Positions 1 to 64,000 of a stretch of DNA of 64,000 bases are shown here, piece by piece. A program made the translations under genes and the position numbers. The notes under the pieces were generated by a model. The model saw only the letters and a list, made by a program, of their open reading frames with translations. It was not told the origin of the DNA and ran no database searches. Where the stretch lies: positions 1 through 64,000 of the forward strand of contig CANJPU010000019.1 of the NCBI GenBank assembly GCA_947476285.1. Reading direction: 5' to 3'. Position 1 is the first letter of the stretch. Each line of letters opens with the position of its first letter. The DNA comes from Comamonadaceae bacterium (GTDB taxonomy: Bacteria; Pseudomonadota; Gammaproteobacteria; Burkholderiales; Burkholderiaceae_C).

Positions 1-2
1 CG

Positions 3-209
3 CCACCGCCACCTGCCCCAGTCACAACGGTGGACTTGATTGCTGCTTTGCTGGAGGGCGACCATGCGATGGCAGCCCGGGTGGTTTCGGAGTTGGGAAC
101 CAACCCGCTGACCACCTTCGTCAGGCTGCTGCTGAAGGAAGAGGAAAAGAAGACGGCCAGCAGCAAGGGGCTAGACAACATCGTTGACGACAACCAGTGC
201 CGTCGGTGA
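3..209 (+). CDS. C-terminal end of an unidentified protein (5' truncated by window edge)
   Basis: An open frame enters from the left edge and stops with TGA at 207-209, giving 68 residues. It starts with a proline run (PPPPAP), followed by a helical, Leu/Ala-rich stretch (VDLIAALLEGDHAMAARVV) and a charged tail rich in Glu and Lys. I do not recognise the family. A perfect 9-bp hairpin follows directly, which fits the end of a transcript. The frame choice rests on the clean stop before the hairpin and on the low-complexity Pro linker; only the tail is visible, so no function is proposed. Confidence 0.45.
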   Translation, partial: PPPPAPVTTVDLIAALLEGDHAMAARVVSELGTNPLTTFVRLLLKEEEKKTASSKGLDNIVDDNQCRR

Positions 210-211
210 TC

Positions 212-232
212 CGCGCGCCTCGTAGGCGCGCG
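212..232. terminator. Hairpin between convergent genes
   Basis: Arms CGCGCGCCT (212-220) and AGGCGCGCG (224-232) pair perfectly around a 3-nt loop. The hairpin sits between the stop of the left-edge gene and the stop of the convergent glcD-like gene. No U-tract follows on either strand, so it is a possible bidirectional 3' end or stabilising structure rather than a textbook intrinsic terminator. Confidence 0.45.
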
Positions 233-244
233 ATCGTCAATGGC

Positions 245-1738
245 TCAAAATCGTGGCAGCTCGGGATGCGAGATGCGTCCGCCGCGCACCAGCATCTTTC
301 CGTACTCCGCACAGCGGTTGAGGGTGGGGATCACTTTGCCCGGGTTGAGCAGGCCCTTGGGATCGAAGGCCCGCTTGAGCGCAAACATCTGCTCGCATTC
401 CTGGGGACTGAATTGCACGCACATGGAGTTGAGTTTTTCTATGCCCACGCCGTGCTCGCCGGTTACCGTGCCACCCATCGCCACGCTGGTTTCGAGGATG
501 TCTGCGCCGAATAATTCGCAGCGACGCAATTGGTCCGCGTCGTTGGCATCGAACAAAATCAGAGGGTGCAGATTGCCGTCGCCTGCATGAAAGACATTGG
601 CGCAGGCAAGCCCGTATTTTTCCCCCATCGCCTGGATGGCCAGCAGGATGTCCGCCAGCCGTTTGCGTGGGATGGTCGAGTCCATGCACATGTAGTCGGG
701 GCTGATGCGGCCTGAGGCAGGGAAGGCGTTCTTGCGACCACTCCAAAATTTCAGCCGCTCGGCTTCGTCCTGGCTGACCGCAATAGCCGTTGCGCCAGCT
801 TGTCGCAGCACAGCGCTCATGCGGCCTATTTCTTCTTCCACTTCTTCGGGCGTGCCGTCGCTCTCGCAAAGCAGGATGGCTTGGGCGGTGAGGTCGTAGC
901 CCGCATGCACAAAGTCTTCCACCGCTGCGGTCATGGGTTTGTCCATCATTTCCAGGCCAGCCGGAATGATGCCTGCGGCGATCACGCTGGCCACTGCGTC
1001 GCCAGCTTTGCGCACATCGTCAAAGCTGGCCATGATGCAGCGCGCGAGCTGGGGCTTGGGCACCAACTTGACGGTCACTTCAGTGACGACTGCGAGCATG
1101 CCTTCGCTGCCAATGACGGCGCTGAGTAAATCGTAGCCCGCGCAGTCCAGTGCCGCGCTGCCGAACTCCACCGGCTCGCCCTCGATGGTGAAGCCGCGCA
1201 CCTTCAGCACGTTGTGCAGCGTGAGGCCGTACTTCAAGCAGTGAACGCCGCCTGAGTTTTCTGCCACATTGCCACCAATGGTGCAGGCGATCTGGCTGGA
1301 GGGGTCAGGTGCGTAATAAAGCCCGTGCGGCGCGGCGGCTTCACTGATGGCCAGGTTGCGCACTCCGCATTGAACCGTGGCGGTGCGGGCCACGGGGTCC
1401 ATCTTGAGAATGCGGTTGAACCGGGCCAGCGACAAAGTTACGCCCATGGGGTGCGGCATGGCCCCACCGGACAAGCCAGTGCCTGCGCCGCGCGCCACCA
1501 CTGGTACATCCAGCGCATGGCAGATTCGCAGTACCGACTGCACCTGGGCCAGCGTTTCGGGCAGGGCCACCACCAGCGGTCTTTGGCGGTATGCGGTCAG
1601 GCCATCGCATTCATAGGGGGTAGTGTCTTCGCTGTTCCACAGCAGTGCATCAGGCGGCAGCACAGCCAACAGGGCACGTACCACGGCAGCTTGACTTTCA
1701 GCGCGGACCGCTACGGCGGTGTCTTCGGGAGCGTTCAT
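245..1738 (-). CDS. FAD-linked oxidase, glycolate oxidase GlcD-like
   Basis: This 497-residue flavoprotein of the GlcD/D-lactate dehydrogenase type oxidises a 2-hydroxy acid with FAD. The N-terminal third carries the PCMH-type FAD-binding fold (PLVVALPETLAQVQ, then VVARGAGTGLSGG, the flavin-contacting glycine loop). The C-terminal FAD-oxidase half has the characteristic HAGDGNLHPL motif and a GEHGVG motif (TGEHGVGIEK). Length matches GlcD (about 499). No glcE or glcF partner is in the window, so it could equally be a stand-alone D-2-hydroxyacid dehydrogenase. It is transcribed in the same direction as purU, 52 bp upstream, and may share its transcript. Confidence 0.85.
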   Translation of the reverse strand: MNAPEDTAVAVRAESQAAVVRALLAVLPPDALLWNSEDTTPYECDGLTAYRQRPLVVALPETLAQVQSVLRICHALDVPVVARGAGTGLSGGAMPHPMGVTLSLARFNRILKMDPVARTATVQCGVRNLAISEAAAPHGLYYAPDPSSQIACTIGGNVAENSGGVHCLKYGLTLHNVLKVRGFTIEGEPVEFGSAALDCAGYDLLSAVIGSEGMLAVVTEVTVKLVPKPQLARCIMASFDDVRKAGDAVASVIAAGIIPAGLEMMDKPMTAAVEDFVHAGYDLTAQAILLCESDGTPEEVEEEIGRMSAVLRQAGATAIAVSQDEAERLKFWSGRKNAFPASGRISPDYMCMDSTIPRKRLADILLAIQAMGEKYGLACANVFHAGDGNLHPLILFDANDADQLRRCELFGADILETSVAMGGTVTGEHGVGIEKLNSMCVQFSPQECEQMFALKRAFDPKGLLNPGKVIPTLNRCAEYGKMLVRGGRISHPELPRF

Positions 1739-1790
1739 GCCAGCTATCTTTGCACAGCTTCACGGACGAAGGTGACAGCCGGTGGCGAGC

Positions 1791-2639
1791 TTACTTGAAA
1801 ATCACTGTCTTATGCCCGTTCTGCAGCACCCGGTGCTCGCTATGCCATTTGACGGCGCGGGCCAGCACCTGGCTTTCGGTGTCGCGGCCCATGGCGGTGA
1901 GGTCTTCCACGGTTTTGCTGTGGTCCGCTCGGGCCACGTCTTGCTCGATGATGGGGCCTTCATCCAGGGCGGCCGTCACGTAGTGTGCAGTCGCGCCAAT
2001 GAGTTTCACGCCGCGATCATGGGCCTGATAGTAGGGCTTGGCGCCCTTGAAGCTGGGCAAGAAACTGTGGTGGATATTGATCGCCCGACCGGCTAGCTTG
2101 CGGCATAGGTCGTCCGAGAGGATCTGCATGTAGCGCGCCAAGACCACCAGCTCGGCGCCTTCGGATTCGATGATCTCGTATTGCCGCGCTTCGGCCTGCG
2201 CCTTGGTGCCTGCGGTGACCGGGATATGGTGAAAGGGCACGTTGTAGCTGGCCGCCAGTTGATAGAAGTCGCGGTGGTTGGAGATGATGGCCGCGATCTC
2301 CAGAGGCAAGAGGCCGCTCTTCCAGCGAAACAGCAAGTCATTGAGGCAGTGGCCTTCACGGCTGACCAGGATGACGGTACGCATGGGCTGCTGGGTGGCG
2401 TGCAGTTTCCAGTCCATCTTGTAGGACTCAGCGAAGAACTTCAGTTGAGCCTTCAGATCCTCGAAGATGAGCTGGTCGCAGGCGAATTGCACCCGCATGA
2501 AGAAAAGCCCGGTGTCGTGGTCGTTGTACTGGGCGGCTTCCTCGATGTTGCCGCCGCGCTCCAGCAGAAAGCCTGAGACGGCATGCACGATGCCCGGCCG
2601 GTCGGGGCATGACAGGGTCAAGATGTAGACGTGATTCAT
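1791..2639 (-). CDS. purU: Formyltetrahydrofolate deformylase
   Basis: PurU hydrolyses 10-formyltetrahydrofolate to tetrahydrofolate and formate, balancing one-carbon pools. The 282-residue product begins with an ACT-type sensing domain (MNHVYILTLSCPDRPGIVHAVSG, split here only for description as residues 1-20 onward) and continues into a formyltransferase-like domain with the SFLPSFKGAKPY and GATAHYV motifs that carry the catalytic Asn/His/Asp set. The start at 2639 is preferred over an upstream in-frame ATG at 2714 because homologues begin right at the ACT strand. It is divergent from the aminotransferase gene. Confidence 0.93.
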   Translation of the reverse strand: MNHVYILTLSCPDRPGIVHAVSGFLLERGGNIEEAAQYNDHDTGLFFMRVQFACDQLIFEDLKAQLKFFAESYKMDWKLHATQQPMRTVILVSREGHCLNDLLFRWKSGLLPLEIAAIISNHRDFYQLAASYNVPFHHIPVTAGTKAQAEARQYEIIESEGAELVVLARYMQILSDDLCRKLAGRAINIHHSFLPSFKGAKPYYQAHDRGVKLIGATAHYVTAALDEGPIIEQDVARADHSKTVEDLTAMGRDTESQVLARAVKWHSEHRVLQNGHKTVIFK

Positions 2640-2763
2640 ATCGCCGCAATTGTCGCAGCGATTGGACGGCGCTTTACCGGACCCAAGGGAAGGGCGAATT
2701 TGCGGCGCTACCAAGCCAACGGTGCCAAAATGCTCCTTTGCTCTGAAGCACAGGAGTTTCGCT

Positions 2764-4098
2764 ATGGCCTACAACGATTTTTCAATGGAAAACCACTGGC
2801 TGCCGTTCACTCCGAACCGCCAGTTTCGCAAAGAACCGCGGGTGTTCGTGGGCGCAGACGGCATGCACTTCACCACGCATGACGGCCGCAAGGTCATCGA
2901 TGGGATTTCCAGCCTCTGGTGCGTGGGCGCGGGGCACCGCCGCCAGGCCATCAACGAGGCCATCAAGACACAGCTGGACACGCTGGACTATGCCACCGCA
3001 TTTCAGGTCTCCAACGACCAGGCCTTCAAGGCGGCCGAGATGATCGCCGCGATGGCGCCGGGCGATCTGAACAAAGTCTTGTTCTGTAATTCAGGGTCGG
3101 AGGCGGCCGACACCTCGTTGAAAGTGGCCCTGGCTTACCACCGCGCCCGTGGCGAAGGGCACCGCAATCTCTTCATTGGCCGAGAAAAGGGCTATCACGG
3201 CGTGGGCTTTGGCGGCATGAGTGTGGGTGGCATACCGGGCAATCGCAAGGTCTTTGGCAGCGCCTTTCTGCCGCGGGTGGACCATATGAGATTCATCCAC
3301 GATCCGGTCAACCATGCGTACATCCACAACCAGGAGCCGGTGTGGCAGGAGGACATCTTGCTGGAGTTGGAAAACCGCATCCTGCCTTTGCACGACCCGT
3401 CTAATGTGGCCGCCATCATTGTTGAACCGGTGGCTGGCAGCGCGGGCTGGTACTTGCCGCCCAAGGGTTATCTCAAGCGGCTGCGCGACATTTGCGACAA
3501 GCACGGCATCTTGCTGATCTTCGACGAGGTGATCACCGGTTTTGGCCGCATGGGCACCCATTTCGCCGCCGACTTCTACGGCGTGGTGCCTGACATGCTG
3601 AACTTCGCCAAGTGCGTGACCAACGGTGTCATTCCCTTGGGCGGCGTCATCTGTCGCGACAAACTCTACGACGCGATGATGAAGACCGATGCGCCCGAGC
3701 ATGTGGTTGAGTTTTTCCATGGCTACACCTACTCAGGCCATCCCGTTGCCTGCGCGGCAGCAGTGGCCACACTCAATCTGTTCAAGCAGGAGAACCTGTT
3801 TCAGCGCGCCGGTGAAATGGGCAAGGTGCTGGGTGACGCCATGCACGGCGCGCTCAAGGGCCTGCCCAATGTGATCGGCATCCGCAGTCTGGGCTTGGCT
3901 GCTGCGGTGGAGCTCGCACCCATTGCCGGCAGCCCAGGCAAGCGCGCCTTCGACGTATTCCTGGCGTGCTTTCGCAATGGCGCTTTGGTGCGACCCGCCG
4001 GCGATGTGCTTGTGATCGCGCCGCCCTACATCGTCGAGAAAGAGCACATCGACCAGCTGGTTAACACACTGGCGGACGCGATTTCGGCGAACGCCTGA
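2764..4098 (+). CDS. Omega-amino acid--pyruvate aminotransferase (class III)
   Basis: This 444-residue PLP-dependent class III aminotransferase most resembles beta-alanine/omega-amino acid:pyruvate transaminases, which move an amino group from a terminal amine to pyruvate. Visible signatures are the ENHWLPFTPNRQF N-terminus typical of this subgroup, the cofactor-phosphate segment NSGSEAADTSLKVA, the LLIFDEVITGFGRMG block with the PLP-contacting Asp, and the Schiff-base Lys in NFAKCVTNG. The start at 2764 is chosen over an upstream ATG because a CAGGAG ribosome site lies about 9 nt before it. The native amine donor cannot be told from sequence. Confidence 0.9.
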   Translation: MAYNDFSMENHWLPFTPNRQFRKEPRVFVGADGMHFTTHDGRKVIDGISSLWCVGAGHRRQAINEAIKTQLDTLDYATAFQVSNDQAFKAAEMIAAMAPGDLNKVLFCNSGSEAADTSLKVALAYHRARGEGHRNLFIGREKGYHGVGFGGMSVGGIPGNRKVFGSAFLPRVDHMRFIHDPVNHAYIHNQEPVWQEDILLELENRILPLHDPSNVAAIIVEPVAGSAGWYLPPKGYLKRLRDICDKHGILLIFDEVITGFGRMGTHFAADFYGVVPDMLNFAKCVTNGVIPLGGVICRDKLYDAMMKTDAPEHVVEFFHGYTYSGHPVACAAAVATLNLFKQENLFQRAGEMGKVLGDAMHGALKGLPNVIGIRSLGLAAAVELAPIAGSPGKRAFDVFLACFRNGALVRPAGDVLVIAPPYIVEKEHIDQLVNTLADAISANA

Positions 4099-4109
4099 AC
4101 CGGGCAAGC

Positions 4110-4874
4110 TCAGCGCGTCGTAGCCGGCGCGAGTTGTCGCTTGAGCAGGGCGCAATAGTCAGTTTGCGTCGGCTGGCGCGGGAACACCACGGCCCGCACT
4201 CGCGTGTCTGCGGGCAGATGCTGGGGAACGCCCAGGTCTGGATCGACGTGGCCCCCTCCGGCGATCAACACAACCGATTTGCCTTTTGTCGCCGTCTCGG
4301 TCAGGGTCAGCGCCATCCTGCGGTCGCGGGCGATCTGGATTCGGGCCATGGGGCCGACCTGGCTTTCAGGTAGCAAATTGCAGTGGCCCGCCCGTATGGC
4401 CTGTTGCTGGGCCTGCAGGGCTGGCGCGGGCAGCAATCGGTCCAGTGCTTCATCCGCCATGGCCGCACGCATGCCCGTTCGAGGCAGATTTGCGCCGAGC
4501 ACCGGTATCCCGGCCGAAACCGCAGCCATGATCGCATCGCGATAGACCGACCAGGGCCAGGCCGATTCGTTCCAGCGCAAGGCGGCCTGCACCTGAGCGT
4601 CGGACGCATCCTGGCGCAGACCGGCTGTGGATGCGCCATGCTCGGCCATCTCCAGCGCAACGGCGGCAAGTTGACCACGGGCGGCAAGGGCGGCAATGGT
4701 CTGGGCATGCCATTGCTGGTGCAATGGGGCGTCATGCTGTTCGCCCAACAAGATCAAATCCTCCGTCAGCGAGGCACCGTTTTCAAGCACAGCCAGCGGC
4801 AGAGGCGGTGGTGCCGCGCAATGGGCCAGTAAAACACTTGCCAGGGCGATGAGTCGGTGCATGCGAAAGGACAT
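4110..4874 (-). CDS. ChaN-family haem-binding lipoprotein-like protein
   Basis: The 254-residue protein has the core of the ChaN/TIKI-like family (erythromycin-esterase/TraB-related fold): ILLGEQHDAPLHQQ near the N-terminus, VALEMAEHG, PVLGANLPR and a late VVLIAGGGHVDPDLG. ChaN binds haem at the outer membrane in Campylobacter. A hydrophobic leader (LIALASVLLAHCA) ends in a Cys but with His before it, so the lipobox is imperfect. Start could be 4874 or an internal ATG at 4862. It is convergent with the aminotransferase (12 bp) and divergent from the AbrB-like gene. Confidence 0.75.
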   Translation of the reverse strand: MSFRMHRLIALASVLLAHCAAPPPLPLAVLENGASLTEDLILLGEQHDAPLHQQWHAQTIAALAARGQLAAVALEMAEHGASTAGLRQDASDAQVQAALRWNESAWPWSVYRDAIMAAVSAGIPVLGANLPRTGMRAAMADEALDRLLPAPALQAQQQAIRAGHCNLLPESQVGPMARIQIARDRRMALTLTETATKGKSVVLIAGGGHVDPDLGVPQHLPADTRVRAVVFPRQPTQTDYCALLKRQLAPATTR

Positions 4875-4900
4875 GCGGCGATACTAAGCGTTGCGGCCCC

Positions 4901-5977
4901 ATGACTTCCACCTTTCCCGTTCGCGTTGCTCTGACCTTGCTGCTGGCGCTGGCCGGCGCGCTGGTATGTGTGTGGCTGCGCACGCCCATTCCGTGGATGA
5001 TGGGCCCTTTGCTGGTGACTTCCCTGGCCTCGGTTTTGGGTCGACCCACACGCAGTTTCAGCCTTTTTCGCAATGCCGGCCAATGGATCATTGGCTGCGC
5101 GGTGGGGCTTTACTTCACCCCCGCGGTCATCTCGCTCGTCAGTGGTTTGTGGTGGGCGATTGCCTTAACCATCGCCTGGGCTTTGGGGGTAGGTTGGGGG
5201 CTGGGGCTGTGGCTCGCACGCACGAACGGCGCCTTCATGGGGGGCACGCCCGATCAGCAGCTCGCAACCGGATGCTTTTCGGGCGCGATAGGCGGCGCAT
5301 CCGAGATGACCCTGCTGGCTGAACGTGTGGGCGCGCGGGCCGATCTGGTGGCAGCCGCCCACAGTGTGCGCCTGCTGATCGTGACCCTGTCTGTGCCCTT
5401 TGCCCTGAGCCTGTCGGGTGTGCATGGGCTGGACGCAACCCTGCCTGGCCCACGCGTGGTCCACTATCCGGGCTTGCTTTTGTTGTTGGCTGTGACTGGC
5501 GGGGGCGCTTATTTGATGCAACTCACGGGCCGCGCCAACCCTTGGTTCACAGGACCCTTGATGATTGCGATGGGTTTGACTTTGGCGGGCGTTGAGTGGT
5601 CGTCGATGCCGCAGTGGTTGACCAATTGCGCTCAGCTTGTCATTGGCGTGAGTCTTGGCGTGCGGTTCTCGCCCGCTTTTGTGCGTACGGCACCGCGCTG
5701 GCTCGCCATGTCGGCGCTCAGCTCGGTGGCGACAGTATTGCTGTGCGCAGGATTTGCCGTGTTGCTGGGGCTGGCTTCAGGCCTGCACTGGTCCACCATG
5801 GTATTGGGCACCTCACCCGGTGGTATCGCCGAGATGGCAATTACCGCCAAGGTGCTGCAACTGGGCGTGCCAGTGGTGACGTCTTTCCAGATTTGTCGGG
5901 TGGTGGCGGTGCTGGTGCTGGTGGAGCCCATTTACCGGTTGAGCGTTAGGCGAAGCAAGGCTTCGGCTTCACGTTAG
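4901..5977 (+). CDS. AbrB-duplication-domain inner-membrane protein
   Basis: A 358-residue polytopic membrane protein of the family often mislabelled putative ammonia monooxygenase (PF05145, AbrB). It has two homologous halves: TPIPWMMGPLLVTSLASV in the first is echoed by NPWFTGPLMIAMGLTLAG in the second, and a TSPGGIAEMAITAK motif resembles the SGAIGGASEMTLLAE of the first half. About ten hydrophobic segments are visible. The function is unproven; transport or membrane regulation has been suggested. Only 26 bp separate it from the divergent ChaN-like gene, so promoters must overlap coding sequence. Confidence 0.82.
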   Translation: MTSTFPVRVALTLLLALAGALVCVWLRTPIPWMMGPLLVTSLASVLGRPTRSFSLFRNAGQWIIGCAVGLYFTPAVISLVSGLWWAIALTIAWALGVGWGLGLWLARTNGAFMGGTPDQQLATGCFSGAIGGASEMTLLAERVGARADLVAAAHSVRLLIVTLSVPFALSLSGVHGLDATLPGPRVVHYPGLLLLLAVTGGGAYLMQLTGRANPWFTGPLMIAMGLTLAGVEWSSMPQWLTNCAQLVIGVSLGVRFSPAFVRTAPRWLAMSALSSVATVLLCAGFAVLLGLASGLHWSTMVLGTSPGGIAEMAITAKVLQLGVPVVTSFQICRVVAVLVLVEPIYRLSVRRSKASASR

Positions 5978-6000
5978 CGTCCGGGCCTTGCCCCCCGCAC

Positions 6001-6273
6001 TCAGTGCATGACAAGAGGGTTTTGCGCCAGCTCGGCGTAGCCGCCCAGAGTTTCCTCGACCTCTTCCTGGGTGGGGGTCTTTAGCTGCCAGGTGTTGATT
6101 TGGCGCTGGAAAGCTTCCGCCCAGGAGCCGTCCAGGTAGACCTCCTTGTTGGAGCGCTTGTCGACGATCTCGAAGCCGTGGCGCGCAATTTGCGGGGCCG
6201 ACTCCCCCTGCACGGGTTCATTAGCCTGCATGTGCACGACGACAAACGAGTCTGAGTCATAGAGCATTTGCAT
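6001..6273 (-). CDS. DUF3567 family protein
   Basis: This 90-residue acidic protein matches the betaproteobacterial DUF3567 family: it begins MQMLYDSDSFVVVHMQA, has RHGFEIVDKRSNKEVYLDG in the centre and ends in an acidic helix. An in-frame extension to 6390 exists, but the start at 6273 is right because AAAGGA lies 7 nt upstream and homologues begin there. Function is unknown. The gene is transcribed after the DUF3108 gene, 95 bp away. Confidence 0.8.
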   Translation of the reverse strand: MQMLYDSDSFVVVHMQANEPVQGESAPQIARHGFEIVDKRSNKEVYLDGSWAEAFQRQINTWQLKTPTQEEVEETLGGYAELAQNPLVMH

Positions 6274-6368
6274 GTGGGTATCCTTTGCAACTCTATCTAG
6301 CAACGTTTGAGCCAGTTTCAAGGAGGACCGGAAAAACGAGAGGGCAGATTTATTTTTTGCGCGGGCTA

Positions 6369-7337
6369 TCACTTTTCTGTGGAGGACCACTGCTGGTCGA
6401 CCCAGTCGCCGTTCGGGTTTGTCAGGCGCAAGCGCACCGGCAGATATTCCATGCCCGGAGCCAGCCAGAGCTCGATTTTCTGGTCGAACTCGCGACGCGG
6501 GTTGCGAATGATCTTGAGTGTCGCGAGACTGCCGCCTGGCAGTTTGAGTTGTTCAGCGCCATGGATGGTGAATAGCCATTCCTCGGCGCCGCGAGTCCCG
6601 GCTGTTTGGATCTCAATGGTGCTTGCGGCGGGAAACCGGGTGGGCGCGGCCGCCATCATGGCGCCAAGCTGGAGCATCACACTCAGGCGGTCCTGTGCGC
6701 CTGGCTCCAACTGCGCGTCGGGCTGATTGCTGCTGAAGCTGATCATGCCCTTGTCGCGCTGAAAATGGGTGGCCTCTTCGTTGCGTGCCTTTTCCGAGAA
6801 GCGAATTGGAGCAAGCCCCTGTGCCGTGATGCGCCCGGTGCTGCGCTGAGTGCGGGTTGGCACAAAGGGCGCACTGACTTCCAGCTTGGCCTCATAGTCA
6901 TTCCCGTCGTGCCGCAAGAGCAGCTCACCACTTCCGTCAAGAGTCAGGCCTCGAGCGCGTGCCACAACTTCGTAGTGCAGTCGCACTGATCCGGCGACTT
7001 TTGCTTGTATCGTGGGCTGTGTGCTCGCCGGGCGCGCGGCAGCCGCCTGGGCATGCATCGTCGGGCTTTCAGCGGACACTGCCACCAGCGCGGTGGTGAC
7101 CGATTCCTGGGCCGGCGCAGCCGAGCGCTCTCGAACTTGGTGAACCTTGTCGGCCTCGAGTGCGGGCTGGGGGCGGGTCTGTGGCGGCGCCGTGGTGATG
7201 GTGCGGGTATTCATGGCGCGCACGGACAGTGGCTGCGCTGGCCGCTTTGCCTCGGGCCAACCCAGCAGCATCAGCAGATGAGCGGTCAGCACGCCAACTG
7301 CGAGCAAGAGCAAACGGACGCGGTGGCTGCGACCCAT
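6369..7337 (-). CDS. DUF3108 domain periplasmic protein
   Basis: The 322-residue product has a membrane anchor or signal helix (RLLLLAVGVLTAHLLMLLGW), a low-complexity Pro/Thr/Ala linker of about 90 residues, then a beta-rich DUF3108 domain (VRLHYEVVARARGLTLDGSGELLLRHDGNDY region through PVRLRLTNPNGDWVDQ). DUF3108 proteins are thought to sit in the cell envelope; no activity is established. The start at 7337 is chosen because it places the hydrophobic helix at the N-terminus. The in-frame ATG at 7403 would add 22 unlikely residues. Confidence 0.75.
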   Translation of the reverse strand: MGRSHRVRLLLLAVGVLTAHLLMLLGWPEAKRPAQPLSVRAMNTRTITTAPPQTRPQPALEADKVHQVRERSAAPAQESVTTALVAVSAESPTMHAQAAAARPASTQPTIQAKVAGSVRLHYEVVARARGLTLDGSGELLLRHDGNDYEAKLEVSAPFVPTRTQRSTGRITAQGLAPIRFSEKARNEEATHFQRDKGMISFSSNQPDAQLEPGAQDRLSVMLQLGAMMAAAPTRFPAASTIEIQTAGTRGAEEWLFTIHGAEQLKLPGGSLATLKIIRNPRREFDQKIELWLAPGMEYLPVRLRLTNPNGDWVDQQWSSTEK

Positions 7338-7479
7338 CAGACCGACCTGACAGCCATGCGAGGCGTTGCGCTGATGGCGGCTGTTCTTGCTGCCGGTGCA
7401 CAATTGCGATCAGATTTCTTCATTTGGCTCGGCGGATTTCGCCGCACTCTAACGCATTTCACCCCATTGGGGCATTTTC

Positions 7480-8493
7480 ATGAAGCTTGCAAGCTACAAG
7501 GACGGCTCACGCGACGGTCAGCTCGTGGTGGTCTCGCGTGACCTGGGCACGGCCCATTATGCGACCGGCATCGCCGACCGGATGCAGCAGGTGCTGGATG
7601 ACTGGGGCTTTCTCTCGCCGCAATTACAGGATTTGTATCAGACGCTCAACCACGGCAAGGCCCGCCATGCATTTGCCTTTGATCCGGCCATGTGCATGGC
7701 GCCCTTGCCCAGGGCCTATCAGTGGGCCGATGGGTCTGCTTATATCAACCATGTGGAGCTGGTGCGCGCGGCGCGCGGTAGTGAGGTGCCAGAGAGCTTC
7801 TACGCCGACCCGTTGATGTACCAAGGTGGGAGCGATGATTTTCTAGGGCCTTGCGATGATGTGGCGGTGCCTAGTGAAGAGTACGGCATCGACTTCGAGG
7901 CAGAGATGGCGGTGATCACTGGCGACGTGCCAATGCAGGCGTCGCCAGAGCAGGCGCTGGACGGCATACGGCTTTTGATGATCGCCAATGACGTGTCCTT
8001 GCGCAACCTGATCCCCGCCGAGCTGGCCAAAGGATTTGGTTTTTTCCAGAGCAAGCCGGCGACTGCATTTGGCCCGGTTGCGGTGAGTGTGGACGAGCTG
8101 GGCGAGGCCTGGGACCAGGGACGTGTGCACCTCACACTGCAAAGCACGTGGAACGGCCGTAAGGTGGGCATGTGCGATGCCGGCGAAGAGATGAGTTTTC
8201 ATTTCGGGCAACTGATTTCTCACATGTGCAAGACGCGCAATGTGCGTGCCGGCAGCATCGTTGGTTCGGGCACGGTCAGCAACAAGGGCGTGCCCCGCGC
8301 CGACGGTGGGATCGAATGGCCCAAGGGCTATAGCTGCATCGCAGAAAAGCGCGCTATCGAAACCATCCTGGACGGTAAGCCTTCCACCGAGTTCATGAAA
8401 TTCGGCGACACCATTCGCATTGAAATGAAGGGCCGTGACGGGCAGAGCGTCTTCGGCGCCATCGATCAAAAGATTGTCCCCGTTGCGGCGTAA
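7480..8493 (+). CDS. Fumarylacetoacetate hydrolase family protein
   Basis: A 337-residue FAH-family enzyme that cleaves or isomerises beta-diketo acids using a bound divalent metal. It begins MKLASYKDGSRDGQ (the MKL-type N-terminal FAH domain) and shows the metal-binding set EYGIDFEAEMAVI (Glu residues), the later Asp/Asn motif IANDVSLRN and the GSIVGSGTVSNKG active-site strand. It is similar to stand-alone fumarylacetoacetate hydrolases of aromatic degradation, but no neighbouring homogentisate genes occur, so the substrate is open. Its last 28 bp overlap the convergent gene at 8466. Confidence 0.86.
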   Translation: MKLASYKDGSRDGQLVVVSRDLGTAHYATGIADRMQQVLDDWGFLSPQLQDLYQTLNHGKARHAFAFDPAMCMAPLPRAYQWADGSAYINHVELVRAARGSEVPESFYADPLMYQGGSDDFLGPCDDVAVPSEEYGIDFEAEMAVITGDVPMQASPEQALDGIRLLMIANDVSLRNLIPAELAKGFGFFQSKPATAFGPVAVSVDELGEAWDQGRVHLTLQSTWNGRKVGMCDAGEEMSFHFGQLISHMCKTRNVRAGSIVGSGTVSNKGVPRADGGIEWPKGYSCIAEKRAIETILDGKPSTEFMKFGDTIRIEMKGRDGQSVFGAIDQKIVPVAA

Positions 8494-8879
8494 TAGATCA
8501 TCGATCTGCCGCCACTGCGGCGCAGCGTGATGCGTGCACCGTTGTCCAGGTCAATACCCAGCAAGTGTCGATCCAGCGACAAGGCTGAGTTGCGCGTACT
8601 GATCTGTGCTTCCAGGCGGCCGGCGTGAGGGGCTGGGTGACCGTGGGCCAGCTTGGGAGCGTTCAAGGCTTGCGGCTTGCTCCAGGAGGTGGGATCGACC
8701 GGGTGTTGGACGCGCGGGCCAAGGCGCAAGGGTGGCACGAGGGCGTTTGCGCCGTGTTCATTGTCCACGGCCTGGGCGTTAAAGGCTGCTAGAGCCAAGA
8801 GCAGGGCAGAGGCAGAGCCAGCCCAGCGGCGGCCTCTGCCAAGCGACCGACAGCTCAAACCAAGGGGTTTCCTGGTCAT
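8466..8879 (-). CDS. Hypothetical secreted protein
   Basis: The 137-residue product has an Arg-rich start followed by a signal-like helix (GSASALLLALAAFNAQA with an AQA cleavage-type site), then a short soluble part ending with GIDLDNGARITLRRSGG. I do not recognise a family. Start 8879 is preferred over 8921 because it puts the signal near the N-terminus. The 3' end overlaps the FAH gene by 28 bp on the opposite strand, which is unusual but short. The 206 bp upstream, to 9085, show no gene. Confidence 0.5.
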   Translation of the reverse strand: MTRKPLGLSCRSLGRGRRWAGSASALLLALAAFNAQAVDNEHGANALVPPLRLGPRVQHPVDPTSWSKPQALNAPKLAHGHPAPHAGRLEAQISTRNSALSLDRHLLGIDLDNGARITLRRSGGRSMIYYAATGTIF

Positions 8880-9085
8880 TGATGCGCTCCTACTGGCCCG
8901 CCCGCACAATCTGCAAGCCAACGCGGTGTCAGCAGTATGCGAACTGCCTTGGCTGGGTGGCAGTCATGAGCGCGAATGGGCTGCGTCGCGGAACAGGTCG
9001 GCACCATATCGCCACGAAGTGATCGCAATCGCGCAAGACACGCAAGAAAAGCTGCTCAACGGCAAACGCCGGCTTGTTGCTAGGT

Positions 9086-11110
9086 TCAGAGCTGCGCCAG
9101 GTCCGCCATGACCGCCTTTAGCACAGGTCGCCAGTCGCGGTTCGCCTCTTGCCTATATAGGTGAGCGGATGCATACCAGGGGCTATCGGTTCTGTTGAGC
9201 AACCATCGCCAATCCGGTATGTACGGCAAGAGTACCCAGGTGGTCTTTCCCAATGCGCCGGCCAGATGCGCGACGCTGGTATCCACACTGATGACAACAT
9301 CCATCAATTCACACAGGGCTGCCGTGTCTGTGAAGTCGTGAAGGTCTGCGCCAAAGTGCCTGATGGACGAGTCTTCAAGTGCCGGCTTGTCGATTTCGCG
9401 CAGCTCTTTCTGAAGGCTGATGTATTCGAGATGATCTGGCAGATACGGAATCAAGGACGATAGTCGAATACTGCGGAAGCGGTCGAGTTTGTGGTCTGCG
9501 TTGCCGCTCCAGACCAGGCCCACCCGTTTTTTTGTCCCGCTTCCAAGTTTGCTTTGCCACCAAGCTACCTTGCTGCTGCTGCTGGTGATGTAGCCGCCTG
9601 CGCTCGGGATGGTGGTCAGCGAAGTGTTGAAGCAAAGGGGTAATGACAACAAGGGGCAGTGAAAGTCAAACGCCGGCAATCGCCCGGGGTGCGCTATCCA
9701 TTGGTTTACGCCTGCGACGCCACGCAACAGCTCGATGAGCGGTTGCGGCACGCGAGCGATCACTTTGGCGCCCCGCTCAGCGACTAAAGCGGCATAGCGA
9801 ATAAATTGAATGGTGTCGCCCAAGCCTTGCTCGCTGCGCAACAGGATGGTCTTGCCATTGAGCGATTCTTTCCCCAGCCACAAGGGCTGGGGAAAACCAC
9901 GTCCCGATGATTTGAAGAAATCGGTCTTCCACCGCCATTCACAAAGCTCCCAGCCGGCTTGGAAGTCACCGTCCAGAAGCAGGGTGACGCCCTTGTGCCA
10001 GTAGGGCATAGCATGGTCTGGCTGGATGCGGATAGCTTGGTCGAAACTGGCAACTGCGGCTTCGAGCTGCCCCAATTCCTTGAGGGCATGACCGCGGCTG
10101 TTGTGGGCGCCGGCGAGCTGTGGCTCGATACCGATGGCTTTGTCATAGCAGGCAATGGCGGCGTCGAACTGTTGGAGCGCGTTGAGCGCAAGGCCAAGGT
10201 TGTAGTGGGCCAGCGCGAAATCAGGGTCGATGCGTATGACCTGTTCATAGCTTGCGACAGCGGCGTCTAGTTGCTTGAGTTCCACCAGTGCGACGCCGCG
10301 GTTGCTGTAGGCTTGAGCCAAGTTTGGCTCAAGGGCAATGGCTTTGTCATAGCTTGCAACCGCAGCCTCAAACTGCTTCTGCGCGTCCAGCGCAACGCCT
10401 CGGTTGTACCATCCACGGGCTTGGTTGGGCGTGAGGCCAAGCGCGATGTCATAGCTGGCAACGGCAGCCTCAAGTTGGCCGAGCTCTTTGAGCGCGAGAC
10501 CGCGGTTGATGTGGGCCTGCGAGTAGTCGGGTTTGAGTTTGATGGCTGTGTCGTAGCTGGCAATGGCGGCCTCAAATTGGCCGAGTTCTTTCAGGGTCAG
10601 CCCTCGAAAGTTGTAGGCTTGCGCGAATTCAGGGCTGAATTGAATCGCCTTGTCATAGCTTGAGACGGCGGCGTCGGGCTGAGTGAGTTTTGCCAGCGCC
10701 AAACCACGGTTGCAATAGGCGACCGAGTAGTCGGGCTTGAGGCGAATGGCCTCGTCATAGCAGGCAAGGGCAGTGTCGAGCTGCCCGAGTTCTTTCAGTG
10801 CGTTGGCATAGTGACAGTGGAACTCTGGGTTAGCCGGATCGATAGCAATGGCTTGACCGATGAGGTCGGCGGCCTGTCGGGAATTTCCCGATTGAGCCTC
10901 GATAACGCCCAAGCGGTGAAGAGCGTCGCCGTGCCTGGGATTTCTCTCGAGCAGCGATTCATAGATCTTCCTTGCATCGGCCAATTTGCCTTGCTGATGC
11001 AGAGCCGCCCCTTGCAAAAACTCTTGCCTGAGCCGGGCCTGCACTTGTGTAGCCGTGGCCGGATCGGGGGCGGCTGCAGAAATCACAGGGTCTTCGGGTG
11101 ATACTGGCAT
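9086..11110 (-). CDS. TPR protein with C-terminal glycosyltransferase-like domain
   Basis: This 674-residue protein starts with about 11 tetratricopeptide repeats (34 residues each, e.g. AYNFRGLTLKELGQFEAAIA), covering residues 25-400. A glycosyltransferase-9/ADP-heptosyltransferase-like half follows: ILLRSEQGLGDTIQFIRYA, then a late VISVDTSVAHLAGALGK and WVLLPYIPDWRW. Such TPR-GT proteins are often linked to modification of surface or flagellar structures, but no target is nearby. Start 11110 is supported by an AGGA site 7 nt upstream. Its TPR half is paralogous to the protein at 48814-51156. Confidence 0.83.
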   Translation of the reverse strand: MPVSPEDPVISAAAPDPATATQVQARLRQEFLQGAALHQQGKLADARKIYESLLERNPRHGDALHRLGVIEAQSGNSRQAADLIGQAIAIDPANPEFHCHYANALKELGQLDTALACYDEAIRLKPDYSVAYCNRGLALAKLTQPDAAVSSYDKAIQFSPEFAQAYNFRGLTLKELGQFEAAIASYDTAIKLKPDYSQAHINRGLALKELGQLEAAVASYDIALGLTPNQARGWYNRGVALDAQKQFEAAVASYDKAIALEPNLAQAYSNRGVALVELKQLDAAVASYEQVIRIDPDFALAHYNLGLALNALQQFDAAIACYDKAIGIEPQLAGAHNSRGHALKELGQLEAAVASFDQAIRIQPDHAMPYWHKGVTLLLDGDFQAGWELCEWRWKTDFFKSSGRGFPQPLWLGKESLNGKTILLRSEQGLGDTIQFIRYAALVAERGAKVIARVPQPLIELLRGVAGVNQWIAHPGRLPAFDFHCPLLSLPLCFNTSLTTIPSAGGYITSSSSKVAWWQSKLGSGTKKRVGLVWSGNADHKLDRFRSIRLSSLIPYLPDHLEYISLQKELREIDKPALEDSSIRHFGADLHDFTDTAALCELMDVVISVDTSVAHLAGALGKTTWVLLPYIPDWRWLLNRTDSPWYASAHLYRQEANRDWRPVLKAVMADLAQL
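9995..11020 (-). repeat. 102-bp tandem coding repeats (TPR units)
   Basis: Within the TPR gene, successive 102-bp units encode 34-residue repeats with recurring AxASYDxAIxLxP. Adjacent units are diverged but similar enough in DNA to be a recombination-prone array. Boundaries are approximate. Confidence 0.7.
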
Positions 11111-11265
11111 CACGTTCCTGGATTGAAAAAACGTTGCTGACAACGTCCATCCGCTAGGGTGTCGGCTTGACTGTCGGGGCGCTTATTGTGCGTGTCACTG
11201 ACGCGCATCTTACATTCGCCAACGGCAGGCGCTTCAGGTAAGCTGTCAACACTAGGAGCGCGGTC

Positions 11266-11898
11266 ATGAGTGACAACCAGAATTTTGGCTTTGGCAAATT
11301 CGTTCCCGGCTTCGACTTTTTGCAGAGTCTGACCCAAGGCGCTTCTCAGTCATTGCCGCAAATGCCCAGTCTCTCGAACTGGGTTGCTCCGACGCTGAGC
11401 TTGGAGGAAGTCGAAAAGCGGATCGGCGAACTCAGGGCGGTTCACTTCTGGCTTGATCAGAACTCCAAGGCCTTGGGCGCAACCATCCAGGCGTTGGAAG
11501 TGCAGAAGATGACCTTGGCAACGCTCAAGGGCATGAATTTCAACATGAGTGAAGTGGCCGACGCGCTCAAACTCAAGACTGCCGAAGTCATGTTTGGTGG
11601 TGCGCCCAAATCAAGCGAGAGGCCCGCTGCTTCAGCACAGGCAGAACCAACGGCTGGCAAGCGCAAACCGGCAGCGAAGAAATCTGCACAGGCGCAGGCC
11701 CAGCCCGCAGTCGGAGTGGTCGATCCAATGCAGTGGTGGGGCGCGCTGACGCAGCAGTTCCAGCAGATTGCTCAGGCAGCCATGAAGGATGCGACCGTGC
11801 AAGGCGCGGCAGCAGCGGCAGGGGCTGCCCAAGCCGCTGCCGCGCAACCGGCGGGCCACAAACTGCGACCCAGCAGGCGCCCGGCGGCCAAAAAGTAA
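11266..11898 (+). CDS. phaM: PhaM-type polyhydroxyalkanoate granule regulator
   Basis: The 210-residue protein matches PhaM, which activates PHA synthase and tethers PHB granules to the nucleoid. The conserved N-terminal part is seen as FVPGFDFLQSLTQG and LEEVEKRIGELRAVHFWLDQ, then VQKMTLATLKGMN. The C-terminus is Ala/Lys-rich with KPAAKKSAQ and a final RRPAAKK, histone-H1-like, expected to bind DNA. A GGAG site precedes the ATG. No phaC, phaP or phaZ is adjacent. The FIST gene follows 28 bp downstream and may be co-transcribed. Confidence 0.82.
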   Translation: MSDNQNFGFGKFVPGFDFLQSLTQGASQSLPQMPSLSNWVAPTLSLEEVEKRIGELRAVHFWLDQNSKALGATIQALEVQKMTLATLKGMNFNMSEVADALKLKTAEVMFGGAPKSSERPAASAQAEPTAGKRKPAAKKSAQAQAQPAVGVVDPMQWWGALTQQFQQIAQAAMKDATVQGAAAAAGAAQAAAAQPAGHKLRPSRRPAAKK

Positions 11899-11926
11899 GC
11901 ACCTGCGCCGGCGTTTGACTTCACGC

Positions 11927-13186
11927 ATGAAGCTCTTCCCCTTTGCCCATGCAACGCACCCGCAGTGGCCGATGGCGGCCGGACTGGTGCTGGCGCAACT
12001 GCGAGCCCAGATGGCATCGCGCGACTATGCCGGTGCACCCACGCTGGGGCTCTTGTATGTCACTGATCACTATGCCGGCGCAGCGCAGGAGATTCTGGAT
12101 CACTTGAGCGCAGAGTTGCCAGCGGTTACCGATTGGTCTGGCACGGTGGGCGTGGGCATCGCCTCTTGCAATGTCGAGTATTTCGATGAGCCTGCGCTCG
12201 CGGTGATGCTGTGCGATTTGCCCAGTGACCAATACCGGGTGTTCTCCGGAGTCGCGCCGCTGGGTGCTGGCCGGGCGAGTGGATTCGTGCCGCATACGGC
12301 GCTGGTTCATGCGGATTCCGGCACACCCGATTTGGCAGAGTTGATCGTCGAGATGGCGGGGCGCACCACCACCGGGTACTTGTTCGGCGGGCTGGCTTCC
12401 AGCCGGTTTGATGCAGTGCAGTTCGCGGTGGGCGGCAACGGCAACATCAAGGGCCAGGGCGCAGCACGCGGCGTGTTCCGCGGCGGTTTGTCGGGCGTGG
12501 CTTTTGGCGAAGCGATTTCACTGGTCTCACGCGTTACTCAGGGCTGCCAACCGGTGGCCGCGCAGCGGGTCATCACCGCAGCGCAAGGCTCGCTTATCAC
12601 CGAGATCGACGCAGAGCCGGCGCTGGACGTGTTGCTGCGGGACACCGGCATATCCCTGGACCATCCTCAGAAAGCCATGGCGGCCCTGCGCGCAACCCTG
12701 ATAGGGCTGATAGCTCCGGGTAGCGATGCGGTGGGACGCACCGGTCACTTCGGCGCCGATGTGGTGGTGCGCCACATCATCGGTCTGGACCCGAACCGTC
12801 GCGGGGTGGCTGTGGCTGAGCATGTCGAAGTCGGCATGCGCATGGCCTTTTGTCAGCGCAACGCGCAAGCGGCGCGTGCGGACCTGGTTCGCATCTGCGC
12901 CGAAATCCGCGAAGAGCTTGAGCCTCAAGAGATGCCACTTCGTGTAGCGGTGGCGCTGGCCGCGCCTGAGGCACAGGCAGCGCCCAATCTGGCGCGTCGA
13001 ATCGCCGGCGCCGTGTATGTGAGCTGCGCGGGGCGTGGCGGTCCGCATTTCGGTGGACCCAGCGCAGAGCTGCAGATCGTGCGGCGTGCCCTTGGTGATG
13101 TGCCGCTGGTGGGGTTTTTTGCCGGCGGCGAAATTGCGCGTGATCACCTCTATGGCTATACCGGGGTGCTGACGGTGTTCAGGTAG
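11927..13186 (+). CDS. FIST N/C domain sensory protein
   Basis: A 419-residue protein with the FIST_N then FIST_C arrangement, predicted to bind small ligands. Visible marks are the N-terminal GLLYVTDHYAGAAQEILDH and VGVGIASCNVEYF, the central GYLFGGLASSR and the C-terminal SCAGRGGPHFGGPSAE with VPLVGFFAGGEIAR, which is the FIST_C signature. There is no membrane segment or output domain, so it is a free-standing sensor. An upstream in-frame extension to 11789 overlaps phaM in another frame and is not credible; ATG 11927 is used. Confidence 0.83.
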   Translation: MKLFPFAHATHPQWPMAAGLVLAQLRAQMASRDYAGAPTLGLLYVTDHYAGAAQEILDHLSAELPAVTDWSGTVGVGIASCNVEYFDEPALAVMLCDLPSDQYRVFSGVAPLGAGRASGFVPHTALVHADSGTPDLAELIVEMAGRTTTGYLFGGLASSRFDAVQFAVGGNGNIKGQGAARGVFRGGLSGVAFGEAISLVSRVTQGCQPVAAQRVITAAQGSLITEIDAEPALDVLLRDTGISLDHPQKAMAALRATLIGLIAPGSDAVGRTGHFGADVVVRHIIGLDPNRRGVAVAEHVEVGMRMAFCQRNAQAARADLVRICAEIREELEPQEMPLRVAVALAAPEAQAAPNLARRIAGAVYVSCAGRGGPHFGGPSAELQIVRRALGDVPLVGFFAGGEIARDHLYGYTGVLTVFR

Positions 13187-13223
13187 CGCTGCCCTTTGAG
13201 GTGCCGCCAGTTGCGTGCTCAGC

Positions 13224-15430
<2,207 letters not shown>

Positions 15431-15478
15431 GCTTGAGGGTTTGACAGACCCGTTCCAAGGAGAAGGCAGAATTGTCCC

Positions 15479-17533
15479 ATGTCCGAGTCCACGGTTCTGT
15501 CTCCACCGCAAAAAGCCCTGATCAAGCTGGGCTTGACGCGCGACATCGATCTGGCGCTGCATTTGCCGCTGCGTTATGAGGACGAAACCCGCATCGTGAA
15601 GTTGCGTGATGCGCGCGAGGGCGACACCGCGCAGATCGAGGCCACGGTCACTTCCTGCGAAATTTCTCATCGACCGCGCCGCCAACTGGTGGTTACTGTG
15701 GACGATGGGAGCGACACCTGCGTGCTGCGGTTTTTCAGCTTCTATCCTTCGCAGCAAAAGGCGCTTGCTGTGGGTGCGCGGCTGCGCATCCGCGGTGAAC
15801 TCAAAGGCGGATTTCTGGGCTGGCAGATGGTGCATCCCACCTTCAAGCCGGCGGGCGGCGCACTGCCCAGCGCGCTGACGCCGATCTATTCCACCGTGGC
15901 AAGCTTGCCCCAGGCCTACTTGCGAAAGGCCGTGCTGGGGGCGCTTTCCCGTGCTGATTTGTCGGACACCCTTGCGCCGGGTGCTAGCCCGCCCGCCTTG
16001 TGGAGCCTGGGGCAGTCCTTGCATTTCCTGCACCAGCCCAAGCCCGACGTGCCGCTGGGCAGCTTGGAGGACCGCCGGCATCCGGCCTGGCAACGCCTCA
16101 AGGCTGAAGAACTGCTGGCCCAGCAGCTCTCGCAACTGCAAAGCAAGAGAGAGCGTGACACCTTGCGTTCGCCAAAACTTCTCGCCCAGCACCAGGGTTT
16201 GCATGAGCAGCTGCTTGCGGTCTTGCCGTTCAAGCTCACGCGGGCACAGCAGCGGGTGAGCGAAGAGATTGCGCGCGACCTGGGGCGCATCGTGCCCATG
16301 CACAGGTTGCTGCAGGGTGACGTGGGCTCGGGCAAAACGGTGGTGGCTGCATTTGCCGCCGCCATCGCTATTGATGCGGGCTGGCAATGCGCTCTGATGG
16401 CCCCCACTGAAATCCTGGCGGAGCAGCACTTTCGCAAGCTCATCGGCTGGCTGGAGCCCCTGCTCGCGCCGCGCGGCTTGCGAGTGGCATGGCTCACCGG
16501 TAGCCAGAAGAAGAAAGAGCGCACCCAGATGCTGGGGCTGGTGGCTGGTGGCGAAGCGGCGTTGGTGGTGGGAACGCATGCCGTCATTCAGGATCAGGTT
16601 CAGTTCAAGAAGCTCGGTCTGGCCGTGATCGATGAGCAGCATCGCTTTGGCGTGGCGCAACGCCTGGCGCTGCGCGCCAAGATGACTGAACCCGGGCAGG
16701 AGCCTCATCTGCTGATGATGTCGGCAACGCCCATTCCCCGAACTCTGGCAATGAGTTACTACGCCGACCTCGATGTCTCCACCATCGATGAATTGCCGCC
16801 GGGCCGCACGCCAGTGGTCACCAAGCTGATTGCCGACAGCCGCCGCGATGAAGTCACCGAACGCATTCGCGGCCAGGTTGCCATGGGGCGGCAGGTCTAC
16901 TGGGTATGCCCTTTGATTGAAGAGAGCGAAGCCCTGGACTTGAGCAATGCCACAGCCACGCATGAGGCCTTGAGCCAGGCCTTGCCCGGGGTGATGGTGG
17001 GGCTGCTGCATTCGCGCATGCCTGTGGGGGAAAAAAAGGCGGTGATGTCGCTCTTCACCAGCGGGCAGATGGGCGTGCTGGTTTCCACGACAGTGATCGA
17101 GGTGGGCGTGGACGTTCCCAATGCATCGTTGATGGTGATTGAGCATGCGGAACGCTTCGGGCTCTCCCAGTTGCACCAACTTCGCGGCCGCGTGGGCCGC
17201 GGTGCTGCGGCATCGGCTTGCGTGCTGCTTTATTCCCCGGGACAGTCGGGTCGCTTGGGAGAGACCGCGCGCGAGCGCCTCAAGGCCATGGCGCAAACTG
17301 CCGACGGGTTCGAGATTGCCCGGCGCGACCTCGAAATCCGAGGCCCCGGTGAGTTCCTCGGCGCGCGCCAGTCAGGTGCTCCCTTGCTTCGCTTTGCAGA
17401 TCTGACCACCGACACCGATCTGCTGGAATGGGCTCGAAAGCTCGCCCCTATGATGCTTGATCGCCATCCCGAATTGTCCCGACTGCACATGGCGCGCTGG
17501 CTGGGTGGAAAATCCGAATACCTGAAGGCCTGA
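15479..17533 (+). CDS. recG: ATP-dependent DNA helicase RecG
   Basis: RecG reverses stalled replication forks and branch-migrates Holliday junctions. The 684-residue protein has the N-terminal wedge/OB domain (RYEDETRIVKL and RRQLVVTVDDG), Walker A GDVGSGKT at residues 280-287, the helicase DEQH box at 385-388 (IDEQHRFGV), MSATPIPRTLA, the C-terminal helicase block with TTVIEVGVDVPNA and HQLRGRVGRG, and the final GEFLGARQSG. Length is typical (about 690). oxyR starts 15 bp downstream, an arrangement also known from Pseudomonas aeruginosa, though there oxyR comes first. Confidence 0.97.
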   Translation: MSESTVLSPPQKALIKLGLTRDIDLALHLPLRYEDETRIVKLRDAREGDTAQIEATVTSCEISHRPRRQLVVTVDDGSDTCVLRFFSFYPSQQKALAVGARLRIRGELKGGFLGWQMVHPTFKPAGGALPSALTPIYSTVASLPQAYLRKAVLGALSRADLSDTLAPGASPPALWSLGQSLHFLHQPKPDVPLGSLEDRRHPAWQRLKAEELLAQQLSQLQSKRERDTLRSPKLLAQHQGLHEQLLAVLPFKLTRAQQRVSEEIARDLGRIVPMHRLLQGDVGSGKTVVAAFAAAIAIDAGWQCALMAPTEILAEQHFRKLIGWLEPLLAPRGLRVAWLTGSQKKKERTQMLGLVAGGEAALVVGTHAVIQDQVQFKKLGLAVIDEQHRFGVAQRLALRAKMTEPGQEPHLLMMSATPIPRTLAMSYYADLDVSTIDELPPGRTPVVTKLIADSRRDEVTERIRGQVAMGRQVYWVCPLIEESEALDLSNATATHEALSQALPGVMVGLLHSRMPVGEKKAVMSLFTSGQMGVLVSTTVIEVGVDVPNASLMVIEHAERFGLSQLHQLRGRVGRGAAASACVLLYSPGQSGRLGETARERLKAMAQTADGFEIARRDLEIRGPGEFLGARQSGAPLLRFADLTTDTDLLEWARKLAPMMLDRHPELSRLHMARWLGGKSEYLKA

Positions 17534-17547
17534 CGAGACAAGACCCG

Positions 17548-18501
17548 ATGACCCTGACAGAACTCAAGTACATCGTCGCTGTGGCGAGAGAAAAGCACTT
17601 CGGCAAAGCGGCCGAGGCCTGCTTTGTCTCGCAGCCGACGCTGTCGGTGGCAATCAAGAAGCTCGAAGACGAGCTGGAAGTCAAACTGTTCGAACGCAGC
17701 GCCAACGAAGTCACCGTCACGCCTTTGGGTGAAGAGATCGTGCGGCAGGCCCAGAGCGTGCTTGAGCAGGCCGCCAGCATCAAGGAGATCGCCAAACGCG
17801 GCAGGGACCCTCTGGCCGGGCCGCTCAAGCTGGGCGTGATCTACACAATTGGCCCCTACTTGCTGCCAGACTTGGTGCGCCAGGCCATAGACCGCACGCC
17901 GCAGATGCCGCTGATGCTGCAGGAAAACTTCACGGTGCGGCTGCTTGAGATGCTGCGCACAGGCGAGATCGACTGCGCCATCATGGCCGAGCCGTTCCCG
18001 GATACCGGGCTGGCCATGGCGCAGCTCTACGATGAGCCTTTTCTTGCGGCCGTGCCCAGTACCCATCCCTTGGCAACCAAGAAAACCGTGACCGCCCAGG
18101 AATTGAAGAGCGAGACCATGCTCTTGCTGGGCACCGGCCATTGTTTTCGTGACCATGTGCTGGAGGTTTGCCCTGAATTCGCCCGCTTTTCCAGCAACGC
18201 CGAAGGCATACGCAAGAGTTTCGAAGGCTCCTCGTTAGAGACCATCAAGCACATGGTGGCTGCTGGAATGGGCGTGACTCTGGTGCCGCGCCTTTCGGTG
18301 CCCAAGTCGGCACTGGAGTCTCGGCAGCGTCGGCGCAAAGACGACCAGGCTTTTGTCAAGTACATTCCCTTCGATGGCGACCCGCCCGTGCGTCGGGTGG
18401 TGCTGGTCTGGCGCCGCAGTTTCACGCGGTATGAGGCCATAGCCGCCCTGCGCAACGCGATCTACGCGTGTGAGTTGCCGGGTGTCAGGCGTTTGTCGTG
18501 A
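17548..18501 (+). CDS. oxyR: Peroxide-sensing LysR-family activator OxyR
   Basis: A 317-residue LysR-type regulator with an N-terminal winged helix-turn-helix (YIVAVAREKHFGKAAEACFV, SQPTLSVAIKKLE) and an effector domain. The redox pair of OxyR is present at the canonical positions, Cys199 and Cys208 within GHCFRDHVLEVC. Their disulfide formation by H2O2 activates peroxide defence genes. This makes the assignment more certain than for a generic LysR. It is likely co-transcribed with recG; a small periplasmic CxxC protein follows 90 bp downstream. Confidence 0.95.
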   Translation: MTLTELKYIVAVAREKHFGKAAEACFVSQPTLSVAIKKLEDELEVKLFERSANEVTVTPLGEEIVRQAQSVLEQAASIKEIAKRGRDPLAGPLKLGVIYTIGPYLLPDLVRQAIDRTPQMPLMLQENFTVRLLEMLRTGEIDCAIMAEPFPDTGLAMAQLYDEPFLAAVPSTHPLATKKTVTAQELKSETMLLLGTGHCFRDHVLEVCPEFARFSSNAEGIRKSFEGSSLETIKHMVAAGMGVTLVPRLSVPKSALESRQRRRKDDQAFVKYIPFDGDPPVRRVVLVWRRSFTRYEAIAALRNAIYACELPGVRRLS

Positions 18502-18591
18502 AAGACTCGCCACGGAGCTGCCAAGGTGCCTCTGTCAACCCATGACGTGGCTGGCGCGCTAATATCAGAGAGATGAACTTGGGAGACTTAC

Positions 18592-19092
18592 ATGACCATC
18601 AGGCGCGAACTGGCTACATCGCTGGTGTTGGCGAGTGCATTGCTGGCCTTGCCGGCTGGAGCGCAGGGCGTGCTTGAGCGCCTTTTCGGCCGCGGCCAGC
18701 CCGCAGCGCCTGCGGCGACGCCGGGGGGACTGTTCATACCTGGGTTTGGGCCGATTTTCGGCCACGGCCCAGGATTGAGCACGCCGTATGTATTGAACCG
18801 GGTGGACAAACTGCCGGTGGGGCGGCAGACGGTTGTCGTGTTCGTGGCTTCTGGTTGTCGGCAGTGCCTTGACGCAGTGGAAGACGCGCGCAGAACATCT
18901 GGAGCCGGTCTGGAAGTAATGGATGTCACCTCCAGCAGCATGGCGAAAGACGCATTCAACGCACTGGGTTCGCGCGGCTTGCCCACCACTGTGGCAGGAA
19001 CGCAAATGCTGGTTGGGCGCGACGCCAATCTCTTGCGGGGAATGCTGGGCGCCGCGGGCATGAGCGCGCCCGAGCCCACCGGTAACCCTTGA
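18592..19092 (+). CDS. Periplasmic thioredoxin-fold-like CxxC protein
   Basis: The 166-residue product has a signal peptide (LVLASALLALPAGAQ, AGA-type cleavage), a Gly/Pro-rich spacer, then a compact domain with TVVVFVASGCRQCLDAVEDA, i.e. a beta-strand followed by a C-R-Q-C active-site-like motif, and later LGSRGLPTTVAGTQ, which looks like the cis-proline loop of thioredoxin or glutaredoxin folds. It may act in envelope thiol chemistry. No exact family is recognised. Its position after oxyR suggests, but does not prove, a link to oxidative stress. Confidence 0.62.
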   Translation: MTIRRELATSLVLASALLALPAGAQGVLERLFGRGQPAAPAATPGGLFIPGFGPIFGHGPGLSTPYVLNRVDKLPVGRQTVVVFVASGCRQCLDAVEDARRTSGAGLEVMDVTSSSMAKDAFNALGSRGLPTTVAGTQMLVGRDANLLRGMLGAAGMSAPEPTGNP

Positions 19093-19155
19093 GCGGCTCG
19101 GATGATTTGCGCGCATCACGAATTGCCCTGACGGTCCAGTAGCGGGGCTGCGCGG

Positions 19156-20016
19156 GTGCCACGTCACAAGCTTCAAATTTATCTCGACCTGATCCGCTGG
19201 AACCGGCCAGCCGGCTGGCTGCTGCTGCTTTGGCCCACCCTCAGTGCCTTGTGGATCGCCGCAGAAGGTTTTCCGGGCTGGCATCTTGTGCTGGTGTTCA
19301 CGCTGGGCACGATCCTCATGCGCAGTGCCGGTTGCTGCATCAACGATGTAGCCGACCGCGAGTTCGATCGCCATGTCAAGCGCACGGCGCAGCGGCCAGT
19401 CACAAGGGGGGCGGTTTCGGTACGCGAGGCGCTGCTTTTAGGTGCCCTGCTGGCTCTGGTGGCCTTTGCTCTGGTGCTTTCCACCAACACACTGACCATT
19501 GCATGGTCGTTTGCGGCCTTGGCGATCACCCTGGTCTATCCGTATGCCAAGCGCTTTGTCTCCATGCCGCAGGCGGTACTGGGCCTTGCCTTCAGTTTCG
19601 GTATTCCGATGGCATTCGCCGCGGTGCAGGCGCAGGTGCCCTTGCTGGCATGGGTGCTGGTGCTGGGTAACTTGTTCTGGGTGCTGGCCTACGACACCGA
19701 ATACGCCATGGTCGATCGCGATGACGATCTGAAGATAGGCATGAAGACCTCGGCCATCACGCTGGGCCGCGCCGACGTGCCGGTGATCATGCTTTGCTAC
19801 GCTGCCAGCCTATCGCTCTGGGCGGTGGCACTGGCCGGGCGCATTCCCTTCGCCTCGATTGTTGCCGCACTTGCAGTGGCGGCCGCGCAGGCCGTTTGGC
19901 ATTTCTTTCTGATCCGCAAGCGCGAGCGTGACGGCTGCTTCAAAGCCTTTCGCCTGAACCATTGGGTGGGCATGACTCTGTTTGCGGGCGTGGCCGCTGG
20001 CTACGCACTGGCATAG
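19156..20016 (+). CDS. ubiA: 4-hydroxybenzoate polyprenyltransferase
   Basis: UbiA attaches the polyprenyl tail to 4-hydroxybenzoate in ubiquinone synthesis, in the inner membrane. The 286-residue protein begins [20 protein letters not shown], a typical UbiA start, and has both Asp-rich prenyl-diphosphate motifs: [15 protein letters not shown] and [18 protein letters not shown]. About eight or nine membrane helices are visible. The start is GTG at 19156. It ends 4 bp from the convergent proC. Confidence 0.95.
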
Positions 20017-20020
20017 CAGC

Positions 20021-20863
20021 CTAACTGCCAAACTCGTCACCCAGTTCCTTGGCGCGCAAGTGAGCGGCATGCATGGCCTTGATGAACAGAGCCCCGACTT
20101 GATCCTGCTCCATGGATGTGAGGGCCGCAAAGGTGGTGCCGCCTTTGGAAGTGACACGCTCACGCAGAACCTCTGGTGGATCGTCGGAAGCTCGTGCGAG
20201 CTCACAGGCCCCTGCAAAGGTGACCGTCGCGAGCTTGTAGACCTGTTCGCGCGCGAGCCCCATCTCAACGCCAGCTTTCGTCATCGCTTCGAGAAAGAAG
20301 AACACATAAGCCGGACCTGAGCCGGACAAGGCCGTCACGGCGTCGAGCTGGCTTTCTTCCCCGACCCAAAGGAATTCGCCGGTCGTGGCGATCACTTGCT
20401 CCGCTTGTTGCTGGTCATGCGCACTCACGCCTGGCCGCGCGTACAGCGCGGTCATGCCCTTGCCAACCAAGGCGGGCGTGTTCGGCATCGACCGCACAAT
20501 CCGCTGCGTACCCAGCCACCGGGCAATGCTGTCAGAGCGGATTCCGGCCGCTACGCTCAAGTGCAGGGCCGCTCCTGTGTGAGCCTGGGCCTGGGCCGCG
20601 GCCTCCTTGAATGTCTGGGGTTTCACGGCCCACACCACCAAGGCCGCGCGAGACAGCGCCGGGCCTGCCGCAGCCACAGGCGCCAGGCCGAATGACTGAG
20701 CCAGCTTCGCGCGCGCCTCGTCAAAGGGTTCAACCACTTCTATCTGTGCGGCCGGCAAGCCTTGCCGCAGCAAGCCGCCGATGATTGCAGTGGCCATATT
20801 GCCCCCGCCTATGAAGGCGATGGGGCGGCTTGTGTCCATTGTGCCGGTGGCCGTGTTTGTCAT
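20021..20863 (-). CDS. proC: Pyrroline-5-carboxylate reductase
   Basis: ProC reduces pyrroline-5-carboxylate to proline with NAD(P)H. The 280-residue protein has the Rossmann motif FIGGGNMATAIIGG, VVWAVKPQTF, the IVRSMPNTPALVGKG block and the C-terminal substrate/dimer segment TALSGSGPAYVFFFLEAM with VTSKGGTTFAAL. Two starts are possible, 20863 and 20839; neither has a strong ribosome site, and the longer form is listed. It is divergent from glpD with overlapping promoter space. Confidence 0.95.
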   Translation of the reverse strand: MTNTATGTMDTSRPIAFIGGGNMATAIIGGLLRQGLPAAQIEVVEPFDEARAKLAQSFGLAPVAAAGPALSRAALVVWAVKPQTFKEAAAQAQAHTGAALHLSVAAGIRSDSIARWLGTQRIVRSMPNTPALVGKGMTALYARPGVSAHDQQQAEQVIATTGEFLWVGEESQLDAVTALSGSGPAYVFFFLEAMTKAGVEMGLAREQVYKLATVTFAGACELARASDDPPEVLRERVTSKGGTTFAALTSMEQDQVGALFIKAMHAAHLRAKELGDEFGS

Positions 20864-20899
20864 GCCGCAAGTCTAGCGCCGTCAGCCAGAATACGGACA

Positions 20900-22468
20900 A
20901 TGAACCGAGAACACCTGCTTGCGCAGCTAGCCCGGCACGCTGACTATGACGTGGCCATCATTGGTGGTGGCGCAACCGGCCTGGGCGTGGCACTGGATGC
21001 CGCGGCACGGGGTTTTTCGGTGGTGCTGATTGAGTCGCACGACTTTGCCCAGGGAACCTCTTCGCGCGCGACCAAGCTGGTTCATGGCGGTGTGCGCTAC
21101 CTGGCCCAAGGCAACATCGGCCTAGTACGCGAAGCCTTGCATGAGCGCACCACGCTCTTGCATAACGCGCCCCACCTGTGCCAGCCACTTCCCTTTGTGG
21201 TGCCTGCCTACAGGTTCTGGGAGGCACCGTTCTACGGCCTGGGCCTGAAGATGTATGACCTGCTGGCCGGCAAGGCGGGGCTGGGCCCCACCGAGTTCCT
21301 CAGCCCCGCGCAGGCTTTGGCCCTTGTGCCAACCATTCGGCAAAAGAACCTCAAAGGAGGCGTTCGGTATTGGGACGCTCAATTCGACGACGCCCGGATG
21401 GCGTTGGCGCTGGCGCGCACAGCCGCCGCAAATGGAGCCCTGGTTATCAACTACTGCGCCGCGACCGGACTTGTGCACGAAGGGGGCAAGTTGGTGGGTT
21501 TGCGCTGCCGAGACGGTGAGACCGGTGCGCAGTTTGGCATTGCGGCGCGCTGTGTGATCAATGCCGCAGGAGTGTGGGTGGATGATCTCAGGCAACAGGA
21601 TGGCCGTGCCATCAGCCGGTCGGTGCAGGACATGGTTGCGCCCAGCCAAGGCGTGCACATCGTTGTCGACCGGGAGTTTCTGCCCTCAGAACACGCGCTG
21701 TTGGTACCCAGAACTGCTGATGGTCGGGTGCTTTTTGCTGTGCCCTGGTTAGGCAAGGTCATCCTGGGCACCACCGATACCCCCCGCCACGACTTGGCGC
21801 GCGAACCCCGGCCCTTCAAGCAAGAGCTCGACTTCATTCTGAGTGAATCGGCGCGCTATCTTTCCAGGGCGCCTTCTCGCACGGACATCAAGAGCGTGTG
21901 GGTCGGCCTGCGACCATTGGTCAAGCCCCAAGGAGATGATGGGGAAGACACCAAGGGCTTGAGCCGGGAGCATACGGTGCTGGTTAGTCAAAGCGGGCTG
22001 GTTACCGTGACCGGCGGCAAGTGGACCACCTACCGTGCCATTGCCGAAGATGTGCTGGAGAAATGCTTCGAGCGACAGCTACTGCAAAGGATTTCCGCCG
22101 GAGTAACCGCCAACTTGAAACTCGTGGGGGCCGGCCGCGCTGCTGGTCCGCAGCATCGGCTGAGCGAGCCGCAAGGCCTGCATTGCTACGGAAGCGAGGC
22201 CCAAGCTGTCTTGGCGCTGCCGGGTGCGGATCGCGAAATTGGCGCCGGGCTAACCGAGGCAATGGTCCGGTTTGCTGCCCGCCATGAATACGCACGCACT
22301 GTCGAAGATGTGCTGGCCAGGCGCTGGCGGCTCCTGTTTCTGGACGCAGCGTATGCCGGGGCGCTGGCCAATGAGGTGGGCGTCGTCCTGCGTGAAGAGA
22401 CCGGCCGCGACCCAAAAGTCCAGGAATTCCAAGACCTCGCCAAACTCTACTTGAGCCTGCCCGCCTGA
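20900..22468 (+). CDS. glpD: Aerobic glycerol-3-phosphate dehydrogenase
   Basis: GlpD oxidises sn-glycerol-3-phosphate to dihydroxyacetone phosphate and feeds electrons to quinone at the membrane. The 522-residue frame starts MNREHLLAQLARHADYDVAI and carries the FAD dinucleotide fold IIGGGATGLGVALDAA, the SSRATKLVHGGVRYL motif, TADGRVLFAVPWLGK and VTVTGGKWTTYRAIAED. An in-frame extension to 20762 lies inside proC and is rejected. No glpK, glpF or glpR is nearby; instead the ribosomal cluster begins 212 bp downstream. Confidence 0.94.
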   Translation: MNREHLLAQLARHADYDVAIIGGGATGLGVALDAAARGFSVVLIESHDFAQGTSSRATKLVHGGVRYLAQGNIGLVREALHERTTLLHNAPHLCQPLPFVVPAYRFWEAPFYGLGLKMYDLLAGKAGLGPTEFLSPAQALALVPTIRQKNLKGGVRYWDAQFDDARMALALARTAAANGALVINYCAATGLVHEGGKLVGLRCRDGETGAQFGIAARCVINAAGVWVDDLRQQDGRAISRSVQDMVAPSQGVHIVVDREFLPSEHALLVPRTADGRVLFAVPWLGKVILGTTDTPRHDLAREPRPFKQELDFILSESARYLSRAPSRTDIKSVWVGLRPLVKPQGDDGEDTKGLSREHTVLVSQSGLVTVTGGKWTTYRAIAEDVLEKCFERQLLQRISAGVTANLKLVGAGRAAGPQHRLSEPQGLHCYGSEAQAVLALPGADREIGAGLTEAMVRFAARHEYARTVEDVLARRWRLLFLDAAYAGALANEVGVVLREETGRDPKVQEFQDLAKLYLSLPA

Positions 22469-22507
22469 TAAAGGCCTCAGTTTATTGATCAATTGGCAAG
22501 TGAGCTA

Positions 22508-22536
22508 TTGACAGCCTATAAACGACTTGCCATAAT
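22508..22536 (+). promoter_or_regulatory. Sigma-70 promoter of the spc operon
   Basis: TTGACA (22508-22513) and CATAAT (22531-22536) are separated by exactly 17 bp, a near-consensus housekeeping promoter. It lies about 145 nt before rplN with no other gene between, so it should drive the rplN-led operon with a long leader. The leader contains no ORF I can support. Confidence 0.82.
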
Positions 22537-22680
22537 CGCGGGCTGCGCTTTTAAAGGCGCATATCCGCCCCAAGCGAAATCGCGATGAGTGGTTCACTGC
22601 GATGACGACGGGCCCAAGACTGACCCAAAGCCGGGAATGATTTATTTTCGGCCCTGGGTACAAGTTGGGAAATATTTGAA

Positions 22681-23049
22681 ATGATCCAGACAGAATCCCG
22701 GCTCGAAGTCGCCGACAACACTGGTGCGAAGTCAGTTCTTTGCATCAAGGTTCTCGGTGGTTCCAAGCGTCGCTACGCAAGCGTTGGCGACATCATCAAG
22801 GTGAGCATCAAAGAAGCTGCGCCTCGCGGCCGCGTCAAAAAGGGCGAGATCTATAGCGCTGTGGTGGTTCGCACCGCCAAAGGCATTCGCCGCTCCGACG
22901 GCTCATTGGTCAAGTTCGACAGCAATGCCGCAGTATTGCTCAACAACAAAGGCGAGCCAATTGGCACGCGTATCTTCGGCCCGGTCACGCGTGAGTTGCG
23001 TACCGAGCAGTTCATGAAGATCGTGTCTCTGGCTCCCGAAGTTCTGTAA
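22681..23049 (+). CDS. rplN: 50S ribosomal protein L14
   Basis: L14 lies at the subunit interface near the sarcin-ricin loop. The 122-residue sequence begins [20 protein letters not shown] and contains the [15 protein letters not shown] and [14 protein letters not shown] segments typical of the family, at exactly the usual length. It is the first gene of the cluster here, preceded by its own promoter and not by rpsQ as in the common S10-spc arrangement. Confidence 0.97.
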
Positions 23050-23060
23050 GAGGACGCCTC

Positions 23061-23378
23061 ATGAACAAGATTCGCAAAGGCGACGAGATCATCGTGATCG
23101 CGGGCCGTGACAAAGGCAAGCGCGGCAAGGTTGCCCTTCGCAAGGATGAAAACCATCTGGTCGTCGAAGGCATCAACATTGTCAAGAAGCACACCAAGCC
23201 AAACCCGCTCAAGGGCTCGACCGGTGGCATCGTTGAAAAATCCATGCCCATCCATCAGTCCAACGTGGCGATCTACAACGCCGCCACCGGCAAGGCTGAC
23301 CGCGTAGGCATCAAGCTCTCTGGCGAAAAGCGCGTTCGCGTCTTCAAGTCCAGCGGCGACGAAATCAAGGCGGCCTAA
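23061..23378 (+). CDS. rplX: 50S ribosomal protein L24
   Basis: L24 is an assembly initiator for the large subunit. The 105-residue protein starts [20 protein letters not shown], the KOW motif, and ends in a basic/acidic tail. It is 11 bp after rplN and 9 bp before rplE, with an AAGAGG site upstream. Confidence 0.97.
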
Positions 23379-23387
23379 GGAAAAATC

Positions 23388-23927
23388 ATGGCACGACTTC
23401 AAAAACACTACCGCGAAAAAGTAGCCCCAGAGCTGATGGCCAAGTTCGGCTACAAGTCGCCAATGCAGGTGCCTCGCCTGACCAAGATCACCCTGAACAT
23501 GGGTGTGTCCGAGGCTGTGGCTGACAAGAAGGTCATGGACAACGCCGTGGGCGACCTGACCAAAATCGCCGGCCAGAAGCCGGTGGTGACCAAGGCCAAA
23601 AAGGCAATCGCCGGTTTCAAGATCCGCGAAGGTCAGGCCATCGGAGCCATGGTTACCCTGCGCGGCGTGCGCATGTGGGAGTTTCTGGATCGTTTCGTCA
23701 CTGTGGCTCTGCCGCGAGTGCGTGACTTCCGCGGCATTTCTGGTCGCGCTTTTGATGGCCGTGGCAACTACAACATCGGCGTCAAAGAGCAGATCATTTT
23801 CCCTGAGATTGAATACGACAAGGTCGATGCCGTGCGCGGTCTCAATATCAGCATCACGACGACGGCCAAGAACGACGAAGAGTGCAAGGCACTGCTCGCC
23901 GGGTTCCGTTTCCCGTTCAAGAACTGA
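23388..23927 (+). CDS. rplE: 50S ribosomal protein L5
   Basis: L5 binds 5S rRNA in the central protuberance. The 179-residue protein starts [20 protein letters not shown] and has the family blocks [30 protein letters not shown] and [18 protein letters not shown]. Length is typical, and the gene follows rplX by 9 bp. Confidence 0.97.
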
Positions 23928-23935
23928 GGTTACCA

Positions 23936-24241
23936 GTGGCAAAAATGGCTTTGATCGAGCGCGAGCTCAAGCGAGACAAACTGGTCGCCAAGTACGCGAA
24001 GAAACACGCGGAACTGAAAGCGATTGCTGGCGACGCAAAGAAGGGCGACGAAGAGCGCGCGGCCGCGCGGCTGGCGCTGCAGAAGCTGCCGCGTAACGCC
24101 AATCCCACCCGTCAGCGCAACCGCTGCGCAATCACGGGCCGGCCGCGCGGAACCTTCCGCCAGTTCGGTCTAGCCCGTGCCAAGATCCGCGAGATGGCCT
24201 TTACTGGCGAAATCCCCGGCATCATCAAGGCAAGCTGGTAA
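23936..24241 (+). CDS. rpsN: 30S ribosomal protein S14
   Basis: S14 is a small-subunit head protein. The frame read from GTG 23936 gives 101 residues starting [20 protein letters not shown], the standard length for the Zn-independent S14 type. A start at ATG 23945 would lose three conserved residues. C-terminal motifs [17 protein letters not shown] and [13 protein letters not shown] are present. It is 8 bp after rplE. Confidence 0.96.
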
Positions 24242-24258
24242 GGCCAGGAGTAACAGAT

Positions 24259-24654
24259 ATGAGCATGAGTGATCCCATTGCCGACCTGCTGACCCGCATC
24301 CGCAACGCGCAGATGGTGGCCAAGCCCACGGTGTCGGTCCCGTCTTCAAAGGTGAAGGTGGCCATTGCCCAAGTCCTGAAGGACGAAGGCTACATCGACA
24401 GCTTTCAGGTCAAGACCGAAGCAGGCAAGAGCGAACTTGAAATCGCCCTTAAATACTACGCTGGCCGCCCGGTCATTGAGCGCATTGAGCGGGTCAGCCG
24501 ACCCGGCTTGCGCGTGTACAAGGGCCGCGACGCAATTCCCCAAGTGCAGAACGGCCTGGGCGTGGCGATTGTCACCACCCCGCGTGGCGTGATGACTGAC
24601 CGCAAGGCGCGCGCTACCGGTGTCGGTGGCGAAGTCTTGTGCTACGTCGCCTAA
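24259..24654 (+). CDS. rpsH: 30S ribosomal protein S8
   Basis: S8 binds the 16S central domain and, in E. coli, represses the spc operon by binding the rplX-rplE mRNA region. The 131-residue protein starts [18 protein letters not shown] and ends in [20 protein letters not shown], the usual S8 C-terminus. Whether the S8 feedback target is kept here was not determined. Confidence 0.97.
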
Positions 24655-24670
24655 AGGGAAGGAAAAGAAA

Positions 24671-25204
24671 ATGTCCCGAGTCGGAAAAATGCCGGTCGCC
24701 GTTCCACAAGGTGTGGACGTGCAGATCAAGGAAGACCAGATCAGCGTGAAGGGTGCGGGCGGCCAACTGTCGCTCACCCTCAATGCGCTGGTCAAGGTGA
24801 GCAGTGAAGGGGGCAAGCTGAGCTTCGTCCCCGCCAATGAATCGCGTGAAGCCAATGCCATGAGCGGCACCATGCGCCAGTTGGTCAACAACATGGTGGT
24901 GGGCGTGACCAAGGGCTTTGAGAAGAAGCTCAGTTTGGTCGGCGTCGGCTACAGGGCGCAGGCCCAGGGCGCCAAGCTGAACCTGACCGTCGGCTATTCG
25001 CACCCAGTGAACAAGGATATGCCTGCGGGCATTACTGTCACCACCCCGGGACCCACGGAAATCGTGGTCAAGGGCGCAGACCGCCAGCGGGTGGGCCAGG
25101 TGGCTGCTGAGATTCGTGCGATTCGTCCGCCCGAGCCCTACAAGGGCAAGGGCATCCGCTATTCGGACGAGAAGATCACGATCAAAGAGACCAAGAAGAA
25201 GTAA
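24671..25204 (+). CDS. rplF: 50S ribosomal protein L6
   Basis: L6 sits at the factor-binding site of the large subunit. The ATG at 24671 gives 177 residues starting [18 protein letters not shown], preceded by GGGAAGGAAAAG. The upstream in-frame ATG at 24620 overlaps rpsH and is rejected. The C-terminal [20 protein letters not shown] is typical. Confidence 0.97.
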
Positions 25205-25215
25205 GGGGCGCAATC

Positions 25216-25581
25216 ATGTTGACCAAAAAAGAGCAACGTCTCCGCCGTTCCCGCCAGACCCGCATCCGTATTGCCACGCAAGGCGTGGCGCGACTGACGG
25301 TCAATCGCACCAATTTGCATATCTACGCCACAGTCATTTCTGGCGACGGCAGCAAGGTGTTGGCTACGGCATCCACGGCGCAGGCCGATCTTCGCAAGTC
25401 GCTTGGCGGTTCGGGCAAGGGTGGCAACGCCACCGCGGCCCAGCAAGTTGGCAAGCTGATCGCCGAGAAGGCCAAGGCCGCTGGCGTCGAGAAAGTGGCA
25501 TTCGACCGCGCGGGCTTTGCGTATCACGGCCGCGTCAAGGCGCTGGCCGAGGCTGCGCGTGAAGCCGGCCTGCAGTTCTAA
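25216..25581 (+). CDS. rplR: 50S ribosomal protein L18
   Basis: L18 binds 5S rRNA with L5. The 121-residue protein starts [20 protein letters not shown] and ends [20 protein letters not shown] with GLQF, matching the family in sequence and length. It is 11 bp after rplF. Confidence 0.97.
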
Positions 25582-25599
25582 CGGACACGGAAAAACATC

Positions 25600-26121
25600 A
25601 TGGCAAGAGTTCAGGCAAAAACCCAAGGTGACGGTCCCGAAGACGGGATGCGTGAGAAAATGATCGCGGTCAACCGCGTGACCAAGGTGGTGAAGGGTGG
25701 CCGTATCCTCGGCTTCGCTGCACTCACCGCGGTTGGCGACGGTGACGGCCGTGTCGGCATGGGCAAGGGCAAGTCCAAGGAAGTGCCCGCTGCTGTCCAG
25801 AAGGCAATGGAAGAAGCCCGTCGCAACATGTTCAAGGTGTCGCTCAAGAACGGCTCCATCCACCATAGCGTATTTGGGCGGCACGGCGCTGCCCGCGTGA
25901 TGATGTCTCCCGCACCGCGCGGTACCGGCATCATCGCCGGCGGCCCCATGCGTGCAGTATTTGAGGTGTTGGGCATCACCGACATCGTGGCTAAGAGTCA
26001 TGGTTCGACCAACCCCTACAACATGGTTCGCGCCACATTAGACGCATTGCGCAATTGCACAACCCCGTCAGCGGTGGCGGCAAAGCGCGGCAAGTCGGTT
26101 GAAGAAATCTTCGGCAACTGA
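25600..26121 (+). CDS. rpsE: 30S ribosomal protein S5
   Basis: S5 contributes to decoding accuracy and helicase activity at the mRNA entry site. The 173-residue protein has the S5 double-stranded RNA-binding fold ([20 protein letters not shown]) and the C-terminal block [17 protein letters not shown]. Length is typical for betaproteobacteria. Confidence 0.97.
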
Positions 26122-26134
26122 TCGGAGCCTACAA

Positions 26135-26320
26135 ATGACTACCCAACAGAAAACCGTCAAGGTCCAGCTGGTTCGCAGCCCGATCGGCACCAAGCAATCA
26201 CACCGCGACACGGTGCGTGGTTTGGGCCTTCGCAAGCTCAACAGCGTGAGCGAACTGCAAGACACGCCCGCAGTGCGCGGCATGATCAACAAGATCGACT
26301 ACCTGGTCAAGGTTCTTTGA
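26135..26320 (+). CDS. rpmD: 50S ribosomal protein L30
   Basis: The 61-residue L30 frame starts [20 protein letters not shown] and contains [15 protein letters not shown], the family core. The ATG at 26135 fits the normal length; an upstream in-frame start would overlap rpsE. It is 13 bp after rpsE. Confidence 0.96.
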
Positions 26321-26391
26321 ATGACATGGCGAAACACAGCGGACTGCACGCACAAGCGCAAGCTGGTTTCTTCGCTGACTGAAAGTACGAT

Positions 26392-26823
26392 ATGCAATTG
26401 AATGGCATCAAGCCCGCAGCGGGCGCAAAACACGCAAAGCGACGTGTCGGTCGGGGCATCGGTTCCGGCCTGGGCAAGACAGCGGGACGTGGACATAAAG
26501 GTCAAAAGTCCCGTGCCGGCGGCTACCACAAGGTGGGTTTCGAAGGCGGTCAGATGCCGCTGCAGCGGCGCCTTCCCAAGCGCGGCTTCAAGTCACAGTC
26601 GGCAAAATTCAATGCCGAAGTGAGCTTGGCTGATCTGCAGCGCCTGGGCGCCGCAGATGTGGATCTGCTGAGTCTGAAGCAAGCCGGTCTGGTTGGCGAG
26701 CTGATCAAGTCGGTCAAGGTGATCAAGGCTGGTGAAATCAAGATCGCGGTCAAGCTCAATGGCATTGGGGCCACGGCAGGTGCCAAGGTGGCTATTGAAG
26801 CTGCTGGCGGCAGCGTCGCCTGA
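26392..26823 (+). CDS. rplO: 50S ribosomal protein L15
   Basis: L15 is a late-assembly large-subunit protein. The 143-residue sequence has the Gly-rich basic N-terminal arm ([20 protein letters not shown]) and [17 protein letters not shown]. The 71-bp gap after rpmD holds no additional gene. Confidence 0.97.
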
Positions 26824-26850
26824 TCAAGGCCTAGCGCAAGGACATAACGA

Positions 26851-28170
26851 GTGGCAACCAACGCTGCACAAATTGCAAAGACCGGCAAGTACGGCGACCT
26901 GCGTCGCCGGCTGGTATTTTTGCTGCTTGCGCTGGTCGTGTACCGCGTCGGCGCGCACATCCCTGTGCCTGGCATTAACCCCGATCAGCTTGCGCAGTTG
27001 TTCAAGGGCCAGCAAGGCGGCATCCTGAGCTTGTTCAACATGTTCTCGGGTGGCGCGCTGTCACGCTTCACTGTGTTCGCGCTGGGCATCATGCCCTACA
27101 TTTCCGCCTCCATCATCATGCAGTTGCTGACCTACGTTGTCCCAACGTTTGAGCAACTCAAGAAAGAAGGCGAAGCTGGCCGTCGCAAGATCACCCAATA
27201 CACGCGCTACGGTACTCTGGGGCTGGCATTGTTTCAGTCGCTGGGCATCGCCATGGCTCTTGAGGCTTCTGCCGGTCTGGTCCTCGTACCTGGCTTTGGC
27301 TTTCGCATGACTTCGGTTGTCAGTCTGACGGCGGGCACCATGTTCCTGATGTGGCTGGGTGAGCAGATCACCGAGCGGGGTCTGGGCAATGGCATTTCCA
27401 TCCTGATATTCGCCGGCATTGCGGCTGGGCTGCCCAGTGCAATTGGCGGCTTGCTGGAGCTGGTTCGCACCGGTGCGATGAATATACTGATTGCGCTCAT
27501 CATCGTCGCAGTGGTCGCGTTGGTCACGTACTTCGTGGTGTTCGTCGAACGAGGCCAGCGCAAGATTCTGGTGAACTACGCGCGACGGCAAGTCGGCAAC
27601 AAGGTTTACGGCGGCCAGTCCTCGCACCTTCCGCTCAAGCTGAACATGGCCGGCGTGATTCCGCCGATCTTTGCCTCCTCCATCATTTTGCTGCCAGCCA
27701 CGGTGGTGAGCTGGTTTTCCACCGGCGACGGAATGCGCTGGCTCAAGGACATCGCCGGCACACTGACACCCGGTCAGCCTATTTATGTGATGCTGTACGC
27801 CAGCGCCATCGTGTTCTTTTGCTTCTTCTATACCGCGCTTGTCTTCAACAGCAGAGAGACGGCAGACAACCTAAAGAAGAGCGGTGCGTTCATTCCGGGC
27901 ATTCGCCCGGGGGATCAGACGGCTCGCTACATTGACAAGATCCTCGTTCGGCTGACTCTGGCTGGGGCTGTTTACATCACCTTCGTGTGTTTGCTGCCCG
28001 AGTTTCTGATTCTCAAGTACAACGTGCCGTTTTATTTTGGTGGAACTTCGCTGCTGATCATCGTGGTGGTCACGATGGACTTCATGGCCCAGGTTCAGAA
28101 TTATTTGATGTCGCAGCAGTATGAATCGCTGCTCAAAAAGGCAAACTTCAAGACCTCACTCGGTGGTTGA
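26851..28170 (+). CDS. secY: Protein translocase channel subunit SecY
   Basis: SecY forms the inner-membrane protein-conducting channel with SecE and SecG. The 439-residue protein starts from GTG and shows the first cytoplasmic/TM segment [20 protein letters not shown], the plug-region [20 protein letters not shown] (20), the INGNGIS-type motif ([15 protein letters not shown]) and late [16 protein letters not shown]. Ten hydrophobic segments are visible. It lies in the standard rplO-secY-infA context. Confidence 0.97.
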
Positions 28171-28176
28171 AAGATC

Positions 28177-28395
28177 ATGTCGAAGGACGATGTCATCCAG
28201 ATGCAGGGTGAGGTTGTGGAGAACCTGCCAAACGCGACGTTTCGCGTGAAGTTGGAAAACGGGCACGTGGTGCTTGGACATATTTCGGGAAAGATGCGCA
28301 TGCACTACATACGCATCCTTCCGGGTGACAAAGTCACCGTTGAGTTAACGCCCTACGACTTGTCGCGGGCACGTATTGTGTTCCGGGCTAAGTAA
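28177..28395 (+). CDS. infA: Translation initiation factor IF-1
   Basis: IF-1 occupies the A site during initiation. The 72-residue OB-fold protein starts [20 protein letters not shown] and ends [15 protein letters not shown], exactly the family length. It follows secY by 6 bp. Confidence 0.97.
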
Positions 28396-28479
28396 GGCCC
28401 TTGGAGGCAGGTTCAGCTTGCATCGCAATTGGATCTGCCTTCATCTGGTCAGGTGTAAAAGGTTTTAGGAGAAACGAAC

Positions 28480-28593
28480 ATGAGAGTTTCGGCTTCGGTC
28501 AAGAAAATTTGCCGCAACTGCAAAATCATCCGCCGCAAGGGCGTTGTCCGCGTGATCTGTACCGATCCGCGTCACAAGCAGCGCCAAGGCTGA
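28480..28593 (+). CDS. rpmJ: 50S ribosomal protein L36
   Basis: A 37-residue L36, preceded by TTTTAGGAGAAACGAAC, which holds a strong ribosome site. The zinc-type ligands Cys11, Cys14, Cys27 and His32 are kept ([14 protein letters not shown], then [13 protein letters not shown]), so this is the C+ (zinc-binding) form. The gene is short and easily missed. Confidence 0.97.
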
Positions 28594-28616
28594 TCACAGA
28601 GTTATAGAGGACGCAT

Positions 28617-28982
28617 ATGGCACGTATCGCTGGCATTAACATTCCGCCGCATCAGCACGCTGAAATCGGCCTGACGGCTATTTTTGGCATCGGTCGCACG
28701 CGCGCTCGCAAAATTTGCGAAGCCACCGGCATTCCGTACTCCAAGAAGATCGAGGATCTCACGGACTCGGACCTGGAGAAGATTCGCGACCAGATTGCAA
28801 ACTTCACCATCGAAGGCGATCTGCGCCGCGAGACCACCATGAACATCAAGCGATTGATGGACATCGGCTGCTATCGTGGTTTCCGTCACCGCAGAGGCCT
28901 GCCAATGCGTGGCCAACGCACCCGCACCAACGCCCGTACCCGCAAGGGCCCGCGCAAGGCCGCACAGGCACTGAAGAAATAA
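28617..28982 (+). CDS. rpsM: 30S ribosomal protein S13
   Basis: S13 contacts P-site tRNA and the large subunit through intersubunit bridges. The 121-residue protein starts [20 protein letters not shown] and ends with the basic [18 protein letters not shown] tail. It is the first gene of the alpha operon section. Confidence 0.97.
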
Positions 28983-29000
28983 TCGGGAAAGAGAACAGTC

Positions 29001-29405
29001 ATGGCAAAAGCTCCCGCCAATAACGCCGCACAACGTGTGCGCAAGAAGGTTCGCAAGAACGTGTCAGACGGCGTCTGTCACGTGCATGCGTCCTTTAACA
29101 ACACGATCATCACCATCACCGATCGCCAGGGCAATGCTCTGTCCTGGGCGTCTTCGGGTGGACAGGGCTTCAAAGGTTCGCGCAAGTCGACTCCCTTTGC
29201 CGCTCAGGTTGCATCGGAAGTTGCTGGCCGCGCCGCGATCGAGCAAGGCATCAAGAACCTCGACGTCGAGATCAAAGGCCCCGGCCCAGGTCGCGAGTCG
29301 TCGGTGCGTGCGTTGGCTGCCCTGGGCATCCGTATCACATCCATCGCCGATGTGACACCGGTTCCGCACAATGGCTGCCGTCCGCAGAAGCGCCGCAGGA
29401 TCTGA
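29001..29405 (+). CDS. rpsK: 30S ribosomal protein S11
   Basis: S11 lies on the platform near the mRNA exit. The 134-residue protein has [20 protein letters not shown] and [18 protein letters not shown] and ends [15 protein letters not shown], all standard. Its stop codon is inside the left arm of a strong hairpin (see 29401-29428). Confidence 0.97.
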
Positions 29406-29428
29406 TCGCATTGCGATCAGATGTTTTT
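29401..29428 (+). terminator. Hairpin plus U-run overlapping the rpsK stop
   Basis: TCTGATCGC (29401-29409) and GCGATCAGA (29413-29421) pair perfectly around a 3-nt loop and are followed by TGTTTTT. It resembles an intrinsic terminator or attenuator between rpsK and rpsD. As the alpha operon continues downstream, partial termination or RNA processing is more likely than full stop. Confidence 0.6.
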
Positions 29429-29523
29429 CTGGTTGATTTCTAACCAAGCCCACCGCCATCGACTTCGGTCGGATGGCTCCCGCAGCAACAGGCTGCGGTA
29501 GTAGTAGATGAAAAGGAAGCAAA

Positions 29524-30147
29524 GTGGCACGTTACCTGGGCCCCAAGGCCAAACTCTCACGCCGTGAAGGCACGGACCTGTTCCTCAAGAGCGCTCGCCG
29601 CTCGCTGGCGGACAAGGCCAAATTCGACTCAAAGCCCGGCCAGCATGGCCGTACCTCTGGACAGCGCACCTCTGACTTCGGTTTGCAACTGCGCGAGAAG
29701 CAGAAGGTCAAGCGCATGTACGGCATTTTGGAGCGTCAGTTCCGCCGGTACTTTGAAGAAGCCGACCGCCGCAAGGGCAACACCGGCGCAAACCTGTTGT
29801 TCATCCTGGAATCCAGGCTCGACAATGTGGTGTACCGCATGGGCTTTGGATCTACCCGCGCCGAAGCGCGTCAACTTGTGTCGCACAAGGCGATCACGGT
29901 GAACGGTCAGCCCGTCAATATCCCGTCCTACCTGGTCAAAACCGGTGACGTGATTGCGGTGCGCGACAAGTCCAAGAAGCAAAATCGCGTGGTCGAGGCG
30001 CTTCAATTGGCACAACAGGTCGGCATTCCGGCCTGGGTGGAAGTCAATGCCGACAAAGCCGAAGGCACTTTCAAGAAAGTCCCGGACCGCGATGAATTCG
30101 CTGCCGACGTCAAGGAAGCGCTGATTGTCGAGTTGTATTCACGTTAA
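29524..30147 (+). CDS. rpsD: 30S ribosomal protein S4
   Basis: S4 nucleates 16S assembly and in E. coli represses the alpha operon. The 207-residue protein starts at GTG with AAGGAAG upstream, begins [20 protein letters not shown] and has the S4 RNA-binding domain [20 protein letters not shown] and [20 protein letters not shown]. No Zn-type Cys cluster is present at the N-terminus. It follows rpsK after a 118-bp gap with a hairpin. Confidence 0.97.
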
Positions 30148-30184
30148 TCGACCAGACTACGTCATTGTTAAAGTTTTTTTTGTT

Positions 30185-30209
30185 CCCGACGCGGTGCACC
30201 GCGATCGGG
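30185..30209 (+). other. GC-rich palindromic hairpin in the rpoA leader
   Basis: The sequence CCCGACGCGGTGCACCGCG followed by ATCGGG forms an almost perfect stem. The T-run (TTTTTTTT) lies before rather than after it on the + strand, so it is not a normal intrinsic terminator. It may shape the rpsD-rpoA intercistronic RNA. Confidence 0.5.
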
Positions 30210-30264
30210 CGCTTCACCAGCCTTACCGGTGTAACGAGCCGGGGGTATTGAGAGGAAGTCCTGA

Positions 30265-31254
30265 ATGCAAACCAACCTGCTGAAACCCAAAGCCATCAAC
30301 GTGGAACAGCTTGGCATCAACCGTGCCAAGGTCACCCTGGAGCCCTTCGAGCGCGGCTACGGCCACACGCTGGGCAATGCCCTGCGCCGTGTGCTGCTGT
30401 CGTCCATGGTGGGCTATGCGGCGACCGAAGTCACTATCGCTGGCGTGCTGCACGAGTACTCGTCTATTGACGGCGTGCAAGAAGACGTGGTGAGCATTTT
30501 GCTCAATCTCAAGGGCGTGGTCTTCAAGCTGCACAACCGCGACGAAGTCACGCTGAGCCTGCGCAAAGATGGCGAAGGCATCGTCACCGCCGCTGATATC
30601 CAGACGCCGCACGACGTTGAGATCATCAACCCTGATCATGTCATTGCCCACCTGTCACACGGCGGCAAAATCGACATGCAGATCAAGGTGGAAAAGGGCC
30701 GTGGCTATGTGCCCGGCACCATGCGCCGTTATGGTGACGAGCCTACCAAGTCGATTGGGCGCATTGTTTTGGATGCGTCTTTCTCGCCGGTCAAGCGTGT
30801 GAGCTACACCGTGGAGAGCGCCCGCGTCGAGCAGCGCACAGACTTGGACAAACTCGTCGTCGAGATCGAGACCAATGGTGCCATCACAGCAGAAGATGCG
30901 GTGCGCGCTTCGGCCAAAATTCTTGTTGAGCAGCTTGCTGTGTTTGCACAGCTTGAAGGCAGCGAACTGGCCGCATTCGACCAGCCGGTGCAACGCAGCT
31001 CGCAACAGTTTGATCCGATTTTGCTGCGCCCGGTTGACGAGCTCGAACTCACGGTTCGCTCCGCCAACTGTCTCAAGGCAGAGAATATTTATTACATCGG
31101 TGATCTGATTCAGCGCACTGAAAACGAGTTGCTCAAAACCCCGAACTTGGGTCGCAAGTCGCTCAACGAAATCAAGGAAGTGCTGGCTTCGCGCGGGCTG
31201 ACCTTGGGCATGAAACTGGAGAGCTGGCCCCCGGCCGGACTCGACAAGCGTTAA
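30265..31254 (+). CDS. rpoA: RNA polymerase alpha subunit
   Basis: The 329-residue alpha subunit has the N-terminal assembly domain ([20 protein letters not shown]) and the C-terminal domain that contacts UP elements and activators ([20 protein letters not shown], then [19 protein letters not shown]). Length equals the E. coli protein. GAGGAAG lies upstream of the ATG. Confidence 0.98.
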
Positions 31255-31357
31255 TCGGAGTCACGCAAGGCAGCCGCTCGGCATGCCTTGCTCTCTAAAT
31301 GGTGAACTGGCAGTACCTGATCCGGCTGCCTTTTATTGATAATGAAAGGAACACACC

Positions 31358-31753
31358 ATGCGTCACGGCCACGGCCTTCGTAAACTGAATCGCACCAGCG
31401 AGCACCGTCTCGCCATGTTGCGCAACATGATGATCTCGCTGCTTGAGCACGAAGTCATCAAGACCACCGTCCCCAAGGCAAAGGAATTGCGCCGTGTGGT
31501 CGAGCCCATGATCACGCTGGCCAAAGAGCCCACGCTTGCCAACAAGCGCCTGGCCTTTGACCGCCTGCGTGACCGCGACATCGTCACCAAACTGTTCGGT
31601 GAACTCGGGCCTCGCTACAAGGCGCGTCCGGGTGGCTACACGCGCATCTTGAAGATGGGCTTCCGCGTGGGTGACAACGCACCAATGGCCTTGGTGGAGC
31701 TGGTTGATCGTCCTGCGCCCGCTGACGAATCAGGCACTGCAGCAGCAGAATAA
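31358..31753 (+). CDS. rplQ: 50S ribosomal protein L17
   Basis: The 131-residue L17 starts [20 protein letters not shown] and ends in an Ala/Glu-rich tail. The 103-bp gap after rpoA contains AAGGCAGCCG (31267-31276) complementary to CGGCTGCCTT (31323-31332) followed by TTATTG, a long-loop terminator-like structure that could reduce read-through. AAAGGAAC precedes the ATG. Confidence 0.97.
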
Positions 31754-31790
31754 GTCTTCAGCAATTTCAGAATAAGACCGCAAGGCGCGG

Positions 31791-31796
31791 TATAAT
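31791..31796 (+). promoter_or_regulatory. Minus-10 box for tRNA-fMet
   Basis: A perfect TATAAT lies 11 nt before the first tRNA base. A clear minus-35 box at 17 bp is not seen, so strength rests on the minus-10 and perhaps a GC-rich discriminator. Placement directly after rplQ suggests the tRNA can be transcribed alone. Confidence 0.55.
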
Positions 31797-31807
31797 TCGA
31801 CCACTGA

Positions 31808-31884
<77 letters not shown>

Positions 31885-31908
31885 ACATGGCAGCTAACTG
31901 AGCTGTAC

Positions 31909-31938
31909 AAAACGCCCACTTTCAAGTGGGCGTTTTTG
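31909..31938 (+). terminator. Intrinsic terminator after tRNA-fMet
   Basis: AAAACGCCCACTT and AAGTGGGCGTTTT form a long stem with a tight loop, followed by a T-rich tract (GTTTTTGTTTT). It ends transcription of the tRNA and possibly read-through from rplQ. Confidence 0.9.
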
Positions 31939-31940
31939 TT

Positions 31941-32424
31941 TTGATGCAGGCTCATTTGCATCACACGCAGCTCACGTGCATGCGGCGCAAAGCGATGACC
32001 GCTCATCACGGCAAATCAGTGGTCACATTGGGTTGTGGCATATCAACCACGGCGCGAGTCTTGCTGCGTCAAGTGCACATCTGCAGCCATCCGATTGCAT
32101 TGACTTGCTGAGCACACCAGCGCAAGCAACATCACAGAGGCGGTGATGTGAAAACATCTTCGCTGCGCCCCCACTCAGCCTTCCGTCTCTGAAGTCGCGG
32201 TCAAATAAAGCGCATACCAGCAACAACCACCTCCCACTGCACGCTCAGCGAGCAATGTGCATTTGCGGTTTGAGTTCATTTTGCGTCGCTTCATGTATCT
32301 GTTGCTGCAGTTCGTTCCCGCAACACGTGGCAACGAATGCGAGTGTTTAGATTTACTGCACGGCGCGTCGCAAATCCATGGGGGACTTTGATGGCAGCGT
32401 CGAAGCTTTATAGGAGAAATCATT
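31941..32424. other. Non-coding 484-bp stretch at the left edge of the accessory region
   Basis: No open frame with a plausible start, ribosome site or recognisable product is seen on either strand. The last 15 bases contain AGGAG serving the VirB2-like gene. I looked for a copy of the tRNA 3' end that could mark an integration junction and saw none in the window. Confidence 0.5.
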
Positions 32425-32799
32425 ATGAACGGATACAACTTCAGCGGGTCAGGGCAGTGTTCCATGCGATTGAGCGGTGGACGCGTACTGGCCATGTTCG
32501 CAGTGATGGTGGCACTGCTCTCCACCTGCGACCTGGCCCTCGCAGTAACTCTGGACGATTCCGCTCTGGCCAAAGGCCTGTCCCTACTGGTGGACATGCT
32601 AACCGGCAAGGTCGCCAGAATGATGGCGGTGCTCGCAATCATTGGCATGGGCATCATGGCGCTGACGGGGCGCGTGGAGTGGAGCCGAGCCATCGTGGTG
32701 GTGCTGGGCATCGGCATTATCTTCTCCGCAGCGACGCTGATCGAAGTCCTGTTCCCGCCAGCGAACACGACGAACTCTAGCACTGTCACTACCAAATAG
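32425..32799 (+). CDS. TrbC/VirB2-family pilin-like protein
   Basis: The 124-residue product has a long signal region (VLAMFAVMVALLSTCDLALA, cleavage after ALA), then two hydrophobic helices around ARMMAVLAIIGMGIMAL and AIVVVLGIGIIFSAATLI joined by a short basic loop (TGRVEWSR). This is the architecture of VirB2/TrbC major pilins of conjugative type IV secretion systems. AGGAG lies 9 nt before the ATG. No VirB3-VirB11 genes follow, so it is an isolated relic or orphan. Confidence 0.75.
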   Translation: MNGYNFSGSGQCSMRLSGGRVLAMFAVMVALLSTCDLALAVTLDDSALAKGLSLLVDMLTGKVARMMAVLAIIGMGIMALTGRVEWSRAIVVVLGIGIIFSAATLIEVLFPPANTTNSSTVTTK

Positions 32800-32808
32800 G
32801 AGGCAAGC

Positions 32809-32991
32809 ATGAACTCCTTCAAACTCTTAAGTGCCTGCCTCCTTATTGCAGTGCAAGGGTGCGCCACCCAGACTGAGTTGGCAGCGCCCCCAGCACCATG
32901 CGCCTCCACTGCGCGTGACTGTGGCCCCGCGCACCCGCTGAACCAAGGGCTCGCCGCACTGCCTGGCCCTGCAAGCGTGCTTGCTGGTTGA
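32809..32991 (+). CDS. Small lipoprotein, probably 3' truncated
   Basis: A 60-residue product starting MNSFKLLSACLLIAVQGCAT has a clear lipobox (AVQGC) and a short Pro/Cys-containing tail. A very strong AGGAGG precedes it, 9 bp after the pilin gene, so the two were one operon. The coding sequence stops just before the reversed FliI/SctN fragment, so the end may have been created by the rearrangement. VirB7-like size, but identity is not established. Confidence 0.55.
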   Translation: MNSFKLLSACLLIAVQGCATQTELAAPPAPCASTARDCGPAHPLNQGLAALPGPASVLAG

Positions 32992-33017
32992 GACACACCA
33001 ATACAGGGACTTGTCAT

Positions 33018-33279
33018 GGCTGCCCTTCTCGTAGGCGCCAATGTCGATGAGTTGCCGATTGCGTTCGAGTAGCGCGATCAGGCGCACTGCCGCACTGGCC
33101 AGCTCGCGCTGCGCGATCGGCGTGATGTCAGGCATGACGCGGCTGGTGCTTTGCAAGACGTCGATCGCCGGGTACTGGCCGGCATGGGCTAGTTGGCGCG
33201 ACAGCACGATGTGGCCATCCAAAATAGCGCGCATCGAGTCGGACACAGGCTCATTGAAATCATCGCCTTCTAGCCTCAT
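33018..33279 (-). pseudogene. Remnant of a FliI/SctN type III secretion ATPase
   Basis: About 87 codons on the minus strand read RLEGDDFNEPVSDSMRAILD, GHIVLSRQLAHAGQYPAIDV, then SRVMPDI and NRQLIDIGAYEKGS. These match the C-terminal half of flagellar FliI or injectisome SctN ATPases (EGDD...PV.D..R.ILDGHIVLSR...YPAID). The Walker A part is absent upstream and the normal C-terminus is lost after GAYEKGS. No flagellar or type III genes are nearby, so it is a displaced fragment between the lipoprotein and toxin-like sequences. Confidence 0.75.
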
Positions 33280-33742
33280 GGCTCCGATGGGCGGCAGTGC
33301 GGCCTCGCGCTTTGGTCGCGTGCGCGGCTCGCGGCCGATCGACTTGGCAAAGAAGTATGAGGCTGATGTTCGAAGTCTCTACGGAGAAATGCCGTTCCAG
33401 CAGCGCACATACGAGGCGTTTATAAACGGTAGGTGGGTTGCCGGGGTGGCGGACAATGTGGCGATGCTGAATGGAAGGAACACTGCCATCGAAGCCAAGT
33501 ACGTCGATGACTGGGCAAACTCATTGCGGAACCCCGCAAGCCCTGAGGGCAGTCGGCCATGGGCTGTGGTGGAGCGGCAGAAGATGATCGACCAAGCAGT
33601 GAAGTACAACGGGGCGTTCGAGCAAACCATCTACCATACGAACAGTGTCGAATTGGCGAACCATTACGCTCCCTTGTTTGAGAAAGCGGGGGCAACGAAC
33701 TTCAAGTTCGTAATCACACCGTCAACCACGTTGAAGCCCTAA
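33278..33742 (+). CDS. PD-(D/E)xK toxin-like domain, 5' end displaced
   Basis: From ATG 33278 the frame gives 154 residues. The C-terminal part looks like a restriction-endonuclease-fold toxin domain: INGRWVAGVAD, then AIEAKYVDDW with the E-x-K core, a helical stretch and IYHTNSVELANHYAPLFEKA (20) ending in FKFVITP. Such domains form the tips of polymorphic or contact-dependent toxins. The frame is open further upstream, but there it runs antisense to the FliI/SctN remnant, so the native N-terminus is missing. No good ribosome site precedes 33278. A separate gene with a strong site follows 10 bp later, as expected for an immunity gene. Confidence 0.55.
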   Translation: MAPMGGSAASRFGRVRGSRPIDLAKKYEADVRSLYGEMPFQQRTYEAFINGRWVAGVADNVAMLNGRNTAIEAKYVDDWANSLRNPASPEGSRPWAVVERQKMIDQAVKYNGAFEQTIYHTNSVELANHYAPLFEKAGATNFKFVITPSTTLKP

Positions 33743-33752
33743 GGAGCAAGCC

Positions 33753-34157
33753 ATGAGCCGCATACAAACAACCGAGGAGCACTTCCGCGAACTGGGGCAT
33801 CTTGAAACCAGGCGACAAGTGCCCGGCGTGGTGCCTGTAGATCATCGAGAGGTACGCTACGTTGAGGAAAACGGCAACGACCCATTCGAAGCGTTCTTTA
33901 GGCGTCTGGTGCGTCATGTCAATCCACCAGTGATGAAGGATGGCGGCGCCCTAATCGAAGGGTGCGTCTTGACGGTGCCTGGGGGTCGGCGCTTCCAAGC
34001 GCTCTCGTATCGCGGTGACATCGAGGGCTGGCGCCAGCAGGTGACACAGGGCGCGGCGGCGTTGAACACGACGCTCGGTCGAATGGTTGATGGCAACCTT
34101 GTGCTTGACGATGGGTCCTCGTACAAGCTTGCTGATTGCCAAGTGGAATTTGACTGA
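33753..34157 (+). CDS. Probable immunity protein to the upstream toxin-like domain
   Basis: A 134-residue soluble acidic protein of no family I recognise. Its start has a good AAGGAG 8 nt upstream, and it sits 10 bp after the toxin-like domain in the same direction, the usual toxin-immunity layout. The sequence has a central VPGGRRFQALSYRGDIEGW and a C-terminal LVLDDGSSYKLADCQVEF. Immunity function is inferred from position only. Confidence 0.5.
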   Translation: MSRIQTTEEHFRELGHLETRRQVPGVVPVDHREVRYVEENGNDPFEAFFRRLVRHVNPPVMKDGGALIEGCVLTVPGGRRFQALSYRGDIEGWRQQVTQGAAALNTTLGRMVDGNLVLDDGSSYKLADCQVEFD

Positions 34158-34491
34158 CGAGGGCTGCGCAGTACGCGTAATGCAGCCGGTCCCATCCCAC
34201 GGACAACAGGTAATGGCTTGGTGTTGCGCGCCTCACTCCCGTAATACCCTGCCAAATTATCCGTCGCACAATATCAGAAAGTCGACGCTGTTTCCCCGGA
34301 TTGACGTCATACGATTTCGCCGACTCGGGCGCACTTGCGTTGTACGTTCAACCGAATTCGCGCCATAGCCGTCGGTGGCCTGTACGGCGACTAATAGGTT
34401 CAGTCCGGTTGCTTTGGGCGATGGGAGTGGGGGAAATTACAGATGCGCTGTTGAAGGCTTCGGAAGTGAATAGACGCAGGACTCAGCCCTT
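34158..34491. other. Non-coding 334-bp stretch
   Basis: No supportable gene on either strand. Short open frames here lack ribosome sites and recognisable sequence. It separates the immunity-like gene from the hsdR/hsdS hybrid ORF and probably consists of rearranged remnants. Confidence 0.4.
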
Positions 34492-34590
34492 ATGACCACC
34501 GTCGGCCAGATCGAAAAGCGTACCCAAGCCCGGGCCCTCAAGCACCGCATGATGCAGGAACTACTGACCGGAAGGATTCGCCTCGTCTAG
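34492..34590 (+). pseudogene. hsdR-hsdS deletion scar (32-codon hybrid ORF)
   Basis: The reading frame MTTVGQIEKRTQAR is the N-terminus of a type I restriction subunit HsdR (the intact-looking hsdR at 35877 starts MSSVGQIEKRTQARVV). It runs directly into ALKHRMMQELLTGRIRLV and a stop, which is the usual C-terminus of HsdS specificity subunits. The join therefore looks like a deletion that removed nearly all of an hsdR...hsdS locus while keeping frame. A 34-bp sequence within it recurs at 35886. Confidence 0.7.
34501..34534 (+). repeat. 34-bp direct repeat, copy 1 (hsdR 5' end)
   Basis: Begins GTCGGCCAGATCGAAAAGCG and ends CAAGCCCGGG. Copy 2 is at 35886-35919 with one mismatch (T to C). The two copies bracket the AT-rich leader and the AAA ATPase gene, 1.4 kb apart. 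Confidence 0.85.
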
Positions 34591-34689
34591 CCCTTGCCGG
34601 GCATGAATGCAGAATTTTTATAACAATTTATTCCAATGTATATGGAATTTGATTTATAAATGCGATAAATCGTTATAAATGAGCATCCT
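34591..34689 (+). promoter_or_regulatory. AT-rich promoter region with inverted repeats
   Basis: This 99-bp stretch is far richer in A/T than its surroundings. It has TTCCA (34631-34635) facing TGGAA (34643-34647), and TTTATAA (34653-34659) facing TTATAAA (34673-34679). Minus-10-like TATAAA elements abound. It is likely the promoter and operator of the ATPase gene. Its base composition suggests acquisition with that gene. Confidence 0.55.
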
Positions 34690-35874
34690 ATGGACAAGAT
34701 CAGAAACCCTTTCTCTCCCGGTGCAGGCTCCCCGCCGCCAGAACTTGCAGGTCGGGAGGGCATTTTGGAACAAGCCCACGTCCTGCTTGGACGGGTTCTT
34801 GCAAAGCGCCCTGAGAAAAGCCTGCTGCTGACGGGCTTACGAGGCGTAGGGAAGACTGTTCTGCTCAATGAAATTGAGCGCTTAGCCCAGACTGCTGGCT
34901 ATCGCACGATTCTTGTTGAGGCCCACGAGGGCAAGTCGCTCGCTGTTTTGCTGGCGCCTCATCTGCGTCGATTGTTGTTTGATCTGGACCGGATTGCGGG
35001 AGCTGGTGACAAGGTGCGGCGTGGCATCGCAGTGCTAAAAAGTTTCGTTGGGGCGATCAAGATCAAAGTCGGTGATATAGATATCGGGCTGGACATAGAG
35101 CCTGAACCCGGCGCTGCCGATAGCGGTGATCTGGAGGTCGATCTCCCAAGTCTTTTTATGGCTGTTGGCGAAGCAGCGCAGGAGCGTGGCGTGGCGGTTG
35201 CGCTGCTGATTGACGAAATTCAGTACTTCAGTGCGGCAGAGCTGAGCGCACTCATCATGGCGATGCACAAGATGCAACAGCGCCAGCTACCTGTCGTGTT
35301 GATTGCCGCTGGGTTACCAATTCTGCCCGGTCTGATGGGCGAGTCGAAATCCTATGCCGAGCGATTGTTCAGCTTTCCGGATATTGGCCCGTTGCCAGAA
35401 GCCGATGCGATCAAGGCACTTCAAGACCCCGTGTTGGAAGCCAATGAGGCATTCGATCCGGCAGCGTTGCATGAAATCTTCCGGCTGACACGCGGCTATC
35501 CCTATTTTCTTCAGGAGTGGGGATATCAGGCATGGAACCACGCGCCTGCTTCGCCAATCAGTCTCAAGGTTGTGCAGGAGACGAGCGAACTGGTCTCCAA
35601 ACGATTGGATGAAAACTTCTTCAGGGTCCGGTTTGATCGTCTCACACCGAAAGAAAAGAAATATCTGCGAGCCATGGCAGAACTAGGGCCTGGTCCCCAC
35701 CGCACTGGCGATGTAGCTGACGCACTTGGCGTCAAAATCAACACCTTGGGTCCGGTTCGCGCCAGCCTGATCAAAAAGGGAATGGTGTACAGCCCGTCGC
35801 ATGGCGATATGGCTTTCACGGTGCCGCTGTTCGATGAATTCATGCGCCGTGCCATCCCCCGTTTTGAGCCCTGA
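34690..35874 (+). CDS. AAA/STAND-type ATPase with winged-helix C-terminus
   Basis: The 394-residue protein has a Walker A motif GLRGVGKT at residues 49-56, Walker B ALLIDEIQYF at 171-180 and a sensor-like VLIAAGLPILPG around residue 215, as in the ORC1/CDC6-like AAA ATPases (COG1672 type). The C-terminal 80 residues (LTPKEKKYLRAMAELG, then VADALGVKINTLGPVRASLI) look like a winged-helix DNA-binding domain. It stops 2 bp before hsdR. Proteins of this kind occur beside defence genes, but this role is inference. GC is lower only in its leader, not clearly in the gene. Confidence 0.78.
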   Translation: MDKIRNPFSPGAGSPPPELAGREGILEQAHVLLGRVLAKRPEKSLLLTGLRGVGKTVLLNEIERLAQTAGYRTILVEAHEGKSLAVLLAPHLRRLLFDLDRIAGAGDKVRRGIAVLKSFVGAIKIKVGDIDIGLDIEPEPGAADSGDLEVDLPSLFMAVGEAAQERGVAVALLIDEIQYFSAAELSALIMAMHKMQQRQLPVVLIAAGLPILPGLMGESKSYAERLFSFPDIGPLPEADAIKALQDPVLEANEAFDPAALHEIFRLTRGYPYFLQEWGYQAWNHAPASPISLKVVQETSELVSKRLDENFFRVRFDRLTPKEKKYLRAMAELGPGPHRTGDVADALGVKINTLGPVRASLIKKGMVYSPSHGDMAFTVPLFDEFMRRAIPRFEP

Positions 35875-35876
35875 TA

Positions 35877-37856
35877 ATGAGTTCAGTCGGCCAGATCGAA
35901 AAGCGCACCCAAGCCCGGGTCGTCGCACTGTTCCAGCAGCGACTTGGCTACGACTACCTTGGCGACAAGACCGACCTGGACAACCGCAACATCGAGCAGG
36001 CGCTGCTGACCGCATGGCTAGTCAAGCAGAAGGTGAGTGAGACGCTGATCGCCAGGGCCCTGCACGAGCTGAACCGGGTTGCCACTGACACGAGCAAGAG
36101 CCTGTATGACCGCAACCGCGAGGTTTATGACCTGCTGCGCTATGGCGTCAAAGTGCAGCCCGGCATGGGCGAGAACCGCGTCACCGTTTGGTTGATTGAT
36201 TGGAAGCACCCGCAGAACAACCACTTCGCCATTGCCGAAGAAGTGACAGTCAAAGGCGCGGATGCCAAGGCCAGCACCAAGCGGCCGGACGTGGTGATCT
36301 ACGTGAACGGCATCGCGCTGGCCGTGCTGGAGCTGAAGCGGTCCACCGTATCAGTGGCCGAGGGTATTCGCCAGAACCTGGACAACCAGAAGAAAGAGTT
36401 TATCCAACCCTTCTTCTCCACCATGCAGTGGGTCATGGCCGGCAACGACACCGAGGGCCTGCGCTACGCCACCATCGAAACGCCAGAGAAATACTACCTG
36501 CGTTGGGTTGAAGACACGGGCTCCTATGCCGGTGAAGCCAACTTGCTTGACCGCCATCTGCTGCAGGTGTGCGACAAGGCCCGGCTGCTTGAGCTGATCC
36601 ATGACTTTGTGGTGTTTGACGCGGGCACCAAGAAGCTGTGCCGACAGAACCAGTACTTCGGCGTGAAGGCCGCGCAAGAATTCATTCAGCGCCGCGAGGG
36701 CGGCATCATCTGGCACACGCAAGGCAGCGGCAAGAGCCTGACCATGGTGTGGCTGGCAAAGTGGATACGCGAAAACCGCGAAGGCGGCAGAGTGCTGATC
36801 ATCACCGACCGCACCGAGCTGGACGAACAGATCGAGAAGGTGTTCAAGGGCGTCAGCGAGCAGATTGACCGCACCATCAGTGGTGCCGACTTGGTTACCA
36901 AGCTCAATGGCACCAAGGAATCATTGATGTGCTCGCTGGTGCACAAGTTCGGCGGCAAGGAAGACGACGCTGCAGGGGACCAAGGCGCCAAGGACTTCAT
37001 CGAGTCGCTCAAGAAGTTGCCACCTGACTTCAAGGCCAAGGGCGACATCTACGTCTTTGTGGACGAATGCCATCGCTCTCAGAGTGGCGACTTGCACAAG
37101 GCCATGAAGGCTTTGCTGCCCAATGCGGTGTTCATTGGCTTCACCGGCACGCCGCTGCTCAAGGCCGACAAGCAAAAGAGCATCGAAGTCTTTGGCCGCT
37201 ACATCCACACCTACAAGTTTGACCAGGCAGTGCGCGAAGGCGTGGTGCTCGACCTACGCTATGAGGCCCGAGACATCGACCAGACCCTGACCAACACAGC
37301 CAAGATTGACCAGTGGTTCGACGCCAACACCAAAGGCCTGAACGATCTTGCCAAGGCGCAGCTCAAGCAGAAGTGGGGGACCATGCAGCGGGTGCTCTCC
37401 AGCAAGGACAGGCTGAGCAAGATCGTCGCCGACATCCTGATGGACATGCTGACCAAGCCGCGCTTGATGGACGGCCATGGCAACGCCATGCTGGTGGCGG
37501 GCAGCATCTATGAGGCGTGCAAGTTCTATGAGCTGTTCGCCCAAACGGTGCTCAAAGGCAAGTGCGCCATCGTGACCAGCTACGCGCCCAGCATCGCCGA
37601 CACCAAGGGCGAGACCACCGGCGCGGGCGAGACTGACAACCTGCAAAAATACGCGGTGTACAGCCAGATGCTGGCCGACTGGTTTAGTGAGCCGCCTGAG
37701 AAGGCCATCAGCAAGGTGGAGACTTTCGAGACGCAGGTGAAGAAGAAGTTCATCACCGAGCCGGGCCAGATGAAGCTGCTGATCGTGGTGGACAAGCTAC
37801 TCACGGGCTTTGATGCCCCACCAAGGCTTCGAACCCGCTTGTCCCAGCGGGCTTGA
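35877..37856 (+). pseudogene. hsdR: Type I restriction subunit HsdR, truncated after the motor domain
   Basis: HsdR cleaves DNA after ATP-driven translocation. The frame keeps the nuclease domain (RPDVVIYVNGIALAVLELKR with Asp138 and Glu152-x-Lys154), Walker A TQGSGKS (281-287), DECHRSQ (396-402), GFTGTPLLKAD and later VVDKLLTGFDAP. There it breaks: the expected continuation into motifs V-VI and the HsdM-binding C-terminus is replaced by about ten unrelated codons (PRLRTRLSQRA) and a stop. Full-length relatives are about 1000-1100 residues, so about 400 are missing. No hsdM or hsdS gene is present, so it is presumably inactive. Confidence 0.85.
35886..35919 (+). repeat. 34-bp direct repeat, copy 2 (hsdR 5' end)
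   Basis: Second copy of the repeat at 34501-34534, here in its native place as codons 4-14 of hsdR. One base differs. It supports the reading that the upstream hybrid ORF derives from a related hsdR. Confidence 0.85.
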
Positions 37857-37926
37857 GGATGCCCGTCTCCGCAAGATAGTGGCTGCGGGTCTTGTCGATG
37901 GTCTCGCCAACGAGATGGAGCGGCAT
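37816..37926 (-). pseudogene. 5' fragment of an unidentified gene joined to broken hsdR
   Basis: On the minus strand, ATG at 37926, preceded by GGAAAGG, opens a frame reading MPLHLVGETIDKTRSHYLA then ETGILKPAGTSGFEALVG. It runs straight into hsdR antisense sequence at about 37820, so only some 35 codons remain. I do not recognise the protein. Its upstream region, with two related palindromes, is intact, so the breakpoint took the body of the gene and kept its control region. Confidence 0.5.
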
Positions 37927-37940
37927 TCTTATAACCTTTC

Positions 37941-38019
37941 CGTGTTTCAAATACGCGAAAGTTAGCCTTCAATCGGCGAAAACGCAAGGCCGATCTAACT
38001 TTTCCGTATTTCAAACACG
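37941..38019. promoter_or_regulatory. Paired palindromic operators
   Basis: CGTGTTTCAAATACG (37941-37955) and CGTATTTCAAACACG (38005-38019) are imperfect 15-bp palindromes whose centres are 64 bp apart. Except at the centre base each is the reverse complement of the other. Flanking CTTTC/GAAAG extends the first. Two copies of one operator upstream of the fragment at 37926 suggest co-operative autoregulation by the lost gene product. Confidence 0.6.
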
Positions 38020-38130
38020 CAAAAGATCGAAGCCAGACTCTGTAATTTAAAACTAACATATTTATTTTTCAAGTGACACTGAATATAAACATCTACAATC
38101 GCACCTCAAATTTTGGAAGAGAAGAAACTC

Positions 38131-38736
38131 ATGACCCGCGTTCGCGACGCACTGCGCTGGCTGCTGCTGGCAGCAACGATATCTTTCTTGGGCGGCTGTG
38201 CTGCCATTTACGTGGACGGCAATGCCCCGGAGGTTCCGGCCGCCCAATACAAGAAACCGATTGCCCCGGCCGATGTGCAGCTAGTCTGGGAATTCCAGAC
38301 CAAGGGGGTGGCGAACGCACGGGCGACAGACGTGCTAAAGGTTCGCGTTCGCGATCAGTTCGCAGCCAGCGGCCTGTTCAAGACGGTCAGCGACGCGCCC
38401 GTTGCCGGTGGCGCGTTGCTTTCGGTGATCGTCAACAACGTGCCGTTGTCTGATGATGCGTATCGCAAGGCATTTGTCGCCGGCCTGACCTTCGGCATCG
38501 CTGGCCAGACCGTGGGCGACGGCTACGAGTGCACCTTGCGCTACATGCACGGGCCCAGCGGCGCTGCGCCGGTCGAGCGTCGCGGAAAGCACGTTATATA
38601 CACAAGCATCGGATCTGGCACCCCGCCGTCCGGCGCACACAAGATGGAAGGCATCGACGAAGCCGTCACTGCGATGCTCCGCCAACTGATCAGCCGCACT
38701 CTCAACAATCTTTCTCAGGACACTGCATTCCCATGA
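38131..38736 (+). CDS. Lipoprotein, first of a coupled pair
   Basis: A 201-residue secreted protein with the lipobox LGGC in RWLLLAATISFLGGCAAI. The mature part has VWEFQTKGVANARATDVLKV, then FAASGLFKTVSDAPVAGGAL and GQTVGDGYECTLRYMHGP. The pattern (a predicted assembly of small strands with a hydrophobic glycine segment) resembles other envelope lipoproteins, but no family is recognised. Start ATG 38131 follows AGAGAAG. Its stop overlaps the next start as ATGA, indicating translational coupling. Confidence 0.68.
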   Translation: MTRVRDALRWLLLAATISFLGGCAAIYVDGNAPEVPAAQYKKPIAPADVQLVWEFQTKGVANARATDVLKVRVRDQFAASGLFKTVSDAPVAGGALLSVIVNNVPLSDDAYRKAFVAGLTFGIAGQTVGDGYECTLRYMHGPSGAAPVERRGKHVIYTSIGSGTPPSGAHKMEGIDEAVTAMLRQLISRTLNNLSQDTAFP

Positions 38737-39305
38737 TTCGTCTCGCACTTCGTTCAGCCGCACTCGCCATCGCTCTTGCTGTCACCGCTTGCGCCAACGT
38801 CAAACTTGACGCCACTGGCGCCACGGCCGCCACTGTAGAGAAGCTGAGGGCAGCCAATCTGGCACCGGCTCAGGCAGGGGCGTTCAAGCTCGCCCCCGGC
38901 CGGGACCCCGCTATGGACACCGCGCTAAGCGGTCTACGGGGTAGCACCCTGGCTCCCGCCAAGGGAAGTTGGTCGCAACTACTGAAGGACTCATTGGTCA
39001 TCGAGCTCACGGCTGCGGGGCTATATGACTCGGCATCTCGTTCCGTGATCGAAGGGCAGCTCACCGACAGCAAGGTCGACGCTGCCATCGGGACCGGCAC
39101 CGGCCGCGTGGCCGCGCGCTTTACCATCACGAACGGTGGCCGCCTGGTGTATGACAAAGAGCTCGCGGCCGATGCGAGTTGGGAGTCATCGTTCGTAGGC
39201 GCGGTGGCGATTCCAGAGGCGATGAACCAGTATGGCGCGTTGTACAAGGCGCTGGTTGCGAAATTGGTCGACGACCCGGACTTTCGACGAGCGTTGGCGA
39301 AGTAG
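38733..39305 (+). CDS. Lipoprotein, second of a coupled pair
   Basis: A 190-residue lipoprotein with lipobox VTAC in LRSAALAIALAVTACANVKL. The mature domain has SWSQLLKDSLVIELTAAGLY, then VIEGQLTDSKVDAAIGTGTG and RFTITNGGRLVYDKELAADA (20), resembling the pattern of DUF4410-like or GNA1162-like envelope lipoproteins. It overlaps the preceding gene by 4 bp (ATGA). The two proteins probably act together at the outer membrane; their function is unknown. Confidence 0.68.
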   Translation: MIRLALRSAALAIALAVTACANVKLDATGATAATVEKLRAANLAPAQAGAFKLAPGRDPAMDTALSGLRGSTLAPAKGSWSQLLKDSLVIELTAAGLYDSASRSVIEGQLTDSKVDAAIGTGTGRVAARFTITNGGRLVYDKELAADASWESSFVGAVAIPEAMNQYGALYKALVAKLVDDPDFRRALAK

Positions 39306-39334
39306 TTGTCGTGTCAGCCTGTCTGCCGCCCACA

Positions 39335-40312
39335 CTAATCAATAGAAGCCCCAGACAACTTCACAATCTTCCCCCAGTTCTGCCGATCCTTCACGATCAC
39401 TTTGGCGAATTCTTCGGGGGAGCTGGTGAGCAGTTCGAAGCCTTGGGCGCTGAGGCGTTGGCGGGTGTCCGGGTGGCGCAGGGCTTCGATGAGTTTCTGG
39501 TTGAGTTTGGCGACGATAGGCTTGGGGATGCCGGCTGGGCCGACGATGCCAAACCACAAGTCGCTGCCGGCTTCATTGAAGCCTTTGACGCCTGCCTCCA
39601 CCATCGATGGAATCTGCGGCGCGAAGGGCGAGCGTTGATCGCTGGTGACGGCCAGGGCTTTGACTCTGCCGGCTTGCACTTGCGGCAAGGCTGTCACAAG
39701 CACATCAAACATAAAGGTGATGTTGCCGGCGATGACGTCGTTCAGCGCGGGTGCGCTGCCTCTGTAGGGCACATGCTTCATGGGCGAGTTGGTCAGAAAC
39801 CGCAGCACTTCGCCCGACAAATGGTTGGACGCACCGTTGCCGGCTGAACCGAATGTGACCTTGCCTGGGTTGGCCTTGGCATAGGCCACGAGTTCGGCCA
39901 CGCTGTTGACCGGCACGGCTGGGTTGACCACCAGCACATTGGCGTAGCGCACGCCCAGTGTGAGCGGGGTGAAATCTTTGGTGGTGTCGTGCGGCAGCTT
40001 CTTGTACAGGTGCGGGTTGATCGCATGCGTGCCGGTGGTGGCCAGCCCGATGGTGTAGCCATCGGGAGCCGACTTGGACACCTTGTCCATGCCAAGCGAT
40101 GCGCCGGCACCGGGCATGTTCTCTATCACCACCGGTTGGCCAATGACTTCAGCCAGCTTTTGCGCCACCACCCGCGAGAAGGCGTCGGTCGGGCCACCAG
40201 GTGCGAAGGGCACAACCCAGTGCAAGGGCTTGGTCGGAAAATTTTGCGCCAGCGCCGGCAGCGACATCGCGGCAGCGGCCAGGATGGCGAGGAAACGGGG
40301 GAGTGCCGTCAT
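39335..40312 (-). CDS. Bug-family (TctC-like) periplasmic solute receptor
   Basis: The 325-residue protein has a signal peptide (LAILAAAAMSLPALAQ) and the Bug motifs PLHWVVPFAPGGPTDAFSRV, IENMPGAGASLGMDKVSKS, PDGYTIGL and GIPKPIVAKLN. Bug receptors bind carboxylates for tripartite tricarboxylate transporters or for sensing. No TctA or TctB membrane subunits are adjacent. ATG 40312 puts the signal at the N-terminus; an upstream in-frame ATG at 40396 is rejected. Confidence 0.9.
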   Translation of the reverse strand: MTALPRFLAILAAAAMSLPALAQNFPTKPLHWVVPFAPGGPTDAFSRVVAQKLAEVIGQPVVIENMPGAGASLGMDKVSKSAPDGYTIGLATTGTHAINPHLYKKLPHDTTKDFTPLTLGVRYANVLVVNPAVPVNSVAELVAYAKANPGKVTFGSAGNGASNHLSGEVLRFLTNSPMKHVPYRGSAPALNDVIAGNITFMFDVLVTALPQVQAGRVKALAVTSDQRSPFAPQIPSMVEAGVKGFNEAGSDLWFGIVGPAGIPKPIVAKLNQKLIEALRHPDTRQRLSAQGFELLTSSPEEFAKVIVKDRQNWGKIVKLSGASID

Positions 40313-40464
40313 GAGAGTCTTTCGTTGAAACTGAGAACGCGCCACAGGGCTGGCCGGCGCCTGCAATGATCTTATCGCCTGCACCGCCGCAGCCATGAAG
40401 GTGAAAACCCCTGACTATGTGCTGTGCACCGAGGCGGGCAAGCGCCGGTTTTATGCAGATCGAT

Positions 40465-41340
40465 TCAAGCCGCGCGCCTGAAAGGGTTGAAGCCCGTCAC
40501 CAGTGCCATGGCGGCCAGCACCAGCAGGCAGCCGGGCAGCATGCCGGCGGTGACCGGCTCGTCAAGAAAGATTCGGCCCCAGGCCACACCGAACAGCGGA
40601 ATCATGAAGGCCGACGATGTTGCGGCGCTGGCCGGAATCTCGCGCAGCAGCCGCATGCTCAACCAATACATGAAGCCCGATGTCACCGCGCCTATGAACG
40701 CTGCGGCGGCCAGCGCGCCCCAGGTGGGATGCATCAGGGGAATGGTGGCTGTGGCCGGCACCAGCAGCACCAGGCTGCCGGCAACATGCACCATGGCCGA
40801 GGTGGGCAAGGGCTGATGCGCCATGGCGGCCCGCTTCATCAAGAGCGTGCCGAAGCCGTAGCTGGCCGATGCCACGATGCAGGCCAAAGCCCCCAGCACC
40901 ACCCACTTGTCAACCGCCATCGGCCCCAGCCGAACCAGCAAAATCACCCCCAGAAAGCCCAGGGCGCAGCCCACCAGCCGCGCCGGCGTAAGCCGCTCCT
41001 CGCCCATGGCCGCCGCAGCCATCACACCGAACAGCGGCGTGGTGGCGTTGAACACCGCCGAGTAACCCGATGGCAGTACAAGGCCTGCCGAGTTGACAAA
41101 CACGAACGGCGCCACCACGGTCAGCAGGCTCAGCAGCGTCATGCCTTTCCAGGTGCCGCGCGCAGGCCAGCGTTGACGCAGCACCCGCATCAGCACCACC
41201 AGCACCACTGCCGCGAACGCGCACCGAATGCCCGCCAATCCCACCGGGCCAAAGGCCGGGCTGGCGATGCGGACCAGAGGAAAAGACCAACCCCACAGCG
41301 CCGAGAGAAATATGAGCTGGACGAAATGGCGTGTGCGCAT
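40465..41340 (-). CDS. EamA/DMT-family transporter
   Basis: The 291-residue inner-membrane protein has ten hydrophobic segments in two EamA repeats. The first opens with LIFLSALWGWSFPLVRIASP, a typical DMT start, and the second half holds the matching PLFGVAWGRIFLDEPVTAGM. Members export amino acids or other small metabolites, or import them; substrate unknown. It starts 125 bp upstream of the Bug gene's leader and could be co-transcribed with it. Confidence 0.88.
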   Translation of the reverse strand: MRTRHFVQLIFLSALWGWSFPLVRIASPAFGPVGLAGIRCAFAAVVLVVLMRVLRQRWPARGTWKGMTLLSLLTVVAPFVFVNSAGLVLPSGYSAVFNATTPLFGVMAAAAMGEERLTPARLVGCALGFLGVILLVRLGPMAVDKWVVLGALACIVASASYGFGTLLMKRAAMAHQPLPTSAMVHVAGSLVLLVPATATIPLMHPTWGALAAAAFIGAVTSGFMYWLSMRLLREIPASAATSSAFMIPLFGVAWGRIFLDEPVTAGMLPGCLLVLAAMALVTGFNPFRRAA

Positions 41341-41480
41341 GGAGTGCTGATTGTCCGGGAAGACGCTGCGGGTCTGTGGCCGGGCGCGCAGTGGAGCGCG
41401 GACCCGTCAGGCAGCGATGTCCCGGGGGTATCTCAGCCAGTCACGGACGGCGCGTCAGGCGATGGGCTGGGCGGGCAGGC

Positions 41481-41651
41481 TCAGCCTTCCTGGCGGACCG
41501 AATTTCTCCAGCGAAATGCGATCTCTTTGGTGCCGCAGCCCGCGCATTTGTAGAGCCGGCTGAATGGCAGGAGCCGCAACCACAGGGGGCCGACGAGTCG
41601 ATAGATCTTGACCTTGCAGGCGCACTTGAGCCGTGGGTAGCGATCGTTCAT
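41481..41651 (-). CDS. Small zinc-ribbon-like protein
   Basis: A 56-residue frame: MNDRYPRLKCACKVKIYRLV followed by a hydrophobic/basic stretch (GPLWLRLLPFSRLYK) and CAGCGTKEIAFRW. The CxC and CxxC pairs, 26 residues apart, look like a treble-clef or zinc-ribbon site. No strong ribosome site is seen (AAGAG about 8 nt upstream). The 310 bp around it hold no competing gene. Assignment rests on the cysteine pattern, so confidence is moderate. Confidence 0.5.
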   Translation of the reverse strand: MNDRYPRLKCACKVKIYRLVGPLWLRLLPFSRLYKCAGCGTKEIAFRWRNSVRQEG

Positions 41652-41800
41652 TTGTTGTGTCTCTTGTGGGGCTCATGCGGCCCCTCATTCCCACCGAGGC
41701 AGTGGTTACCTCAGCATACATTTCTTGCGACTGCATACGCCGCGCCAATACAATTTCTCACACCTGATACAGGTGTAAGAGCGAGGGGCGCGGGGGACTG

Positions 41801-42790
41801 TTAGACAACCGACTGGCGCAAGGCCATCAGATTCTCATGCGAGGTGGTGGCCACCTGCACCGAGCACCCCGGCCCCAGCACAAGATGACGGCCCTGCTGT
41901 GCCTCAATGGCGGCGCGGGCCTTGGCGCGGATTTGCGCAGGTGTGGAGCGTGCCAGGCTCGGCGCATCGACACCGCCTCCCACCGCGCGGCCCAGCTTGC
42001 GCTGACCCTCTGCCAGAGTGGGGTTGTTCGGCGTGTACGAATCCCAGTGAAACACATGCACCGGGTAGTCCGCCATGGCGTCCAACTGCACCGAGTCTTC
42101 GCACAGGTGCAAGATGTTGCACCACATCGCGCCGGCCGGTTGCAGCACCTGCAGGTCAAACGGCCGTACCAGGCGCTGGTATTGCTCAGACGAGAGCTTG
42201 ACGTTGTTGGCCCACTTGGTGGAAAAGTAAATGCCGTCCACGCCTTCGCTCACCAGCTTTTTCACAAAGCGCTCGAAGGTGTCGGCAATTGCGGCGAGGC
42301 CTTGCTCCAGTGCATCGGGGGCTTGCTCGATATGCGACTTGAGCAGGGCGGCATTGCGGTCCACCAGTTTCTCCGCGCTGTCCAGAGGCGAAAACACAGT
42401 CATGATGAGCGGCACATCTTTGGCGATGCGTTTGCGGATCAGGCGCAGCGCCTCGAACTGCTCGGCCAAAGCGGGCGTGTCAAGCGAAAGAGGTTTCAAT
42501 TTTCGCCAGGCCTGCGCCGAGTCAATCGGGTGGCCGGTACACACATGCAGTTTGGCCGGATCTTGCGAGGGCTGATAGCTAAAGCCCCAGCCCTCCACGT
42601 GGTAGCTCGCCCGGGCATGCACCTTCAGAAAATCCCAGTCATAGCGATCAAAGAATTCGACCATGACATCGGCCAAGCCGGCCGCGCTGGTTTCGCGCGT
42701 GAAGAAGTGGCCCCATGCGCTCACCGGCACGCGGTCGGGTGTGCCGCCGGTGATGGCGGCTTCCAGCCTTTGTCTGCGGTCCATCTTCAC
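41801..42790 (-). CDS. Uroporphyrinogen decarboxylase-fold protein (methyltransferase-like)
   Basis: The 329-residue protein belongs to the UROD-fold superfamily (MKMDRRQRLEAAITGGTPDR, typical start). It has His228-x-Cys230 (NILHLCED) and a late Cys309 (LGPGCSVQVATTSHENL), matching the H-x-C...C zinc site of corrinoid methyltransferases such as MtaA/MtbA rather than the haem-pathway enzyme. It overlaps the upstream dipeptidase-like gene by 4 bp, so the pair is translationally coupled. The likely substrate is a small methylated or carboxylated compound, unknown. Confidence 0.78.
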   Translation of the reverse strand: MKMDRRQRLEAAITGGTPDRVPVSAWGHFFTRETSAAGLADVMVEFFDRYDWDFLKVHARASYHVEGWGFSYQPSQDPAKLHVCTGHPIDSAQAWRKLKPLSLDTPALAEQFEALRLIRKRIAKDVPLIMTVFSPLDSAEKLVDRNAALLKSHIEQAPDALEQGLAAIADTFERFVKKLVSEGVDGIYFSTKWANNVKLSSEQYQRLVRPFDLQVLQPAGAMWCNILHLCEDSVQLDAMADYPVHVFHWDSYTPNNPTLAEGQRKLGRAVGGGVDAPSLARSTPAQIRAKARAAIEAQQGRHLVLGPGCSVQVATTSHENLMALRQSVV

Positions 42791-43767
42791 TTCCCCCAGA
42801 CGCGTTGCAGGTAGGCCATCCAGTTCTCGCCCAATACTTTGCGCATGCGCTCATCGGACCAGCCCGATCGCTGCATCGCGTCGGCCAATGCGGGTCGGTC
42901 CTTGAGCGGGCCCAGGGGCTTGACCACCTTTTCATGGCCAAACGGCGTGAGCTGGCGCGCATAGCCTTTGTCGTGGTTGCACCATTCCATGAAGGTGCTG
43001 GGTCGGCCGTGGCCCTGCGAGGCGTCCGATCCAACGCCCACGTTGTCTTCGCCGGCCAGATCGATCACGTAGTCCAGCGCGGCCACGTAATCATCGATGG
43101 TCGAATCGTTGCCCTTTTGCATGAAGGGTCCGAATTGCGACAGGCCAATCATGCCGCCCCGCGCACCGACGGCCCGGATCAACTCATCGCTCTTGTTGCG
43201 CCCGATGTTCTTCATGCCCGCAGGCAGTATGTGCGTGAAGCAAGGCGGCTTCTTTGCGTATTCGATGGTGTCGGCGCTGGTCTGTGCGCCCACATGCGAC
43301 AGATCGCACACGATGCCCACGCGCGCCATCTCGTCCACCACTTCACGGCCAAAGCCGGTCAGGCCTCCGTCGCGTGTTTCGGAATAGCCAGCGCCCGAAT
43401 AGTTCTGTGTGTTGTAGGTGAGCTGCATGATCTTTACGCCCAGCTCGCTGAAGATCTGCAAAAAATCCATCCGGTCTTCAATGCCAGAAGTGTTTTGCCA
43501 TGACAGCACCACAGCGGTCTTGCCCTCGCGCTTGGCACGCCGGATGTCCTCGGTGCTGTAGGCCTGCAAGATCAAGTCGTTGTTGCGCTCGAACAGGCCT
43601 TTCCATTCGATCACCTTGCCGATGGACTCGCGAAAGTTCTCCCACAGTCCGCAGGTGGCCGACACACCGGTAATGCCGCCCGCATTCCACTCCTGAAAGA
43701 TTTCGCGCGACCAGTTGCAGATGTTGAGCCCGTCAAAGACGATGCTGTCACGGTAGATGCTGTTCAT
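42787..43767 (-). CDS. Membrane dipeptidase (M19)-like amidohydrolase with altered metal site
   Basis: The 326-residue protein has most M19 landmarks: CDLSHVGAQTSADTIEYAKK, FTHILPAGM, GRNKSDELIRAVGARGGMIG (20) and VGVGSDASQGHG. However, the N-terminal metal motif DGHND is DGLNICNW here, and the bridging Glu region (usually VEGG) reads LSWQNTSGIED. So the first-site ligands His, Asp and Glu appear replaced. It may be a divergent subgroup with a single-metal or non-peptidase role. It lies between a Bug receptor (upstream) and the UROD-like gene (overlapping). Confidence 0.8.
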   Translation of the reverse strand: MNSIYRDSIVFDGLNICNWSREIFQEWNAGGITGVSATCGLWENFRESIGKVIEWKGLFERNNDLILQAYSTEDIRRAKREGKTAVVLSWQNTSGIEDRMDFLQIFSELGVKIMQLTYNTQNYSGAGYSETRDGGLTGFGREVVDEMARVGIVCDLSHVGAQTSADTIEYAKKPPCFTHILPAGMKNIGRNKSDELIRAVGARGGMIGLSQFGPFMQKGNDSTIDDYVAALDYVIDLAGEDNVGVGSDASQGHGRPSTFMEWCNHDKGYARQLTPFGHEKVVKPLGPLKDRPALADAMQRSGWSDERMRKVLGENWMAYLQRVWGK

Positions 43768-43784
43768 GTTGATGCGGCCTTGCC

Positions 43785-44759
43785 TTATTCGACCTTGATG
43801 CCAGCGCTGTCAATCACGGCCTTCCATTTGGCCAGCTCAGTGCCGATGAAGCCGCGCAAGGCGGCGCGCGACTCTTTCATTTCAACAAATCCCATGTCGC
43901 GGATTTTCTGCGCCAGCGCGGGCTCGGCCAGGCTGGCGCGGATTTCATGGTCAAGCTTGTCGGCCAGTGCGGCGGGCAGGCCGGGGGGCGCAACCACGGT
44001 GATCCAGCCCACCGCGCTGAAACCACGCAGGCCACTCTCGGCGATGGTGGGCACCTCGGGCATCAGCGGCGAGCGCTCGGCCGATGTCACCGCCAGCGCG
44101 CGCACGCTGCCGGCCTTCATGTGGGGCAGCATGGCCGGAATGGTGTCGGGCATCAGGGAGAGCTGGCCACCCATCAAGTCATTGAAGGCCGGCGCGCCGC
44201 CCTTGTAGGGTACGTGCAGCAGCTTGATGCCGGCCGCATGGGCAAAGCTTTCCATGAACAGGTGCTGCGTGGTGCCATTGCCTGCGGAGCCATAGCTCAG
44301 GCGCCCCGGTGCATCCTTGGCGGCCTGGATCAGGCCCTTCAAATCCTTGATGGGTGAATTGGCCAGCACCACAAACACCTGGGCCACCGCGGCCACGCCG
44401 GTGATGGGCTCAAAGTCTTTCAGTGGGTTGTAGCGCGCAGCGTTGGGCTGCAGCGTGGGCGAGATCGCCAGTGCGCCGCTTGACCCCATCAGCAAGGTCA
44501 AGCCGTCCGGCGGCTGCTTGGTGACGTAGTCGGTGCCAATGGCGCCGCCAGCGCCGGGCCGGTTGTCAATGACGATGGGCTGCTTGAGCCGCTTGGTCAG
44601 AGATTCGGCCAGCAGCCGCATGATGGTGTCGGCGCCCTGACCGGGCGGAAAGGGCACCACGAGTTTGATGGTTGCGCCGGCGGGCTGCGCCCACGCTCCT
44701 GCAGTGGTCAGTGCGAGTGTGGCGAGTGCGGCCAAGGTGCTGCGGCGGGTCGGATGCAT
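43785..44759 (-). CDS. Bug-family (TctC-like) periplasmic solute receptor
   Basis: The 324-residue receptor has a signal peptide (STLAALATLALTTAGAWAQ) and the family motifs IKLVVPFPPGQGADTIMRLL (20), IDNRPGAGGAIGTDYVTKQ and APPGLPAALADKL. It is the first gene of an operon with the dipeptidase-like gene 17 bp downstream and the UROD-like gene, so it probably binds the compound that they process. Confidence 0.9.
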   Translation of the reverse strand: MHPTRRSTLAALATLALTTAGAWAQPAGATIKLVVPFPPGQGADTIMRLLAESLTKRLKQPIVIDNRPGAGGAIGTDYVTKQPPDGLTLLMGSSGALAISPTLQPNAARYNPLKDFEPITGVAAVAQVFVVLANSPIKDLKGLIQAAKDAPGRLSYGSAGNGTTQHLFMESFAHAAGIKLLHVPYKGGAPAFNDLMGGQLSLMPDTIPAMLPHMKAGSVRALAVTSAERSPLMPEVPTIAESGLRGFSAVGWITVVAPPGLPAALADKLDHEIRASLAEPALAQKIRDMGFVEMKESRAALRGFIGTELAKWKAVIDSAGIKVE

Positions 44760-44792
44760 GAGATGGTTCCTCTCGGTGATGTGAAGGCGTGC

Positions 44793-44882
44793 TCAACGCA
44801 GCTTGGCCGCGTGGTTCAGGGCCTGGCGCATGTCGGCGATCAAGTCGTCGATATTCTCCAACCCGGCGTGTACGCGCAGTAT
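44793..44882 (-). pseudogene. C-terminal remnant of a Cys/Met-metabolism PLP enzyme
   Basis: Thirty codons read ILRVHAGLENIDDLIADMRQ then ALNHAAKLR and a stop, the usual end of cystathionine beta-lyase/gamma-synthase enzymes (RVHxGLE..DDLIADL.QAL). The catalytic body is missing: upstream sequence changes at about 44890 and the next gene ends at 44923. It marks a past deletion or insertion. Confidence 0.68.
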
Positions 44883-44922
44883 TTTGCTCTTATACCGGCA
44901 GGGTCGCTCGCTTGGGTGCGCC

Positions 44923-45399
44923 TCAGGGCGTGGTCTCAGGTGACACCCGTGCGTAGCGAATCCGGTTGCCATGAATGTGATCGATGCCCACGAACTCGTT
45001 CCTGGATTCGAATTCGATTGCGAAGGTGACAAACGGCGGGTTCAGTCGCGAGGGTGGATGACCGTCGATGGTGGTGTATTTGCGTTTCAAGTTGGTGCCG
45101 TCATACAGCCAGGTGCCCTCGTGCAGATGCTCGGTCGCCACGCCAGCAGGGTCAATGATGCGCACGGTTTCGCGAAACGCGCCGTCCGATTCAAGCCGAA
45201 GGATGCGCCGCGATTGAATGCCTGCTTCCTTGAACTCTCTGAGCCAAGTGCCCTGCAACCTCTGCGCGACCTCATCGACTCTGTCCGCGGTGCTGTCGCT
45301 TGAGCTTGCGCCCGATGGTGAACCATCACACCCGCACAAGAGCAGCGCAAGCACAAGCAGGCTTGGCGCACACACCCGTGGGAGACAGTTTGTCCGCAT
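44923..45399 (-). CDS. Hypothetical lipoprotein
   Basis: A 158-residue protein with signal peptide SLLVLALLLCGCDGSPSG (lipobox LCGC), a Ser-rich linker and a small beta-rich domain: QGTWLREFKEAGIQSRRILR, LESDGAFRETVRI, EGTWLYDGTNLKRKY and GIDHIHGNRIRYARV. The two GTW strands suggest a lipocalin-like or similar small barrel that compares a value with a baseline, but no family is recognised. It is downstream of the enoyl-CoA hydratase gene by 43 bp and reads in the same direction. Confidence 0.62.
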   Translation of the reverse strand: MRTNCLPRVCAPSLLVLALLLCGCDGSPSGASSSDSTADRVDEVAQRLQGTWLREFKEAGIQSRRILRLESDGAFRETVRIIDPAGVATEHLHEGTWLYDGTNLKRKYTTIDGHPPSRLNPPFVTFAIEFESRNEFVGIDHIHGNRIRYARVSPETTP

Positions 45400-45442
45400 G
45401 ATTCTTCAAGCTTTCGTCGTGGGCGAGCCAAGGCCGCGCGTG

Positions 45443-46252
45443 TCACTTGCCAGTGAATCCAGGCTTGCGCTTTTCCATGAAGGCCGTGCGGCCTTCCTTG
45501 TAGTCCTGGCTGTCGTGGCATCGGGCCGTCAAGGCACCGACGATGCGGTCCGCGTCGGTGCCGCTATAGCGCTCGAACATCAGCACCGCTGCTTTCGCAG
45601 CATGAATCGTCAACGGGGCGTTAGCTGCGACGCCCGCGGCGTATTCGCGCACGTGTGCTTCAAGCTGCTCGTCCTCATCCACAAAATTCACCAGCCCGAG
45701 GCGCAATGCCTCGTCCGCATGAAGCAAGCGGGCGCTAAAGAGCATGTCTCGGGTCGATGACGGACCTATCAGGCGTGCCAGCGTCGCGACGCCCTCGTAT
45801 TCATACCCGATGCCCAGCTTGGCTGCCGGGATGGCGAAGCGCGATGCAGCGTTGGCAAATCGAAGGTCCGCCGTCAATGCCAGCGCGAGGCCGCCGCCTA
45901 TGCAATAGCCTTGAATCATCGCGATCAGTGGCTTCTTCATGCGCGTGAGAGCGAGCAGGGCGCCCGAGACAAGCTCGGAGTAGCCTTCTTTTTGTTGCGC
46001 GTTGGCACGGTGGTTCTCGAACTCGGAAATATCGGCCCCGGCCGCGAACGATTTTCCGCCCGCTCCGTGGATGACCACCACCCGGACGTCATCATCCTTG
46101 TCGAAGGCGTCAGCCGCACCAGCCAAGCCGCGCCACATATCCATCGACACTGCGTTGCGCCGTTCAGGGTTGTTCAGCATCAGCCAGGCCACATGGTCCT
46201 GCACGCTCGCACATAGCTTCGGGGTACCCAGTTCCAGTTGTCTGGCTGTCAT
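45443..46252 (-). CDS. Enoyl-CoA hydratase/isomerase family protein
   Basis: The 269-residue crotonase-fold enzyme has both oxyanion-hole segments, GAGGKSFAAGADISEFENH and IQGYCIGGGLALALTADLRF (20), and the C-terminal MEKRKPGFTGK end common to hydratases. It would hydrate an enoyl-CoA formed from the acid activated by the neighbouring CoA-transferases or ligase. It overlaps the CaiB-like gene by 4 bp (ATGA), so they are coupled. Confidence 0.9.
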   Translation of the reverse strand: MTARQLELGTPKLCASVQDHVAWLMLNNPERRNAVSMDMWRGLAGAADAFDKDDDVRVVVIHGAGGKSFAAGADISEFENHRANAQQKEGYSELVSGALLALTRMKKPLIAMIQGYCIGGGLALALTADLRFANAASRFAIPAAKLGIGYEYEGVATLARLIGPSSTRDMLFSARLLHADEALRLGLVNFVDEDEQLEAHVREYAAGVAANAPLTIHAAKAAVLMFERYSGTDADRIVGALTARCHDSQDYKEGRTAFMEKRKPGFTGK

Positions 46253-47451
46253 GAGACGGCACCTTCCTGTGTCATTCGGTCGATCGCGGACGCGTCGTAT
46301 CCGAGCTCCTGCAGTATGGCCCTGCTGTGTTCTCCCGGATCAGGCCCGGCGTGATGGAATCGCTCAGGATGGGGAAACGCTGACAGATTGATGGGAGAGC
46401 GAATCAAATTGACTGCGCCAAGCGTGTTGTGCATGGCTGGGCGAGTCATGCGCAAGTGTTTGGCCTGCGGATCTTCGAAAGCCTGGCCAATGTCATAGAT
46501 CGGCCCGCTGGCAACGCCCGCCGCAGTCAGCCGCTTCACCAGCTCCGCGCTGGTAAAGCGCTGCGTTACCTTGTCGATGTCTTCGCACAATTGTTGCCGA
46601 TGCGCCAGGCGTGAGGCATGTGTCTGGTAGTTCGGATGGTCCCGCAATGCCGCGCAGTCCACTGCGTCACACAAAGCAAGCCACATGCGGTCGGTGTGGG
46701 CACTGATATTGACCATGCCGTCGAGGGACTTGAAGGCGCCCATGGGTGCCTGTGTCGGGTGCCCGTTGCCCTGCGGGCCAGGCGTTTCACCGGACACGGT
46801 GTAGCGCGCCGCCTGAAAATCGAGCTTGTTCAGCATGCTTTCGAACAGCGAGGTGTGGACCCACTGGCCCTGGCCCGTGTGCTCACGGTGCAGCAGGGCC
46901 AGCAAAATGCCCTGGCCCAGAAACATGCCCGCCGCGGTATCCGAGATGGCGATCCCCACGCGCATCGGGCCATGATCGGGCTGGCCAGTCACTGACATCA
47001 GTCCGCTCATGCCTTGTATGACCTGATCGACAGCCGGGCGTTCGCTGTAGGGGCCGTCCTGGCCAAACCCTGAGATGCTGGCCAGAATGATGCGCGGGTT
47101 CGAATGCTTGAGCTGCTCGTAAGTCAGACCAAGCCGCTGCTTGACGGGTGCCCGAAAATTTTCCACGACGACGTCGCTTTGAGCAATCAAGCGCTTGAGA
47201 ACCTCGGAGCCACTGGGCGTCTTCAAGTCGATGCAGACGCTGCGCTTGTTGCGATGCATGTTCTGCTCATCGGATCCACGGCGTTTGCCGGTCAAGGAGC
47301 CGCGGTCTTTGCCGGCTGGCGCATCCACTCGGATGACCTTGGCGCCCCAATCAGCCAGCAGCCTGACCGCGACCGGGCCGGCGCGCGCCACAGTGAGATC
47401 AAGGACCTTGTAGCGAGACAGCGGAAGTTCCGCGGAGGCAGTCTCAGACAT
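46249..47451 (-). CDS. Class III CoA-transferase (CaiB/BaiF family)
   Basis: The 400-residue enzyme moves CoA between carboxylates. Motifs: YKVLDLTVARAGPVAVRLLA then DWGAKVIRVDAPAG, SDVVVENFRAPVKQRLGLTY with the region preceding the catalytic Asp, and ISGFGQDGPYSERPAVDQVI (20) where the Asp lies. Start 47451 is chosen over 47505 by homology; it is 11 bp after the preceding stop. Translationally coupled to the hydratase downstream. Confidence 0.9.
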   Translation of the reverse strand: MSETASAELPLSRYKVLDLTVARAGPVAVRLLADWGAKVIRVDAPAGKDRGSLTGKRRGSDEQNMHRNKRSVCIDLKTPSGSEVLKRLIAQSDVVVENFRAPVKQRLGLTYEQLKHSNPRIILASISGFGQDGPYSERPAVDQVIQGMSGLMSVTGQPDHGPMRVGIAISDTAAGMFLGQGILLALLHREHTGQGQWVHTSLFESMLNKLDFQAARYTVSGETPGPQGNGHPTQAPMGAFKSLDGMVNISAHTDRMWLALCDAVDCAALRDHPNYQTHASRLAHRQQLCEDIDKVTQRFTSAELVKRLTAAGVASGPIYDIGQAFEDPQAKHLRMTRPAMHNTLGAVNLIRSPINLSAFPHPERFHHAGPDPGEHSRAILQELGYDASAIDRMTQEGAVS

Positions 47452-47462
47452 GCCGGGAGCGC

Positions 47463-48755
47463 TCAATCGGTCACCCCACCCAGGCTTCTGAGCACCCCCT
47501 GCCACAGCGCATCACGGTGGCGGTATGGCAGTACGTCCTGGCGGCCGCTGGGTTGGTCGTTCACCGAGGTTTGAACCATCACGATCCCAGACTTGGGCTG
47601 CACGAAGATGTTCTGCCCGTGGATGCCCTGCAGTGCAAAGCTGCGCTCATTGCCCGGCAGGATCCAGGTCTGATAGCCGTAGCCCATGTAAGGGGTGGCC
47701 GAGCGCGGCTTGAACGCAGGGGGCTGACGCGAAGCATCGGTCGCATCCAGCAGATAGTCCTTGGGGACGATCTCGACGCCATCGCGCACGCCGTCGTTGG
47801 CCAGCAGCATGCCAAGGCGGCCATAGTCTCGCAGCGTGGCGTTGAAACCACCGCCGGTCGATTCGACATCATCGGTGGACGCGAGCAGCCAGCGCGCCTC
47901 GGACTGCGCGCCCATGGGTTTCCACAGCCAATCCTCGGTCAGTTGGGCCACGCTCTGGCCAGTGGCCATTCTCAGCACCCGACCCAAAATTTCGGTCTCG
48001 ATGGAGGCATATTGAAAGCGAGTGCCTTGCTCGGCCTGGTGCTCGGTTTTGCTATTGAGGTACTGGACAACTTTCTCTGGTTGGCGGCGATTGGCAGGCA
48101 GGTAGAGCACCCGGGCCCAGGCCCAGCTATCGTCATCGGACGTCCAGGTGTAGAGCTCGCGAAACGCGACGCCCGATGCCATGCGCAGCAGATTGCGAAT
48201 CGTCGTCTGGCCATAGGCCGACGGCGCGATCTCGGGCCAGTAGTCTGCTGCCTTGTCATCCAGTGACTTGATCATGCCTTTGCGCAAGGCAATGCCCACC
48301 AGCATGGAGGTGACCGTCTTGGCCATCGAGAATGACCGAAAGCGCATCGAAGGCTGGCGGTCGTACTGATAACGCTCCAGCACAATCTGTCCATCCTTGA
48401 TCACCAAGAGGCCCGTGGTCTTGGTATCGGCCATGAAGTCGTCGATGGACTTGTTGAAGAACCCCCAGCGGTAGCTGATCTCGGGTGGCTTCTGGGCATG
48501 CGGCAGTGCCCACGGCTCGGGCGCCGCATGCACGATGGCGCTACGGGCCACCTTGTCACTGGCCGACCAGGTGCCCACTCGGCACTCGGGCCGCGTCAGT
48601 GCCGCAGCGCATGTGGGGTAGGCAGCTGCCTGCCCCAGTTTTTCACTGTCCGGGCCATCAGGGCGCACTTGCCAGGTTTGGGCGCTCGCCAGACCGCTGG
48701 CCGCGGCAAAGGCCAGGGCGCAGATCGGAACCAAGCATGTGTGCAGTAGCTTCAC
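47463..48755 (-). CDS. Periplasmic serine hydrolase, beta-lactamase/esterase fold
   Basis: The 430-residue protein begins at GTG with a signal peptide (VPICALAFAAASGLASAQ). The nucleophile motif is S143-M-A-K146 (FRSFSMAKTVTSMLVG), and a Tyr-x-Ser motif (FQYASIETEILGRV) stands in for the class C YxN. It is related to 6-aminohexanoate-dimer hydrolases and other class C-like esterases/amidases. It may release the acid that the CoA enzymes then activate; this is inference from position. Start choice is uncertain because no strong ribosome site is seen. Confidence 0.8.
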   Translation of the reverse strand: MKLLHTCLVPICALAFAAASGLASAQTWQVRPDGPDSEKLGQAAAYPTCAAALTRPECRVGTWSASDKVARSAIVHAAPEPWALPHAQKPPEISYRWGFFNKSIDDFMADTKTTGLLVIKDGQIVLERYQYDRQPSMRFRSFSMAKTVTSMLVGIALRKGMIKSLDDKAADYWPEIAPSAYGQTTIRNLLRMASGVAFRELYTWTSDDDSWAWARVLYLPANRRQPEKVVQYLNSKTEHQAEQGTRFQYASIETEILGRVLRMATGQSVAQLTEDWLWKPMGAQSEARWLLASTDDVESTGGGFNATLRDYGRLGMLLANDGVRDGVEIVPKDYLLDATDASRQPPAFKPRSATPYMGYGYQTWILPGNERSFALQGIHGQNIFVQPKSGIVMVQTSVNDQPSGRQDVLPYRHRDALWQGVLRSLGGVTD

Positions 48756-48813
48756 GTGGCCATTGTGACTCGCCGACGCGCATTCATGCAACACGCTGCG
48801 AGAACAAGTGCAA

Positions 48814-51156
48814 TCACATGCCGATGTAGATGTGATCTGGCGCCAGCCCTGCCTGATAGCGGTCGTACATGGCCTCATAGGCTGCTTCGAGGCCTCGGGC
48901 AAAGCGCGGCGTGTCAAAGAGCGCTTGGGTCAATCGATTTTCAGCGAGCCTGTGCTTGATGAGGGCGAGCTTTTGAGGATGGCTTGCCAACTCAAGGGCT
49001 ATGGCTTCGTACTGCTGCGGTGAACTGGCGATCAGTTCAGGAAGATCAATCGCAGTGAGCAAACTGGCTGCGACCCGACTGGCAAATGATTCGCCCATCA
49101 AGGTCAATACCGGCAGTCCGGCCCAGAGCGCGTCGCTGGCCGTTGTGCCGGCGTTGTATGGCGAGGTGTCCAGGAACAAGTCGGCCGCCTTGTACCGTGC
49201 AAGGTACTCGTCCCTTGGCAGGCGCTTGGCGAAAACCAATCTCTCCGGTGCCACACCGCGCATCTGCGCTTGTCTTTTGAGGTGGGTCGGCGCATGTGAA
49301 TTATCGGCATAAAGAAGAAGGACGCTGTTGTCAGTCGCCTTGAGAATGCGCATCCAGCGGCTGAACGTATCGGGTGTAATTTTGTAGTTGTTATTGAAGC
49401 AGCAAAATACAAACGCATCCTCGGGCAGCCCAAGTTCCTGCCGTGAGAACGTCTTGTCTGAAATGACGCGCGTGGAGTCGTTCGCTTGATAGGACGGAAG
49501 ATGCAGGATCTTCTCGGTGTAAAACCTGTGCTGGCTTTGAGGGACGATGACTCTGTCGGCAAGCAGGTAATCGATATAGGGCGCGCCCGTCGTGCCCAAG
49601 TACCCGATGTAGCTTGCTTGAATGGGTGCGGCGCGATAGCTGAAAATTCCCATTCTGGCGCCAGCGGTTACGCCGCCAAGGTCGATTGCAATGTCAACCC
49701 CCAGGTCTCTGGATAATTGGGCGACTGCCTGATCGCTCTTTGATCGCACATCGACCCATTCGTCAAACGCCTTGGCGACTCTCTTGTGTGTCTGGCTTTG
49801 GGTGTCGGTGCCAAATGAGATGGCGATGGTCTCAAAGCGATCTTTGTTGTGCGATTCGAATAACTGCGCCAAGAGGAAAGAAACCGGATGCTCGCCAAAA
49901 TCGGCTGAGTAGTAGGCCACGCGTATCTTCTGCCTGGGCACGCGTCTCGCAATAACGCCTAAAGCACTGTTCTGGGGAGCTTTGGTCTTGACCCAAATCT
50001 CACTTGCCAACTTGTGCAGCATCGGCGAGTCGCACGCCGCGAGCAAGGGGAATCCCGACGAGACTGTGGCGCCGGATCTAACTTGAGATTCGACTGCGCT
50101 GAGGCGTTCTGAAAAGCCTTGCCAGTCGCACATCTGCATTTGTGTGTGAAGTCGACTCCCAAGCAAGAACTCGTAATCGGGTTTCAGTGCGATGGCTTTG
50201 TCGTAACTCGCAAGCGCCTCGTCCAGGCGCTTGAATTCTCTTAAGGCATTGCCTCGGCTGTTGTATGCGTCGGGGCTATCGGGTTTGAGGCTGATGGCCT
50301 TGTCGTAGCTGGCGATGGCGGCATCTACTTGCTTGAGATCCCTCAGCGCTTGGCCGCGATTGCTGTAGGCGTCGGCGTAGTCAGGCTTGAGTTTGATGGC
50401 TTTGTCGTAGCTCGCAAGCGCCTCGTCCAGGCGGCCGAGCTCTCTCAGGGCATTGCCACGGTTGTTGTATGTTTCGGGGGATTCGAGCCCGAGGCTGATG
50501 GCCGTGTCGTAGCTGGAAATGGCCAAGGCAAGCTGCCCAAGTCCTATCAAGGTATGGGCGCGATTGTTGTAGGCTGCGGCATAGTCCGGTTTGAGCTCAA
50601 TGGCCTCGTCGTAACTCGCCAGCGCCTCGTCCAGGCGCTTGAGTCCTCTCAAGGCAGTGCCGCGATTGCTGTAGGCGTCTGCGTAGTCTGGCTTGCGGCT
50701 GATGGCCTCGTCGTAACTCGCCAGCGCCTCGGTGAAGCGGCTGAGCTCTCGTAAGGCATTGCCACGGTTCTTGTATGCCTCAGGGTAATTGGGTCTGAGG
50801 CTGATGGCCGTGTCGTAGCTGGCAATGGCGGCAACTCGCTGCGTCAACTCCTTGAGTGCATTTCCCAGGTTGTTGTGGACATGAGCGTGGGAAGGGTCGA
50901 TCGCGATGGCTTGGCCAAAGAACGCAACAGCCGCTTCAAAGTCCTGAGTCTGGCCCGCGATGACGCCGAGCAAGTGCAGTGCTTCAAAGTGCTCGGGGCT
51001 TTGCGCGAGCACGGCCTGGTAAATCGGCCTTGCCTCAGTCAGCCTGCCCTGTTGATGTAAGGCCAGCCCGGTTTGCAGCAGCTCGGCCAAGAGTTGCCGT
51101 GCCTGTTGTGGGTCTATCGGCTCTTGGTGCTGAGGGGTTTGCGTGGGGCGAGTCAC
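48814..51156 (-). CDS. TPR protein with O-GlcNAc-transferase-like (GT41) domain
   Basis: The 780-residue protein has about nine TPR units (residues 10-330), then a GT41/SPINDLY-type catalytic half: RQKIRVAYYSADFGEHPVSF (20), DLGGVTAGARMGIFSYRAAP (20), QASYIGYLGTTGAPYIDYLL (20), then ADLFLDTSPYNAGTTASDAL and WAGLPVLTLMGESFASRVAA. Bacterial members glycosylate adhesins or flagellar proteins. The target is unknown. It interrupts the catabolic run in the same orientation, and its N-terminal repeats resemble those of the protein at 9086. Confidence 0.88.
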   Translation of the reverse strand: MTRPTQTPQHQEPIDPQQARQLLAELLQTGLALHQQGRLTEARPIYQAVLAQSPEHFEALHLLGVIAGQTQDFEAAVAFFGQAIAIDPSHAHVHNNLGNALKELTQRVAAIASYDTAISLRPNYPEAYKNRGNALRELSRFTEALASYDEAISRKPDYADAYSNRGTALRGLKRLDEALASYDEAIELKPDYAAAYNNRAHTLIGLGQLALAISSYDTAISLGLESPETYNNRGNALRELGRLDEALASYDKAIKLKPDYADAYSNRGQALRDLKQVDAAIASYDKAISLKPDSPDAYNSRGNALREFKRLDEALASYDKAIALKPDYEFLLGSRLHTQMQMCDWQGFSERLSAVESQVRSGATVSSGFPLLAACDSPMLHKLASEIWVKTKAPQNSALGVIARRVPRQKIRVAYYSADFGEHPVSFLLAQLFESHNKDRFETIAISFGTDTQSQTHKRVAKAFDEWVDVRSKSDQAVAQLSRDLGVDIAIDLGGVTAGARMGIFSYRAAPIQASYIGYLGTTGAPYIDYLLADRVIVPQSQHRFYTEKILHLPSYQANDSTRVISDKTFSRQELGLPEDAFVFCCFNNNYKITPDTFSRWMRILKATDNSVLLLYADNSHAPTHLKRQAQMRGVAPERLVFAKRLPRDEYLARYKAADLFLDTSPYNAGTTASDALWAGLPVLTLMGESFASRVAASLLTAIDLPELIASSPQQYEAIALELASHPQKLALIKHRLAENRLTQALFDTPRFARGLEAAYEAMYDRYQAGLAPDHIYIGM
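50160..51090 (-). repeat. 102-bp tandem coding repeats (TPR units)
   Basis: Successive 102-bp units in the GT41 gene repeat the codons for AYxNRGNALREL and EALASYDxAI, with several neighbouring units very similar at the DNA level. Boundaries are approximate. Confidence 0.7.
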
Positions 51157-51197
51157 GCGATCATCTTATCGCGCTCAATCTACTGGTTTTGCTTGCT

Positions 51198-52349
51198 CTA
51201 TTCGTCCAGCAAGCTCACTCCGTGACTTCGAAGCGACGCGATGGATTCCATGCTCAAACCCCAGTCACGCAGTGCCTGCAGGCCGCCTTCACCGCGCATC
51301 GGCGGCTGTGTGGGTGTGTGGGCGGCACTGCCCGAAAAGCGCGGGGCGGGTGCGGGCTGCACAACGCCGCCGACCTCGACGAAGGAATCGCGTGCCACGG
51401 CGTGCGCATCTGCTCTGGCCTCGGCGAAGGACAGCACCGGCGTCACACATGCATCCGAGTGATCGAAAACCGAACGCCACTCAGATCGGGTCCGCGTCTT
51501 GAATGCCTGCGCGATGATGGTGCCGATCTGCGGCCAGTGCGAGCGGTCCTTGCGGTCCGGTACCGTTGCCGGGTTCAGGCCGAGTTCCTTCAACAGCAAG
51601 GCATAGAACTCGTCTTCGTTGGCGCCCACCGCCATGAACTGGCCATCGGCGGTTTCATACGTCGCATACCAAGGCGCCGAACCATCCAGATGATTTTGGC
51701 CCCGTCCGTCCTTCCATCGACCGGATGCAAGCATGCCGCTGAACAGCGTGCCCAGCAGCGACGCGCCTTCGAACATTGCAGCATCCACCACCTGGCCCTT
51801 GCCGGTGCGCGACGCCTCCAGCAGGCCGCAGGCGATTCCAAAGGCCAGCAGCATCCCACCGCCACCCATGTCGCCCAGCAAGTTGAGCGGCACGGTGGGT
51901 GGCTCGCCGGCGCGGCCGATTGCGCCGAGCACTCCGCCCAATGCGATGTAATTGATGTCGTGCCCTGCGGTGGCCGCACGCGGGCCAGACTGCCCCCAGC
52001 CTGTCATGCGCCCATAGATGAGTCTGGGATTGCGGGCCAGGCATGCATCCGGACCCAGCCCGCGCCGCTCAAGAGCCCCAGGTCGGAACACGTCGATCAG
52101 CGCGTCAGCGCGCTCGACCAGCGTGAGCACCGCCTCAGTTGCACCATCTGCCTTGAGATCGACCATGACAGAGCGCTTGCCCCGCATCATTGTCTCGAAC
52201 CGTCGCTCACCATACTTGCCCATGCCCGGTGGCCCGACCCGGTCCAGCAGAAGCACGTCCGCGCCCATGTCGGCGAGCATCATGCCCGCAAACGGCCCTG
52301 GCCCGCTGCCCTGGAATTCGATGACCCGAAAGCCGGAAAGAGGTCCCAT
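51198..52349 (-). CDS. CaiB/BaiF CoA-transferase, alpha-methylacyl-CoA racemase-like
   Basis: The 383-residue protein begins MGPLSGFRVIEFQGSGPGPF and has LADMGADVLLLDRVGPPGMG (20), VFRPGALERRGLGPDACLAR (20), NPRLIYGRMTGWGQSGPRAA (20) and GHDINYIALGGVLGAIGRAG (20), a pattern closest to alpha-methylacyl-CoA racemase (AMACR) within the class III family. It could racemise 2-methylacyl-CoA or transfer CoA. It follows the acyl-CoA ligase by 16 bp in one operon. An upstream frame extension overlaps that ligase and is rejected. Confidence 0.88.
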   Translation of the reverse strand: MGPLSGFRVIEFQGSGPGPFAGMMLADMGADVLLLDRVGPPGMGKYGERRFETMMRGKRSVMVDLKADGATEAVLTLVERADALIDVFRPGALERRGLGPDACLARNPRLIYGRMTGWGQSGPRAATAGHDINYIALGGVLGAIGRAGEPPTVPLNLLGDMGGGGMLLAFGIACGLLEASRTGKGQVVDAAMFEGASLLGTLFSGMLASGRWKDGRGQNHLDGSAPWYATYETADGQFMAVGANEDEFYALLLKELGLNPATVPDRKDRSHWPQIGTIIAQAFKTRTRSEWRSVFDHSDACVTPVLSFAEARADAHAVARDSFVEVGGVVQPAPAPRFSGSAAHTPTQPPMRGEGGLQALRDWGLSMESIASLRSHGVSLLDE

Positions 52350-52365
52350 GGTGGTGACGGAATTT

Positions 52366-54009
52366 TCAGCGCGCGCCGGGGCGACGCAGAACGATTCCGG
52401 ACTTCTCGCGGTCGAACATGGACGCAAGGTCTGCCTGCGCTTGTTCGACCAGTTTGAATTTCTGGACCCTGTGGCTGAGCGTGCGCGGCAGATCATCCAC
52501 CAGCCGAACAAAACGCGGAACCATGTAGTAAGCCATATTCTTGCTGCAGAATTCGAGCAACTCCATCTCAGTCAGGGTGTGGCCGGGTTTGCACACGATG
52601 CTCGCCGCCACTTCTTCTTCGCTCAACTCCGCTGTGATGGCGTAGACGGCCACCTCCCCCACGGCTGGGTGCGAGGCGATGGCTTGCTCGACCTCGGCGC
52701 AGGAGATGTTCTCGCCGCGTCGCCTGATTGCGTCTTTCTTGCGTCCCACGAATTGAAGGTAGCCGTCTGCGTCAAGGTACCCAAGGTCGCCTGTGTGGAA
52801 CCACATGTTGCGCATGGCCGCCAGTGTGGCTTCGGGCATTTTGTAATAGCCCTGCGAGGTGTTCCACACGTTGTTGCTGCGAACAACGATCTCGCCAGGC
52901 TGCCCAGACGGCATGTCAAGATCGTCCTCGTCCACGATGCGCAGTTCGATGCCGCGCCGGGGCCGTCCAGCCGAGCCCAGTTTGGATCGCGGGTCTGCCG
53001 CGGTGAACGCGGCGATCTGCCCAAAATCCGAAAGGCCATAGCCGCTGACGATCTTGACGCCGAAGCGCGCCTCGAACTCGCTGCCGTAGCGCGGCACCGG
53101 AACCATTCGGCACAGCCGCAGTGAATGCGCACGATCGTCGCTTGAGGGCGGCTGATTCATGATGATGTCGGACATGGCACCCAGTGCGTTGCACAGCGTG
53201 ACCTTGTAGTCGCGGATGTCAGGCCAGAAGCGGCTCATCGAAAATCGCCGGGTCATCACCACACTGGCGCCCGCCAGCATCGCCGCATAGGTGACGCCGA
53301 ACAGGGCGCTCACATGGAACATGGGCAGGCAGACGTAGGCGATATCCTCAGGCCGATAGTCGTGCTCCTGCGCATTGTTCGCCGCATACCCCAGGCAGTG
53401 CGCATGCGGGTACATGTTCAGCTTGGAAGGGCCGGTCGTGCCGGAGGTGTAGGACAGGAATGCGAGGTCGGTAAAACGAACCTGCGAATCAATCGGGGAA
53501 TCACCATGCTGTTCGAGCTCGGCGAAAGAAATGCAGGCAGCCTCGGGCCATGGGGAAGCGACAGGCGATGGGCCCTCGCCCAGGACGATGATGGATTTCA
53601 AGGCGAGGGGCGCCGCGTTGTCGGTGCCGGTGAAGCTCTCTTGCAATGCGGCATCGACGACCAGCACGGTGGCGTCGGACAGATTCACCAGATGCCGCAG
53701 CTGGCTGCCGCGGGCCGCTGTGTTGACCGGCACCACCACCGCGCCAAGCTTGCCGAGCGCAAAGTAGAGAAGAAGCTGTTCGGGCGAGTTCTCCATCATC
53801 ACCGCGACGTGCGCGCCCTTGCTCACCCCGTTTGCAAGAAGCCCGCTCGCCAGCCGATTCGAGAGCAGGTCCAGATCCCTGTAGGTGAAAGTGCGGCCAT
53901 CTGGGACAAAGCTGAGAAACACCTTTGAGCCCAACTGCTCGGCCTGCCGTGCGAGCACCTGGCCGATGGTGCGCTGCTGCAAGGGAAAGCTGATGGAGGA
54001 CATCCTCAA
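52366..54009 (-). CDS. AMP-dependent acyl-CoA synthetase/ligase
   Basis: The 547-residue ANL-family enzyme activates a carboxylate through an adenylate. Core motifs: SYTSGTTGPSKLNMYPHA (P-loop A3), VSGYGLSDFGQIAAF, the A7 segment WFHTGDLGYLDADGYLQFVG (20), A8 RRRGENISCAEVEQAI and the end LPRTLSHRVQKFKL with the catalytic Lys. It resembles crotonobetaine/carnitine CoA ligases more than fatty-acid ligases. The start overlaps the upstream nitronate monooxygenase-like stop by 4 bp. Confidence 0.9.
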   Translation of the reverse strand: MRMSSISFPLQQRTIGQVLARQAEQLGSKVFLSFVPDGRTFTYRDLDLLSNRLASGLLANGVSKGAHVAVMMENSPEQLLLYFALGKLGAVVVPVNTAARGSQLRHLVNLSDATVLVVDAALQESFTGTDNAAPLALKSIIVLGEGPSPVASPWPEAACISFAELEQHGDSPIDSQVRFTDLAFLSYTSGTTGPSKLNMYPHAHCLGYAANNAQEHDYRPEDIAYVCLPMFHVSALFGVTYAAMLAGASVVMTRRFSMSRFWPDIRDYKVTLCNALGAMSDIIMNQPPSSDDRAHSLRLCRMVPVPRYGSEFEARFGVKIVSGYGLSDFGQIAAFTAADPRSKLGSAGRPRRGIELRIVDEDDLDMPSGQPGEIVVRSNNVWNTSQGYYKMPEATLAAMRNMWFHTGDLGYLDADGYLQFVGRKKDAIRRRGENISCAEVEQAIASHPAVGEVAVYAITAELSEEEVAASIVCKPGHTLTEMELLEFCSKNMAYYMVPRFVRLVDDLPRTLSHRVQKFKLVEQAQADLASMFDREKSGIVLRRPGAR

Positions 54010-55127
54010 GACTCCATGGCCCCGTTAAGCCGGTCCATGGTGTCCGAGAAATCCGAGAGCATGGTGTAGACGACTTGCTTGACGGTGGTTTCCTCGCGCA
54101 GTTGCCCGACGACCTGGCCGGCTGGATAGGACAGCAGCGGTTCTGAGCGAAAGCGCACCATGCGCTCCAGCGCTTCGTTGACCAGCATCGACTGCAGCGG
54201 CATGCGCAGCGCCTTGGGTGCGCCCTCGGCCTCCCAGGCTTCCACCCAGGCCGAGCGCAGACGACGCGCGGGCTTTCCGGTGCCACAACGTGAGCGAAGC
54301 GTATCGCTGGAAGTCGCTGCGAACAGTTTCTTCTTGAGTTCAGGGATGACCTCGCTCTCGGCAGTGCCCAGCCACACAGTCCCCGTCCATGCGCCCTGCG
54401 CGCCCAGCGCAAGCACGGCTGCGAGCTGACGTCCATTGCCGATGCCACCGGCTGCAAGCACTGGGATGGGTGAGACCAGGTCCACCACTTCGGGAACCAG
54501 GACAAGCGTAGAGATCTCTCCGGTGTGGCCGGCTGCCTCCCAGCCCTGCGCGACGATGATGTCAACGCCTGCGTCGGCCTGAGTCTTGGCATGCTTGGGG
54601 TGCCCTATCAGGCCGGCGACTTTCAAGCCCAGCGAGTGCGCGCGCTCAATCACGTGTGCAGGCGGTGCGCCCAGCGCGCTGACGATCATGCGGGCCTGGG
54701 GATGCCGGTACACGACTTCCAGGCGCTTCTCGGCCTCGCGGTGCGTGCGTGTCAGATCTGACATGTACTCACGCATCATCTCTTCGCTCTGCTCTTTGGA
54801 GAGTTCGGGCACGTCGTACTTGCGCATCAAGGCGGCGACGAACTCCCGGTGTTCCTTGGGAAGGTATTGATTGACTGTTTCGGGTGTCAGGTTTTCATAT
54901 TCCTTGGGCTGCTTGGACGGGAACAGAACGTCCACACCATAGGGCTTGCCGTCACAGTGCTGGTCCAGCCAACTGAGTTCGAGTTCAAGCTGATCTGCGG
55001 TGAAGTGCGAAGTGCCCAGCGTTCCCATGCCGCCGCTGCGACTGACCGCCGCGACCACATCGCGGCAGTGTGAGAACGCGAAGATCGGCGCGGTCAATCC
55101 GAACATTTCCATCACAGGGGTGTGCAT
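54006..55127 (-). CDS. Nitronate monooxygenase-like FMN enzyme
   Basis: The 373-residue TIM-barrel flavoprotein matches the NMO/2-nitropropane dioxygenase family (IPR004136): FGLTAPIFAFSHCRDVVAAV then SRSGGMGTLG, DIIVAQGWEAAGHTGEISTL (20), PVLAAGGIGNGRQLAAVLAL (20) and GAWTGTVWLGTAES. Whether it acts on nitronates is not shown; many members have other redox roles. GAGGAGT lies 8 nt before the ATG. It is the first gene of a run with the acyl-CoA ligase and racemase-like genes. Confidence 0.87.
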   Translation of the reverse strand: MHTPVMEMFGLTAPIFAFSHCRDVVAAVSRSGGMGTLGTSHFTADQLELELSWLDQHCDGKPYGVDVLFPSKQPKEYENLTPETVNQYLPKEHREFVAALMRKYDVPELSKEQSEEMMREYMSDLTRTHREAEKRLEVVYRHPQARMIVSALGAPPAHVIERAHSLGLKVAGLIGHPKHAKTQADAGVDIIVAQGWEAAGHTGEISTLVLVPEVVDLVSPIPVLAAGGIGNGRQLAAVLALGAQGAWTGTVWLGTAESEVIPELKKKLFAATSSDTLRSRCGTGKPARRLRSAWVEAWEAEGAPKALRMPLQSMLVNEALERMVRFRSEPLLSYPAGQVVGQLREETTVKQVVYTMLSDFSDTMDRLNGAMES

Positions 55128-55440
55128 CTCTGACTCCTCGAAAATAGTACTTCTGTTGTTTCCACAAGCTATGGTGGTCAGCAAGGAATATGCCACACGC
55201 GATGATGAAATGTGTTCGCGCAATTACCAATGAGCAGACACTATTTGTTTGTCCATGATTGTTCTCCATGAGGACATCTTGGCCCTGCATGTATCGGGTC
55301 GATACACTCGCGTGTGATTCGATGGCATCTTGATCTGCTGCGCTGCAACAGTGGATAGGGCAATTTGCTGGCACATGCTTTGCAAAGTCCATCGGTACGC
55401 ATCGGCGTACATCGGTTCGATCAAGACAAGGAGACACTCG
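55128..55440. promoter_or_regulatory. Divergent control region with two palindromes
   Basis: This 313-bp intergenic region serves the leftward NMO operon and the rightward flavoprotein operon. It contains TGTATCG-GGT-CGATACA (55290-55306), a perfect 7-bp-arm palindrome that includes a T-N11-A core, and GTACGC-ATCG-GCGTAC (55395-55410), a second perfect palindrome 31 bp before the flavoprotein start. Both look like operators. No regulator gene is encoded nearby and no ORF in the region is supported. Confidence 0.6.
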
Positions 55441-57039
55441 GTGAGCAACACGCGCACGCATGAAGTGGATGTGGTCGTTATCGGTTGCGGTTGCGCCGGC
55501 AGTTGCGCGGCCATTGAGGCATTTGACCAGGGTGCCCAGGTCGTGGTGCTGGAGAAGCAGCCGGCTGACTCGCACCACTCGAACACCCGCATGAGCGGAG
55601 GCGGCTTTCACTGCCCAAGGCGCGATGGCGATCCTGAGGCGCTCAGAGCCTATGCGAAAGCTCTATTTTCCGGCGTGGGGCTGCCCTTGTGGCTGGATGG
55701 CGGGCATGCACCCTATGCCGATGAGTTGGCGCAGATATGGGCCGCACAGGCTCCCGGCAATGAGGAATTCATGCGCGGTCTCGACCCGAGTTTCAAGACC
55801 GTCAGCATGGCTGGCGTCGCGTTCCCGGATTTTCCGGGCGCGAAAGAGTCTGGTTATGCGGTTGTGAGAAGCACCTACACCGGCACCAGGGACGAGGCGA
55901 CGCAATTTCGCCTGACACGCAAGCTCGACAAGAGCGAGAAGGAATCGGGAGAAGCCTTCAACGCCTGCCTGCAGACGGGATTGCGCAACCGAAACATTCC
56001 CATTCATTACGACACACCGGCCAGCGGCCTGATCACCGATGCCGAAGGCGCAGTCGTGGGTGTGAATGCGCTGCACTGCGGCGAGCCAGTGAGGTATCGG
56101 GCGCGGCGCGGCGTGATACTCACCTCAGGCGGCTACCAGTACAACCTGAACATGCGCAAGGCCTTTCTGGACGGCCCGAGCGTGGAGGGCTGGGCCTTCT
56201 ATGGAACCATGGCCAATACGGGCGACGGCATCCGAATGGCGCTCAAGACGGGCGCGGCCTTGTCCAGAATCGGTAGTGTGGCCGGGCGGATCATCGCTGC
56301 GGTGCCTGAGCGAAGGCATGGGGTCAAGGTGGGCTTTAACACGAACGGTGTGGGCAAGCCCAATGAGATCGTCGTTGACAGCTACGGGCGCCGGTTTGCA
56401 TCGGAGAGGCGCATCACCAAAGACCCGAGCCGCTATCACTTCTACAAGGAGGCCTTGCTGTTCGACACGATCGCACTCGACTATCCGCGCATCCCTTCAT
56501 GGATGGTGTTCGACGAAGACTTGCGCAGCAAGGGGCCGGTGGTGCGCACGGCGGCAGCGTCGTATCACGGCATCGACTGGGACGATGGCAATCTCAACGC
56601 GATCGAGAAAGGCTGGATACTCAAGGCCGACACGCTGCAGGAGTTAGCGCACAAGATTCGCCAACACCCGGACAACCGCGAGCGCATGGAGCCGGGCGTT
56701 CTGGAGGGCGCAATTGCAGCCTACAACGCGCATTGCGCTCGGGGGCGTGACACCGACTTCGATCGCGAGCCAGATTCACTGGGCCCCGTGCAAAGGCCGC
56801 CCTTCTACGCCTTGCCTCTGTATCCCGGCGGCCCCAACACCAAGGGGGGGCTCTCGGTGAACGCACAGCGCCAGGTGCTTGATTGGCAGGATCAGCGCAT
56901 TCCTCGGCTCTATGCTGCCGGAGAAATCGCTTCGGTCTTTCAGTTCGCCTATCAGGGCGGCGGCAATCTGGCCGAAGGCATTGTGTTTGGCCGATACGCT
57001 GGCCGAATGGCGGCCGCAGAAGAGCCGCTGAAAGACTGA
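55441..57039 (+). CDS. FAD-dependent dehydrogenase, fumarate-reductase flavoprotein family (TcuA-like)
   Basis: The 532-residue protein starts at GTG (AAGGAG 8 nt upstream) with the dinucleotide fold VDVVVIGCGCAGSCAAIEAF (20). It has HHSNTRMSGGGFHCPR, RGVILTSGGYQYNLNMRKAF (20), the FAD/substrate block YPGGPNTKGGLSVNAQRQVL (20) and the end AGEIASVFQFAYQGGGNLAE (20). Relatives include tricarballylate dehydrogenase TcuA and 3-ketosteroid dehydrogenases; TcuA-like is favoured by the neighbouring Bug receptor. Substrate unproven. Confidence 0.85.
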   Translation: MSNTRTHEVDVVVIGCGCAGSCAAIEAFDQGAQVVVLEKQPADSHHSNTRMSGGGFHCPRRDGDPEALRAYAKALFSGVGLPLWLDGGHAPYADELAQIWAAQAPGNEEFMRGLDPSFKTVSMAGVAFPDFPGAKESGYAVVRSTYTGTRDEATQFRLTRKLDKSEKESGEAFNACLQTGLRNRNIPIHYDTPASGLITDAEGAVVGVNALHCGEPVRYRARRGVILTSGGYQYNLNMRKAFLDGPSVEGWAFYGTMANTGDGIRMALKTGAALSRIGSVAGRIIAAVPERRHGVKVGFNTNGVGKPNEIVVDSYGRRFASERRITKDPSRYHFYKEALLFDTIALDYPRIPSWMVFDEDLRSKGPVVRTAAASYHGIDWDDGNLNAIEKGWILKADTLQELAHKIRQHPDNRERMEPGVLEGAIAAYNAHCARGRDTDFDREPDSLGPVQRPPFYALPLYPGGPNTKGGLSVNAQRQVLDWQDQRIPRLYAAGEIASVFQFAYQGGGNLAEGIVFGRYAGRMAAAEEPLKD

Positions 57040-57120
57040 GCCCAACGCTAATCCCAACGCTGGCGCACCCGCTCCGATATCTGTACATTGCAGACCAGTA
57101 GTTCATCACAGGAGGCAGAG

Positions 57121-58122
57121 ATGTTGCAGTTTATGCGTGCTTCGAAGTTCCCCAAGGCATTGCTCGCCTTTGCAGCGGTTTCATGGGTGGCCAGCGCAGC
57201 CGCGCAGACCGGCGCTAGCCGATACCCTGACAAGCCGATTCGGATCATCGTGCCAGTTGGCGCGGGTGGCAGCACCGATGTGATCACCCGGATCGTCACC
57301 GAAAGGCTGGCCGCGAAACTCGGGCAGACGATCATCGTCGACAACAAGCCCGGTGCCGGTGGCATTGTCGGTACCGAACTGGCGGCCAAGGCAGCGCCTG
57401 ACGGCTACACGCTTCTCATGGGCTATGCGGCATTTGCACTGTCGCCTCACCTGGTCAAGACTGTGGCTTACGATCCGCGCACCTTTGTGCCCATCTCGCA
57501 AGTGGCGACCCAGGCGATCGCGATTGCAGCGCATCCTTCGTTCGCACCCAGAACGCCTCGGGAAATCGTGGACTGGACGAAGGCCAATCCCGGCAAGCTG
57601 AACGTCGGAATTTCCACGACAGGCAGCTCGGGTCATGTCGCCTTCGAGCAATTGAGGTTGCAGACCGGCCTGGATGCGCAAGGCGTCATTTACAAGAGCG
57701 CAGCAGCCAACATGACCGCAGTGCTGTCAAGCGAAGTGCCGATGTCATTTGTCAGTGTGTCCGGTGCCCTGCCTTTTCAAAAGTCCGGGCAGCTTCGCAT
57801 CGTCGCCACCCTCACCGACAAGCGCACGCCGCAGACGCCCAACGTGCCCACGTTCAACGAGTCGGGTGTGCCGGGCGTGAGCAAACTGGTGTCGACCGGC
57901 TGGACCGGCCTGCTGGCCCCACCGGGCACACCCAAACCGATCGTCGACCGCGTCTACGCGGCGCTGGTGGAGGTGCTGGCAGAGCCGGCGATCATCGCGA
58001 AACTCGAAGTCGTGGGCGTCAATGTTCTGGGCAGTTCGCCGGCAGAATTCGCCAAGGAAATCGAGGCGGAAAGCATCGAGTTCAAGACGGTCGTTGAGCG
58101 CTCTGGCATGAAGATGCGTTAG
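57121..58122 (+). CDS. Bug-family (TctC-like) periplasmic solute receptor
   Basis: The 333-residue receptor has a signal peptide (LLAFAAVSWVASAAAQ), KPIRIIVPVGAGGSTDVITR (20), VDNKPGAGGIVGTELAAKA, APDGYTLLMGYAAFAL and LAPPGTPKPIVDRVYAAL. GGAGG lies 7 nt before ATG 57121. It is 81 bp after the flavoprotein gene in the same direction and likely supplies or senses its substrate. It is convergent with the selenoprotein gene (12 bp). Confidence 0.92.
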   Translation: MLQFMRASKFPKALLAFAAVSWVASAAAQTGASRYPDKPIRIIVPVGAGGSTDVITRIVTERLAAKLGQTIIVDNKPGAGGIVGTELAAKAAPDGYTLLMGYAAFALSPHLVKTVAYDPRTFVPISQVATQAIAIAAHPSFAPRTPREIVDWTKANPGKLNVGISTTGSSGHVAFEQLRLQTGLDAQGVIYKSAAANMTAVLSSEVPMSFVSVSGALPFQKSGQLRIVATLTDKRTPQTPNVPTFNESGVPGVSKLVSTGWTGLLAPPGTPKPIVDRVYAALVEVLAEPAIIAKLEVVGVNVLGSSPAEFAKEIEAESIEFKTVVERSGMKMR

Positions 58123-58134
58123 CCACACTGAGCT

Positions 58135-58701
58135 TCAAAACGAAAAATTCCGCCCCGCGTGCTCTTTGGTCAGGCGTGCGACGGCCGCGTCACACACCAT
58201 GTCGGCGACTTCCAAGAGTTCGGCCTCGCTGATGAATTCTGGGTTTTCCTTGATTTCGATGCAAACCGATTCGGGAACCTTTTGAGCATGCATGACGGTC
58301 TTGGCGAGCTTGTTGAACTGGCCCGTGGACACCACAACCGCAGGCATGCCGCGCTTGATCAACTGTGCTGCGTCATGGACACTCCACGACGTGCACGAAC
58401 CTCAGTTGGCCAAGCCGACGACAGCGCCGGCGCATTCCTTGGCTATGCGGTCGAGCAATTCCGGGGGCGGCGCCGGTTGCGTGGGTACTGAATAGACCCG
58501 CAGTCCGGCGATGCCGTGGCGCTCCTTGAGCAACTCTTCCATGCGCAGGCCGATCTTTCCGAAACTGACCCACCCGTTGCTGACAAAGGCAATCCACTTG
58601 TCCTTCAGTTCGCCAACCTTGGGCACAAACAATTGCCGGCCCAGTTTGGGCGAAGTGGGATTGAGATACTCAATCTCCATAGGCGGATTCATCTGAGTCA
58701 T
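58135..58701 (-). CDS. UGSC-family selenoprotein with in-frame UGA (Sec100)
   Basis: Reading through the TGA at 58402-58404 joins two open segments into one 188-residue protein. The first 99 residues start MTQMNPPMEIEYLNPTSPKL and end AKECAGAVVGLAN. The UGA is residue 100, giving the motif U-G-S-C, and the frame continues TSWSVHDAAQLIKRGMPAVV (20) and VSTGQFNKLAKTVMHAQKVP (20) to FSF and a stop. From memory, databases contain a family named UGSC (seleno)protein with Sec or Cys at this site, so UGA here is expected to be selenocysteine. A SECIS-like hairpin follows the UGA. The start overlaps the upstream partner gene by 4 bp. Activity is unknown; a redox or reductase role fits the Sec-x-x-Cys motif. 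Confidence 0.85.
58365..58396 (-). promoter_or_regulatory. Bacterial SECIS-like hairpin
   Basis: In the mRNA sense, 5 nt after the UGA, GUGC pairs with a distal GCAC. After a small bulge (A against CA) CGUCGUGGA pairs with UCCAUGACG over nine pairs (one G-U), closed by the loop GUG at nucleotides 20-22 after the UGA. In E. coli the SECIS loop lies roughly 16-37 nt after the UGA with a functional G/U in the loop. Position, stem length and loop G all fit. Confidence 0.75.
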
Positions 58702-59753
58702 TCAATGCTCCTGGCAGGAAGATCGATTCCGACGGTCACTGGATCAGTGTGGCCAAAGCTCGGGATGTAGGTGATGTGGTAGGCCTCAGGTCCGCCGGCC
58801 ACCACGATGGCGATGTCTTCTGCCTTGCGGCACACCAGGCACATCTCGTCAGGCGCGTAGTTGTCATAGATGGCGCCTACCAGCAGCCGCTCTTCGGGCA
58901 TGCGTGAGCGGGGAATCTTGCAGCGCTCGAACAATTCTTGCTTGACGCGCGACTTGTCCCAGCCGTGCTCCGAAAAAATCTTCGCGTGCCCCGGTGTCAG
59001 CAGCAGCAATGGACTGCCCCAGGCATTGCGGTATGCGTTGTATCCGGCGCAGCGCATCGACTCGGCCACCACATGCACGATGGTCTCTGGCTTTTGGTAG
59101 ATGGCAATGACGTTGGTCGTGCCCTGTCCGCCGAACGCGGTGACGGCGCTTTGGTCGGCGCTAAAGCCATGCTCGACGTGATACGGATCCCAGGGACTTT
59201 GCTCTTGCAGTTCACCAAAGCAGCAGGTGAACTTGCCCGGCATCCCGTGGGTGGCTTTGTCGACGTCGCCTGGTGAGCCGCCTGCGCAGTTGAGCAGAAT
59301 CAGTCGCAGTGCGCGGCCGATCGTGGCGTTGGCGCGCCACCCCGGTCCCAGGCAGTTGCGGCCGCAGTTGATGTCAATCTCGCCCCGTATCGGGCCATTG
59401 ACCAGCAAGACCGGAGAGACTGGATTGGTCGTCGTCTGGATCCCCAGCAGGTTGAAGTCGGGATTGGAAACCGCTTTCACTGCAGCGATGACGACCGGAA
59501 GATATTCAGGCAGGCAGCCCGCCATGACCGCATTGATCGCGACCTGTTCCACAGTGACAGGCTCGTCATTGGGCATCAGCGTCGCAACTGTGTCATCGGG
59601 CGGCAACCCGACATGGTCGATCATCTCCCAGACGGCACTCTGAGTGGGTGGCAACACCGGCAAGCCATCGGTGAAGCCGCGACTGTACATGTCGTCGAAC
59701 ACCGCACGCGCGTCATTGCGTGTTCTAAGCGTTTGCGCTTTCAGGGCCTTCAT
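58698..59753 (-). CDS. Conserved partner protein of the UGSC selenoprotein
   Basis: The 351-residue soluble protein begins MKALKAQTLRTRNDARAVFD and has FTDGLPVLPPTQSAVWEMID (20), MPNDEPVTVEQVAINAVMAG (20) and GPIRGEIDINCGRNCLGPGW (20), then MPGKFTCCFGELQEQSPWDP (20) and DNYAPDEMCLVCRKAEDIAI (20). Several Cys pairs (CGRNC, CC, CLVC) suggest metal or disulfide chemistry. Its function is unknown. It overlaps the UGSC gene by ATGA and lies 19 bp after a Bug gene, so all three form one operon. Adjacent placement supports a joint reductase-like system. Confidence 0.8.
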   Translation of the reverse strand: MKALKAQTLRTRNDARAVFDDMYSRGFTDGLPVLPPTQSAVWEMIDHVGLPPDDTVATLMPNDEPVTVEQVAINAVMAGCLPEYLPVVIAAVKAVSNPDFNLLGIQTTTNPVSPVLLVNGPIRGEIDINCGRNCLGPGWRANATIGRALRLILLNCAGGSPGDVDKATHGMPGKFTCCFGELQEQSPWDPYHVEHGFSADQSAVTAFGGQGTTNVIAIYQKPETIVHVVAESMRCAGYNAYRNAWGSPLLLLTPGHAKIFSEHGWDKSRVKQELFERCKIPRSRMPEERLLVGAIYDNYAPDEMCLVCRKAEDIAIVVAGGPEAYHITYIPSFGHTDPVTVGIDLPARSIE

Positions 59754-59772
59754 GCAGAAGTGCTTCGCAGGA

Positions 59773-60744
59773 CTACTTCTTTTCGGCTGCGGGCTTCTTC
59801 ACAACGCTGGCGTATTTAGCCGTCTCATTCTTGAGGAAGGACTCGAACTGTTCGGGGGTCGAGATGAAAGGCTGCCCGCCCTGACTCTCCAGTCTCGCAA
59901 CCACGGCGGGCATCTTCAGAATTTTGTTGATGCTTGCAGAGTATCTATCGACGATCGGCTTGGGTGTACCCGCCAAGGCCACGATGCCGAACCATAACTG
60001 CATGTTCATTGGGCGCACGCCCGCCTCGGCAAGCGTGGGCACGTCTGGCAGAAGCGACACCCGGGTCTCGCTATCGACCGCCAGCGCCTTGATCTTTCCG
60101 GACTTGATGTGCGGCAGGACCGACAGCACGGAAGAGACATACAAATGGATGCGTCCCCCGATGAGGTCAACCAGGATGGGCGCGGCCCCCTGGTAGGGGA
60201 TCTCTTGCATCTTCAAGCCCACCACGTCGCCGAACATCTGAGTAGCCAGACCATTGGACGACCCCACTCCGGGCGACCCGAAGTTGATGGAGCCTTCCTT
60301 CTTGCCAAAGGCGATGAACTCCGCAACCGTGTTGGCCGGCACCGCTGGCCCGGTCGTCAAGACATACGGCCCGCTTGAGAGCGTGGCGATGGGCGCGAAA
60401 TCCTTGATCGGGTCGAACAGAGCGTTCGGCATGATCAGTGGGTTGATGACGTGCGAGGTGTAAATCAGCAGGATGGAGTTTCCATCCGCAGGCTGGTTCG
60501 CAAGAGCCTGCATCGACACGATGCTCGTCGCACCGGGTCGGTTCTCAACGATCACCGGCGAAGCCAGATCCTCGGACATGTACTGGCCGATCAATCTTGC
60601 GAGGATGTCGGTGGACCCACCGGCAGGGCCGGGCACAAACAATCGTATGGGCTTGCCAGGCTGCTGAGCAGCCGCCATCGACCCGGTAAGGGCCAGTGCT
60701 GCGCACATGCACAGTGACTGAGCCAATCGCAAGAGCATTCTCAT
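59773..60744 (-). CDS. Bug-family (TctC-like) periplasmic solute receptor
   Basis: The 323-residue receptor has a signal peptide (LAQSLCMCAALALTGSMAAA, 20) and the motifs KPIRLFVPGPAGGSTDILAR (20), VENRPGATSIVSMQALANQ and LAGTPKPIVDRYSASI. AGAGGTG lies before ATG 60744. It heads the operon with the partner and UGSC genes, so its ligand is probably the substrate of that system. Confidence 0.92.
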   Translation of the reverse strand: MRMLLRLAQSLCMCAALALTGSMAAAQQPGKPIRLFVPGPAGGSTDILARLIGQYMSEDLASPVIVENRPGATSIVSMQALANQPADGNSILLIYTSHVINPLIMPNALFDPIKDFAPIATLSSGPYVLTTGPAVPANTVAEFIAFGKKEGSINFGSPGVGSSNGLATQMFGDVVGLKMQEIPYQGAAPILVDLIGGRIHLYVSSVLSVLPHIKSGKIKALAVDSETRVSLLPDVPTLAEAGVRPMNMQLWFGIVALAGTPKPIVDRYSASINKILKMPAVVARLESQGGQPFISTPEQFESFLKNETAKYASVVKKPAAEKK

Positions 60745-61058
60745 TGGGCACCTCTCGATGACGAACCGACAAAACAATGACCAAATAACGGCATGACGCA
60801 GCAGGCAATGTACCAGCGACTGCGCTGCACCGCCAGCGGGCTGCCCCGAATGCGATAGGCGTTTACTGAGGCAAACGCTTCAGTGATGCGGTCAGCTCCT
60901 GGCACGCGCGTATCGCGCTGCATCAACGGGGTTTCGCTGCGACAGGCACGTCTCAAACTGCTACAGTTGGCTGCGCTCACGATCCGCGGATACAAGCATT
61001 TCCCTCGCGATGGGGTCAAGCGGTCGGGCAGCAAATCGCAATAGAAGGAGCCAAAGAA
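60745..61058. other. Divergent promoter region, 314 bp
   Basis: No gene is supported here. It serves the leftward Bug-UGSC operon and the rightward MmgE/PrpD operon. GCGTTT (60859-60864) faces AAACGC (60873-60878), and ACTGA (60865-60869) faces TCAGT (60880-60884). These interleaved repeats may be an operator. AAGGAG precedes the MmgE/PrpD start. Confidence 0.45.
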
Positions 61059-62456
61059 ATGCAGCCTCCACAAGAGAGCGCCGACCTGGCCGACGTCTTT
61101 GCGCGGCACACAGTCGATACCACTTTCGATGCACTGCCGCTTGCTGCCGTCGAGGCCGCCCGCTCCAGCACGCTCGATACGCTTGGATGCATGGTTGGCG
61201 CAACCGGTTTCGTGCCAGCGCTGCGCAACATCGTCGAGCTCTTGCGCGAAGCTGGCGGCAAGCCCGAAAGCACCATCATCGGCTTCGGCGCACGCGTGCC
61301 TGCTTGGGAGGCCGCGTTTGCCAACGGTGCGATGGCGCACTGCCTGGACTACGACGACCACATGCCCGAAGGCCACCATCCCAGCAGTGCCGTCGTGCCT
61401 GCCGTCTTCGCAGTGGCCGAGCGGCTGGGCCACGTCAATGGCAAGGACTTTCTCGCCGCGATCGCTCTGGGTCAGGACATCTTTGCCCGGTTGCGTCGCA
61501 ACGTTCAGTGGAAGCAGGACTGGCACCTCTCGCCGGTGCTCGGCATTTACGCAGCGACGGCGGCCTGCGGCAAGCTGCTGGGTTTGAATCAAAAGCAGAT
61601 GGTGAACGCGCTGGGCATCGCGACCTGTCAGTCGGCATGCACGATGGAACTGGGCTACGGGGTTGGCAGCGATCTGCGCGGCATGTACCCCGCATTCGCC
61701 AGCAAAGGCGCTGTGTTTTCTGCGTTGCTCGCGCAGCGCGGCATCACCGGCGTGCAGACCGCCTTCGAGGGCAGGGCCGGTGTGATGCCGGTGTACTTTG
61801 ACGGAAAGTGGGACAAGCAAGCTATGGTCGCCAAGCTCGGGCGCGACTACCAAGGTGCCGCCACCATGTACAAGCCCTGGCCCAGTTGCGGCGCATCGCA
61901 TGTGTACATCGATGCCACGCTCAAGCTGCTCGCTGCACACCCACTTGGTGGTGCCGACATTGAAAAAGTCATCGTCCACGTGGGTGACTTCGCGCAGCGT
62001 CTGTGCGAACCGCTTGCCGCCAGGCGCCGGCCCGCTACCGTCGTCGATTCCAAGTTCAGCATTCCCTATGCGGTGGCGCAGGCCGTGGCACGCGGGCGTG
62101 TCGGTCTGGGCGACTTCACTGAAGCAGCCCTGCGCGATCCCGAGGTGCTGCGCGTGGCGGACAAAGTGGAATTCGTCACCGACCCGCAGTACAACTGGAG
62201 CATGCACCTGCCCGGCGGCAGGGTCACGATTGTCACGCGGTCGGGCCAGAGCTTGTCTTGCGAGAGCCATTCGGACAATGTTCGCGGCAGTGCGGCAAAC
62301 CCGCTGACGTGGATCGACCTCGTGGAAAAATTCTCGGAATGCGCACGCCATGCAGCGAACCCAATCTCACCGGCCACCACTGCGCAAGTCTGCGACGCCA
62401 TCCACAAGATCGAAGAGGTGGACGATGTCGCCTCGATCATTGCCCTGCTGGGCTGA
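61059..62456 (+). CDS. MmgE/PrpD family protein
   Basis: The 465-residue protein belongs to the family of 2-methylcitrate dehydratase PrpD and cis-aconitate decarboxylase. Visible features are LEAARSSTLDTLG-like LAAVEAARSSTLDTLGCMVG (20), CLDYDDHMPEGHHPSSAVVP (20), AIALGQDIFARLRRNVQWKQ (20) and YKPWPSCGASHVYIDATLKL (20). It probably dehydrates or decarboxylates a tricarboxylate-like compound. It is 15 bp before the MR/MLE gene. A member of this type beside a TcuA-like gene points to tricarballylate/aconitate-like substrates, but that is inference. Confidence 0.88.
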   Translation: MQPPQESADLADVFARHTVDTTFDALPLAAVEAARSSTLDTLGCMVGATGFVPALRNIVELLREAGGKPESTIIGFGARVPAWEAAFANGAMAHCLDYDDHMPEGHHPSSAVVPAVFAVAERLGHVNGKDFLAAIALGQDIFARLRRNVQWKQDWHLSPVLGIYAATAACGKLLGLNQKQMVNALGIATCQSACTMELGYGVGSDLRGMYPAFASKGAVFSALLAQRGITGVQTAFEGRAGVMPVYFDGKWDKQAMVAKLGRDYQGAATMYKPWPSCGASHVYIDATLKLLAAHPLGGADIEKVIVHVGDFAQRLCEPLAARRRPATVVDSKFSIPYAVAQAVARGRVGLGDFTEAALRDPEVLRVADKVEFVTDPQYNWSMHLPGGRVTIVTRSGQSLSCESHSDNVRGSAANPLTWIDLVEKFSECARHAANPISPATTAQVCDAIHKIEEVDDVASIIALLG

Positions 62457-62471
62457 AGCACGCGAGGTTCC

Positions 62472-63680
62472 ATGACAGCGCAACAGAACGTTCAATCGAT
62501 ATCTCTCCCGCCGGCGGGTGCTGGCCTTCGCATCGATGAGATCGAGCTGGTCTTGCTCGACACGACGCCGCGCCTGAAGCGGCGCATATCCACCGGAGAG
62601 CTCGCCTACGGAGATGCGAAAAGCCCCATGGGCAAGCCCGTATTCCTGCGGGTGCGCGCGGGCGGTTTCTCGGGATGGAGCCAACTGCGCCCGGCCAATC
62701 CCTATCAGGGCGACACCGCAGCCGGTGCCTACGCGGCGCTGCGAGACTTCTATGCGCCCAAAGTGATCGGGCAAGACGCGTGGCGCTCGGTCGCGATCTT
62801 GCGGCAATGCGAAACCATGCTGCCGGATAACCCGGTGCCATTGGCGCTGCTCGATATGGCGCTGCACGACCTGGTCGGACGCGCGGTGGGTGTGCCTGTT
62901 CATGCCCTTCTGGGCGGCGCCTGCCGCGATCGCATCCCGATGGAGTGGTCGATTGGACTCTCGGATGAAGAGACCATGGTGCGCGAGGCCGCCATGGCGG
63001 TCGAGCGCTACGAGGTGCCTTACTTGTGCGTCAAGGTCGGCCCGTCGCCGCGCCTTGAAGAAGACGTCCGCGCCGTCAAGCGCATCCGCAAGGAGGTAGG
63101 GCCGCACATCAAGCTGGGCATGGATGCCAACACCAGCTACGACCTGGTCGCCGCGACCCATTTGGTGGAGCGCCTGCAGGACGCGGACATCACCTATTTC
63201 GAGCAGCCTCTTGCCGTGCGTGCGCTGCGCGACACGGCGGTGCTTCGCAGCCGTGCGCGCTGCGCGATCATGGCCGATGAGTCGGTCTACGGCATCGCCG
63301 ATGCGCTTGCGATCGCGGCGGGCGATGCATTCGATGTGCTTGCCAACAAGTTCATCAAGTCGGGTGGCTTCAGGCGCTCGCGCGAGATCGCCACAATCGC
63401 CGATGCCGTGGGGCGCAGCATGAACTGCGCCGGCACGGCCAACGGCTCGTACCTCGAAGCCATTGCCGGCGCGCACCTGTGTGCGGCCGTACCGAATCAC
63501 GTCTTCGGCGCTGAGTTCGTGATGGGCTTGCCGCAGGTTGATGTCGATCCGCTGGTGCAGAACCGGCCGGTGGAATTGAAAGACGGGCACGCCACGGTGC
63601 CGATGCTGCCGGGTTTGGGCGCGCAGCTCGACGAGGCGGTGCTGGACCGGATCGCGATTGCGCGGCAAGTGTTCCGCTGA
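62472..63680 (+). CDS. Mandelate racemase/muconate lactonizing enzyme family protein
   Basis: The 402-residue enolase-superfamily protein has the catalytic Lys block VPYLCVKVGPSPRL, metal ligands in KLGMDANTSYDL, TYFEQPL and IMADESVYG and the later NKFIKSGGFRRS. It uses proton abstraction next to a carboxylate. The Lys-x-Val in place of the Lys-x-Lys motif makes the racemase/cycloisomerase subgroup uncertain. It is co-directional with MmgE/PrpD, 15 bp apart. Confidence 0.88.
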   Translation: MTAQQNVQSISLPPAGAGLRIDEIELVLLDTTPRLKRRISTGELAYGDAKSPMGKPVFLRVRAGGFSGWSQLRPANPYQGDTAAGAYAALRDFYAPKVIGQDAWRSVAILRQCETMLPDNPVPLALLDMALHDLVGRAVGVPVHALLGGACRDRIPMEWSIGLSDEETMVREAAMAVERYEVPYLCVKVGPSPRLEEDVRAVKRIRKEVGPHIKLGMDANTSYDLVAATHLVERLQDADITYFEQPLAVRALRDTAVLRSRARCAIMADESVYGIADALAIAAGDAFDVLANKFIKSGGFRRSREIATIADAVGRSMNCAGTANGSYLEAIAGAHLCAAVPNHVFGAEFVMGLPQVDVDPLVQNRPVELKDGHATVPMLPGLGAQLDEAVLDRIAIARQVFR

Positions 63681-63787
63681 CCACGACCGAAGCGCACGGC
63701 CGGGTATGCGCGCAGCACCTGCGACTATCAGGCTCGATGAGTAGTGGCATTCCCTGATCGAATTTAGACAAAGGTCGATAAACTGGT

Positions 63788-63817
63788 GTCTTGGCGCAAT
63801 TAATTTTGCGCTAAGAC
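63788..63817. promoter_or_regulatory. Long inverted repeat before the dioxygenase gene
   Basis: GTCTTGGCGCAA (63788-63799) and TTGCGCTAAGAC (63806-63817) are 12-bp arms with a single mismatch around TTAATT. It lies 37 bp before the dioxygenase ATG in a 174-bp gap. No T-run follows, so an operator is more likely than a terminator. It is symmetric enough to bind a dimeric regulator. Confidence 0.65.
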
Positions 63818-63854
63818 AATATTGTGCGACGAATTGCCAGGCTGACCTCACACC

Positions 63855-64000
63855 ATGACCTTGAACTTTCGCCTTCTCTCGGGGCATCTTGGCGCCGAGA
63901 TTCTGGATTTCGATCCGCGCGACGAATTCAACGAAACACTTACCGGTGAACTGCGCCTGGCCTTGCAAGCGCACCACGTTCTGCTGTTTCGCGGCAAGCC
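63855..64000 (+). CDS. TauD/TfdA-family dioxygenase, N-terminal part (truncated by window edge)
   Basis: From ATG 63855 about 48 residues are visible: MTLNFRLLSGHLGAEILDFD (20), then a stretch ending LRLALQAHHVLLFRGK. The pattern GAEI.D.....(ten or so residues)..L..AL..HHVLLFRG is the usual start of alpha-ketoglutarate-dependent dioxygenases of the TauD family. The Fe ligands (HxD...H) lie beyond the edge. It follows the MR/MLE gene by 174 bp, including a long inverted repeat. Confidence 0.75.
   Translation, partial: MTLNFRLLSGHLGAEILDFDPRDEFNETLTGELRLALQAHHVLLFRGK

Follow-up and report, generated by a model that had tools for sequence, protein, structure and literature searches.

A predicted UGSC-family selenoprotein with a constant partner and a GrdB-related selenocysteine domain in a Comamonadaceae bacterium

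The locus

The gene described here lies within a stretch of 64,000 nucleotides of a Comamonadaceae genome (contig CANJPU010000019.1, assembly GCA_947476285.1; hereafter, the window) and encodes a 188-residue protein of the UGSC family, preceded on the same strand by the gene of a partner protein and by that of a Bug-type (TctC) periplasmic binding protein, which stops 19 nt before the partner gene and probably opens an operon of three genes. A second TctC-type gene converges with the UGSC gene, and further enzyme genes are found on both sides (table 1).

Table 1. Features of the UGSC locus (positions in the window).
Feature	Position	Strand	Basis
Three genes: CoA-transferase III, acyl-CoA-ligase-like, nitronate-monooxygenase-like	51198..55223	-	NCBIfam matches of the ligase are under the cut-offs
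Second TctC-type binding protein, convergent with UGSC	57088..58122	+	TctC cluster member (L048:5089-6123)
UGSC-family selenoprotein gene (predicted), 188 aa with Sec100	58135..58701	-	PF24696, 93.6 bits; AlphaFold2 pLDDT 94.2
SECIS hairpin, 9-bp stem, GUG triloop	58371..58391	-	fold; same place in 82/97 sites; covariation; window copy alone z -1.44
Sec codon UGA, U100 of UGSC	58402..58404	-	TGA at site in 97/101 near-full family matches
Partner protein, 351 aa	58698..59753	-	upstream of UGSC, 4-nt overlap (ATGA); no Pfam/NCBIfam family
Bug-type (TctC) periplasmic binding protein	59773..60777	-	TctC cluster member (L048:7774-8778), cluster representative PF03401
MmgE/PrpD family protein	61059..62456	+	PF03972, PF19305
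Mandelate racemase/muconate lactonizing enzyme family	62472..63680	+	PF13378, PF02746

A mechanical listing of open reading frames splits the UGSC gene into two minus-strand products, one of 99 residues with an ATG start (58402-58701) and one of 75 residues with a TTG start (58135-58362). When the intervening TGA is read as a residue, a single frame is obtained, with the motif U100-G-S-C103 and an end stop TGA at 58135-58137; the partner gene also ends in TGA. The joined protein matches the Pfam UGSC family over residues 23-178, well above the cut-off of 25 bits, whereas the separate halves score 21.7 and 22.6 bits and both fall below it. The initial annotation had proposed precisely this smooth frame through the UGA, with UGSC at residues 100-103, and had named the family; both are borne out, the family being PF24696, while the strand had to be corrected to minus. 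It had also held that the downstream half could start only at a TTG inside conserved sequence: an ATG is available as well (M119, 58345-58347), but both starts do lie inside conserved sequence. Against the NCBIfam equivalog model of the family (NF041046), the protein reaches 74.1 bits, the cut-off being 125, so that it stands outside the NCBI core equivalog and inside the wider Pfam UGSC family. The gene at 58135-58701 genuinely belongs, in conclusion, to a selenoprotein family that is already known. Annotation can split such genes and, as a consequence, the pathways to which they belong may be missed.

The catabolic setting that had been suggested for the gene is supported by the families of its neighbours. 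Among 101 near-full-length UGSC genes (see below), 21 have TctC as their neighbour on the same strand, at most 250 nt away, no same-strand neighbour is found within that distance for 28, and for 47 the neighbour falls outside the labelled clusters; families recurring nearby are CoA-transferase III, ABC transporters, short-chain dehydrogenases/reductases (SDR), acyl-CoA dehydrogenase, enoyl-CoA hydratase, AMP-binding proteins and MmgE/PrpD. The genome of the window, however, holds at least 150 TctC/Bug genes in 4.9 Mb (341 candidates, 150 of them scored) and, TctC being so common, its proximity amounts to only a ca 2- to 4-fold excess and is taken as supporting evidence only.

Decoding of the in-frame UGA

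Relatives of the locus were fetched through the partner protein rather than through UGSC, so that forms with selenocysteine (Sec) and with cysteine could enter alike, and the best 80 of at least 574 confirmed loci were retained. The UGSC profile, run on regions of the window's own genome, on parts of three further genomes from the family and on those 80 loci, gave 113 matches, 101 of them near full length (the window's own included). Of the latter, 95 contain one in-frame TGA, two contain two and four none, and the partner stretches at the same loci contain no in-frame TGA (0/112). Within the window's genome, 11 of the 12 UGSC family members found carry the TGA. An alignment of 100 rows (the window protein and 99 near-full matches with at most one TGA) has Sec or Cys at position 100 in 99 rows, G101 in 99 and C103 in 97; residue 100 is, hence, not variable among homologues, a point on which the initial annotation could have failed.

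The genome also encodes the whole apparatus for Sec insertion, as had been asked of it: SelB (407.5 bits, cut-off 242), SelA (567 bits, cut-off 268), SelD (427 bits, cut-off 125) and a tRNA-Sec scoring 74 bits against a gathering score of 47, with anticodon tca according to ARAGORN; a second place in the genome barely reaches 47.2. In a survey of 20 hand-picked genomes, selB exceeded the cut-off in all 10 with TGA-type UGSC (G000, G011, G284, G056, G299, G300, G301, G302, G312 and G315) and in one of seven in which only Cys-type UGSC was observed (G134, but not G048, G082, G105, G310, G311 or G322, the Cys-type gene of the last being known only from locus L106), which, for genomes picked by hand, corresponds to a Fisher p of 0.0006. 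The remaining three, congeners with no UGSC match, also had no selB over the cut-off (0/3).

Downstream of the UGA, the mRNA of the window can fold into a stem joining nucleotides 14-22 with 26-34 (the U of UGA being 1) around the GUG loop. Across the 97 Sec sites of the family, the pairing probability summed about an axis at nucleotide 24 averages 6.42, as compared with 1.68 in synonymous recodings, and exceeds 3 at 82 sites as opposed to 16 of the 97 shuffle means. The folding energy 3' of the UGA has a mean z of -1.87 relative to synonymous shuffles, with 81 of 97 sites under -1, while two control windows in the same genes give mean z values of -0.40 and -0.35, with 23 and 27 of 97 under -1. 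It is the family and not the single copy that carries the signal: the hairpin of the window taken alone is not significant (9 of 100 synonymous shuffles fold as low), and the L044 copy of the same genome is devoid of such a hairpin (z +0.57).

When the hairpins of 76 of the 97 sites are aligned, 87.8% of the stem cells pair, as opposed to 17-49% when the stem is slid. Both sides have changed in 42 cells as compared with 15.2 in shuffles (a number reached by none of 500), and the covariation score amounts to 0.270 versus 0.139. Two of the five covariation measures are not clearly above the shuffles, namely the number of pairs with both sides changed (5 versus 4.0; 166 of 500 shuffles as high) and that of further pair types (13 versus 10.7; 50 of 500 as high). 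Pair 21-27 is G-C in 47 sequences, C-G in 26 and unpaired in 3; pair 15-33 is G-C in 49, A-U in 5, G-U in 1 and unpaired in 21, and it joins third codon positions, so that, wherever the encoded T (ACG/ACA) and D (GAC/GAT) persist, both changes are silent. The conserved hairpin 3' of the UGA is, for the family, the SECIS element. Three Cys forms were also tested for the hairpin, and one has it: in Natrialba asiatica (L075), a haloarchaeal Cys-form UGSC with partner, a hairpin still follows the Cys codon (z -2.28), be it by chance or as a relic.

That the TGA might instead be a sequencing error, the lesion of a pseudogene or a plain stop between two short proteins is suggested by the mechanical listing, which does return two frames, and by the use of TGA as the end stop of both the UGSC gene and the partner gene. 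Against such a reading stand the recurrence, in 97 of 101 near-full matches, of the same TGA as the U of the motif, the complete Sec apparatus of the cell, the conserved hairpin and the fact that selB tracks the TGA type of the gene; sequencing error, in particular, is very unlikely because the TGA recurs in independent genomes. Taken together, these observations leave this alternative with next to no probability, and the gene is, with near certainty, that of a selenoprotein, the cell's own SelA, SelB, SelD and tRNA-Sec reading its UGA as Sec as directed by the downstream SECIS hairpin.

The partner protein

The partner matches no family of Pfam or NCBIfam, and the 110 aligned relatives have none in common. 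Eight of its columns are invariant in the 110 rows (D29, G79, G120, G146, R147, E181, W188 and G320), and two cysteines are nearly so (C80, 96%; C178, 90%); N74 also counts among the conserved residues. It lies within 600 nt in 96 of the 101 near-full UGSC matches, most of that set having been fetched through the partner itself. Two counts are free of this bias: in the window's genome, each of the 12 UGSC genes found, 11 of them with TGA, has the partner adjoining it or fused to it (the fusion of the twelfth being read by eye), with no UGSC gene found there to be devoid of a partner, and it accompanies 53 of 53 near-full genes in a Chloroflexi metagenome-assembled genome (MAG) described below. 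This twelfth gene, a divergent UGSC/partner fusion (L165, G000:C87:4829-5332; 30.8 bits), has no TGA and, as read by eye, C-D-A-G in place of UGSC; L061:7111-7641, with the motif C-D-Q-G, appears similar.

The model of a natural UGSC/partner fusion (L051; pLDDT 90.3, pTM 0.89) suggests a defined packing of its two parts. The UGSC product very probably forms one half of an enzyme, the other half being the 351-residue protein encoded upstream. The partner itself has no detectable kinship to the N-terminal GRDB domain or to GrdE (hhalign probability 0.2%, with only two GrdE sequences compared), and the GrdE family PF09338 is absent among partner matches at E up to 0.1; as no kinship to GrdE is detected, the pair may lack the pyruvoyl chemistry for which GrdE is known.

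Fold and kinship of the UGSC domain

The AlphaFold2 model of the UGSC protein, built from the 100 rows, alternates strands and helices and places Sec where the helix following strand 3 begins; the domain is thus modelled as Rossmann-like, its nearest solved folds being generic Rossmann, flavodoxin and CheY-like ones. The thioredoxin fold is absent from the list of nearest PDB entries, an absence which formally excludes nothing.

Kinship to the Sec subunits of the glycine and D-proline reductases is indicated by profile comparisons. In a scan of the 100 UGSC members against NCBIfam at E up to 0.1, the GrdB model TIGR01917 was matched by 50 (best 1.2e-5), GrdF by 26 and PrdB by 12; PF07355 (GRDB) is not among the 24 families matched by the 100 members at the same E, and the Pfam GRDB model ends directly before Sec. 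When UGSC was compared by hhalign with the C-termini of seven GrdB relatives, a probability of 96.2% was obtained (E 2.4e-9) and the Sec/Cys columns fell in register, the homology being limited to ca 72 columns around Sec. All seven GrdB relatives have U-G-[TS]-[CSG]-x-R past the end of the GRDB model, with Cys at +3 in only three of them; the seven, with TGA at the Sec position, come from Rokubacteria, Binatia and Nitrospinae (L133, L134, L135, L136, L142, L143 and L148). We conclude, with high confidence in the homology, that UGSC is the Sec-bearing Rossmann-like domain which GrdB/PrdB likewise carry at their C-terminus.

A small GrdB-like gene elsewhere in the window's genome (L139, G000:C27:5732-5941 and downstream) has a frame that runs on across a TGA, giving a U-P-L-C motif, and is a probable twelfth Sec gene of this genome, from a second family; U-P-[LV]-C members of this family also occur at L137, L138, L144-L146, L150 and L151, and L140 has C-P-I-C.

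Distribution and copy number

UGSC is sporadic, with a match in nine of 299 family-level genomes, the window's included, eight of them over the cut-off; within the same set, none of three congeners has a match. The initial annotation took selenoproteins to be rare in Burkholderiales; Sec use as such has been reported in Burkholderia (PMC5330540). Copies of PF24696 were counted in 24 genomes, the window's and 23 chosen for holding the partner locus, and number between 1 and 36, a single outlier apart: 36 in G315, 32 in G301, 19 in G318, 14 in G313, 12 in the window's genome and 1 in Xenophilus azovorans DSM 13620, where the match has a TGA at its UGSC motif and SelB exceeds the cut-off. In a tree of the 100 aligned rows, the 11 Sec copies of the window's genome appear, by eye, scattered, mostly beside sequences of other genomes; that of the window clusters with a Betaproteobacteria MAG, X. 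azovorans and the C8 paralogue (support 98/89, the bootstrap not having fully settled). Such scattered positions make the set of 11 look gathered or old rather than freshly duplicated. Sec-type UGSC genes are also present in three MAGs titled Bordetella parapertussis (L067, L073 and L080), a doubtful label in view of their environmental-looking isolate names.

The outlier is a groundwater Chloroflexi MAG (JACPQD, 5.0 Mb; G300, locus L061), with at least 150 UGSC matches (150 of 208 candidates scored). Among 141 of its UGSC genes that were listed, 134 have one TGA, three have two and four have none, so that 137 carry a TGA. A single contig of 350 kb bears 20 of the listed genes (the loci of this genome being L061, L153-L164 and L166-L191). 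Close reading of 370 kb, chosen around UGSC matches and selB, gave 60 UGSC matches, 53 of them near full length; all 53 have a single TGA at the U-G-x-C motif as well as the partner, 43 have the hairpin, and none of 55 near-full partner stretches contains a TGA. The highest pairwise identity among these UGSC genes is 79%, their GC content is 57-62% and only one selB exceeds the cut-off, which argues against a mixture of strains. By estimate, UGSC genes and partners occupy ca 5% of this genome.

For comparison, the reported maximum number of selenoprotein genes in a bacterium was 57 and then 63, as given in the available part of a 2026 review (PMC13188914). The 11 Sec copies found here and the 137 listed in the Chloroflexi MAG would lift this maximum more than twofold within a single family, and the latter genome possibly encodes the largest prokaryotic selenoproteome; no report of such an expansion appears among the matches listed for UGSC and selenoproteins in the literature, of which excerpts were available.

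Proposed function and its alternatives

UGSC has counted among the commonest selenoprotein families of marine and aquatic metagenomes since 2008 (PMC2398784, PMC9402790, in the portions available). The available excerpts of the literature on the family assign it no function and offer a guess, a thioredoxin-like role. The kinship to GrdB/PrdB, the constant partner and the catabolic setting lead to an enzyme hypothesis that can be tested.

In the glycine and D-proline reductases, the selenolate attacks an activated carbon, a nearby Cys resolves the Se-C adduct and a dithiol regenerates the enzyme. Most likely, UGSC and its partner form a two-part GrdB-type selenoenzyme that cleaves a C-X bond in imported carboxylates, a reading to which, as a whole, we assign a probability of about 0.6. 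The substrate, probably a small carboxylate brought by the TctC protein encoded upstream, would be held by the partner; the selenolate would attack an electrophilic carbon to yield a selenoether, Cys103 of the U-x-x-C motif would resolve it with formation of an Se-S bond and release of the reduced product, and a dithiol donor would reset the Se-S bond. The bond broken could be C-N, C-O, C-S or C-halogen, and the many paralogues could be versions for different substrates. Reductive C-X cleavage is proposed because UGSC keeps both Sec/Cys100 (99/100) and Cys103 (97/100). Computation shows the family, the Sec codon, the SECIS, the Sec genes, the pairing and the homology; chemistry and substrate, like formation of the complex, are inferred, and the complete scheme of selenolate, Cys103 and dithiol, drawn by analogy, is held tentatively, at a little under even odds.

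Two other functions deserve consideration. A thioredoxin-like thiol oxidoreductase serving general redox upkeep, rather than a substrate-specific enzyme, would suit the U-x-x-C motif and is what Zhang & Gladyshev considered 'likely' for UGSC in 2008 (PMC2398784, in the part available); yet the confident model, with its strand/helix alternation and its Rossmann, flavodoxin and CheY-like neighbours, and the homology to GrdB/PrdB speak against it, and the dozens of diverged paralogues in some genomes are ill-suited to housekeeping, which makes such a role distinctly improbable. The Rossmann-like domain, with its nucleophile at the end of strand 3, would also permit catalysis with no net reduction, as in Asp/Glu racemase- or arylmalonate decarboxylase-type enzymes, the protein acting as a racemase, lyase or hydrolase with a pocket supplied by the partner. 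The existence of Cys forms and the racemase- and CoA-family enzymes encoded nearby fit this possibility. However, a non-redox nucleophile has no obvious need for C103, which is kept in 97 of 100 rows, and the homology that is detected is to reductases, so that a non-reductive enzyme is unlikely, though less so than a thioredoxin-like one, and reductive cleavage by a GrdB-type pair remains the preferred reading.

By extension, UGSC/partner pairs may constitute a large, substrate-diversified class of GrdB-type selenium catabolic enzymes, cleaving bonds in dissolved organic matter for free-living heterotrophs of freshwater, soil and groundwater, with well above 100 Sec genes in one groundwater Chloroflexi; we give this broader proposal somewhat less than even odds. 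If true, it would imply the largest selenoproteome known and, if the hosts are aerobic, it would run counter to the statement of the 2026 review that selenoproteins are seldom kept by aerobic bacteria (PMC13188914).

Comparison with known systems

The window protein shares with the known UGSC family (PF24696; the 'UGSC-containing protein' of Zhang & Gladyshev; NF041046 for the core) the profile match, the UGSC motif and the use of UGA for Sec; versions of UGSC in which Sec is encoded by UAG have been described in Geodermatophilaceae, according to the accessible part of that report (PMC5330540). What is new with respect to the known family is the constant adjacent partner, the 11 Sec copies in one betaproteobacterium, the very large counts elsewhere and the kinship to GrdB instead of thioredoxin. 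A fusion of UGSC to a domain termed 'Unknown_1' was noted in GOS data by Zhang & Gladyshev (PMC2398784, in the excerpt available), and fusions of UGSC to a second domain occur among the present loci too (L034, L036, L022-L026 and L029). Presumably, the partner and 'Unknown_1' are the same domain; differently from the GOS fusions, separate and fused forms were both counted here.

With GrdB/PrdB (PF07355, TIGR01917, TIGR04483), UGSC has in common a homologous Sec domain with U-G-x-x at the same place, and gene order may be similar as well: at L192, a GrdE gene (PF09338, 5224-6606) lies directly upstream of that of a GrdB Sec protein (4169-5227) with a 4-nt overlap, matching the order and overlapping ends of partner and UGSC; at L197, GrdE is downstream of GrdB. 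Unlike GrdB/PrdB, UGSC lacks the long N-terminal GRDB domain, is paired with a protein that is not detectably GrdE in the comparison with two GrdE sequences, has many paralogues per genome and is presumably present also in aerobic lineages. The module may thus be described as a GrdB-type Sec domain combined with a different partner and multiplied into many paralogues, a variant worth biochemical work.
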